Source: Cyanobacteriota bacterium
GTDB taxonomy: Bacteria > Cyanobacteriota > Cyanobacteriia > Cyanobacteriales > Microcoleaceae
NCBI GenBank assembly: GCA_025362325.1
Contig: JANYGO010000127.1
Location: 1-39,144, forward strand
Direction of reading: 5' to 3'
Length of the DNA: 39,144 bases
The translations under genes were made by a program, and so were the position numbers. Positions 1 to 39,144 of this stretch are shown here, piece by piece. The notes beneath the pieces are model-generated. The model searched no databases and was not told the origin of the DNA. It saw only the letters and a program-made list of their open reading frames with translations. Numbering within the stretch: the stretch's first letter is position 1; each line of letters opens with the position of its first letter.

Positions 1-75
1 CTCCTGATTTTGATGGCGATTTACCAGGGATTCCAGCTCCTGCTTGATTTACAGAATCACCGCCGACTAGAATAA
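1..75 (+). CDS. possible C-terminal end of a membrane protein (partial)
   Basis: The first forward frame is open from the window edge to a TAA at 73-75. It gives 24 residues with a hydrophobic stretch (LLILMAIYQGF) followed by a charged tail (NHRRLE). This reads like the last membrane helix and cytoplasmic tail of a protein that starts upstream of the window. The final codons run into the interspersed repeat that begins near 60, so the tail may be repeat-derived. The family cannot be named from so little sequence, and a chance open frame is possible. Confidence 0.35.
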   Translation, partial: LLILMAIYQGFQLLLDLQNHRRLE

Positions 76-78
76 CCG

Positions 79-125
79 CCGACTGGAAGTCGGGGCTACA
101 CAAACAAAGTCCGCCTACGCGGACT
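79..125. repeat. double-hairpin interspersed repeat
   Basis: Two small hairpins lie side by side. CCGACT-GGA-AGTCGG is at 79-93 and AGTCCGC-CTAC-GCGGACT is at 108-125, separated by GGCTACACAAACAA. The same plan, a hairpin followed by GCTACACAAAC, recurs after pstB near 33941-33969, so this is a dispersed family and not a gene-specific element. It might terminate transcription of the upstream gene. Confidence 0.6.
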
Positions 126-130
126 GAAAA

Positions 131-213
131 ATAACTAATAACTAATGACAAATAACCAATAACAAATAACCAATAACCAATAACTAATAACTCATAACTC
201 ATAACTCATAACT
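131..213. repeat. heptanucleotide tandem repeats (STRR-like) up to the HAD start codon
   Basis: Variants of the 7-base units TAACTAA, TAACAAA, TAACCAA and TAACTCA are repeated end to end. The array runs directly into the ATG at 215, whose first codons ATG ACT match the TAATGACT variant seen in other arrays of this window. Short tandemly repeated heptamers of this kind are a known feature of filamentous cyanobacterial genomes. No Shine-Dalgarno sequence is visible inside it. Confidence 0.75.
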
Positions 214-214
214 A

Positions 215-934
215 ATGACTCTAAAAGCAGTTTTATTTGATTTTAATGGCGTCATGATTAATGACGAGCCGATTCACGAGAAAATAATCGATCGACTAAT
301 GCTCGATGAAAATCTCCAACTCAAACGCGGCGAGTTTCGAGAAGTTTGTTTGGGAAGGAGCGATCGCACTTACATTACGGATCTGCTGAAGCGCCGGGGA
401 CGATATCTGACAGAAACATACCTCGATCGCTTGCTGCTTGGCAAGGCCAAAGCTTATCAGGAAACAATAAACAGTTTGCAAACATTGCCAATTTATCCGG
501 ATTTGGCAGAATTTATTGACAAAATTCGGGTTTCGGGACTGAAAATGGCGGTAGTTAGCGGGGCAATGCGATCGGATATACAATTGGTGTTAGAGCGATC
601 GGGTTTGGCTGCAAATTTTGAGTTAATTGTCGCAGGCGACGACTTGACGGCGAGTAAACCAGAACCTGACGGCTATCTGTTGGCTGTGGAACTTCTCAAC
701 CAGAAATATCCCGGCTTTAACTTGCAAGCGATCGAGTGTTTGGCCCTAGAAGACACTTTTGCGGGGATTGAAGCGGCGAAAAAAGCGGGGATGCAAGTAG
801 CGGGAGTGACTCACACTTACCCGTTTCACATGATCCAGCGCCAAGCTAATTGGACGGTGGACTATTTTGCTGATTTAGAGTTGGACAGAGTAGCCCAACT
901 TTGCTCGATCGCCCCGACGCAGCCGGCTACATAA
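215..934 (+). CDS. HAD-superfamily hydrolase (phosphoglucomutase/phosphatase-like) with altered motif I
   Basis: The 239-residue product has the layout of a subfamily I HAD hydrolase (beta-phosphoglucomutase/phosphatase-like). Motif I is LFDFNGV with the nucleophile Asp9. It is followed by an alpha-helical cap (about 15-95), motif II VVSGAMRS near 113-120, the motif III lysine in SKPEPDGY, and motif IV LALEDTFAGIEAAKKAG near 178-194. The usual second aspartate of DxD, the general acid/base, is Asn11 here. It is therefore uncertain whether it is an efficient phosphatase, and the substrate cannot be read from the sequence. The start codon grows out of the upstream heptamer array. No alternative start with a ribosome binding site was seen. 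The gene stands alone, followed by tRNA-Ala. Confidence 0.85.
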   Translation: MTLKAVLFDFNGVMINDEPIHEKIIDRLMLDENLQLKRGEFREVCLGRSDRTYITDLLKRRGRYLTETYLDRLLLGKAKAYQETINSLQTLPIYPDLAEFIDKIRVSGLKMAVVSGAMRSDIQLVLERSGLAANFELIVAGDDLTASKPEPDGYLLAVELLNQKYPGFNLQAIECLALEDTFAGIEAAKKAGMQVAGVTHTYPFHMIQRQANWTVDYFADLELDRVAQLCSIAPTQPAT

Positions 935-1064
935 AAAACTTGACGTTTTTAGCCGTTACGTGCTAATGTGAGTGACGGTTTGAAAAATTAAGAGCAACTG
1001 CGAGCTGTAAGCTTTTAAGATTCGGCAATCGCGCATCTAAAATGCTTGCATTGAAAGTCAATCA

Positions 1065-1137
1065 GGGGAATTAGCTCAGTTGGTAGAGCGCTGCGATCGC
1101 ACCGCAGAGGCCAGCGGTTCGAGTCCGCTATTCTCCA
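1065..1137 (+). tRNA. tRNA-Ala (anticodon CGC)
   Basis: A 73-nt cloverleaf folds completely. The acceptor stem is GGGGAAT/ATTCTCC and includes a G3-U70 pair, the alanyl-tRNA synthetase identity element. The D arm is GCTC/GAGC and the anticodon stem is CTGCG/CGCAG. The loop ATCGCAC has U33 followed by CGC, the T arm is AGCGG-TTCGAGT-CCGCT, and the discriminator is A73. CGC reads the alanine codon GCG. The 3' CCA is not encoded. The HIP1 octamer GCGATCGC at 1093-1100 covers part of the anticodon stem and the whole anticodon. Confidence 0.95.
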
Positions 1138-1611
1138 TAAATCAGTGGACAGTTGACAGTGGACAGTTGACTCCGAAAGCAGTTGCAGACTAGGGGAATC
1201 AAACCATTTATGCTTGAGGGGTATCGGCTCTATTCATTCAGGTTATTTATGTCGGCGTCCGATGTGGCGGTTGCTATATTTGTAGAAAGGGCGATCGTCA
1301 CCTGCTCTGACATTTGCCTGTGAATGTGCGATCGACTCGGTTGGTGCCTAACTCCTAGCATCAATAACGTATTTCTCTAAAAACAGCGGGTTTCTAATTT
1401 CAGACTGATTGCTGAAATGACGTATCTTGGTGTCTAAACTCCATTTCGGCCACAGTTGCCATCAATCCCCACAAAACCTTAATTTTGTCAATCAATAATA
1501 AGTTTTGTATCTAAAGATACAACAGTCTTCTCAACCTAGTCTTAATATCAAGTCGCTATATGTTATTATTCTCAATCATCTGACTGAGCTATTTAAGAGT
1601 AACAAGAAAAA
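1138..1611. other. non-coding region between tRNA-Ala and urtA
   Basis: There is no supportable gene in these 474 bases. At 1143-1170 a 14-base unit, CAGTGGACAGTTGA, is repeated twice. A related GACAGTTGAC unit recurs between urtD and urtE. The stretch 1171-1500 shows no clear motif apart from scattered GCGATCG sequences. The last 110 bases hold the urtA promoter described separately. Confidence 0.7.
1505..1548 (+). promoter_or_regulatory. NtcA-activated (class II) promoter of the urt operon
   Basis: The 18-base palindrome TTGTATCTAAAGATACAA at 1505-1522 contains GTA-N8-TAC, the binding consensus of the cyanobacterial nitrogen regulator NtcA. A TAN3T-type -10 hexamer, TAATAT, lies at 1543-1548, exactly 22 bases after the TAC. 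This is the classical spacing of NtcA-activated promoters, in which the NtcA site replaces the -35 box. Transcription would start near 1555, about 57 bases before urtA. urt genes are known NtcA targets in other cyanobacteria. Use of this site here is inferred. Confidence 0.85.
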
Positions 1612-2931
1612 ATGACAAAGCGATTCGATCGGCGGAAATTTCTTTTATACGGTTCTGCTACCCTCACATCAAGTTTATTCCTCAAAGCTTGTAGAACTCC
1701 GACTCCAACAGCCACCCCAGCCGCTTCTCCAACAGCAACCGGATCGCCATCAGCAGCAGTCAGTGGAAACACGATAAAAGTAGGAATTTTGCATTCCTTG
1801 AGCGGCACAATGTCAATCAGCGAAAAAAGCGTTGTCGATGCCGAACAATTAGCGATCGAAGAAATCAATAAAGCGGGTGGCGTCCTCGGAAAACAAATCC
1901 AAGCAATAGTAGAAGACGGCAACTCAGACTGGCCAACTTTTGCCGAAAAAGCCAAAAAGTTGATCGATCAAGACAAAGTTGTCACCGTCTTTGGCTGCTG
2001 GACATCCGCCAGCCGCAAAGCAGTATTGCCAGTATTTGAAGAAAAAAATCATATGCTCTGGTATCCCGTACAATACGAGGGTCAAGAGTGTTCCAAGAAT
2101 ATCTTTTATACCGGGGCGGCGCCGAACCAGCAAATAGAGCCAGCAGTAGACTGGCTGCTAGAAAATAAAGGCAAAAAATTCTTCTTAGTCGGATCGGACT
2201 ACGTTTTTCCCCGCACCGCAAATACCATTATCAAAGCACAGCTAGCAGCCAAAGGTGGCGAATTAGTTGGGGAAGATTACATTCCTTTGGGAGGTACAGA
2301 AGTCACACCAATTATTACTAAGATTAAGGCCGCTTTGCCCGACGGCGGCGTCATTTTCAATTCCCTCAACGGCGACAGCAACGTCGCATTTTTCAAACAG
2401 TTGCAGGGTGCAGGTTTGGGCCCGGAAAAATATCCGTCCATGTCTGTCAGTATTGCAGAAGAAGAAGTAAAGGCGATCGGCGTAGAATATCTCAAAGGCC
2501 ATTACGCCGCCTGGAATTACTTCATGACTGTGGACTCTCCGGCAAATAAAAAATTTGTGGAAGCTTTCAAGGCAAAATATGGCAAAGATCGAGTGACCAA
2601 TGACCCGATGGAAGCAGCTTACATTATGGTTTACCTGTGGAAGCAAGCCGTCGAAAAAGCAGGGACAGCCGACGATTTGGAAAAAGTGCGGGCAGCAGCT
2701 TTGGGTCAAAGTTTTGATGCGCCGGAGGGCAAAGTAACGCTGGAAGCTAACCATCACCTTTCTAAATTTGTGCGGTTGGGTCAAGTGAGAGAAGACGGTT
2801 TGTTTGAAATCGCTTTTGCTACGCCAGAAGCAGTGAAGCCTGTTCCTTGGAATCAGTTTGTCGCTGAAACAAAAGGCTTTTCTTGCGATTGGTCAGACCC
2901 CGCAAAAGGTGGCAAATTCAAGACGAGCTAA
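1612..2931 (+). CDS. urtA: urea ABC transporter substrate-binding lipoprotein UrtA
   Basis: This 439-residue periplasmic binding protein of the branched-chain amino acid type (Peripla_BP) captures urea for high-affinity import. The N-terminus has twin arginines (Arg7-Arg8 in [10 protein letters not shown]), a short hydrophobic stretch and a lipobox ending at Cys27 (FLKAC). These suggest an exported lipoprotein, perhaps Tat-dependent. A Thr/Pro/Ala/Ser-rich linker follows (about 29-50), and the mature domain starts around [17 protein letters not shown]. Segments such as [18 protein letters not shown] and [18 protein letters not shown] are typical of UrtA. It is the first gene of the urt operon, behind an NtcA site, and is separated from urtB by 193 bases of hairpin repeats. 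That separation may let the binding protein be made in excess over the membrane subunits. Confidence 0.96.
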
Positions 2932-2970
2932 GTAAAGCAGAAGCAAGTTTGGCAACGAGCAATGTACGGG

Positions 2971-3081
2971 ATGTAACGGATGTAACGGATGTCAGTTTGT
3001 AGGGTGCGCAATGCGCACCTTATTTCTTAGATAACGGCGCACCTAAAAGGTGACTATTGGTGCGCAATGTGTACCTTACCC
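2971..3081. repeat. GTAACGGAT tandem repeat and GGTGCGCA hairpins in the urtA-urtB spacer
   Basis: Three ACGG-GATGTAACGGATGTAACGGAT units lie at about 2967-2990. They are followed by GGTGCGCA-A-TGCGCACC at 3003-3019 and a related GGTGCGCAATGTGTACC at 3060-3076, with GCGCACCTAAAAGGTG between them. The GTAACGGAT motif recurs at 19174 and 30738. A GGTGCGTCGC inverted repeat lies at 27744. Placed inside an operon, the hairpins could stabilise urtA mRNA ends or attenuate transcription into urtB. That role is inference. Confidence 0.6.
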
Positions 3082-3124
3082 CCTTACATAACTGCACCAA
3101 ATATAGAAAAATAGGAGTAAAAAA

Positions 3125-4285
3125 GTGCTGAGTGGCTTATTGGACGGTTTATTTAACGGCATTAGCATCGGCGCTGTTTTACTAATTGCAGCCCTGGGAT
3201 TAGCGATTATTTTCGGGTTGATGGGCGTGATTAATATGGCTCACGGCGAATTGATGATGCTGGGGGCTTATACAACTTTTGTAGTGCAGAATGTCTTCAA
3301 AGGTATCGGCGGATTTGCCTTTGAAATGTATATTTTATTTGCCATTCCCCTAGCTTTTTTAGTAGCGGCGCTGGTAGGATTAATTCTCGAACGCGGAGTG
3401 ATTCGCCATCTCTACGGGCGGCCTCTAGAAACTTTGCTGGCGACGTGGGGCGTAAGTTTAATTTTACAGCAGTTTGTCCGCAGCGTTAGTTGGGTGCTGG
3501 TAACGGGGATTGCGGTGTTTTGTTTGCTATTTTTTGGCGGCTTGCAGGTGCTGAAGCGACGCCCGGATTTCGATCGCACTCGCAGCACATTTATCGCCAT
3601 AATTTTACCTCTATCTTTGGGTATTTCCTGGGCTGTCAGCGCACTTTTAAGCGAAACTTACAAACTCGCAGTAACTCAACCTTGGTTTGGCGCTCAAAAC
3701 GTTGATGTGACTGCGCCTGCATGGCTGCGCGGCGGCATCCCGCTGGGCAATTTTCAACTCCCCTACGCCAGACTTTTTATTATTGCGCTGACAGGAGTTT
3801 GTTTGGCGGGAATTTACCTATTTTTGCAAAAGTCTGTGTGGGGATTGCGGATTCGCGCTGTGACGCAAAATCGCAGCATGAGCGCGTGTTTGGGAATACC
3901 TACCGAGCAAGTAGATGCGCTGACTTTTGCTTTGGGATCGGGGTTGGCGGGTGTGGCTGGGTGCGCGATTAGTTTGATTGGTTCCGTAGGGTCAAATACC
4001 GGACAAAATTATATAGTCGATACTTTTATGGTTGTGGTTGTGGGCGGTGTCGGCAAGATTGTCGGGAGTGTAGTTGCTGCGATGGCGATCGGCACTGCAA
4101 ATTACCTGATCGGTTCGGGAACTTTAGCAATAATGTTCGCTCCTGTCAAGCCCTTAGCTGATTTTTTCACATTTTTTGCCACAACCAGCATGGCAAAAGT
4201 GATGGTATTTGCCTTAATTATGGCTTTCCTGCAAGTGAAACCCGGAGGAATTTTCCCGCAGAAAGGACGCACGGTTGAGAATTAA
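3125..4285 (+). CDS. urtB: urea ABC transporter permease UrtB
   Basis: This 386-residue inner-membrane permease is of the LivH/UrtB family. It starts with GTG, and AGGAG at 3113-3117 is correctly spaced to support that start. The N-terminal part LFNGISIGAVLLIAALGLAIIFGLMGVINMAHGE and the C-terminal AGVAGCAISLIGSVG and VVVVGGVGKIVGSVVAA are family hallmarks. Relative to short bacterial LivH proteins there is an extra hydrophobic segment at about 120-190, between the SLILQQFVR and FGAQNVDV motifs. That segment has a charged turn, LKRRPDFDRTR. Cyanobacterial UrtB proteins of about 385-390 residues also carry such an insert. Together with UrtC it forms the channel for urea. Confidence 0.96.
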   Translation: MLSGLLDGLFNGISIGAVLLIAALGLAIIFGLMGVINMAHGELMMLGAYTTFVVQNVFKGIGGFAFEMYILFAIPLAFLVAALVGLILERGVIRHLYGRPLETLLATWGVSLILQQFVRSVSWVLVTGIAVFCLLFFGGLQVLKRRPDFDRTRSTFIAIILPLSLGISWAVSALLSETYKLAVTQPWFGAQNVDVTAPAWLRGGIPLGNFQLPYARLFIIALTGVCLAGIYLFLQKSVWGLRIRAVTQNRSMSACLGIPTEQVDALTFALGSGLAGVAGCAISLIGSVGSNTGQNYIVDTFMVVVVGGVGKIVGSVVAAMAIGTANYLIGSGTLAIMFAPVKPLADFFTFFATTSMAKVMVFALIMAFLQVKPGGIFPQKGRTVEN

Positions 4286-4310
4286 TAACTACAGGTTTGA
4301 GCGAAAAACA

Positions 4311-5453
4311 ATGGAGAATATACAACGAAAGGCACTGGTAAAAGAAGCGGCAATTGTCGGGGCGATCGCCCTAATTGCGATATTGCTCGTCCCAGGAATA
4401 GTTCCTGACGCTCGCCTCAACCAATTGGGACGATTTTTAGCACTAGCAATTGCAGCCCTCGGTATAGACTTAATCTGGGGATACACGGGTTTGCTCAGTC
4501 TGGGACACGGCGTATTTTTTGCGATCGGCGGCTACGCATTCGCCATGTACCTAAAACTGCAAATTCCCCCAAACGCCAGCAGTCAATTGCCCGAATTTAT
4601 GAGCCTCTACGGCGTCACCGAACTGCCTTGGTTTTGGCAACCATTTTACTCTTTTCCCTTCTCAGTCGTCGCAGTATTCCTAATACCAGCCATCTTGGGC
4701 GGAATTTTAGGTTACTTAGTATTCCGCAATCGAATTCGAGGCGTTTACTTTTCAATTCTCACCCAAGCAGCAACAATTGTATTTTTTAACTTCTTTAACG
4801 GCCAGCAAAAACTGATTAACGGCACCAACGGACTCACCGACTTTAAAACCCTGTTCGGAGCCACAGTAAATGGCCGAGATACTCAATATATTTTCTACAT
4901 TCTCACCATATTATTTCTAGTAGCAACTTACGCCCTGTGCCGCTGGCTGACAAGCGGGCGTTTCGGGCGCTTGCTACTAGCAATTCGCGACGACGAAGTG
5001 CGCCTGCGTTTCTCCGGCTACAATCCCACAGGATACAAAGTTTTAGTATTTGCAATATCCGCTGGTTTAGCCGGGATTGCAGGCGCATTATTCACCGTAC
5101 AAACCGGAATTATTTCGCCGAAAGCGATGGATATTGCATTTTCGATCGAAATGGTAATTTGGGTAGCAGTCGGAGGCCGCGCCACATTATCGGGAGCAAT
5201 ATTGGGCGCGCTGCTAGTCAACTTTGGCAAAAGTTTCTTGAGCGAACAATTTCCAGAAGTCTGGCTATTTTTCCAAGGTGCGCTATTCTTAATAGTAGTC
5301 ACAGTCCTGCCCGACGGCTTAGTTGGATGGCTGCAAAATCACGATTTTGAACACATCCGCCGCCTGTTCAAAAAACCAAAGTACGCATCTACTTACCCCA
5401 GCCTGGAACAAGACCCCGAAGTACAGCTCGAAAAAGAAGAACTTGAACATTGA
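4311..5453 (+). CDS. urtC: urea ABC transporter permease UrtC
   Basis: This is the second permease of the urea transporter (LivM/UrtC family), about 380 residues from the ATG at 4311. The frame is open back to a TTG at 4275 that overlaps urtB by 11 bases. The ATG is preferred because the added residues are polar and unlike the family start. However, AAAGGA at 4261-4266 would suit the TTG start, so the choice is not certain. Family motifs include LGIDLIWGYTGLLSLGHGVFFAIGGYAFAMYL, VYFSILTQAATIVF, RDDEVRLRFSGYNPTGYKV and VGGRATLSGAILGALLVNF. About nine hydrophobic segments can be seen. The C-terminus is an acidic cytoplasmic tail. Confidence 0.94.
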   Translation: MENIQRKALVKEAAIVGAIALIAILLVPGIVPDARLNQLGRFLALAIAALGIDLIWGYTGLLSLGHGVFFAIGGYAFAMYLKLQIPPNASSQLPEFMSLYGVTELPWFWQPFYSFPFSVVAVFLIPAILGGILGYLVFRNRIRGVYFSILTQAATIVFFNFFNGQQKLINGTNGLTDFKTLFGATVNGRDTQYIFYILTILFLVATYALCRWLTSGRFGRLLLAIRDDEVRLRFSGYNPTGYKVLVFAISAGLAGIAGALFTVQTGIISPKAMDIAFSIEMVIWVAVGGRATLSGAILGALLVNFGKSFLSEQFPEVWLFFQGALFLIVVTVLPDGLVGWLQNHDFEHIRRLFKKPKYASTYPSLEQDPEVQLEKEELEH

Positions 5454-5543
5454 ATGCTCAAAAATGATATGCGGTATGCTGGCGGATTTCCAACTAAAGA
5501 TTTTGTAGTAAAATACTCAGTTACTTAACTGGTGGGACAACAT

Positions 5544-6269
5544 ATGGCAGATGTGATTGACTACAAAATCTACGGCGACGATTTGCAACTCATCGAGATT
5601 GAACTCGACCCCAAAGAAGGCGTGAGGGCTGAAGCTGGAACCATGACATACATGGAAGGCGACATCCAAATGCAAACATCCACAGGTGGCTTATTTCAAG
5701 GTTTCAAACGGATGCTGACAGGAGCGGGTTTTTTTATTACCACCTTTGTCAACACCGGAAATCGCAAGGCCCACGTCGCTTTTGCCGCCCCCTATCCGGG
5801 TAAAGTAATTCCCCTCGATTTAGGTCAACTTGGCGGTAAATTTTTATGTCAAAAAGATTCATTTCTCTGTGCCGCTAACGGGATTGAAATTGACGTAGCT
5901 TTCACCAAGCGGCTGGGTGCCGGTTTCTTTGGCGGAGAAGGCTTTATTCTGCAAAAATTGCAGGGTGACGGGTTAGCTTTTGTTCATGCGGGAGGAACAA
6001 TTGTTGAGAAAAATTTGGGAGTTGGTGAAGTGTTGCGGGCGGACACTGGTTGTTTGGTCGCTTTTGCGCCGACTGTAGATTACGATATTCAGTTTGTGGG
6101 CGGCTTTAGAAATGCTTTATTTGGTGGCGAAGGCTTGTTTTTAGTCAAGCTAACCGGGCCTGGAAAAGTGTATTTGCAAAGTCTGCCGCTCTCGAAATTG
6201 GCTGAGCGGATTATGGCGGTAAATCCAGCTCCTTTAACGAGCAGTTCTAGCAGTTCTAGCTTCGAGTAA
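5544..6269 (+). CDS. AIM24/TIGR00266-family protein inside the urt operon
   Basis: This product of about 241 residues belongs to the AIM24 (DUF124, TIGR00266) beta-prism family. It is recognised by YGDDLQLIEIELDPKEGVRAEAGTM, GLFQGFKRMLTGAGFF, GKVIPLDLGQLGG, CQKDSFLCA, FGGEGFILQKLQGDG and the repeat FGGEGLFLVKLTGPGKV. The frame extends to a GTG at 5532, but GGTGGG at 5531-5536 spaces well to the ATG at 5544. The molecular function of the family in bacteria is not established; the yeast homologue is a mitochondrial inner-membrane organiser. The gene ends in a run of seven serines encoded by an AGCAGTTCT tandem. It sits 90 bases after urtC and 146 before urtD, so it is probably co-transcribed with the urea transporter. 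Confidence 0.9.
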   Translation: MADVIDYKIYGDDLQLIEIELDPKEGVRAEAGTMTYMEGDIQMQTSTGGLFQGFKRMLTGAGFFITTFVNTGNRKAHVAFAAPYPGKVIPLDLGQLGGKFLCQKDSFLCAANGIEIDVAFTKRLGAGFFGGEGFILQKLQGDGLAFVHAGGTIVEKNLGVGEVLRADTGCLVAFAPTVDYDIQFVGGFRNALFGGEGLFLVKLTGPGKVYLQSLPLSKLAERIMAVNPAPLTSSSSSSSFE

Positions 6270-6271
6270 AA

Positions 6272-6379
6272 GGTTTGTAGTGAGGACTTTAGTCCGCATT
6301 GAGGATAAATTTGTAAGAAAGAACTAAATTTCTTACTACAAATATTCAGTAATAAAAGACTAAAGTCATTACTACAAAT
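6272..6379. repeat. degenerate copy of the GTAGTGNGGACTTTAGTCC inverted repeat
   Basis: The left arm GTAGTGAGGACTTTAGTCC (6277-6295) and the right arm GACTAAAGTCATTACTAC (6358-6375) bracket a second, nested inverted pair built on TTGTAAGAAA/TTTCTTACTACAA. This is a decayed or rearranged member of the family seen intact at 8010, 12505 and 26403. It fills the spacer between the AIM24 gene and urtD. Confidence 0.7.
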
Positions 6380-6415
6380 ATTCAAAAAACATTCAATAAA
6401 ATTTCTGAAAAATAC

Positions 6416-7162
6416 ATGAACCAAAAAGTATTAGAAATAGAAAACTTGACTGTTAGCTTTGATGGTTTTAAAGCCATCAATGGTTTAAATTTCAGCATGG
6501 ATGTGGGGGAACTGCGAGTTATCATTGGGCCCAACGGTGCGGGGAAAACAACTTTTCTCGATTCGATTACCGGGAAGGTGCAGCCGACAGAAGGGCGTGT
6601 GTTATTTAAGGGGAAAAATTTACGCAAGTTGTCGGAATATCAGATTGCGCGCATGGGTATTGGCCGGAAGTTTCAGACGCCGCGAGTTTACTTGAATTTA
6701 ACGCCGCGCGAAAATTTGGAGCTATCTTGCAACGGCAATAAAAATGTGTTTCCAACTTTGTTTAAGCCTGCTCCTGTTGCTGAAAAGCGCACGGTGGCGG
6801 GTTTGTTAGAAACTATTGGTTTGGTGCATAAAGCTGATGTTTCGGCTGGTTTGCTTTCTCACGGGGAGAAGCAATGGTTGGAGATTGGGATGTTGGTGGC
6901 GCAGTCTCCTGATTTGCTGTTGGTGGATGAACCTGTGGCGGGTTTGACTGATGAGGAAACGGCGCTGACTGGAGATTTGCTGATTTCGCTGGCCGAAAGT
7001 CATTCGGTGTTGGTAATTGAACATGATATGGAGTTTGTGCGGCAAATTGCTAAAAAGGTGACGGTGCTGCATCAGGGTTCTGTTTTGTGCGAGGGAACGA
7101 TGGATGAGGTGCAAAATGACGATCGGGTAATTGAGGTATATTTGGGCAAACCTGACAGTTGA
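6416..7162 (+). CDS. urtD: urea ABC transporter ATP-binding protein UrtD
   Basis: This 248-residue ABC ATPase is of the LivG/UrtD type. Walker A is GPNGAGKT (38-45), the Q-loop lies in GRKFQTPRVYLNLTPREN, the signature is LLSHGEKQWLEIGM, and Walker B is LLLVDEPVAGLTDEE. The switch histidine is in LVIEHDMEFVRQIA. The signature LSHGEKQ in place of LSGGQQ is usual for UrtD. It pairs with UrtE to power urea uptake through UrtBC. The start ATG lacks a strong Shine-Dalgarno sequence, but the downstream sequence MNQKVLEIENLTVSFDGFKAI aligns with the family start. Confidence 0.96.
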   Translation: MNQKVLEIENLTVSFDGFKAINGLNFSMDVGELRVIIGPNGAGKTTFLDSITGKVQPTEGRVLFKGKNLRKLSEYQIARMGIGRKFQTPRVYLNLTPRENLELSCNGNKNVFPTLFKPAPVAEKRTVAGLLETIGLVHKADVSAGLLSHGEKQWLEIGMLVAQSPDLLLVDEPVAGLTDEETALTGDLLISLAESHSVLVIEHDMEFVRQIAKKVTVLHQGSVLCEGTMDEVQNDDRVIEVYLGKPDS

Positions 7163-7267
7163 CAGTTGACCTGGGACAGTTGACAGTTGACCTGGGACAG
7201 TTGACCTGGGACAGTTGACCTGGGACAGTAGTAGCTAAGAAATAACAAATAACAAATAACAAATAAC
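7153..7267. repeat. tandem GACAGTTGACCTGG units and TAACAAA heptamers between urtD and urtE
   Basis: A 14-base unit, GACAGTTGACCTGG, is repeated about four times with partial units between 7153 and 7228. It overlaps the last codons of urtD. TAACAAA-type heptamers follow at 7243-7267, immediately before the urtE start. The whole spacer of 115 bases is repeat DNA, so the distance between the two ATPase genes could change by slippage. Confidence 0.8.
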
Positions 7268-7277
7268 AGTCAACAAT

Positions 7278-7976
7278 ATGCTGCAAGTCTCTGATTTGAA
7301 TGTTTACTACGGCGAAAGTCACATTTTGCGCGGTGTCGATTTAAGCGTCAATGCGGGGCAAATGGTGTGCTTGATCGGCCGCAATGGTGTGGGCAAAACT
7401 ACGATGCTAAAAACGATTATGGGGTTGCTGCAACCGCGCAGCGGCACAATTAATTTTGGCGGACAATCTATTGCTTCTAAGTTGACTCACCAGCGGGCTA
7501 AAATGGGCATTGGTTATGTGCCTCAAGGGCGCGAAATTATTCCCCGGTTGACTGTGAAAGAAAATCTTTTGTTAGGTTTGGAAGCGAAACCAACTCTGAC
7601 AAAAAATCCTGAAGTTCCTGATGAGATTTTTGAGTTATTTCCGGTTTTGAAGACTATGCTCGATCGCATGGGGGGTGATTTGAGCGGGGGACAGCAGCAG
7701 CAGTTGGCGATTGCTAGAGCTTTGATGGGTGAGCCGAAATTGCTGGTTTTAGATGAACCGACGGAGGGGATTCAACCGTCTATTATTTTGGATATTGAGG
7801 CTGCGGTGCGTCGGGTGATTGCGACTAGGGGTATTTCGGTTTTGTTGGTGGAGCAGCATTTGCATTTTGTGCGGCAAGCTGATTGGTATTATGCTATGCA
7901 GAAAGGCGGGATTGTGGCTTCGGGAAGGACTAGCGATTTGAGCGATGAGGTGGTTCAGAGGTTTTTGGCTGTTTGA
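7278..7976 (+). CDS. urtE: urea ABC transporter ATP-binding protein UrtE
   Basis: This 232-residue ABC ATPase is of the LivF/UrtE type. It has Walker A GRNGVGKT (34-41), GIGYVPQGREIIPRLTVKENLLLGLE, the signature DLSGGQQQQLAIARALM, Walker B LLVLDEPTEGIQPSI and the switch region LLVEQHLHFVRQ. It completes the urea transporter and is the last gene of the operon. The start ATG follows the heptamer array directly and no ribosome binding site is evident. The inverted repeat 33 bases after the stop may end transcription. Confidence 0.96.
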   Translation: MLQVSDLNVYYGESHILRGVDLSVNAGQMVCLIGRNGVGKTTMLKTIMGLLQPRSGTINFGGQSIASKLTHQRAKMGIGYVPQGREIIPRLTVKENLLLGLEAKPTLTKNPEVPDEIFELFPVLKTMLDRMGGDLSGGQQQQLAIARALMGEPKLLVLDEPTEGIQPSIILDIEAAVRRVIATRGISVLLVEQHLHFVRQADWYYAMQKGGIVASGRTSDLSDEVVQRFLAV

Positions 7977-8009
7977 TATGATGTCAGGTCGATTACCATT
8001 ACAAAAATG

Positions 8010-8067
8010 GTTCGTAGTGTGGACTTTAGTCCGCTCTATGTTGCGGACTAAAGTCCACACTACGAAC
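8010..8067. repeat. intact GTAGTGTGGACTTTAGTCC inverted repeat after urtE
   Basis: Two 25-base arms (8010-8034 and 8043-8067) are perfect inverted copies with an 8-base loop. Each arm contains GTAGTGTGGACTTTAGTCC or its complement. The element lies 33 bases after the urtE stop and may act as a transcription terminator or mRNA end stabiliser, though no U-tract follows. It belongs to the family at 6272, 12505, 12718 and 26403. Confidence 0.85.
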
Positions 8068-8133
8068 GTTACTGATAGCGGTCGATCGACCGGACATGGT
8101 ATGATTTACATTCTGGAACTTATCAATATCTAA

Positions 8134-8196
8134 GAAACCGGGTTTTTTTGGGGATTGGGGGATTTGATGCAGTTGCTTGGTAAAAAACCCGGTTTC
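8134..8196. repeat. GAAACCGGGTTTTTT inverted repeat, possible bidirectional terminator
   Basis: GAAACCGGGTTTTTT (8134-8148) and AAAAAACCCGGTTTC (8182-8196) are perfect 15-base inverted arms around a G-rich loop. Both arms carry A or T runs, and the element sits between the convergent urtE and pentapeptide-repeat genes. A role as a terminator for both is plausible. A looser relative (GAAACCCAG...AAAGGGTTTC) lies at about 18555-18586. Confidence 0.7.
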
Positions 8197-8216
8197 AGCC
8201 TCTAGAAAAAATTCTG

Positions 8217-8924
8217 TTATTGCTTTTTGCTGCCGTCTGGCATTGTTGTACCTCCCATGCTGGCTCGATCGATACTAGCGCCATCTATATTAGCATTGCG
8301 GAGGTTGGCATTTGACAGGTTGGCGTCTCTGAGGTCGGAAAATCGCAAATCTGCGCCGTCTAAATTGGTTCCTGTCAAGTTGGCTTTTCTGAGGTTGGTG
8401 TTGCTGATTCTGGCTCCGATTAATTCGGCGCCGCTTAAGTCTGCGCGAGCTAGGTTGGTGTTGACAAAATCTGAGATCTCGAAACGGCTGCCGCTGAGGT
8501 TGGCGTCTGATAAATCTGCTCCTGTGACGATCGCATTTTTTAAGCGAAGGTTAATTAATTTTACGGCTCGGAGGTCGCAGCGGGCGCAACTTTGAGTTAG
8601 CAGCAGTGTTTCGACGTTGGCGTTGATTTGGTCAATTTCTTGCTGGGAGAATTTTTCGGCAAATTCGGGGGAGACGTAGCCTAGTTTTTTGGGATCGTCT
8701 GCTTTTGGTTGGGGTGTTGGTGTTTGGGGTGTTGGTGGTTGAGTTGTTGGTGGTTGGAGTGTTGGTGGTTGGGGTATTTGTGGTTGGATGATTTGTGGTT
8801 GAGGTGTTTCTGGTTGGGATGTTGGTGTTTGGGCGATCGCTCTTAGTTGCAGTCCCGCCTTCCGATATTCTAGAGTTGCGGCAAAAATTAGCAGGGCGAT
8901 CGAAAATATTGTGATTTTTTTCAT
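8217..8924 (-). CDS. secreted or membrane-anchored pentapeptide-repeat protein
   Basis: The product has about 235 residues from the ATG at 8924. The frame extends 18 codons further upstream, but MKKITIFSIALLIFAATLE at the chosen start is a normal signal peptide or anchor. Next comes a Pro/Gln/Thr-rich linker (about 35-75) made of PQ-PT repeats. A short domain containing QSCARCDL follows, and then about 18 A(D/N)Lxx pentapeptide repeats (ANLSGS, ADLSGA, ANLTGT, ADLRFS, ANLRNA), predicted to form a right-handed quadrilateral beta-helix. Such proteins are abundant in cyanobacteria and their roles are mostly unknown. The Pro-rich linker is encoded by imperfect tandem DNA repeats and is likely to vary in length between strains. 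Confidence 0.85.
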   Translation of the reverse strand: MKKITIFSIALLIFAATLEYRKAGLQLRAIAQTPTSQPETPQPQIIQPQIPQPPTLQPPTTQPPTPQTPTPQPKADDPKKLGYVSPEFAEKFSQQEIDQINANVETLLLTQSCARCDLRAVKLINLRLKNAIVTGADLSDANLSGSRFEISDFVNTNLARADLSGAELIGARISNTNLRKANLTGTNLDGADLRFSDLRDANLSNANLRNANIDGASIDRASMGGTTMPDGSKKQ

Positions 8925-9005
8925 AATTTTTTTGCAAATATACCATTCATATTGTATTGCGTGGTGCGCATTAAGCAAGAAAGGTGTACCATAAACACCC
9001 TAAGT

Positions 9006-9476
9006 TTAAGTAAATAGATCCAAATTTAGATAAAAAACTTCGGAACCGTCGGGTGCGCGAATCAACTTTTCTATTACTAAAGGTAGTTGCTGTTTGCGGT
9101 ACAATTCTGGAATTTCGCAGAAACTTTCTTCGCTAATTTCTAAAATCTTCGGCATATCAGGAATGGGAATTCCCAAGCGAGCGCTCTTATTTAAGCTGCA
9201 AACAATCAAGTAGTTGCAGTCAGCAATGCTCCGACTGCTGGGAAATATTGTGGATAAATTTATCAGGGTAATCAGTTCTTCTTGGTGCCGCACTAAACTT
9301 TGACCGCTATCTAAAAAACCGTAGGGATTAAAGTCTTTGACAACGCGCTGCACTTTTTCTATAGGAACCGCATAATTAACGTTTCCCAGTTCAAAGGAAA
9401 CAAGTTTTCTCGGAGGCGTTCTGACAGCGCCTTGTTTATTGCTGCGAAAACGGCGATTATAATTTGCGTGAGTCAT
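9006..9476 (-). CDS. CheW-domain protein, last gene of the chemotaxis cluster
   Basis: This 156-residue protein has a CheW-like fold (about 22-155), recognised by LVSFELGNVNYAVPIEKVQRVVKDF, LITLINLSTIFP and LGIPIPDMPKILEI. CheW proteins couple chemoreceptors to CheA. A basic N-terminal extension, NYNRRFRSNKQG, precedes the domain. It lies 148 bases downstream of the CheA hybrid kinase on the same strand, with a spacer of tandem repeats. It is more divergent than the other CheW (17877-18374), with the conserved NLRG replaced by NLST. It may therefore tune CheA activity and not simply duplicate the first adaptor. Confidence 0.85.
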   Translation of the reverse strand: MTHANYNRRFRSNKQGAVRTPPRKLVSFELGNVNYAVPIEKVQRVVKDFNPYGFLDSGQSLVRHQEELITLINLSTIFPSSRSIADCNYLIVCSLNKSARLGIPIPDMPKILEISEESFCEIPELYRKQQLPLVIEKLIRAPDGSEVFYLNLDLFT

Positions 9477-9481
9477 GGGAT

Positions 9482-9604
9482 TTTGGATTGGGGGATTGGC
9501 GATTGGGGGATTGGTAATTGGTAAATCAAAACGGTCGAAGTATTTATCTTCCTAGCTGATGACTGATGACTGATAACTGATGACTGATGACTGATGACTG
9601 ATGA
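9482..9604. repeat. GGATTGGGG repeats and TGATGAC heptamers
   Basis: The spacer between the CheA and second CheW genes holds several ATTGGGGGATTGG units (9483-9523). These are followed by an array of the 7-base unit TGATGAC and its TGATAAC variant (9558-9604). No promoter is evident. Confidence 0.75.
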
Positions 9605-9624
9605 CTTCCGCTCTTGTGGATTAT

Positions 9625-12444
9625 TTAATGTTTGATTAATTTGGGAATAGCTTCTAAAAGTTGGGCTTCGCTGTAAGGTTTGGTGAAATATTGATTGGCA
9701 CCCAATTCCATTGCCATTTGCCGATGTTTTTCGCCGCTGCGGGATGTCAGCATGGCTACGGGAATCTTAGCAAACCGCTGGGTCGATCGCATAGAGCGCA
9801 ATAATTCAAATCCATCCATCCGGGGCATTTCAATATCAACAATCGCCAAACTGCAATCCAGACCGTTTTGCAGCTTTTCCAAAGCATCCAGCCCGTCTTT
9901 AGCCTGCACGACTCGGTAGCGGGCACGAGTCAGCATCAGAGACAGCAACTGCCGAATGGTATAGGAATCGTCCACTACCAAAATCTGGGGTGACTGACTC
10001 GAACTCGGTGCCATATGCGGCGTTGTACCGGACACAGGGGCGATCGAACTATTGACAGCAGAAGGTTGACCCACCAAATCATCCACATCCAAAATAGTTA
10101 CAACTTTGCCGTCCCCCAAAATCGTACTCCCCAAAACCCCGCGAGGCTTGGATAGAGGCGGCGGCAAAGGTTTAACCACAATTTCCTGCTGACCGATCAG
10201 CCGTTCCACCGCTACCGCCAGCATTCCTTCACTAGAAGCCAAAACCAAGACAGGAATGTGGTCTTGGGTCAAAGGGTCAGGAGAGGGAGCATCCGGGCCG
10301 ACGACGCTGTATTCGAGCAAATCTTGCAGCCGCACCAAACGAATAAATTCCTCCCGCCACCACAGCATCGGCTGATTCCCGGCGGTGTGAACTTCCGAAG
10401 CTTTGATGTGGAGAATCTCCTCGACTGCATCCAGCGGCACTGCTATTTTATTATGATCGGTCTTCACCATCAAAGCGTCAGTAATCGACAGCAACAGCGG
10501 CAGCTTGATGATAAAACTCGTACCTTTTCCCAGGCGAGAATCCACCTTCACAGTTCCCCGCACAGTCCGCAAATTCGTTCGCACCACGTCGAGTCCGACT
10601 CCGCGCCCCGAAAGGTCGCTGACCCCTTCTGCGGTGCTGAAACCAGGCCAAAACAGAAAATCGTAGAGTTCGGCAATGGAAAATTCTTGAGCTTGTTCCT
10701 CTGTCGCTAAACCTTTGTTGACAACTTTGCGGCGGATGATTTCCGGGTCAATGCCTTTGCCGTCATCGGCGACAGTAATAATAGTTTGGCCGCCTTGGTG
10801 GCGGGCTGCTATTTCAATTTGACCGCTGGCGGGCTTACCTGTGGCTTGCCGAACTTCGGGCATTTCGATGCCGTGGTCGAAAGCGTTTCTCACTAAGTGT
10901 ATTAAGGGGTCGCGCAAAGCGTCGAGCAAACTTTCGTCAATTTTGGTATCCCTTCCCACTAACAGCAGGTTGACATCTTTATCGTAGGTGAGGCACATAT
11001 CTCGAAGCGCCCTGGGTAAGTGATCTACGGCGCGGCTGAAACTCACGACTCGCAACTGCATGACGCGGCTGCGGAGTTGTTCGGTAATACGGCGCAGTTG
11101 GTCGGTACTGCGCTCGAATTTCATGGCTAGGAGGTCTAATTTGGTGGCGGATTGTGAAATTGCTTGGGCGGTTTCGATGACTTCAGAGGCTGTAGAGTGG
11201 AACTCTGTATAACGATCCATCTCTAAGATATCGAAGTGAGTATGGGCGATCGAGGATTTGCTATTAGCAATCAGTGGAAATTCTATTTCAGATGCTGCAA
11301 GTTTTTGTAATCCCGAATTGCCGTTTCCCCCTCTCCAATCTGCAAAACTCAGTCTGTCGTATTCTTCGCGCAACTGGCCGCCGAATTGGTTCAAATCTAC
11401 GATACTGCGGCGGATGCGCTTGACTTCGCCGCGCAGTTCGGATTCTTGAAGTTCCAAATTTGTACGGTTGATGACTAATTCTCCGACTAGATTTACCAAT
11501 TCTGTTAAGCGTTCTAAGTCTACGCGGATTGTTGGTCTTTGCGGGTTGGGAACTGGATTTAGAGTGGGAGTTTTGGAGAGTTGAGGATGAGGTGAGTGAG
11601 GGGTTTCCGATGTTTTGGATATTTCTACTTCTGATGCGTTTTCGGCGGGTGCGGGGGAGATTTGGGGGAGTTCGATCGCCCTTCCGTCTAATAGTTGCTG
11701 GCGTGCGGTTTGCAAATTTTGGGCGATCGCCCAACCCTCGGACTGGAGGCGTTCTAAAGTCAAGTCTGGAAAATCGATCAAATCTCTCAGGGGTGCAGCG
11801 ACTTTCCCAAAATCGGGCAATTGCAGCATTCCAGCCAAGCCGGAGAGTTGATAATAAACCTGGTTGAGGGCGGTGACGCTTTTTGCTAAATCTGCCTCAG
11901 AAGCTTGGGAAAGTTCGGTTTCCAGGCGATTGAAGATTGGCGGCAATTCGTGTTCAAAAATCAGTTTTAGGGTTTCCGGGGCTGCCGATCGACTAGCTGC
12001 GGGAACTGGTGGCGGTTCTGGTTTGCCGTACTTGGCCTCGAACTCGCCGTGAATTTGGGCGATCGCCTCCAAGTTTTCCGTTTGATCTGGAGTGATGATA
12101 TCCGAGTGCTGAATGGATTCGGTCGAAATTTTTTTGAGAGTATCCACCCCTTGCAGCAAAACAGTTACAGTAGCCGGTTCCAGGGCCGACAAGTCCGTGC
12201 GATCGCGCAAAATGACAAAACAGTCCTCCAGCGTGTGAGCAGCCGCCGACACGTTTTGAAACCCCAACATCGAGCCCGCACCTTTAATCGAGTGAGCGCC
12301 CCGAAACATTTCTTTAACAGCAGCCTGTCGCCCTTTCAAATCTGCGCCTTCCATCGCCAGCAGGTGAGTCTCCATTGACTGAAGAAACTCTTGGGTTTCT
12401 GCGGTAAAAGCATCTATTAATTCGTTTAAATCATCGTCATTCAT
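9625..12444 (-). CDS. CheA-type hybrid histidine kinase with C-terminal receiver
   Basis: This 939-residue kinase is of the chemotaxis/twitching-motility class (PixL/PilL-like). The HPt domain (about 1-110) has its phosphorylated histidine at His51 in FRGAHSIKGAGS. A variable linker with an additional helical segment (about 150-310) follows. The dimerisation region begins at TIRVDLERLTELVNLVGELVINR. The ATPase domain shows HLVRNAFDHGIE (N box), VADDGKGID (G1) and GRGVGLDVV (G2). A CheW-like domain spans about 655-790, and the receiver domain (821-939) has Asp870 in AIVDIEMPRMDG and Lys922 in FTKPYSE. This architecture relays a receptor signal to a CheY. The gene lies between the giant receptor gene and a second CheW gene on the same strand. 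Confidence 0.94.
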   Translation of the reverse strand: MNDDDLNELIDAFTAETQEFLQSMETHLLAMEGADLKGRQAAVKEMFRGAHSIKGAGSMLGFQNVSAAAHTLEDCFVILRDRTDLSALEPATVTVLLQGVDTLKKISTESIQHSDIITPDQTENLEAIAQIHGEFEAKYGKPEPPPVPAASRSAAPETLKLIFEHELPPIFNRLETELSQASEADLAKSVTALNQVYYQLSGLAGMLQLPDFGKVAAPLRDLIDFPDLTLERLQSEGWAIAQNLQTARQQLLDGRAIELPQISPAPAENASEVEISKTSETPHSPHPQLSKTPTLNPVPNPQRPTIRVDLERLTELVNLVGELVINRTNLELQESELRGEVKRIRRSIVDLNQFGGQLREEYDRLSFADWRGGNGNSGLQKLAASEIEFPLIANSKSSIAHTHFDILEMDRYTEFHSTASEVIETAQAISQSATKLDLLAMKFERSTDQLRRITEQLRSRVMQLRVVSFSRAVDHLPRALRDMCLTYDKDVNLLLVGRDTKIDESLLDALRDPLIHLVRNAFDHGIEMPEVRQATGKPASGQIEIAARHQGGQTIITVADDGKGIDPEIIRRKVVNKGLATEEQAQEFSIAELYDFLFWPGFSTAEGVSDLSGRGVGLDVVRTNLRTVRGTVKVDSRLGKGTSFIIKLPLLLSITDALMVKTDHNKIAVPLDAVEEILHIKASEVHTAGNQPMLWWREEFIRLVRLQDLLEYSVVGPDAPSPDPLTQDHIPVLVLASSEGMLAVAVERLIGQQEIVVKPLPPPLSKPRGVLGSTILGDGKVVTILDVDDLVGQPSAVNSSIAPVSGTTPHMAPSSSQSPQILVVDDSYTIRQLLSLMLTRARYRVVQAKDGLDALEKLQNGLDCSLAIVDIEMPRMDGFELLRSMRSTQRFAKIPVAMLTSRSGEKHRQMAMELGANQYFTKPYSEAQLLEAIPKLIKH

Positions 12445-12504
12445 ATTAAATTAGTCATTAGTTAGCGGTCATATCTTGTCCGGTCAATTGACGGATCTAA
12501 AATG

Positions 12505-12563
12505 GGTTCGTAGTGCGGACTTTAGTCCGCAATAAGAGCGGACTGAAGTCCGCACTACGAACC
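12505..12563. repeat. GTAGTGCGGACTTTAGTCC inverted repeat
   Basis: Arms of 26 bases (12505-12530 and 12538-12563) pair along their whole length, with one G-T pair and a 7-base loop. The variable base in the arm is C (paired with G), where the copy at 8010 has T-A and the copy at 26403 has A-T. A run of T follows the right arm. Confidence 0.85.
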
Positions 12564-12600
12564 TTTTTTAATCGATCGCAGATGATATCATTAGTTGGTG

Positions 12601-12658
12601 GGGGCGGGTTTATGCAGATTGTCGGTGGGAATTAAAGATTTTTGGTGAACCCGCCCCT
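12601..12658. repeat. GGGGCGGGTT inverted repeat
   Basis: GGGGCGGGTT (12601-12610) and AACCCGCCCC (12649-12658) are inverted arms about 38 bases apart, followed by CTACGG. The same arms recur in the pstS-pstC spacer at 30846-30902, with a different central sequence. Confidence 0.75.
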
Positions 12659-12717
12659 ACGGAATTGTGGTATTTAACCGGATTTAACATGATCAATGAC
12701 CAATGACCAATGACTAA

Positions 12718-12741
12718 GGACTAAAGTCCTCACTACAAACC
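12718..12741. repeat. half copy of the GTAGTGAGGACTTTAGTCC repeat
   Basis: Only the right arm, GGACTAAAGTCCTCACTAC followed by AAACC, is present, joined to CAATGAC heptamers on its left. No matching left arm was found nearby. It probably derives from a full copy by deletion. Confidence 0.7.
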
Positions 12742-12753
12742 TTTGACTAATAA

Positions 12754-15700
12754 CTAACTGCGGAAATTTGCCACAGACTTTTGCAATTTTTCAACAGAAC
12801 CGGACAAATCATCTAAAGATGCCTTAACATCCGAACCCTTTTGTGCAGTCGTATTCGCAATCTCATTGACTTGCTGCATACTGTTAGAAATTTCTTCAGC
12901 CGAAACAGTTTGCTTCGCCGAGGCGCGAGTAATATTCTGCACCAAAGCATTCATTTCTCGACTAACTTCGATGATGGCATTCAGGTGAGTTTTAGCTTCG
13001 CTGGCTAGTTTAGTGCCTTCGACTACCTCCAAAGTTCCCGATTCCATTGCTTTCATCACGCGACTGATTTCTTCTTGAATTGTACCGACAATTTCGGAGA
13101 TTTCCTCCGTCGCACCTGCCGATCGTTCTGCCAACTTCCGCACTTCTTCGGCGACAACTGCAAAACCCAAACCTTGTTCGCCGGCGCGGGCGGCTTCAAT
13201 GGTAGCATTGAGAGCTAACAAATTCGTTTGGGATGCAAGTTGAGAAATAGAAGTAACAATTTTGCCGATTTGTTGGGAAGATTCGCCCAAGCGCTTCATC
13301 ATTTTTGAGGTAGAGGCGATCGTCAATCGGAGCCCGTTAATGCCTTCGACAGCGCGATCGACCGCCATACCGCCGACTTCAGCAGTGTGAGAAGACTGCT
13401 GGGCGACTGTTTCAGCCCGCACCGAAACATCTCGCACGTCGCGGATCGAATTCACAATCCGCTCGATTTCCCGCATGATCGCAGATATTTTTGTTGCTTG
13501 AACTTCCGCCTGTTGGGTGAGTTGGCTGGTATTGCTGATTGACTCGCCGGTGGCAGATGTTACCTGTTCGGCTAAAGTTTGAATCCCCGTTACCACCTTC
13601 CGCAGAGAACCGATTAAGAAGTTAAAAGAGTCGGCGACAGCACCTAAAACATCGTTAGTCACTTCCGCCCTGACTGTCAAATCGCCTTGAGCCGCGCCTT
13701 TAATTTCTCCCAACAATTTGAGGACTTGCTGCGTCATCGAATCAGCTTCAGCTTTGCGTTCTGCGGCCAATTTTTCCAGTCGTTCTTCTGCCTCTTTGCG
13801 CTCGGTGATGTCAAAGCGGATGGCGATATATTTGACTATTGTGCCGCTGGTATCGAATATGGGGGCTATCGTCGAATCTACCCAATAAAATGAGCCATTT
13901 TTAGACAGATTTTTGATTTCTCCTTTCCACACCAAACCGCGAGAAAGTGTCAGCCACATTTCTTGAAAAAATGATTTGGGATGATAGCCGGAATTGATTA
14001 GCCGGTGGTTGCGGTGCAGGAGTTCTCCCATGCTGTAACCGGATATTTCAGTGAATCTGTCGTTGGCGTAGGTAATCATGCCTTTGGGGTCAGTTTCGCT
14101 GACGATCGCAGCTTCGTCTAGGGCATTTTGCCGCGTTTTGAGTTCTTGCAGCAAACGTTGCTGTGTCTCGGCCAACTGCTGCATCTGCTGCTGGGATGCT
14201 TTTTCCTGGGTGACGTTGCGGCAAACGACTACACCGCCTTTGAGGGCGCCGGTTTCGTCTTTGAGCGGCCGGCCGTTAACTTTTACCCACAGGCCATCAG
14301 GCTTGGCTGCGTGCCTGGTGAACAGCTCTATGTCGTCAACTGATTCTCCTCGAATTGTCCGCGATAAAGGTATGTCGGCTGCGGGATAGGGAGTGACTGC
14401 ATCGGGCAAAAATAAACCGTATTTTGCCGACCACTCATCGGGGAGAGTGTCTGTAGAACCCATGCCAAAGATATCTTCAGCGGCGGGGTTGAACAGGAGA
14501 AAATTGCCTTTTTCGTCGGCAGCAACTACGCCATCGGTGATGTTGTCAATTAGCAGTTGCAAAAGATTGCTTTGTTCCCTGAATTCGGCTTCGGAACGGG
14601 CTAATTGTGATGTTGTTTGTTGTAATTGAGCAATTGCGTGTTTGCTTTCGGTAATGTCGCGAGCGACTGCATACATAATCTTTTCTTCGGCTAAAGGTCG
14701 CGTTTTCCACGAGAGCCATTTGTAGGAACCGTCTTTGCAGCGGTAGCGATTTTCAAAAGCCATTACTTCGACGCCGCTGGCTATTTTGGCCATTTCTGCT
14801 AAGGTTTTTTCGCGATCGTCTGGATGGACGAAATCGAGAAAAGATCGCTCTTGCAGTTCTTCTGGCCTGTAGCCGATCGTGCTTTCCCAAGCGGGATTGA
14901 CGCGCTTGAATTTGCTTTCAAAATCTGCTATGCACAGCAAGTCGAGAGACAGGGTGAAAAACCGATCGCGCTCTGCTTCGGCTTTTTTGCGATCGGTAAT
15001 TTCTACTGCTACTCCGCCGACGCCGATCGGCTTGCCGTCCTCACCGGGCAAAGGAAAGTAAGACGCCAGCCAATCTCGAATCGCGCCCGATTGGTTGACA
15101 GTTGTACCCGACACCTCAATGTTTAAAAACGGTTCGTTGGTGGCGAGAATCTGCTGCAACATCGGCTGTAGGGTATGAACCATTTCGGGTACAACTTCCC
15201 TCACCGTTTTGCCGAGGTGTTCGGCAACTGATGCACCGGTAGTTTCGGCCAATTGCTCGTTGACTTGCACGAACCGCAAATGGTCGTCAAAGATAAACAT
15301 TGATGCCGGGGCGGCTGCGAAAAATGCGTCAAAGCGGGCTTGACGCAAAGCGAGTTCTCGTTCTAGGTTTTTGCGATCGCTGATGTCGCGAGCTTCTGGA
15401 ATTAGGAGCACGACTTTGCCGCTGTCGTCTTTGATGGGTTTTAGGGAGAAGTCCACAGTCATCACAGCACCTCCAGCAACCAGCACGTCGGCTTCGTAGC
15501 GGACAAATTCGCCGGCGGCGGCTGTGACGACTGCAGCTTCAACTTTTTGCTTGGCTTCTGGGGAAATCTGCCACCACAGATTGTCGGCAAACTGAGTACC
15601 CACGAAGTCTTCGCGCCCGAGTCCGGCGGCTGTCATGGCTGTTTGGTTGGCTTCCAAAACGGTGCCGTCGGGTTCTAGCAGCCCGACTAATTGGAACGAT

Positions 15701-17742
15701 TGGTCGAAAATGGCTCGGAACAGTCTTTCGCGATCGCGCAGCATTTCTTCTGCCCGCTTGCGATCGCGAATGTCGCGGGTAACATTTGCTACGCCTACAG
15801 CTTCGCCTGTTTCTGGGTCTTTGACGGTAAATAAGGTAAAGTCAACGGGAATGTTTTCGCCGGTTTGAAAGTTTCTCAACCGGAATTCGCCCTGCCACAA
15901 GCCATCTCGCACGGTAGCAGGCATAATCTCTTCTATGAGTATTTTCGCGTCTTCCTTCGAGAAGCAGTCAAATATACTTTTGCTTTTGACTTCTTCAATA
16001 TTTTGAAGTCCGACTAGCTTCATTCCAGCCGGATTCAGGTATGTTGACTGTCCCTCCATTGATGCTAAGCCGATAAAATCTGAGCTGTTTTCGACGATCG
16101 CAATCAATCTTTGGTTTTCGATTTCAGCCAGCTTGCGCGCTGTAATGTCGTTGTTAATTTCTAAAATTGCTTTGGGTTTTCCCTGTTTGTCCCGCTGCAA
16201 AGTCCAGCGGCTAAATACAGTAATTTTGGTGTGGTAATTGGTGGTGTGAATCACTTCTCCTTCCCAATAATCCTGCTGTTCTAGCTGTGCTGAAATTGTT
16301 TCTAAAGGTTGGGAAAATATCGTATCGAACAGGGTGTGAGTAACTTTTTCTAAAGCTTCTTGTTTTTTCCAGCCGTATATTTTTTCAGCGCCTTGGTTCC
16401 AGTAATCAATCGTACCGTCTAGCTCTCGAATAATCAAAGCATCGCTGGCTAGGTCGAGCATTTGCAAGTTCTGCTCCAAGGCTTGCTCCGCGCGCTTGCG
16501 GTTAGCGATGTTGCGGGCGATAGTTGATAGAAATTCAACTTCTCCATTCTGGGATTTGTGAGCAATAATTACTTGAGAAACTGGTATTTCTTCGCCGTCT
16601 AAACTCTGCCAAATTGTCTCGCCGCTCCACACCCCATCTCGGCAAGCTGCGGGGATGCCGACGTTCATAATAGTATCGACACTTTTGGGCGATGTCACGT
16701 CGGAAATGCTGACTTCGGCTAAATTTGCCTCCTCGCCAACTTTTAACATTTCCCTGGCCGCGCGATTGAGATAAATGGTGTGCTGCTGGGAGTCTGTCAT
16801 CCCTACCCAGTCTGTTGTCGCTTCTAAAATTGATTTGAGGCGTAATAGCTGCTGTTCGACTGCGCTGCGATCGCGAATTTCCTGTTCCAATTGTGCGTTA
16901 GTTTGCAATATCTGCTCGGTTCTTTCATTGACTCGCTGCTCTAGTTCTGCTGTTAGCTGCTGCAAGGCCGATTCTGTCTGTTTGATTTGAGTAATATCGC
17001 GACCTTCGGCGAGGATTTGGAATACTTCTCCTGCTTCATTTAATAAAGGTTTAAAGGACAGGTCAATTACTGTCACCTGATTGTTAGCTCCGGTGATTTC
17101 GTATTCTTCTCGGACAAATTTGCCGGCAGAAACTTGTTGGATGTTAGTTTTTAGGCGTTGCTGGTTGGTTGGGGATGATGCCCACCAGGGTGTATGCCAA
17201 AATTTTAGCCCCAGCACTTCTGATGCTTCCAAATCGCCCAACTCCAGCGCTGTTTGATTGGCTTCGATCAGAGTACCGTCTGGTTCCAATAGCGTTATTA
17301 ATTGAAAAGCTCGGTCGAAGATTGCCTGAAATCGCTGGGTAGTTTCGCTGAGTGCAAGTTCAGTGTCTTTTTTAGATTGCAGGATTTGGGTGGAACCTAC
17401 TAATAGACTGTAGCGGTTGGAGAGACTTAAAAAGGCGATCGCCGGAATTACAGTAATCCAATCGGACATAGTTTGCAAAACAGGCGAATGCGGCAATCCT
17501 AAGTGTTCCGCGGCGTGGCCGCTATGCCCGAAGGCACAACTCCAAAATATAAGTGCTGTAACGGTAGCGAAAGTGTCGAAACCGAATTCGCGATTTCGCC
17601 ACAAGCCCAAGGTAATCAGTGAGGCGATCGCAAAGTAACACAAAGAAATGATAGAATTCGCTACACCAATCAGCAGCGGTTGGGAGATGTCAGGTAATGT
17701 CAGGGTGAATGTCGTTGCACAAAAGTAATAGAGAAGCTGCAT
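12754..17742 (-). CDS. giant PAS-rich methyl-accepting chemoreceptor with ethylene-receptor-like membrane sensor
   Basis: This 1662-residue receptor has an N-terminal membrane region (about 20-120) of three hydrophobic helices. Asn29, Tyr36, Cys69 and His73 (CAFGH) match the spacing of Asp25, Tyr32, Cys65 and His69 in the ethylene-binding domain of plant ETR1. Nine PAS/PAC units follow (beginning near 137, 305, 425, 545, 670, 795, 920, 1055 and 1190), with a coiled coil at about 255-305. A HAMP-like segment (about 1325-1380, [22 protein letters not shown]) leads to an MCP signalling domain (about 1390-1662). The hairpin tip of that domain is [30 protein letters not shown]. It should cluster with CheW and activate the neighbouring CheA. 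The C-terminal receptor half resembles PixJ/PilJ-type phototaxis receptors, but no GAF/bilin domain is visible. The ligand is unknown. Confidence 0.92.
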
Positions 17743-17752
17743 AAGTTAGTGG

Positions 17753-17875
17753 TTATTTGTTATTTGTTATTTGTTATTTGTCAACAGTTAACAGTTAACA
17801 GTTAGTGGTTATTTGTTAACAGTTAACAGTTAACAGTTAACAGTCAACAGTTAACAGTTAACAGTCAACTGTTTA
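17753..17875. repeat. TTATTTG and AACAGTT tandem repeats
   Basis: The whole spacer between the CheW gene and the receptor gene consists of 7-base units: TTATTTG copies (17753-17780) and then AACAGTT/AACAGTC copies (17781-17871). The units read into the stop region of the CheW gene. They belong to the same STRR-like class as the other arrays in the window. Confidence 0.85.
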
Positions 17876-17876
17876 A

Positions 17877-18374
17877 TTACCAGCGATCGGAATGGGCGAT
17901 CGCTTCTACATCGACTATCATTAGCAAGCGTCCTTCGGAATTGTACAGGCCTTTTAAGAATGGAGCTAAGTCGGGACTGACATCTATAGCCGAGACAGTG
18001 CGATCGGGATTTAGGGATAAAACTCCTTCGACGCAGGAGACGGCCAATCCCATCCGCATTCTAGACAACCTCACATCTCGCGGATCGGGCGCTTCCACCA
18101 CTAAGATGCGGCTGCTTGGGTGGTGGGTATCAACCGGCTCGATACCTGTAAACCGTCCGAAGTCTGCGGCGGCTAAGATTTCGCCCCGCAAGTTGGTTAA
18201 TCCCAGCAAAAATGCCAGGGTGTTGGGAACCGGGGAAATCGGTTGTTCGCTGAGGGACAGCACTTCCCGCACTGCTTCTAATTCTATGCCGAACAGACTG
18301 CCTCCTTGACCGAACACGAGAAATTGCTTTGTCGGGCTTGTTCCAGTCGCCGCGGCTCTAGCAGTTGTTTTCAT
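17877..18374 (-). CDS. CheW-domain adaptor protein
   Basis: This 165-residue CheW-like adaptor (domain about 18-155) shows FLVFGQGGSLFGIELEAVREVLSLSE, LLGLTNLRGEILAAADFGRF (with the canonical NLRG) and MGLAVSCVEGVLSL. It would link the downstream receptor to the CheA kinase, as PixI/PilI do in Synechocystis. It is separated from the receptor gene by 134 bases of heptamer repeats and follows a CheY gene. This order, CheY-CheW-receptor-CheA, matches the cyanobacterial tax loci. Confidence 0.9.
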   Translation of the reverse strand: MKTTARAAATGTSPTKQFLVFGQGGSLFGIELEAVREVLSLSEQPISPVPNTLAFLLGLTNLRGEILAAADFGRFTGIEPVDTHHPSSRILVVEAPDPRDVRLSRMRMGLAVSCVEGVLSLNPDRTVSAIDVSPDLAPFLKGLYNSEGRLLMIVDVEAIAHSDRW

Positions 18375-18619
18375 TGCTTATTTTTAATTTATACTGTAGC
18401 TTATAAACTAGAATTTTGCTTTGCCGGGGAAGCCGATCGCCGCAGACAGTTTTTGCGAATCAGCTTTTGCGCACCAAATGGCTGCTTAAATCAATCGGAG
18501 GTTGAGCGGCAGCACCAGTCGCTATCAATATATATAAAACTTTTAGGGGATTTTGAAACCCAGTTAATTTTAAAAAAAAGGGTTTCTAAGTATGATGTTT
18601 TTGGTGAAAGCTATTGCGT

Positions 18620-18985
18620 TTATGCTGAAAGCAAGCGCTGCACGATGTTGACGAGTTGCTGAGGTTCAAAGGGTTTGCTGACATAAGCGTCGGCGCCTAA
18701 ATCGGTTCCCCAAGCTTTATCGATATCAGTGTTTTTATGAGTACAAAATACTACTGGTAGGTGTGCAGTTGCGCGATCGCCCCGCAATTCTCTGATCACT
18801 TCAAATCCGTTCATTCGCGGCATCACTACGTCTAAAACGACGAGATCCGGCGGCACTTCTCGGATCAGGGCGATCGCTTCTTCGCCGTCTCCAGCCCGGA
18901 TCACCTGCATTCCAGCATCTTGCAGAATGCGGCAGATGATTTCTAGTTCGCTGGGAACATCGTCCACTACTAAAATTTTTGACAT
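18620..18985 (-). CDS. CheY/PilH-like single-domain response regulator
   Basis: This receiver-only protein of about 121 residues has ILVVDDVPSELEII at the N-terminus, phosphoacceptor Asp52 in LVVLDVVMPRMNGFEVI, and Lys in YVSKPFEPQQL. The frame is open further upstream, but AAGGAAG lies 9 bases before the ATG at 18985 and the family start coincides with it, so the short form is chosen. It is the first gene of the minus-strand signalling cluster and is the likely output of the downstream CheA, controlling type IV pili or a similar motility apparatus. The 245-base gap to the CheW gene holds an imperfect GAAACCC/GGGTTTC hairpin (about 18555-18586). Confidence 0.9.
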   Translation of the reverse strand: MSKILVVDDVPSELEIICRILQDAGMQVIRAGDGEEAIALIREVPPDLVVLDVVMPRMNGFEVIRELRGDRATAHLPVVFCTHKNTDIDKAWGTDLGADAYVSKPFEPQQLVNIVQRLLSA

Positions 18986-19173
18986 AATTCCACACTTCCT
19001 TACTGTTTTCGACTGCGGACGATCTTGATTTAGAACTTGGCGCGATGGCTTTCGCCCCGCTTCGCCCCGCTTTAAATCGAGGCGAACGCTACGGCTGTTT
19101 GACTGCGCCGCGCCAGCGAACAAATATCATCTACTTCCAAATACAATATAGCCGGTCGCATAGCTGAAGGGAA

Positions 19174-19226
19174 GAAGGAAGTTCGGCAACGGATTGTATA
19201 ACGGATTTAACGGATGGATATTGAGT
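19174..19226. repeat. GAAGGAAGTTCGGCAACGGAT repeat family, copy 1
   Basis: GAAGGAAGTTCGGCAACGG is followed by TAACGGATTTAACGGATGGATATTGA. The same series occurs at 30738-30800 after pstS, and a shorter version lies at 2951-2990. The first residues of the oxidoreductase remnant downstream (MYNGFNGWILSE) are translated from this repeat. Confidence 0.8.
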
Positions 19227-19937
19227 GAAAATGAAAAATTCAAAGAAGAAGGAGAAGAAGAATTAGAAATTCACTTGTTTCATAGCGGTGCTGAATTGAT
19301 GCCGGGACATAACTATAGAGTACGTCATCGCCTCAAAGAAATTCTGATTAGTCGTGGCATTAAAGTACATTTAAGGGAAAAAGTCCGTGCGATAGAAAAC
19401 CAAGAAATGATTGAAATAGCATCCAATGCCCAATGCCCAATGCCCAATGCCCAATGCCCAATGCCCAATGCCCAAATATACTGTGAATCAGGTTTAAGCG
19501 TTGAGTGCGATCGCATTTTTTGGGTGACACAAGCATCCGCCGCCCATTGGATCGGAGAATCGGGTTTAGCGATCGACTCAAACGGCTTTATGCAAGTCAA
19601 CGATTGCCTGCAATCAGTCTCTCACCCCAACGTATTTGGGGCTGGAGACATCTGCGCGATGGTTAATTATCCCCGTCCCAAAGCAGGGGTATTTGCCGTG
19701 CGCCAGGGCAAACCGCTGTTTGAAAATTTGCAGCAGTTTTTATTGGCAAAACCGCTGAAACCGTTTGTACCGCAGGAACAATATTTGGCCTTAATCGGTA
19801 CTGGGAATAAAAGGGCGATCGCCTCTCGCGGATCTTTGATCTGGGAATCGGCGCTGCTGTGGTACTGGAAAGATTGGATCGATCGCCAATTCATGCAAAA
19901 ATTTAGCAATCTGCCAAAAAGCAGCGATAGCCAATAG
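19194..19937 (+). pseudogene. N-terminally truncated FAD/NAD(P)-dependent oxidoreductase (SelD-associated NDH-like family)
   Basis: The open frame of 247 codons encodes only the second half of a pyridine nucleotide-disulfide oxidoreductase of the family fused to or found near selenide-water dikinase (TIGR03169-like). Homology begins at ELEIHLFHSGAELMPGHNYRVRHRLKEIL. It continues through VECDRIFWVTQASAAHW, NVFGAGDICAMVNYPRPKAGVFAVRQGKPLFENL and IDRQFMQKFSNLP. The FAD-binding GxGxxG start, the first active-site half and any SelD domain are missing. The first codons come from a dispersed DNA repeat. An in-frame run of CCCAATG heptamers (19428-19473) inserts NAQCPMPNAQCPMPNAQ where the family has a short beta turn. 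I interpret it as a decaying gene. Expression of a partial protein cannot be excluded. Confidence 0.8.
19427..19475. repeat. CCCAATG heptamer microsatellite inside the oxidoreductase remnant
   Basis: Seven near-perfect copies of the 7-base unit CCCAATG lie head to tail within the reading frame. Because three units make 21 bases, gain or loss of single units would shift the frame. The present number keeps the frame open. Confidence 0.85.
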
Positions 19938-20052
19938 CAATACATTCAGATCTAATCTTCTCTTCTCTTCTCTTCCTCTGCGATTAACAAAAAAAACTCG
20001 CTCAAAAAAAATAAAATTGCTATACTAATATCAGAATTAAAGAAAAGTAACT

Positions 20053-20712
20053 ATGCTCAGAAAAATTGGATTTTGGCTGCTTTGGATTGCATTCAGCACC
20101 TACGCCTTTGTATTCGCACCACCCGACAGCCCCGAAACAATCGCACTAATTACAAACCTTTCCACAGGCAAAATAGCAGGCATCAACCCTTTAATTGTAG
20201 CTTTGTTTAACATCATGGGAGTGTGGCCGCTGATCTACAGTTGCGTGCTGTTTGCTGACGGCAGAGGGCAGAAAATACCTGCATGGTTGTTTGGCACTTT
20301 ATCCTTTGGCGTCGGCGCCTTTGCCTTGCTGCCTTACTTAGCCCTGCGCGAACCTAATCCAGAATTTTCCGGCACAAAAAATGTCTTCTTAAAAATATTA
20401 GATTCCCGTTTTACTGCCATTGTCCTCACATTAGGCGCTGCGGCTTTAGTTGCCTTTGGCTTGACAAAAGGCGATTGGTCTGATTTTGTTCAACAGTGGC
20501 AAACCAGCCGCTTTATCCACGTAATGAGTTTAGATTTTTGTATGCTATCCGTGCTATTTCCTGCTTTGTTAGCCGACGATATGGCGCGCCGAGGAATGCA
20601 GAATGCCGCCGCATTTTGGGCAGTCACATTAGTGCCGCTGTTCGGGCCCTTGGCTTATCTGTGCACGCGCCCACCGCTGCCGGAAACTAATCCTAAAACT
20701 GTTACAAATTAG
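20053..20712 (+). CDS. conserved multi-pass membrane protein (DUF2834-like)
   Basis: This 219-residue protein has about six hydrophobic segments: IGFWLLWIAFSTYAFVFAP at the N-terminus, NPLIVALFNIMGVWPLIYSCVLFADG, WLFGTLSFGVGAFALLPYLAL, FTAIVLTLGAAALVAFGL, SLDFCMLSVLFPALLADDM, and AFWAVTLVPLFGPLAYLC. The pattern resembles the cyanobacterial and chloroplast proteins annotated as DUF2834-containing, but I assign that only tentatively. No catalytic motif is visible and the function is unknown. It stands alone, 115 bases after the oxidoreductase remnant. Confidence 0.8.
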   Translation: MLRKIGFWLLWIAFSTYAFVFAPPDSPETIALITNLSTGKIAGINPLIVALFNIMGVWPLIYSCVLFADGRGQKIPAWLFGTLSFGVGAFALLPYLALREPNPEFSGTKNVFLKILDSRFTAIVLTLGAAALVAFGLTKGDWSDFVQQWQTSRFIHVMSLDFCMLSVLFPALLADDMARRGMQNAAAFWAVTLVPLFGPLAYLCTRPPLPETNPKTVTN

Positions 20713-20773
20713 ACAGCAGTGCAGGCAATGCTCCGTTTAATCTAGGAAGCAATCCCAAGTAATCATGCAATAA

Positions 20774-20818
20774 ACAGGCAAGATGCCTGTTCCACAATCA
20801 GTGAATTTTGTTGTGGGA
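20774..20818. repeat. ACAGGC hairpin plus TCCACAA inverted repeat
   Basis: ACAGGCA-AGA-TGCCTGT (20774-20790) is followed by TCCACAA ... TTGTGGGA (20791-20818). A related element in the opposite orientation, TTGTGGAACAGGCGTCCCGCCTGT, lies at about 30965-30988. It is a dispersed short inverted repeat located between the membrane protein and amidotransferase genes. Confidence 0.65.
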
Positions 20819-20908
20819 TGGGCACGCGAGCCGGTCTGAGAAAAACTTATTGAGAATACTAGAATATCCGAGAATCATTGTAAATAATTATCTCCAAGTC
20901 TCTAGCAA

Positions 20909-21637
20909 ATGAAAAAACATCCGATCGTTGGTATCACAACTTACAACCGCAGTCAAGCAGGCGAATATTGCCTCAACGGAGCTTATATTGATGCAGTGCA
21001 AGCGGCAGGAGGAATCCCGATTTTACTGCCGCCCAATCAATTAAATCCAGCTAGTATTTTTGATGCCGTAGATGGTTTGATTTTTTCAGGCGGTGGAGAT
21101 ATCCACCCAGAACATTATGGCGGTTATGTCGATCGCACAGTTTACTCGGTTAATGCAGAACGCGACAATTTTGAGTTAAACTTAGCTAAGCTAGCTTTGA
21201 AGGCTGACATACCCGTGTTGGGGATTTGCCGGGGAATGCAAATCCTGAATGTAGCCAGCGGTGGTAATTTGGTCGTTCACGTACCAGATGCTTACGGAGA
21301 GGATGTTAGTCACGGAACCGGAATTCCCCCACGTGCGATCGAGCATATCATTAAAATCGATCCAGACAGTCGGTTAGCAACAATCATGGGAACAACAGCA
21401 ACAACAGTTGTTTCTTGGCATCATCAAGCTGTCCAGGATGTGACACCTGATTGGCAAATTGTAGCGCGAGCACCAGACGGTTTAGTGGAAGCAATGGAGT
21501 ATAAATATCATCGTTGGATGGTAGCACTTCAGTGGCATCCAGAACTATCGACAAAAAGTCTGGCACACTGCGGAATCTTTCGGGCTTTTGTCGAAGCAGC
21601 CACTTCAAAGTTTATGAATTATACTAAATCAGCATGA
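20909..21637 (+). CDS. class I glutamine amidotransferase-like gamma-glutamyl hydrolase (PuuD-like)
   Basis: This 242-residue enzyme is of the peptidase C26/PuuD family, which hydrolyses gamma-glutamyl bonds, for example gamma-glutamyl-GABA in putrescine breakdown. The nucleophile Cys107 sits in VLGICRGMQILNVASGG. His210 and Glu212 in LQWHPEL complete the triad. The N-terminal PIVGITTY and the oxyanion region GLIFSGGGDIHP are also typical. No other putrescine or GABA genes are nearby, so the true substrate is open. It ends 6 bases before the convergent SRPBCC gene. Confidence 0.92.
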   Translation: MKKHPIVGITTYNRSQAGEYCLNGAYIDAVQAAGGIPILLPPNQLNPASIFDAVDGLIFSGGGDIHPEHYGGYVDRTVYSVNAERDNFELNLAKLALKADIPVLGICRGMQILNVASGGNLVVHVPDAYGEDVSHGTGIPPRAIEHIIKIDPDSRLATIMGTTATTVVSWHHQAVQDVTPDWQIVARAPDGLVEAMEYKYHRWMVALQWHPELSTKSLAHCGIFRAFVEAATSKFMNYTKSA

Positions 21638-21643
21638 AATTCC

Positions 21644-22126
21644 TCAGTGATTGTTTGCATCTTTTTCGCACTCTCTTTTTGTGACTTCGTGGCGGTAGCG
21701 AAACATATCTGTTAACCGCATTTCTACCCACCAACCTAACAGCAAATCGACCATCGGGCCGCCCGGTATCGAAAATGCGTTAGCGAAGCCCTCGAAGAGG
21801 ATCGCATCCGTCAATCTAGTCTTGCCATTTTCGGTGCTAAACTCGTGTCGGTGAGTCCAACGCGCCATCGGCCCCTCGGTTTGTTCGTCCACAAACAAGC
21901 GATATCGTTCGCACTCAGTATGAGTCGCCACCCATTTCACCGGAATCGGTCCCAATAACAAGCGAAATTCTGATACAGCACCCACATCGAGTCCCCCTTC
22001 GCGGCGAATGATTTTTACCGGCTGCCAAGGCGGAGTCAGCAGTTGCAGAATATCCGGCTTTTCGTGAAAGTTCCATACTGTTTCAACGGTGGCGTTTATC
22101 AGCGACGAGTATTTAAAATTCGGCAT
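21644..22126 (-). CDS. SRPBCC (START/cyclase-like) family protein with a repeat-derived insert
   Basis: This 160-residue protein is of the SRPBCC ligand-binding fold, with the typical start FKYSSLINATVETVWNFHEKPDILQLLTPPW and the end WWVEMRLTDMFRYRHEVTKRECE. Such proteins bind hydrophobic ligands, and the role of this one is unknown. Within it, the residues AILFEGFANA are encoded by a 32-base sequence (21776-21807). An identical inverted copy lies in the spacer at 22921-22952. From memory of the family, this segment is an insertion just before FSIPGG. It keeps the frame and adds about nine residues at a likely loop. Confidence 0.85.
   Translation of the reverse strand: MPNFKYSSLINATVETVWNFHEKPDILQLLTPPWQPVKIIRREGGLDVGAVSEFRLLLGPIPVKWVATHTECERYRLFVDEQTEGPMARWTHRHEFSTENGKTRLTDAILFEGFANAFSIPGGPMVDLLLGWWVEMRLTDMFRYRHEVTKRECEKDANNH
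21776..21807. repeat. 32-bp repeat, copy inside the SRPBCC gene
   Basis: The sequence begins GCGTTAGCGAAGCCC and ends GAGGATCGCAT. It is the exact inverse of 22921-22952 over all 32 bases and contains a CCTC-TTC-GAGG mini-hairpin. It is a typical small cyanobacterial GCGAT...-type interspersed element. Confidence 0.9.
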
Positions 22127-22138
22127 TATATCGTTGGG

Positions 22139-22513
22139 CTAGACGGTTAATTGCGATCGCACTTCAGCATTTAGAGTATTATCCTCTGTATCCGTACAAA
22201 CAGCATCAGTACAAACAGCAACAGTTAGTTTCAATCCCAAAGCATTCAGCCAAGTTCCCAGATTGTAAATCGTATCACTTCCTTGCAACGAGAGCAATTC
22301 ATCCAGTTTTTTCAAATGCAATTCATATTGTTGTGGGGGCATTTTTGGTTGACCCAGAGCTTCTGCTACATGACTCAGAGCAAGTCTGATTAATGCTTCG
22401 TCAGGTTCTTCGTCTTCATCTAATTCAAAATGAGTTTCGAGATAGACAGCCGCATAACTGGGATCTTTTAGCTGCGCCATCAAAAAGTCATGATACGGTA
22501 AACTTTTAGGCAT
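22139..22513 (-). CDS. antitoxin of a HigBA-like toxin-antitoxin pair
   Basis: This 124-residue protein lies 4 bases downstream of a RelE/HigB-type toxin gene, the toxin-first order typical of HigBA modules. The N-terminal part (FLMAQLKDPSYAAVYLETHFELDEDEEPDEALIRLALSHVAEALG) resembles the start of addiction-module antidote proteins (COG3636 group). The C-terminal DTIYNLGTWLNALGLKLTV resembles the end of their helix-turn-helix domain, although the central helices are divergent. A duplicated segment (ACTDAVCTDTED-like) near the C-terminus comes from a short direct DNA repeat, TACAAACAGCA. It should neutralise the toxin and repress the operon. Confidence 0.8.
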   Translation of the reverse strand: MPKSLPYHDFLMAQLKDPSYAAVYLETHFELDEDEEPDEALIRLALSHVAEALGQPKMPPQQYELHLKKLDELLSLQGSDTIYNLGTWLNALGLKLTVAVCTDAVCTDTEDNTLNAEVRSQLTV

Positions 22514-22517
22514 TTTT

Positions 22518-22847
22518 TTAACTCCTATAATCTGTCCAGTATTCTATTGCTTGGCCAATGTCTCGCTCTTGAGTGCTTTTATCTCCTCCGCACAGAAGAA
22601 GTACAATTGTTGTTCCTACTTGTCCAAAATAGATTCGGAAACCAGGGCCATAGTCTATCCTTAATTCAAAGACTCCTTCTCCAACTGATTTACAATCTCC
22701 CAAATTTCCCAAAATAACTCTGTTAAGTCTTTTATTGATAATTGTGGGAATTTTACGATCTCGGAACGAATCAAACCAGTTATCAAACGGCACTTGACCA
22801 TCTGAGGTGATATAACGCTGAATTTCCCTGGGCTGGACTTCCGGCAT
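22518..22847 (-). CDS. RelE/ParE-superfamily toxin (HigB-like, addiction module killer protein)
   Basis: This 109-residue protein matches the TIGR02683/HigB-like group: IQRYITSDGQVPFDNWFDSFRDRKIPTIINKRLNRVILGNLGDCKSVGEGVFELRIDYGPGFRIYFG and VLLLCGGDKSTQERDI. Conserved residues include the ELRIDYGPGFRIYF strand and the GGDKSTQ segment. Members are usually ribosome-dependent mRNA interferases. It is the first gene of the pair. The upstream spacer (22848-22972) carries the 32-bp repeat. Confidence 0.9.
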   Translation of the reverse strand: MPEVQPREIQRYITSDGQVPFDNWFDSFRDRKIPTIINKRLNRVILGNLGDCKSVGEGVFELRIDYGPGFRIYFGQVGTTIVLLLCGGDKSTQERDIGQAIEYWTDYRS

Positions 22848-22920
22848 AATTGTATTATAGTGCGTCGCTCCTTATTTTATCTTGTTCAGTTAGCTTTCGC
22901 TCTACTTATTGCTTGCAAAA

Positions 22921-22952
22921 ATGCGATCCTCTTCGAGGGCTTCGCTAACGCA
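22921..22952. repeat. 32-bp repeat, intergenic copy
   Basis: This is an exact inverted copy of the sequence at 21776-21807, located between the toxin gene and the end of the radical SAM gene. The two copies flank the toxin-antitoxin pair in inverted orientation. Confidence 0.9.
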
Positions 22953-22972
22953 CTTTCGCATCCTGCTATTTC

Positions 22973-24610
22973 CTAACTCGTCAACTGCAACTCCTGGGTC
23001 TTAAAATGACTCATTGCCTCAGCCAAATGCTTCTTCAAAGTCGCCTCTGGTAGAGACCCTTTCAAATGACTCCAAGGCAAAACCTGCTCCAAATCCCACT
23101 CTTGAAAAACATAAAAATCCATCTCCGGCAACTCTCCCCGCAACTCCTTAAATGCCCGCCGATAACTGCCCAAAGTATCGCCATAATGGCGCACTAATTC
23201 CAAAAGCTTAGACAGCCTGCGATCGCCCTTCGATAGCAAACCCTGAATTACAGACCAGTTATAGCTTTCGGGTCTAAATTCTAAACCCAACTTCCGCATT
23301 TCTTTATCTAAAAACTTTAGCCTCTTCTCCGCATCTTTATTCACTCCAAACCACTGGAAAGGAGTGTGAGATTTCGGCACAAAAGTGCTGCATCCCAGAG
23401 TCAAGCGCAAACCCGGAACAGCTTTTCTAATCGCCTTCATCATCGCCACAGTCTCCTCCAAATCCTCCATCTCTTCCCCAGGAATTCCCGCCATTCCGTA
23501 AAGCTTAATCCCCTTTAAACCACCAGCCTTAGCATTAATAGCAGCTTGAGTGATTTCCTCGTTAGTAAGTTTTTTGTTGACAATCTTGCGGAGACGTTCG
23601 CTCCCGCTTTCCACCGCAATCGTCACAGATTTGCTATCTCTGTTAGTCAATATTTCCGCTAGCTTGACTGTCACCGTATTCGTGCGTACCGAAGAAAGAC
23701 TCAGCCGCACGCCGTCGTATTTCGCATGGTTTAAATGCTCCAGCAACGCTTCAAATTCCGGGTGCTGAGTCACAGAAGCACCCAACAAACCCAAACGATT
23801 AGTTACAGCTAAACCGCGATCGATCGCCGGAATTAACGAATCCTCCAAACTCGCAGTTCTAAACGGCAAAGTCAGATAACTTGCTAAACAGAAACGGCAC
23901 ATTTCTGGACAACTCCGCACCACTTCTACCATATAAATATTTTCCCAAGCCGCTTTTTCTGTCACCACAGTAGAAGCAGATAAAGTATTGCCGCGATAAG
24001 TCTGTTTTTCCACCATACTCGGAATTGCCGAATCCACAGGCTGAATCGATTTAATCCCCGCAGTCGCATCCAAATAAGTTACTTCGTACAAACTGGGAAC
24101 GTAAACCCCAGGAACTTGGGCTAAATAGCGTAATTTAGTTTGTCTGTCGGCGGTACGAACTTCTTTACAAGCATCAATAAAATTATCAATCAGATTTTCG
24201 CCATCTCCCAGCAAAATCACATCAAAAAAATCGGCGAAAGGTTCGGGATTCGCCGTAAAAACCGGGCCACCTCCGAAGACTATCGGATGATTGTCAGTTC
24301 TTTTAGACGCCCAAATTGGAATTTCTAGAGATTCCAATAAATTGAGAATATTTACATAGTCGAGTTCCCAAGAAAGCGAAAATCCTAGTAATTCTGGATG
24401 TCGGGGAAGTTGTTCGCTAATATCAGTAAATAAACGGCTGACTTCAATATCCGATCGCACGGCCAAAGTTGCCCACACTATCTGATAGCCGAGACTGGTG
24501 ATGCCAACCGTGTACTCGTTGGGAAAAGCAAAAATCGTCGGGATAGCATCCGCATCGGGGGTTGCTGGGGCAAATAGCAGGCGTTCTTGGGCAAATGGAT
24601 TAGGAGTCAC
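22973..24610 (-). CDS. B12-binding-type radical SAM protein
   Basis: This radical SAM protein of about 545 residues has an N-terminal Rossmann-like region (PTIFAFPNEYTVGITSLGYQIVWATLA, IVFGGGPVFTANPEPFADFFDVILLGDGE) typical of B12-binding radical SAM proteins. The cluster motif SCPEMCRFC (Cx3Cx2C) follows, then VTIAVESGSERLRKIVNKKL and LKLYGMAGIPGEEMEDLEETV. The end resembles the TIGR03960-like family (RPESYNWSVIQGLLSKGDRRL). The GTG at 24610 is chosen as start. The frame is open to an ATG at 24709, but those extra 33 residues do not resemble the family. The substrate is unknown; related proteins modify RNA or small molecules. Confidence 0.85.
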   Translation of the reverse strand: MTPNPFAQERLLFAPATPDADAIPTIFAFPNEYTVGITSLGYQIVWATLAVRSDIEVSRLFTDISEQLPRHPELLGFSLSWELDYVNILNLLESLEIPIWASKRTDNHPIVFGGGPVFTANPEPFADFFDVILLGDGENLIDNFIDACKEVRTADRQTKLRYLAQVPGVYVPSLYEVTYLDATAGIKSIQPVDSAIPSMVEKQTYRGNTLSASTVVTEKAAWENIYMVEVVRSCPEMCRFCLASYLTLPFRTASLEDSLIPAIDRGLAVTNRLGLLGASVTQHPEFEALLEHLNHAKYDGVRLSLSSVRTNTVTVKLAEILTNRDSKSVTIAVESGSERLRKIVNKKLTNEEITQAAINAKAGGLKGIKLYGMAGIPGEEMEDLEETVAMMKAIRKAVPGLRLTLGCSTFVPKSHTPFQWFGVNKDAEKRLKFLDKEMRKLGLEFRPESYNWSVIQGLLSKGDRRLSKLLELVRHYGDTLGSYRRAFKELRGELPEMDFYVFQEWDLEQVLPWSHLKGSLPEATLKKHLAEAMSHFKTQELQLTS

Positions 24611-24822
24611 TGGCAAGTTTAGCTTTAGGAAAATAATATCTCTTTCATTTCTAATTTTATGCGATCGACAGACCGTCGGACGCGGATCGACACGGATATA
24701 CCATCGCAAGTTTGTCTGATCCGCGTCTCCGTATCGCTAATTACTGACAACCGTTGAACCTTTTTGCAGCCAAACCAGTCTAAGGCTTACAGAATTAACC
24801 AACAGTTCCCTCAGTAGCAACT

Positions 24823-26385
24823 ATGAAACTGAAACTCAAACATGGGGCAGTATGGCTATACTTGTGGCTGGGACTGATCGCCTCCAGCAGCGCTGCGAGT
24901 CCCCCCGACAATTCCCAAATCCTGCATCTCCTCAACCGCATTAGTTTTGGCCCGCGATCGGGCGATATCGAAAAAGTGCGATCGCTAGGCACAGAAAATT
25001 ACATCCAACAGCAACTCTCCCCACAAACTATCCCCGAACCTCAGAATCTGAGCGATCGCCTAAATAGCTTAGAAACCCTGCAAAAAACGCCCGCACAACT
25101 CTTTGCAGAATACGGCCGCCCCCGCCAACAAAACGGTCAAAAACCCACTCCCGAAGCACTCACAGAGGCCAGAAAAAAATCCCGACTCATCCTCCAACAA
25201 GCAGTAACAGCTCGTTTGTTGCGATCCGCAGAAAGTCCCCGCCAACTGCAAGAAGTTATGGTAGATTTCTGGTACAATCACTTTAATGTATACTCAAATC
25301 AAGGATTAGATCGACTCTGGGTAGGAGCCTACGAACAAGCAGCAATTAGACCCTACGCTCTGGGAAGATTTCGGGAATTGCTAGGCGCAACTTCCCGCCA
25401 TCCGGCCATGTTATACTATTTAGATAACTGGCAGAATACCGACCCGAAAAGTAGCGGAGCTAAAGGCAGATTTCAGGGATTAAACGAGAATTATGCCCGG
25501 GAGTTAATGGAGCTGCATACATTAGGTGTAAACGGCGGTTATACGCAACAAGATGTCATCGCATTGGCTCGCATTTTTACAGGCTGGGGATTTCCGCCTC
25601 GCCCGGAACAAAGAGAAGGGTACAGCTTTTATTTTGATGCGAAACGCCACGATTTTAGCGATAAAGTATTTCTCGGGCAAACTATCAAAGGTTCTGGCGA
25701 AAACGAGGGACAACAAGCTTTAGATATTTTAGCCAAAAGCCCAGCCACAGCTAAAAATGTCAGTTATAAGTTAGCGCAATATTTTGTAGCGGACAGTCCG
25801 CCAGATGCTTTAGTCGATCGCCTCAGCCAGCGTTTTATAGAAACAGATGGAGACATCCGCGCCGTCTTGCAGACTTTGTTCCGTAGCCCGGAATTTTGGG
25901 ATAAAAAAAACTATAGTGCTAAGTTGAAAACTCCCTATCAATACGTTATATCGGCGGTGCGATCGACAAATAAGCAAGTAGAAAACTTTCAACCATTATA
26001 CAGCAATTTACAGCAGCTAGGAATGGCACCCTACGGTTGTCCAACTCCCGACGGTTACAAGAATACTCAAGATGCTTGGCTGAATCCAGATGCGATCGCC
26101 CGTCGGTTAAGTTTTGTCACTGCTTTGGCTAGCAATCGCTTGTCTTTAAACTCTCCTCCCGCTGACCAAAATCAGTCGGGATGGATGTTACCTCAAATTG
26201 TAACTCCTTCTAACTCCTCTTTACCAATGGGCCACAAACAGAGCAACCAGTTAATAGATCCGTCGCAGTTAGCTAATACTTTGGGGGACAACTTCTCGGC
26301 GAATACCAAAAGTGCGATCGCCTCAAGTCCAGCTAATTTACGCGCCGCCTTAATTCTGGGTAGTCCAGAATTTATGCACCGATAA
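24823..26385 (+). CDS. DUF1800-domain secreted protein
   Basis: This 520-residue protein has a Sec signal peptide (MKLKLKHGAVWLYLWLGLIASSSA, cleavage near 25). The DUF1800 domain is recognised by HLLNRISFGPRSGDIEKV, VDFWYNHFNVYSNQG, HPAMLYYLDNWQN, NENYARELMELHTLGVNGGYTQQDVIALARIFTGWGF and LFRSPEFW. The function of the family is unknown. It is almost always encoded next to a DUF1501 protein, as here. An export route to the periplasm or cell surface is inferred from the signal. It is separated from the partner by 112 bases containing an intact inverted repeat. Confidence 0.93.
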   Translation: MKLKLKHGAVWLYLWLGLIASSSAASPPDNSQILHLLNRISFGPRSGDIEKVRSLGTENYIQQQLSPQTIPEPQNLSDRLNSLETLQKTPAQLFAEYGRPRQQNGQKPTPEALTEARKKSRLILQQAVTARLLRSAESPRQLQEVMVDFWYNHFNVYSNQGLDRLWVGAYEQAAIRPYALGRFRELLGATSRHPAMLYYLDNWQNTDPKSSGAKGRFQGLNENYARELMELHTLGVNGGYTQQDVIALARIFTGWGFPPRPEQREGYSFYFDAKRHDFSDKVFLGQTIKGSGENEGQQALDILAKSPATAKNVSYKLAQYFVADSPPDALVDRLSQRFIETDGDIRAVLQTLFRSPEFWDKKNYSAKLKTPYQYVISAVRSTNKQVENFQPLYSNLQQLGMAPYGCPTPDGYKNTQDAWLNPDAIARRLSFVTALASNRLSLNSPPADQNQSGWMLPQIVTPSNSSLPMGHKQSNQLIDPSQLANTLGDNFSANTKSAIASSPANLRAALILGSPEFMHR

Positions 26386-26402
26386 AAGAAGTGTAGAAAA
26401 TT

Positions 26403-26464
26403 GGTTCGTAGTGAGGACTTTAGTCCGCATCCACTTCTAAGGACTAAAGTCCTCACTACGAACC
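26403..26464. repeat. GTAGTGAGGACTTTAGTCC inverted repeat between DUF1800 and DUF1501 genes
   Basis: Arms of 24 bases (26403-26426 and 26441-26464) are perfect inverted copies around a 14-base loop. The variable arm base pair is A-T here. It lies 17 bases after the DUF1800 stop and 33 bases before the DUF1501 start, followed by TTTT, so it may partly terminate transcription between the two. Confidence 0.85.
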
Positions 26465-26497
26465 TTTTAGATCGCAAATTACAAATCCCAAACTACC

Positions 26498-27718
26498 ATG
26501 AACAGACGCCAATTTTTAATCCAAACTGGACTGATTTCTACATCAACAATTATGTCCGTCGGACTCCACGGTTTAGCCGTAAAAGCCGCCGCACCCAACA
26601 ACAAACGATTGATTGTCATCTTTTTGCGCGGTGCAGTCGATGGCTTAAACGTAATTGTTCCCTACCAAGAAGCGAATTACTATCAATCTCGACCCAAAAT
26701 AGCTATCCCAAAACCGGGGCTGCAAGGCGGTGCGATCGACCTTGACGGCCGTTTCGGACTCCATCCCGCACTCAGCCCGATCGCCCCGCTGTGGCAGCAA
26801 GGAACCCTCGCATTCGCCCACGCTTGCGGGTCCCCCGATCCCAGCCGATCGCACTTCGACGCCCAAGACTACATGGAAAGCGGCACTCCCGGCAAAAAAA
26901 ATACCCCCGACGGCTGGATGAACCGCCTGCTATCAGTAATGTCCGCCAATTCCCCCGTCCAAGCCCTAAATGGTGGCTCCACCACGCCCCGCATCCTGTC
27001 GGGAAAAATGGCAGTTGCTAGCTTTGGACTAGGTAAAAATGCCAGTCGCCCGATCGCCATCGACAGACCCCAAATCGCCAGCGCATTCGATCGACTTTAC
27101 AGCGACAGCGACAGCTTAAGTCAAGCATACCGAGAAAGCCGCGCCGCCCGCCAAACCCTGCTTGCAGACTTGGATGCAGAAATGAAAGCCGCCAATAACG
27201 GCGCACCCTTAACCAACGGTTTCCCCGGCGACGCGACGCAATTGGGGCGGCTGATGGCGAGAGACTCCAGCATTCAGCTAGCTTTCCTCGCCCTCGGCGG
27301 CTGGGATACCCACATCAATCAAGGAAGTTCCCAAGGACAATTAGCCGGACGATTGCGCCCTCTGGGACAGGGTTTGGCGAATTTGGTGCAGGGATTGGGC
27401 GATGTTTACTCCGAAAGTGCGATCGTCGTCATCTCAGAATTCGGCCGCACTGTGCGCGAAAACGGCAACGGCGGCACGGATCACGGACACGGAAATGTCC
27501 TGTGGGTTTTGGGTGGTAAAATTAAGGGTGGCAAAGTTTACGGCGAGTGGCCGGGATTGGATGAAAGTCAACTTTATCAAAAGCGCGATTTAGCTGTGAC
27601 GACGGATTTTCGAGATGTAATTGCGACTTTGTTGCAGAGTCATTTAGGGCTGAATCGGGAAAAGGTCGATCGAGTTTTTCCCAATTATCAATCAAATCGG
27701 ATCGTTGGGTTAGTTTAG
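26498..27718 (+). CDS. DUF1501 Tat-exported protein (alkaline phosphatase/sulfatase-like fold)
   Basis: This 406-residue protein has a twin-arginine signal (MNRRQFLIQTGLISTSTIMSVGLHGLAVKAAA). The DUF1501 domain is seen in NKRLIVIFLRGAVDGLNVIVPY, FGLHPALSPIAPLWQQGTLAFAHACGSPDPSRSHFDAQDYMESGTP, ALGGWDTHINQG, VVISEFGRTVRENGNGGTDHGHGN and YQKRDLAVTTDFRDVIATLL. His and Asp residues in SRSHFDAQ, GGWDTH and GTDHGHG could bind metal, as in the alkaline phosphatase superfamily. No substrate is known. It forms a unit with the upstream DUF1800 gene. Confidence 0.93.
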   Translation: MNRRQFLIQTGLISTSTIMSVGLHGLAVKAAAPNNKRLIVIFLRGAVDGLNVIVPYQEANYYQSRPKIAIPKPGLQGGAIDLDGRFGLHPALSPIAPLWQQGTLAFAHACGSPDPSRSHFDAQDYMESGTPGKKNTPDGWMNRLLSVMSANSPVQALNGGSTTPRILSGKMAVASFGLGKNASRPIAIDRPQIASAFDRLYSDSDSLSQAYRESRAARQTLLADLDAEMKAANNGAPLTNGFPGDATQLGRLMARDSSIQLAFLALGGWDTHINQGSSQGQLAGRLRPLGQGLANLVQGLGDVYSESAIVVISEFGRTVRENGNGGTDHGHGNVLWVLGGKIKGGKVYGEWPGLDESQLYQKRDLAVTTDFRDVIATLLQSHLGLNREKVDRVFPNYQSNRIVGLV

Positions 27719-27743
27719 GGCGATCGCATCCCCTCAGCCGTAG

Positions 27744-27799
27744 GGTGCGTCGCCATTCAAAATCTCTTAAAAAAATCGACAATCTCATAGCGACGCACC
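27744..27799. terminator. GGTGCGTCGC inverted repeat between convergent genes
   Basis: GGTGCGTCGC (27744-27753) and GCGACGCACC (27790-27799) form a 10-base perfect stem with a 36-base A/T-rich loop. It sits 25 bases after the DUF1501 stop and 84 bases from the end of the convergent lspA. Its position suggests a bidirectional terminator. There is no proper U-tract, so it may be just another dispersed repeat of the GGTGCG type. Confidence 0.5.
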
Positions 27800-27882
27800 T
27801 GTGTTATCGCCAGCAGAGTGCAAACAACATTCGTTTGACTCCGCCAACAATTATGTTGTACAAAGACTTGATAAAAATGCTA

Positions 27883-28392
27883 TTACTCTGAAATAGAATC
27901 GCTATCATCTCGGTTTCTAGGCGGCGGTGCACTGTGAAAAGTTGCAATCAGCAAACAGATAATCCCAGCATTAATAAACACATCTGCCAGATTAAACACC
28001 GGAAACCGAATTATCCGAAAATCGATAAAATCTACAACGTGGCCCAAAACAAATCGATCGATCCCGTTCCCGAGTGCTCCCCCCAAAATCAAACCGTAGC
28101 CTGCTTGTTCCCAGCGGTTAATTCGCGGCCCGAACCAAGCCAGCACCATCAATCCCACACTCACGCCCAAAGACAGCCAGCGCAACCAACTCGCCCCGCC
28201 ATTGCTGAACAAACTAAAAGCCGCACCTGTATTAACAACATAAGTGAAGTGAAATATCCCCGGTAACAGCGGCTGAGTCTGCGGAGGAACCGTCAAGTCA
28301 AAATTTTGCACCACCCAAAACTTGCTCAGGTGATCTAAAACTAAACTGATAATAGCAGCAACCCAGAATAACGGATTTCTTTTAAAACGCAT
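27883..28392 (-). CDS. lspA: lipoprotein signal peptidase LspA
   Basis: This 169-residue integral membrane aspartyl protease removes signal peptides from lipid-modified prolipoproteins. It has four hydrophobic helices: FWVAAIISLVLDHLSKFWVV, a segment near 66-90, GYGLILGGALGNGIDRF and FNLADVFINAGIICLLIATF. The catalytic aspartates lie in GNGIDRF and NLADVFIN. The conserved NTGAAFSLFS segment is also present. The window encodes at least two likely LspA substrates, UrtA and PstS. It is probably transcribed alone or behind bioY, which ends 164 bases upstream. Confidence 0.96.
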   Translation of the reverse strand: MRFKRNPLFWVAAIISLVLDHLSKFWVVQNFDLTVPPQTQPLLPGIFHFTYVVNTGAAFSLFSNGGASWLRWLSLGVSVGLMVLAWFGPRINRWEQAGYGLILGGALGNGIDRFVLGHVVDFIDFRIIRFPVFNLADVFINAGIICLLIATFHSAPPPRNRDDSDSISE

Positions 28393-28493
28393 GAATTAGG
28401 CAGTAGAATATAGGACATCGGGCAGGAAACAAGTTACGCAAATTTCCGAGTCGCAGTGAGATTGCTCACCAATCCGCAAACACAGTATAACCT

Positions 28494-28556
28494 AATATCA
28501 TAACTAATGACTAATGACTAATGACAACTGACAACTGACTAATGACAACTGACAAA
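28494..28556. repeat. TAATGAC and CAACTGA heptamer array between bioY and lspA
   Basis: The 7-base units CTAATGA and CAACTGA alternate from about 28500 to 28554, up to the bioY stop. They are of the same class as the arrays before the HAD gene and in the chemotaxis cluster. Confidence 0.75.
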
Positions 28557-29144
28557 TTAATAAAACATCAAGCGGCGCAACGTAAATGACAGCAGTGCGA
28601 TCGCACAAACCACCGCCAATTGTCCCGGCAGGGGATAAACCGAATATTTCAAAATCTCCTCGAATAAAGGTACTTTTTTACCCGGAATCAGCAAGTAACT
28701 AAAAATTAGATAAATTAAGCCGATCGCGTGAACGGTAAACAAACCGCACAAACAGCTAAAAGCCATAGATTCCAGCCGCGAAGCTACCTTAAAAGCCACC
28801 CAGCCGCACACCCAAGCACCAGGTACAAAACCCAGCAAATACCCAAAACTCGTTTCTTTGAGATAGCCGATGCCACCGCCTTGAGAAAAAACAGGCCACA
28901 AAGTTAATCCTAATACCAAATAAGCTATTTGCGAGAGCGCCGCAGCATTTTTACCGCCCATGCAGCCTACTAGCAACACGGCTCCAATTTGATAAGTAAC
29001 ACCTAAAGAGTAAGCCTGAAGTCCGCGATCGTCCCACAATCCAATTGGAATTGTCACAGATGCAGGCAAAAAAGTGCCTCCTATTGTCAGGAGCAAACCC
29101 ATAAAAGCCCAGATTAATTCAATAGCAGCAGGCATGATCGTCAA
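28557..29144 (-). CDS. bioY: biotin transporter substrate-binding subunit BioY
   Basis: This 195-residue membrane protein is of the BioY S-component family of energy-coupling factor transporters, with six hydrophobic segments. Recognisable parts are LLTIGGTFLPASVTIPIG, YSLGVTYQIGAVLLVGCMGGKNAAALSQIAYLVLGLTLWPVFSQGGGIGYLKETSFGYLLGFVPGAW and a C-terminal LPGQLAVVCAIALL. The GYLLGFVPGAW motif is typical of BioY. No bioM or bioN genes lie nearby, so it either works alone or shares an ECF module encoded elsewhere. It would salvage biotin across the inner membrane. Confidence 0.92.
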   Translation of the reverse strand: MTIMPAAIELIWAFMGLLLTIGGTFLPASVTIPIGLWDDRGLQAYSLGVTYQIGAVLLVGCMGGKNAAALSQIAYLVLGLTLWPVFSQGGGIGYLKETSFGYLLGFVPGAWVCGWVAFKVASRLESMAFSCLCGLFTVHAIGLIYLIFSYLLIPGKKVPLFEEILKYSVYPLPGQLAVVCAIALLSFTLRRLMFY

Positions 29145-29550
29145 ACGAGATTTGTCAGAAAGTATTCGTCAGGTGCAAGCTTGAATGCCCGCAGCTTTTA
29201 AGTTCTCAATACTAGCACCTTGTCAAAACAACTACCATTGTCTGGTTTTCTGGTTCTCCAGCCTGGAGCTTGCGATAATTTAATCGGGAATTTTTCGCCA
29301 TCCCATACCTGTCGGCTTCGATCGCAAAAAGCGATTGCCAACCCTAACGGGCGATCGCATCCTTGTTTCCCTACCAATTTATATTCCTAATATCTAATAA
29401 AATCACACTTGTCAAGCTCATCAATGAATTTGTTTAATGTTAATTAATATTAAATTGTGATTAAATGTAAAGATTCTTAACCTAACCTTTACTTTCGCGC
29501 GATATGCTGACACGGGAAACCCGTATAACGATCGCAAATTTTCTATACCT
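29145..29550. other. divergent intergenic region between bioY and pstS
   Basis: There is no supportable gene in these 406 bases. The first part (29145-29390) shows no clear motif. The last 150 bases become strongly A/T-rich and hold the candidate Pho box and a possible -10 before pstS. A bioY promoter should lie in the first 100 bases, but no clear hexamer pair was recognised. Confidence 0.6.
29433..29508 (+). promoter_or_regulatory. candidate Pho box and promoter of pstS
   Basis: Direct TTAA-containing octamers occur at an 11-base step, the layout of cyanobacterial SphR/PhoB boxes. They are TTTAATGT (29433) and TTAATATT (29444), then TTAAATTG (29450) and TTAAATGT (29461), followed by CTTAACCT at 29476-29483. 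A -10-like TATGCT lies at 29503-29508. The match is by pattern only, and A/T richness makes chance repeats likely. The location before a phosphate-binding protein gene is the main support. Confidence 0.45.
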
Positions 29551-30732
29551 ATGCTTTTTCGTCTCAACTTGATTAATCCGAATCGTGTTACCACAGCAAT
29601 TTCCGCAATGGCGATCGCCCTCAGCTTAGCAGCTTGCGGCGGCGGCAGCACAACCACAGGCAGCAGCCCCAGCCCCGGCGACACCGCAGCATCCCCCGGC
29701 GCATCCCCCGTTGCAGCCACCGGCACAGCAGCAAACACCAAACTCGCCCTAGCCTCAGACGTAGCCATAACGGCAGCAGGCGCCTCATTCCCCGCGCCTC
29801 TATATCAGCGTTGGTTTCAAGACTTCAACAAAATCAACCCCAAAGTACAAATTAACTATCAATCAGTAGGCAGCGGCGCCGGAGTCGAACAATTTACCAA
29901 AGGCACAGTAGACTTTGGGGCCAGCGACACCGCCATGAAAGACGAGGAAATCGCCAAAGTTCCAGCAGACAAAGGCGTGCTCTTGCTGCCGATGACAGCC
30001 GGTAGCATCGTCATCGGCTACAACCTGCCAGACGTACCCGAACTCAAACTGCCCAGAGACGTTTACTCAGAAATCTTCCAAGGTAAAATTACCAAGTGGA
30101 ACGACCCCAAAATTGCAGCAGCCAATCCAGGCGCTAAATTGCCAGACCAAGCCATCACCATAGTCCACCGTTCCGACGGTAGCGGTACCACCGCCGTCTT
30201 CACCAAACACCTGAGTGCCATCAGCCCCGACTGGAAAGCAGCAGTAGGCGACGGCAAAACAGTACAGTGGCCCGTAGGCGTAGGTGCAAAAGGCAACGAA
30301 GGCGTCACAGCCCAAATCCTGCAAACCGCAGGCAGCGTCGGCTACATAGAATACGGCTACGCCAAAAACAACAACGTCAAATTTGCATCTTTGCAAAACA
30401 AAGCAGGCACATTTGTCGCACCTACAGACGATTCAGCTTCTAAAGCTCTCGCAACAGTTCCCCTACCGGAAAACCTGCGAGCATTTATCGAAGACCCCGA
30501 AGGCGCTGACTCCTATCCAATTGTCACCTACACTTGGATGCTAGTTCCCAAAAAAGTTGCCGACCCCAACAAAGCTAAAGCCATCGAGGCAATGGTGGAA
30601 TACGGCTTAACCGAAGGTCAAAAAGTTAGTGCCGAATTGGGCTACGTTCCTCTGCCCCAAAACGTCAGAGAAAAAGTTGCTTTGGCAGCCGACGGCATCA
30701 GCCCCGACTACAAGATTGAGATTGGCAAATAG
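29551..30732 (+). CDS. pstS: phosphate ABC transporter substrate-binding lipoprotein PstS
   Basis: This 393-residue periplasmic phosphate-binding protein has a lipoprotein signal with lipobox LSLAAC (Cys29), followed by a Gly/Ser/Thr/Pro/Ala linker (30-65). The domain shows ITAAGASFPAPLYQRWFQDF, NYQSVGSGAGVEQFTKGTVDFGASDTAM, ITIVHRSDGSGTTAVFTKHLS and GNEGVTAQILQTAGSVGYIEYGYA. The phosphate-contacting segments ASFPAP, GSGAG and RSDGSGTT are intact. It is the first gene of pstSCAB and is followed by 351 bases of repeats before pstC. Confidence 0.96.
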   Translation: MLFRLNLINPNRVTTAISAMAIALSLAACGGGSTTTGSSPSPGDTAASPGASPVAATGTAANTKLALASDVAITAAGASFPAPLYQRWFQDFNKINPKVQINYQSVGSGAGVEQFTKGTVDFGASDTAMKDEEIAKVPADKGVLLLPMTAGSIVIGYNLPDVPELKLPRDVYSEIFQGKITKWNDPKIAAANPGAKLPDQAITIVHRSDGSGTTAVFTKHLSAISPDWKAAVGDGKTVQWPVGVGAKGNEGVTAQILQTAGSVGYIEYGYAKNNNVKFASLQNKAGTFVAPTDDSASKALATVPLPENLRAFIEDPEGADSYPIVTYTWMLVPKKVADPNKAKAIEAMVEYGLTEGQKVSAELGYVPLPQNVREKVALAADGISPDYKIEIGK

Positions 30733-30737
30733 TCATT

Positions 30738-30800
30738 GAAGGAAGTTCGGCAACGGATGAGTGTAACGGATTTAACGGATGTAACGGATAGATGTTGAAG
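30738..30800. repeat. GAAGGAAGTTCGGCAACGGAT repeat family, copy 2
   Basis: The first 19 bases, GAAGGAAGTTCGGCAACGG, are identical to 19174-19192. They are followed by AT and three GTAACGGAT/TTAACGGAT units and GATGTTGA. A shorter relative lies at 2951-2990. Confidence 0.8.
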
Positions 30801-30845
30801 TCCGAGGGAAGAGAGAAGAAGTAAGAAAAAAGAGATATTTCTGTA

Positions 30846-30902
30846 GGGGCGGGTTTGGCCAGAAATATTTGTGAAAAAGTCAGGGAATTAATCAACCCGC
30901 CC
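30846..30902. repeat. GGGGCGGGTT inverted repeat, second copy
   Basis: GGGGCGGGTT (30846-30855) and AACCCGCCC (30894-30902) are inverted arms about 38 bases apart, followed by TTCTTTT. The arms and their spacing match the copy at 12601-12658, while the centre differs. The trailing T-rich stretch would suit a terminator between pstS and pstC. Confidence 0.7.
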
Positions 30903-31089
30903 TTCTTTTAGATAATAATCAGTGCATCACTTATCAACATCCTCTCTTCTCTTCTCTTCCTCCTTGTGGAACAGGCGTCCCGCCTGTGCATTTCTCCGGT
31001 TGCTTCTAGCGCCTCTGCATTTCTCTAGTTCCTGCTAGGTTTTTTCCAAAGATGCGATTTTTCCTTAATATTTTTGAGGATTTTTGTCT

Positions 31090-32046
31090 ATGATTTCAGA
31101 TAATCCCAACGCTCAATCGGAGAGCCGTTCCCGCTCTCCGATAGAAAAGTCCTTAGACCAAAGCTTTATCTGGCTGACTCGGATTTTGGGTATAGGAGTC
31201 GGTGTAATTTTGCTGTTAATAGCGCTCACGGTTGCTTACAGAGCCTTACCTGCTATTCAACAGTACGGTTTGGGCTTTCTGTTTAGCAGTGATTGGAATC
31301 CGGTTAAGGAAGAGTACGGTGCGCTGCCGATGATTTATGGGACGATCGTCAGTTCGGCGATCGCGCTCCTAATTGCAGTACCATTAGGAGTAGGGACTGC
31401 CATCTTTTTGAGCGAAGACTTTTTGCCGCTGCCAGTGCGTACAGCTTTAGTTTTTTTAGTAGAACTTTTAGCCGCCATTCCCAGCGTAGTGTATGGTTTG
31501 TGGGGAATTGCTGTATTGATCCCCATTATTACCAACATCGGAAAGTTTCTCAACGGTAACTTCGGATGGCTGCCGATTTTTAGCACAGCGCCAGTGGGCC
31601 CGGGAATGTTACCCGCCGGAGTAATTTTGGGCATCATGACTTTGCCCATTATTACTGCTATTTCCCGCGACTCTTTGGCAAGTCTCCCGCCCGATTTGCG
31701 ACAAGCATCTCTAGGTTTAGGAGCCACTCGCTGGACGACTATTTTTCGGGTACTCGTACCTGCTGCTTTCTCAGGCATTGTCGGCGGAATTATGCTCGGC
31801 CTGGGCCGTGCGATGGGAGAAACAATGGCAGCTACTCTGTTAATTGGCAATTCCAATCAGTTAAGTGCTTCTCTGCTAGCTCCGGCAAATACTATTGCTT
31901 CTCTGATGGCAAATCAATTTGCAGAAGCCTCTGGCTTGCAAGTAGCAGCTCTGATGTACACGGGGCTAATTCTGTTTATTCTGACGCTGATTGTTAATAT
32001 CTTGGCTGAGTGGATTGTTTCTCAAGTCAGAGCCAAGTACAACTAG
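31090..32046 (+). CDS. pstC: phosphate ABC transporter permease PstC
   Basis: This inner-membrane permease of about 318 residues is one of the two channel subunits for phosphate. The frame includes a TTG at 31084, but GAGGA at 31076-31080 lies 9 bases before the ATG at 31090, which is chosen. Six hydrophobic helices are visible. The EAA-type cytoplasmic loop is DSLASLPPDLRQASLGLGATRWTTIFRVLVPAAFSGIVGGIMLGLGRAMGETMAATL. The N-terminus is polar and rich in Ser/Arg. Confidence 0.95.
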   Translation: MISDNPNAQSESRSRSPIEKSLDQSFIWLTRILGIGVGVILLLIALTVAYRALPAIQQYGLGFLFSSDWNPVKEEYGALPMIYGTIVSSAIALLIAVPLGVGTAIFLSEDFLPLPVRTALVFLVELLAAIPSVVYGLWGIAVLIPIITNIGKFLNGNFGWLPIFSTAPVGPGMLPAGVILGIMTLPIITAISRDSLASLPPDLRQASLGLGATRWTTIFRVLVPAAFSGIVGGIMLGLGRAMGETMAATLLIGNSNQLSASLLAPANTIASLMANQFAEASGLQVAALMYTGLILFILTLIVNILAEWIVSQVRAKYN

Positions 32047-32080
32047 AAGTTTGCCGCAATTTCCTACACAGTTTTAGTTT

Positions 32081-32974
32081 ATGTCAAATAGCGTCTCCGA
32101 TGAAAATCCTTTGGTATCGAAAACAGGCAGTTTAAAGAAGGTTAAAAACAGCCCGCAAGCGCTGTTTAGTCTGGGGATGACTGTACTGGCGGGAGCTGGT
32201 CTGGCAATCACTCTGCTGCCTTTGTTTGCAGTGCTTTCCTACGTCACGGTACAAGGTTTCAATCGCCTGAATTTAGACTTGTTTACCAAGCTGCCACCGC
32301 CGCCCGGACTATCGGGAGGCGGTATCGCAAATGCAATTGTCGGTACATTGATGACGGTGGGAATTGCTTCTTTAATTGCTGTTCCTTTTGGTGTATTGGC
32401 AGCCGTTTATTTGTCGGAATTTAGCAAAGGCTCAATAGCTCGCTGGGTGCGCTTTGCTACTAATGTCCTCAGCGGAGTTCCTTCGATTATTGCAGGTGTA
32501 TTTGCCTACGGTTTGTTCGTGGTAAATATGGGAGGTTTTTCGGCAATTGCAGGGGGCGCGGCGCTGGCAGTGCTGATGTTGCCCACGATCGTCCGAACCA
32601 CTGACGAAGCTCTACAAATCGTCCCGCAAGATATTAGATGGGCATCGGTTGGTGTGGGTGCTTCTAATTATCAAACGGTGTTGCAGGTGGTTTTGCCTGC
32701 GGCAATTCCCGCTATTTTAACGGGCGTGACGCTGGCAATTGCTCGCGCTGCGGGAGAAACTGCTCCTTTGATTTTCACGGCGCTGAATTCGCCTTTTTGG
32801 CCGGCAGGATTTGATAAGCCAACTCCGAGTCTTTCGGTTTTGGTGTACAACTTTGCAACGGTTCCTTTTAAGGCACAGAAAGAATTGGCTTGGGCGGCAT
32901 CGTTGATTTTGGTGATTATGGTTTTGCTGACGAGTATTCTTTCTCGCTGGGCAACTCGCCAAAAAGTTTATTGA
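32081..32974 (+). CDS. pstA: phosphate ABC transporter permease PstA
   Basis: This 297-residue second permease starts 34 bases after pstC. It has six hydrophobic helices. The EAA loop is TDEALQIVPQDIRWASVGVGASNYQTVLQVVLPAAIPAILTGVTLAIARAAGETAPLIFTAL, and the early segment GGGIANAIVGTLMTVGIASLIAVPFGVLAAVYLSEFS is typical of PstA. With PstC it makes the phosphate path across the membrane. The C-terminal SRWATRQK is the usual basic tail. Confidence 0.95.
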   Translation: MSNSVSDENPLVSKTGSLKKVKNSPQALFSLGMTVLAGAGLAITLLPLFAVLSYVTVQGFNRLNLDLFTKLPPPPGLSGGGIANAIVGTLMTVGIASLIAVPFGVLAAVYLSEFSKGSIARWVRFATNVLSGVPSIIAGVFAYGLFVVNMGGFSAIAGGAALAVLMLPTIVRTTDEALQIVPQDIRWASVGVGASNYQTVLQVVLPAAIPAILTGVTLAIARAAGETAPLIFTALNSPFWPAGFDKPTPSLSVLVYNFATVPFKAQKELAWAASLILVIMVLLTSILSRWATRQKVY

Positions 32975-32982
32975 AGGCAGAA

Positions 32983-33060
32983 GGTCCTTCGACTACGCTC
33001 AGGAACCGCTTCAGGAAGAAGGAAGAAGGAAGAAGGAAGAAGGAAGAAAGAAGAAAGAAG
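32983..33060. repeat. TCCTTCGACTACGCTCAGGA element and GAAGGAA tandem repeats
   Basis: The spacer between pstA and pstB begins with TCCTTCGACTACGCTCAGGA (about 32986-33005), a widely dispersed bacterial repeat motif. It continues with five to six GAAGGAA heptamers and GAAAGAA units up to 33060. The purine-rich tract resembles tandem Shine-Dalgarno sequences, but it is more than 70 bases from the pstB start. Confidence 0.7.
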
Positions 33061-33133
33061 ATTTTCCCCATCTCCAACTTTTCAACTCTCATCTTCTCGT
33101 TATTTTGTACAATTTGAGAGGATAGTTAACTGT

Positions 33134-33934
33134 ATGATGATGGACTTAGACAAGCAAACAGAAACAATTTTACGAACAGATAATATCAATATTTTTTACG
33201 GCGCTTTTCACGCTGTTAAAAATGTTTCAATGGAGATTCCTAAAAATCGCATTACTGCTTTGATTGGGCCGTCTGGCTGCGGTAAAAGTACAATTCTGCG
33301 ATGTTTTAACCGCCTCAACGATTTAGTTAGCGGTTTTCGTTTAGAGGGTAGAATTGATTACCACGGTCAAAATCTCTACGATCCTGATATTGATGCTGTG
33401 GCGGTGCGCCGCAAGATTGGGATGGTGTTTCAAAAGCCGAATCCTTTCCCGAAGTCGATTTATGACAATATTGCTTACGGTGCGAGGGTAAACAATTATA
33501 AGGGAGATATGGATGAGCTGGTGGAGAAGTCGCTCAGCCAAGCTTATTTGTGGGATGAGGTGAAGGACAAGTTAAAGCAAAGCGGTTTTTCTCTTTCGGG
33601 TGGCCAGCAGCAGCGTTTGTGTATTGCTAGGGCGATCGCGATTAATCCTGATGTAGTGTTAATGGATGAACCTTGCGCTTCTCTTGACCCGATTTCTACG
33701 ATTAAGATTGAGGAGTTGATGCGGGAACTCAAGGAGAAGTATACGATTGTGATCGTTACTCACAATATGCAGCAGGCTTCTCGGGTTTCTGACCTGACTG
33801 CTTTTTTCAATGCTAAACTTTCTGACGATGGGAAGCGGTTTGGCTATCTTGTGGAGTGTGACAAGACTGAGGTCATTTTCCAAAGTCCGAAGGAAGAGTC
33901 TACTTTAGATTATGTGAGCGGCCGTTTTGGTTGA
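33134..33934 (+). CDS. pstB: phosphate ABC transporter ATP-binding protein PstB
   Basis: This 266-residue ATPase powers phosphate import. Walker A is GPSGCGKS (45-52), and the Q-loop is [22 protein letters not shown], which is specific for PstB. The signature is [18 protein letters not shown], Walker B is [13 protein letters not shown], and the switch is [15 protein letters not shown]. Three consecutive ATG codons (33134, 33137, 33140) could start translation; GAGAGGAT at 33115-33122 serves any of them. Only one pstB is present and no phoU follows, so the operon ends here. Confidence 0.96.
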
Positions 33935-34244
33935 GTCCCCGACAGGTTTCAACCTGTCGCTACACAAACTATCGTCCCTCTTTAAGAGACTAAAAACACT
34001 GGCGGGGTGACAACCCCGTCAGCAAATTTACTTAACTGAGATGATCGAGGAAGCTCTTTTACCCAAAACGGAAAGAAACCCTGTTTAAGTATCTCTCAGG
34101 TGAGAGGTTTTTCTTTACATTTATTTACATAGATGTGTTTATTTCCACCTACCTACTTAATATGACTGGGCTTGTTTATTTTACTTATTCTCAACAAGCC
34201 TTCCTTTTTGTTATGAACAATTGTTAAACAATCAAGTTGAAAAC
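33935..34244. other. intergenic region after pstB with hairpins
   Basis: There is no gene in 310 bases. GACAGGTT-TC-AACCTGTC (33941-33958) followed by GCTACACAAAC is a dispersed repeat of the type at 79-125. GGCGGGGTGACAACCCCGTC at about 34001-34020 is a second hairpin. CTCTC-AGGT-GAGAG followed by GTTTTTC (34093-34112) looks like a small rho-independent terminator. Any of them could end the pst transcript. Confidence 0.6.
34093..34112 (+). terminator. possible intrinsic terminator downstream of pstB
   Basis: A 5-base stem, CTCTC/GAGAG, with an AGGT loop is followed immediately by GTTTTTC. The stem is short, so strength is doubtful. It lies about 160 bases after the pstB stop. Confidence 0.35.
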
Positions 34245-35135
34245 TTAAGAAGAAGTTAACATAAACTCAATATCACGCTTCAGGGTTGTACAAATTGCAT
34301 CCAAGGGTAAGTCATTTGCATCGTAACCAAAAGGATTTTCTATTTCGATTCCTATTTCTTCTATGCCAAATAGGGTAAAACTAACTAGAGTAACTATCGG
34401 AATAGTCAACCAACCCATTTGCCCCACCAGTTGAAACGGCAATAACAAACAAAACAGCAGTAATAGTTGCTTAAGATGAACCGCATAAGCTAAAGGAATA
34501 GGTGTGTGTGCAATACGCTGACAACCTTCCAAGCTGTCTACCAGTAAATTGATTGACAGTTGCAATGGTATTATCTCCGGGGCTTGTATTTTTTTTTGAT
34601 CGAGCTGATGCCGAAGATAATCCCCAATCCATAATATAATTTGTAGCGGAGGATTGCTTGATGTCTTTAAGTGAAAATACTGAGATGAGGGCATCAACTC
34701 CTCTAGCTCACCATTTACAGGTTCCAATCTCAAAGCCAATTTACTAGCAAATGTAAAAGCAATTATTAGTCGTAGAATGGAAGCTCTTTTAGCTCGTTCC
34801 TCGGCTTCAAGTTCTGCCGCACCTGCCCAAAGTTGCCTAGACACGTTTAGACTCTGAGAAGCTAGGATTGACCAGAGCTTCCGACCCTCCCAAAAACGCT
34901 CGTAAGCCGTGTTGGTGCGGAATACCAGTAATAAACCTAAAACAACACTCGGAATAATAGCCACAAAACTAGGCTGATTTACAGGTAATTTAAACCACAG
35001 GTATGCGACCGAAATAAATACCGCAAACAAACCCGAGAAAATCACTTGATTCAAAATTGAGGGAATCACTGAATTTTTTACATTTAAAGCTAATGTAAAC
35101 CAGTGTGCTTTTTTTCTTCCTCTTGTCCTTGCCAT
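34245..35135 (-). CDS. bestrophin-like (UPF0187) ion channel
   Basis: This 296-residue membrane protein is of the bestrophin family, identified by SVVLGLLLVFRTNTAYERFWEGRKLWSILASQSLNVSRQLW, where RTNTAYERFWEGR is the family hallmark. The C-terminal FGIEEIGIEIENPFGYDANDLPLDAI matches the conserved IG.(E)..NPFG...NDLPL segment. Four hydrophobic regions are seen (about 28-75 in two helices and 205-255 in two). Bacterial homologues form cation or anion channels; a thylakoid chloride channel is known in plants. Gene neighbours give no clue to its ion or role. It lies downstream of the dioxygenase genes but is separated from them by 94 bases. Confidence 0.92.
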   Translation of the reverse strand: MARTRGRKKAHWFTLALNVKNSVIPSILNQVIFSGLFAVFISVAYLWFKLPVNQPSFVAIIPSVVLGLLLVFRTNTAYERFWEGRKLWSILASQSLNVSRQLWAGAAELEAEERAKRASILRLIIAFTFASKLALRLEPVNGELEELMPSSQYFHLKTSSNPPLQIILWIGDYLRHQLDQKKIQAPEIIPLQLSINLLVDSLEGCQRIAHTPIPLAYAVHLKQLLLLFCLLLPFQLVGQMGWLTIPIVTLVSFTLFGIEEIGIEIENPFGYDANDLPLDAICTTLKRDIEFMLTSS

Positions 35136-35229
35136 AATGTTTTTAATTTTAAAAAAACAGCTAATAACTAAAGTTTAAACTAGGGCTTACAGTCAAAGGG
35201 AGAGGCTGCTAAATAGTAAATTTCAGCCT

Positions 35230-35709
35230 CTAGATCGGGAAAATGAGCGATCCGGGAATTAGATTACCGTCGAGTACGCAGATCTTCTGACGAAACTTGA
35301 GAGTGGTGTCCTCGCGAACGATAACATCGAAGTAGCGTCCTGCATTGAACACATGGATTGTGTCCTCGACGAAACTCTCGAAGACGACAAAATTAGCTTG
35401 CGCATAAAGCGTTCCGCAGGAATTTTTAACAATGTAGATGTTCGATATCACATGACGGAAAAAACGTGGCGTGTAGAAGTTGACCCTCTTAATTGCATCA
35501 ACTCGATCGAGAACCATTCCGCGTCCCTCACAGAGCATCAGTGCAAGAGGAAGATCTCGGTCGTAATTCTCACGCGTGACGATTTTGTACACGCAATCAT
35601 TGGTGAAGAACTCGGGCCAGCACGCAAGTTCGTCGTCGAGGGCGTTCGCGTAATTATAGTATAGGGTTTCAAGCTCGTCACGGGAAATTTTGCTTTCAAT
35701 GACTGTCAT
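35230..35709 (-). CDS. aromatic-ring-hydroxylating dioxygenase beta subunit
   Basis: This 159-residue protein has the NTF2/SnoaL-like fold of ring-hydroxylating dioxygenase small subunits. Evidence is the start DELETLYYNYANALDDELACWPEFFTNDCVYKIVTRENYDRDLPLALMLCEGRGMVLDRVDAIKRVNFYTPRFFRHVISN and the end RYFDVIVREDTTLKFRQKICVLDG. It is encoded 2 bases after the alpha subunit gene, so the two are surely co-transcribed and form an alpha-beta oligomer. The beta subunit is mainly structural. Confidence 0.93.
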   Translation of the reverse strand: MTVIESKISRDELETLYYNYANALDDELACWPEFFTNDCVYKIVTRENYDRDLPLALMLCEGRGMVLDRVDAIKRVNFYTPRFFRHVISNIYIVKNSCGTLYAQANFVVFESFVEDTIHVFNAGRYFDVIVREDTTLKFRQKICVLDGNLIPGSLIFPI

Positions 35710-35711
35710 GA

Positions 35712-36974
35712 CTACACCCCCATGATGTCCCGATAGTATTTATAGAAAGCGCGCATCGCTGCTTCGGTCAGTATGTGGTTTTCGCTCTGGCATCCGTGAC
35801 CGCCCATCTCGACAACAGCTTCATCCTTGTCATACGCCTGTATGCCATTTTGCAAGCATTGCATAACTTCGCTGTCGTCAATTGAAACGTAGCCAGCAGG
35901 ACCCACAAGGTTTGCTTGCAAAAGACGTCTTTTTGTCATTTCGGGAGTATCATCAGCGTATCCGAAGAACGTCCAGATGAATTCAAAAGCTTCGGGACTG
36001 CGCGTAACAATTTGTCGAGTTGCAAGTGTATTTAATTGCTGCTGCACAATAACGTTTGGATAGATCGTCTGAATTACAGCAGTGGCGTGTCCCGGAAACT
36101 CGTGTACGCAATCAAGCATCTGCGAACCTTGCAACTTTAAGTCGGCCATGAATGATTTTGTCTGGACTGCCGCACTTGATGCGATCGCTTCTCCCTTGGT
36201 ATGGATCAGACAAGCATGGCGACCAGTCTTATCTATCACGACCGCTGAGCGTTGGTCAGCTCGCACGAGGTTGAACGTCACAAAGAAGACGTGCAGCGTG
36301 GTCGCGTGATACGGATCTTTGAGGTTCTCGAACATCAATTTCCAGTTGCTGTTGATGATCTGCCGTGAGTAGCCAAGGACGCGCAATTCTCGACCATCGA
36401 AAACACGGTCAAAGTACGTGAGCATTGAGGAATCGAGATAATCTTCAAACGGCTCAATGTCCGGATCGAACGAAGCGAAGATGACCCCATTGCGCTCTGC
36501 AACCTTCAGTTTACGCAGAGAATGCGCTTTGAGATCAAAATCTTTGGGCATTCCACCCTGACCTTTCAAACCTTGCTGAAACGTCACACCCCGAAGGTTA
36601 CCCTTAAGGTCGAATGTCCATTTATGGTAAGGGCATTGAAACAAAGTCGCGTTTCCAAAATCCCGTACACAAAATGCCATGCCGCGATGTGTACATTTAT
36701 TGATAAAGACATTTATGAAGCCGTCTTTGTCGCGGGTGACGACGACAGGTTTATCGCCGATCGTAGCACGCTTAAAGTCACCAGGATTCGGAATCTCAGC
36801 CGACAGACCCACGTAGTTCCAAGTCCGACCCCCAAAAATTCGCTCTTGCTCACGCGCATAGATAGCTGGATCGGTGTAAAACTTATACGGAATCCGCCAA
36901 CAGACTGCTTCGGTAGAATTTCTTTGTGCTTCGGGTTCAACAACAGGCAACCTATCCATATCCGTTATATTCAT
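35712..36974 (-). CDS. Rieske aromatic-ring-hydroxylating dioxygenase alpha subunit (anthranilate/salicylate-type)
   Basis: This 420-residue catalytic subunit has a Rieske [2Fe-2S] domain with Cys94-x-His96 (KCTHRG) and Cys114-x2-His117 (CPYHKW). The catalytic domain places the mononuclear iron ligands His223 and His228, with bridging Asp220, in ENLKDPYHATTLHVFF. The third ligand is probably Asp366 or Asp367 in SIDDSEV. The DPYHATTLHVFF segment recalls anthranilate 1,2-dioxygenase large subunits (AndAc type); this sub-assignment is from memory and tentative. No ferredoxin or reductase gene is nearby, so electron transfer must be supplied from elsewhere. Such enzymes are uncommon in cyanobacteria and transfer from a heterotroph is plausible. 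Confidence 0.92.
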   Translation of the reverse strand: MNITDMDRLPVVEPEAQRNSTEAVCWRIPYKFYTDPAIYAREQERIFGGRTWNYVGLSAEIPNPGDFKRATIGDKPVVVTRDKDGFINVFINKCTHRGMAFCVRDFGNATLFQCPYHKWTFDLKGNLRGVTFQQGLKGQGGMPKDFDLKAHSLRKLKVAERNGVIFASFDPDIEPFEDYLDSSMLTYFDRVFDGRELRVLGYSRQIINSNWKLMFENLKDPYHATTLHVFFVTFNLVRADQRSAVVIDKTGRHACLIHTKGEAIASSAAVQTKSFMADLKLQGSQMLDCVHEFPGHATAVIQTIYPNVIVQQQLNTLATRQIVTRSPEAFEFIWTFFGYADDTPEMTKRRLLQANLVGPAGYVSIDDSEVMQCLQNGIQAYDKDEAVVEMGGHGCQSENHILTEAAMRAFYKYYRDIMGV

Positions 36975-37147
36975 GATTTATCTTTGGTGTAAGAGAGTAG
37001 CCTTGACACACTACTAAAATATTTTGAGAATTACGGCTGGCTATCAAATAAACGCGGGAAGGTTTGAGGAGGATAGAGCGAGGGGAGATAGAAAAGCATT
37101 AATATATTTTTTCCATCTCTAACCTGCCCCATATGAGAGTGGTAGCT

Positions 37148-37645
37148 TTACTGCTTAAAAGAGGGGTGCCCTTTGGGGTAAAAAAGCTGTATTTTTCGCT
37201 CAAAAAGTTTCTTTTCTTCTGCGTATAGTTCCTCAAGCTGCTGGACTACATCTTCAGAAACTCCAATTAGTGTGGCTGCTTTACGAACTGCGGCTTTCTC
37301 ACCTTCCTGGTATTCTCCATCAGCAGAACAAGCCACTATTGCATCATAAATTATGGCGTGTTTTGCATATTCAGAAATAATATCATTACTGGTTATTACC
37401 TGTTCCAGGCTATCTGTTGCCGGATAGTTTTTGAGTTCTTCAAGCTTTGAATCAGAGACTCCTCTTGCCGCAGTAAGCCCCATAATCCAATCTTTTTCTG
37501 CTGGAGCTACTTCTCCATCGCCACTTGCACAAATTAAAAGAGCTTTTGCGTAGATAATTGTACTATCTTCAGGCGGCAATTCGTCGAAACCTCGTGATTC
37601 TTTAAAAATCCACTTAGCAATGGTGTGACGAACATTGTTAGACAT
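37148..37645 (-). CDS. TerB-like helical domain protein
   Basis: This 165-residue soluble, all-helical protein has the two-fold acidic motif of TerB/DjlA-N-like domains: KALLICASGDGEVAPAEKDWI and DAIVACSADGEYQEGEKAAVRKAATLIGVS. Paired Asp/Glu residues in DGEV and DGEY may bind metal. Tellurite-resistance TerB relatives act at the membrane in stress responses, but no other ter genes are present, so only the fold is assigned. It is transcribed alone, upstream of the dioxygenase genes on the same strand, with a 173-base gap. Confidence 0.8.
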   Translation of the reverse strand: MSNNVRHTIAKWIFKESRGFDELPPEDSTIIYAKALLICASGDGEVAPAEKDWIMGLTAARGVSDSKLEELKNYPATDSLEQVITSNDIISEYAKHAIIYDAIVACSADGEYQEGEKAAVRKAATLIGVSEDVVQQLEELYAEEKKLFERKIQLFYPKGHPSFKQ

Positions 37646-37849
37646 AATTAGCTTTGTCCTGTTAATGTGAAAGTAACAAAAATACTATATTCTAGTTTGG
37701 GAAAAAAATGGTTTTTTTTTTACAAAACTTTACAATAAATCCTGACGGGGTTACAACAAGAGTCAAAAGCCTTGCCAGTAGCGGACTCGTGACAACTTAA
37801 GCGAAAAAAAGATGGGGTCATTTTTCTCAACCAACTCCATCTGTTAAAT

Positions 37850-38868
37850 ATGTTTCCTCAATTTTACCAAGCTCACCTCCAAGGGCAACTAAAAAATACC
37901 GAATATCTGACTCTCAAAATTTTGGTATATTTCTGGCAATCTCAGAAACAAGTTAGCATTGAATTGCTGGACACCTTAATGCCTTATCCTATTCAGTTTG
38001 AGAGCAGAAGACGCCTCCAGGAAAATATTTTTAAAATTTTTTTGCCTCAACACTAAAACCCTGTGGTTTCATCTAGTTCAAGAAATTTTAAATGGAAAAT
38101 TTCTGAATACTCAGCCACTTAATTTAGCTATCAATCGCACGCACCTAATGGCGGCGAAAAAAAATATTTTCCTAATTAGTCTGATATGGTTTAAGCCAGC
38201 TATCCCATTATCGGGGGAAATTTTTCATAAAAAATGCAGCAGTAATATTTAAGAGCAAAAATATCTAATTGCACCAACTTGATCACTATTCAAAAGTTAT
38301 AAAATTCTACGTTTAGGCGACCGCAAATAGGGTTGGTATCTGCTGACTAATGCGCGGCAGCTCACAAGCAGCGATCGCTGCATTCAAATGTCGGAGTGGG
38401 ATTTAAGCTATGTTCAAAGACTGCAAGACAGGTGGTTATAATAAGCGAGAAGAGCCATGCGTCGGCCGATCGGAGCAAAAATTTTGTTCTTTTTATTGCT
38501 ATCGCTTACACTTGCGCTAAGCTGTCACGCATTTAAATTGCATATTGAGGGCGGGCGGGACGCCCACCCCACAAGACGGCGAATTGTTTTTTGACCTTCA
38601 ATTTAAATGCACAACAGCTTATCTTCCCATGTCAAAAAATCAAAAGCATGGGAATGGGAATACAAAAATATATTGGTTGCCTTACAGCATCCAAGCGAAC
38701 GCTCCGCCGACACAGTAGTTTTTGGAGTGGATTGTATGGTCAATATTGGATAATAGGAATGGAAATTTATGGAGAAATTATTGCGGAATTAATGGCAACA
38801 AGACGCAACAAGCTGCTATTTTTTCAGAGGGGAACAGGGCTATGTCCTTGATTCTACAGATGTTTTGA
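37850..38868 (+). pseudogene. decayed IS4-family transposase with internal deletion, stops, frameshifts and a nested MITE
   Basis: Pieces of one cyanobacterial IS4-type transposase follow in order across three frames. The N-terminus is MFPQFYQAHLQGQLKNTEYLTLKILV (from 37850) and reads to FESRRRLQENIF. After a frameshift come LNLAINRTHLMAAKKNIFLISLIWFKPAIPL and, past a stop, EQKYLIAP and LFKSYKILRLGDRK. A deletion then joins to GWYLLTN, AIAAFKCRSGI-stop-AMFKDCKTGGYN and EKSHASADRSKNFVLFIAIAYTCA. There a 104-bp MITE interrupts the gene. The C-terminus resumes at IKSMGMGIQKYIGCLTASKRTLRRHSSFWSGLYGQYWI and ends, after another shift, with AMSLILQMF-stop at 38868. The element is clearly inactive. 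Terminal inverted repeats are not certain. Confidence 0.88.
38518..38621. mobile_element. MITE nested in the IS4 remnant
   Basis: Two 23-base terminal inverted repeats (38518-38540 and 38599-38621) share TAAGCTGT, then three differing bases, then GCATTTAAATTG. The 58-base interior contains GGGCGGGCGGGACGCCC. There is no coding capacity. It splits the transposase remnant between the AIAYTCA segment and the IKSMG segment, so it landed after the IS4 copy. The mobilising transposase is not in this window. Confidence 0.85.
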
Positions 38869-38954
38869 CTCTTGTGGTCACTCCCTCAGCTAAAAACATT
38901 TAATTTGGTGACTATGCTAGCGACAAAAAAACTGCGTAAAACTTTTGTGAGTTG

Positions 38955-38987
38955 AGAATCCCGCTTTCTTGGAGAAGGCGGGATTCT
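38955..38987. terminator. strong stem-loop, likely intrinsic terminator
   Basis: AGAATCCCGC (38955-38964) and GCGGGATTCT (38978-38987) form a perfect 10-bp stem. It extends inward by up to four more pairs (TTTC/GAAG) around a TTGGA loop. GAGTTTTATGTTT follows. It may terminate plus-strand transcription or serve the gene that appears to end at 39066 on the minus strand. Confidence 0.6.
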
Positions 38988-39065
38988 GAGTTTTATGTTT
39001 AATAGCTCGATCGTACTTTTTGCAGATACAAGCCACGGATTTTTGTGAAGAAATGCTCGAAGGGT

Positions 39066-39143
39066 TCAAATATTCTTCATCCAATGCTTTAACAGGTTTT
39101 CTTTAACCATGTTTTGGCGCATAACTTCTAGCAAGTATTCCTG
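39066..39143 (-). CDS. possible C-terminal end of a gene entering from the right edge (partial)
   Basis: On the minus strand one frame is open from the window edge to a TGA at 39066-39068. It gives 25 residues ending MVKENLLKHWMKNI, with QEYLLEVMRQN before it. The amphipathic, helical look is compatible with a protein C-terminus. The other two frames close quickly. The family cannot be named and chance is possible. Confidence 0.3.
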   Translation of the reverse strand, partial: QEYLLEVMRQNMVKENLLKHWMKNI

Positions 39144-39144
39144 A

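Follow-up and report, generated by a model that had tools for sequence, protein, structure and literature searches.

A putative metal-type sensor related to the ethylene-receptor domain heads a cyanobacterial chemotaxis receptor

The receptor and its membrane domain

What does a chemotaxis receptor sense when it carries at its head a membrane domain that keeps the copper-ligand positions of the plant ethylene receptor ETR1 and replaces other residues that are essential there? The question is raised by a 39,144-nucleotide stretch of DNA from a cyanobacterium of the Microcoleaceae (the window, meaning the whole stretch that was analysed), in which a first-pass annotation had noticed a methyl-accepting chemotaxis protein (MCP) of 1662 residues whose Tyr36, Cys69 and His73 are spaced as are Tyr32, Cys65 and His69 of ETR1, and which has Asn29 at the position of Asp25. 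Both observations are confirmed in the translation, where the distances N29-Y36 (7), Y36-C69 (33) and C69-H73 (4) equal those of D25-Y32-C65-H69, positions being matched on what we take to be the ETR1 numbering of Asp25, Tyr32, Cys65 and His69. Tyr32 is essential in ETR1. D25, C65 and H69 are named as ETR1 residues in excerpts of PMC11819568 and PMC12643061, and Pro36 and Ile62 are given as essential in an excerpt of PMC6586836.

The answer with the best support is a membrane sensor, built around a metal or a polar core, that would feed a chemosensory pathway. In its more specific form, towards which we lean slightly, the domain would be a three-helix membrane sensor of ETR1_N ancestry, set in a separate clade, with a rebuilt metal-type site at the head of the Che pathway. 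The MCP signalling domain occupies residues 1446-1628 (PF00015, E 1.2e-40) and Che proteins lie on both sides of the gene (Table 1), which upholds the view that a methyl-accepting protein is here wired to Che genes.

Table 1. Features of the receptor locus, in window coordinates.
Feature	Position	Strand	Basis and remarks
CheY-like response regulator	18620..19123	-	PF00072, E 1.2e-27
CheW	17877..18374	-	PF01584, E 3.5e-25
Whole receptor, MCP	12754..17742	-	1662 aa; sensor domain, about nine PAS stretches, MCP signalling domain
ETR1_N-like three-helix sensor domain (MCP residues 1-125)	17368..17742	-	PF25487 match under cut-off, relatives, AlphaFold2 model
Helix 1 (residues 21-49)	17596..17682	-	Model helices, conservation; bears N29 and Y36
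N29 codon	17656-17658	-	Helix 1
Y36 codon	17635-17637	-	Helix 1
Helix 2 (residues 57-80)	17503..17574	-	Model, conservation; bears F66, C69, H73, H76
C69 codon	17536-17538	-	Helix 2
H73 codon	17524-17526	-	Helix 2
H76 codon	17515-17517	-	Helix 2
Helix 3 (residues 87-96 and 98-106)	17425..17484	-	Model, conservation; bears Q90, D94, T97
D94 codon	17461-17463	-	Helix 3
CheA hybrid kinase	9625..12444	-	Hpt, dimerisation, HATPase, CheW and receiver domains
Second CheW-like protein	9006..9476	-	PF01584, E 4.1e-8; seen in L100, L111
Pentapeptide-repeat protein	8217..8978	-	PF00805, E 4.7e-26; seen in L100, L111

The AlphaFold2 model of the sensor domain, which is fairly confident (best mean pLDDT 84.3 and pTM 0.71 from a 24-row alignment, the five models ranging from 77.2 to 84.3), predicts the helices of Table 1 and with them the three membrane helices of ETR1_N. 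When the conserved residues are placed on these predicted helices they fall, in each helix, within an arc of no more than 80 degrees. Against solved structures the model found nothing at E <= 0.001 with Foldseek, and a sequence search of the same kind of target gave no match at E <= 1 for either the new clade or the ETR1_N-type family.

A caveat of the first-pass annotation, that the DNA around the CAFGH codons looks repeat-like, fails, since TGCCTTCGGGCATAGC occurs exactly once in the window, with one further match at three mismatches (0.26 expected). The sensor domain is also under purifying selection, with dN/dS of 0.09-0.155 against eight orthologues, and repeat-derived codons are rejected on these two grounds.

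Ancestry and spread of the domain

How firmly can the domain be tied to ETR1_N (PF25487)? Residues 1-125 match this family alone in Pfam, at E 0.0019 and 18.9 bits against a gathering cut-off of 27 bits, and match nothing in NCBIfam at E <= 0.1. Taken by itself the match would be weak, because a membrane segment elsewhere in the genome reaches 16.2 bits in an own-genome PF25487 search in which the sensor domain scores 18.4. Together with a weak profile-profile score between the clade and ETR1_N (hhalign probability 28-29%, P 6e-4, one of the two alignments spanning helices 1 and 2 only), these values are what speaks for the view that the two are unrelated three-helix membrane domains which look alike by chance, a view that we consider very improbable. 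Against it, ETR1_N is matched at E <= 0.1 by 26 of the 29 family members in set A2 (window included, each scanned alone, best 5.3e-7), reciprocal profile matches are ETR1_N domains, and L039, alone of ten relatives tabulated, clears the cut-off at 30.3 bits (24.5 within its whole protein). An HMM of 22 ETR1_N-type domains scores the clade's 31 representatives, which include four chosen by motif, at between 1.0 and 17.7 bits; nine of the 31 exceed 10.9 bits, the top score among 3100 shuffles, and 22 do not, while reversed copies reach at most 4.8 bits and 127 other hydrophobic windows at most 9.0. A chance match is rejected on the family-wide Pfam matches and these controls. Other sensor families are likewise rejected on the NCBIfam result and on the scatter of the remaining Pfam matches at E <= 0.1 among the 29 members (DUF6404 in three, ten further families in one each). 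It is the family-wide matching that settles the homology, and on sequence comparison the sensor domain is of shared ancestry with the ethylene-receptor domain.

The domain is placed in a separate cyanobacterial clade, outside that of ETR1_N, by a tree of 31 clade and 41 ETR1_N-type rows in which the two sets, defined beforehand by score, split at 100/100 over only 108 columns with a bootstrap that is not settled. Among 59 genomes searched for relatives, 29 match, comprising the genome itself, 26 of 28 from the same genus and two of 30 from beyond it. Wider searches give counts that are lower bounds, with 11 first-look candidates scored per genome in the class search and 16 in the order and phylum searches: 22 of 388 genomes match in the class, two of them (L054, L055) carrying ETR1_N-type domains instead; 41 of 291 in the order, seven being ETR1_N-type by reading and score; and 11 of 292 in the phylum, including three weak matches outside the class (L168-L170), two with internal stops. 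All seven order-search matches with an E value above 1e-5 are ETR1_N-type domains at a protein's N-terminus. Of 242 class genomes, 136 have ETR1_N itself, and the new clade is therefore much rarer. Named relatives at 73-91% identity mostly bear the label Microcoleus, with Tychonema, Lyngbya, Richelia, 'Phorm 6' and members of the Oscillatoriales, Oscillatoriaceae and Microcoleaceae besides, and the window probably comes from Microcoleus in a broad sense. The scan of named genomes, which demanded the motif [LAG]IFxSC[ASG][LF]GH, returned 30 loci, all cyanobacterial by title, and these are excluded from the representative counts given below.

The genome itself holds one copy of the query domain. 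A PF25487 search at E <= 10 finds seven places in it, five of them above the cut-off (86-151 bits), so that ordinary ETR1_N domains are present in the organism as well. One of these above-cut-off domains (L034, C136:14958-15251) has Thr for Cys65, Cys for Tyr32 and no Lys91, and is probably not an ethylene binder. Among the open-licence literature matches listed (titles and abstract starts) nothing concerns the clade or an MCP of this kind, which is weak evidence of absence; the libraries searched give the clade no name, and what appears to be new is that it has a conserved site of its own.

The rebuilt site and its ligand

Which residues define that site? With the motif-selected loci set aside, the remaining 63 unique sequences reduce to 27 representatives at 70% identity. 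The equivalents of Tyr32 and Ile35 are kept (Y36 in 27, I39 in 23), and so in most are N29 (25), C69 (22), H73 (24), H76 (23), Q90 (25), D94 (24) and T97 (20). At the Pro36 position Pro is found in none and Ala, Ser, Gly or Thr in all 27 (Ala40 in the window), the Ile62 position is Phe in all 27 (Phe66 in the window), and the Lys91 position is Asp in 24, Asn in two and Val in one. The comparison set of ETR1_N-type domains, 45 rows of which two are truncated repeats of others, has Asp (38) or Asn (6) at the Asp25 position, Pro36 in 43, Cys65 in 42, His69 in 43, Glu (24) or Asp (17) three residues after His69, and Lys (37) or Arg (5) at the Lys91 position. Judged by these counts, therefore, the helix-2 acid became His, the helix-3 base became Asp and Asp25 became Asn, so that relative to ETR1_N there is, at the level of aligned residues, a reciprocal acid/base exchange between helices 2 and 3. 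The alignment of D94 with Lys91, and of T97 with the ETR1_N Thr, is given by both E-INS-i and hhalign, the latter setting N29, Y36, C69, H73, H76, D94 and T97 on the Asp, Tyr, Cys, His, Glu, Lys and Thr of ETR1_N; an earlier L-INS-i MAFFT run, unlike these two, put D94 four residues off the Lys.

The reading of a three-helix membrane domain of the ETR1 type that retains both Cu(I) ligand positions and has Asn in place of Asp25 stands, and the doubt that had been raised over the Asn was well placed. The expectation that homologues would keep the Cys and His gives a mixed result, with the Cys absent from five of the 27 and His73 from three. His76 and Asp94, to which the first-pass annotation had drawn no attention, are kept about as well as Cys69. 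Two clade members (L088, L089) have lost C69, H73, H76 and D94 together and keep Asn29 and Tyr36. Other losses are unlinked: L090 is without H73 and H76 and has C69 and D94, and L087 is without H76 and D94 and has C69 and H73. Natural Asn at the Asp25 position is seen in six ETR1_N-type domains (L055, L091, L093-L095, L099), four of which (L055, L093-L095) also have Arg at Lys91.

Could the cell steer by ethylene, as had been proposed? In this reading Cu(I) would sit on C69 and H73, with Asn29 lowering the affinity, and C69, H73, Y36 and I39 do match residues essential in ETR1. An excerpt of a 2026 review (PMC13012798) has the conserved aspartate, which we read as Asp25, changed to Asn in a receptor that is functional at about 100-fold lower affinity, Asn occurs naturally in six of the 45 ETR1_N-type rows, and cyanobacterial phototaxis is described as altered by ethylene in an excerpt of PMC6682694. 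An excerpt of PMC11819568, however, reports that D25 mutation abolishes binding; modelling described there pairs D25 with K91 and has it position H69. Here Pro36 and Ile62 are replaced in all representatives, Lys91 has given way to Asp in 24 and His76 has been added in 23; the Cys is missing from five, and the genome already has its five ETR1_N domains above the cut-off. Ethylene is disfavoured as ligand because three residues essential in ETR1 (Asp25, Pro36, Ile62) are changed and Lys91 is lost. The proposal is accordingly unsupported: a low-affinity ethylene receptor is improbable, high-affinity ethylene sensing is unlikely on these residues, and the domain probably senses something other than ethylene.

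A buried Asn/Tyr/His/His/Asp network could act without a metal, as a protonation or hydrogen-bond switch for pH, for membrane energy state or for a quinone-like molecule. H73, H76 and D94 are found together in 23 of the 27 representatives, against 22 for Cys69 (all four together in 20), and three of the five that lack the Cys (L028, L038, L085) keep the other three residues. What tells against a metal-free switch, which we regard as unlikely if somewhat less so than ethylene sensing, is the position of Cys69 itself, at a copper ligand, in 22 of 27 representatives and in all 27 genus copies read. A metal centre is plausible from the residues present.

In the metal-centred reading, the first 120 or so residues would form a three-helix membrane sensor with a rebuilt site, in which the helices may gather N29 and Y36, C69, H73 and H76, and Q90, D94 and T97 in the core. 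C69 and H73, aided by H76 and D94, would bind a soft metal, with Cu(I) the likeliest ion, and helix 3 would be shifted either by a small molecule that is not ethylene or by the metal's redox or occupancy state. The signal could then be relayed by the PAS chain and the MCP hairpin and, by way of CheW, reach the CheA hybrid kinase and the CheY-like regulator, whose output, to go by the Che genes, may bias surface motility. More tentatively, the copper site of ETR1 may have been rebuilt as an Asn/Tyr/Cys/His/His/Asp centre with acid and base exchanged, which would let gliding cyanobacteria direct their movement according to a new small molecule bound to the metal, or according to metal or redox state; we hold this to be possible rather than probable. 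The clade offers a natural experiment in which the Cu ligand positions are kept, Asp25 and Lys91 are replaced, and a His and an Asp are added. It bears on what else the ethylene-receptor fold senses and on how its site was tuned to ethylene, it yields residue predictions for the standard ethylene-binding assay, and, with a chemotaxis pathway downstream of the fold, behaviour provides a simple read-out.

The chemosensory cluster and known systems

On the minus strand the genes run in the order CheY-like, CheW, MCP, CheA hybrid, CheW and pentapeptide-repeat protein, the last belonging to the cluster by position only. Of 15 Microcoleus-type loci (L100-L114), 14 have a CheW gene immediately upstream of the orthologous MCP, the exception being L106, which begins at a contig end and has no sequence upstream. 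Eleven of the 15 show the CheY-like gene; it is absent from L101 despite 1.7 kb upstream of CheW, and L103 and L110 have little or no sequence there. The CheA gene is found downstream in nine of the 15, a count limited by the ends of L105, L107 and L110 inside the MCP and of L109 249 bases after it; in L106 and L112 there is no CheA match in the 4-5 kb downstream of the MCP. In L106 the orthologous MCP frame (76-5468) is split into two overlapping ORFs. In the window, 7-base tandem repeats (GTTATTT x4.3 and AACAGTT x13, 17744-17873) take up the greater part of the spacer that separates the CheW stop from the MCP start.

The domain heads an MCP in Microcoleus-type genomes and histidine kinases in the ten clade proteins scanned from outside the genus, all ten of which have HATPase_c and HisKA and none an MCP domain. 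As a clue to the ligand, the neighbours of the kinase members (ten genes at seven loci) have no common theme: two are without a Pfam match, L115 and L116 adjoin recombinases, L117, a kinase member of some 420 residues from Nostoc sp. FACHB-110, has NdhN and an ABC transporter next to it, and the rest include other kinases, an AAA protein and an ATP-grasp protein. The recombinase adjoining the kinase member in two genomes is a serine recombinase of 429 residues (L115, 11262-12551; L116, 11460-12749).

How does the locus compare with known systems? The order CheY-like, CheW, MCP, hybrid CheA is shared with cyanobacterial chemosensory clusters of what we take to be the Pil/Pix kind, and the difference lies in the MCP, which in the window has an ETR1_N-like domain at its head and then about nine PAS stretches. 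TlpQ of Pseudomonas aeruginosa, which is reported to be linked to ethylene chemotaxis, is also an MCP; it differs in that the excerpt of PMC6234866 mentions no ETR1-type domain, and describes a ligand-binding domain that binds histamine and polyamines and gave no ethylene binding in titration. With the ETR1_N domains of Arabidopsis ETR1, Synechocystis SynEtr1 and Azospirillum AzoEtr1 the new clade has in common an N-terminal three-helix membrane domain and the equivalents of Tyr32, Ile35, Cys65 and His69. It differs from them in (i) Asn for Asp25, (ii) Ala, Ser, Gly or Thr for Pro36, (iii) Phe for Ile62, (iv) His76 for the Glu or Asp three residues after His69, and (v) Asp94 for Lys91, so that helix 3 reads DxxT rather than KxxT; the window domain, moreover, lies under the Pfam cut-off, and its clade is placed apart from theirs.
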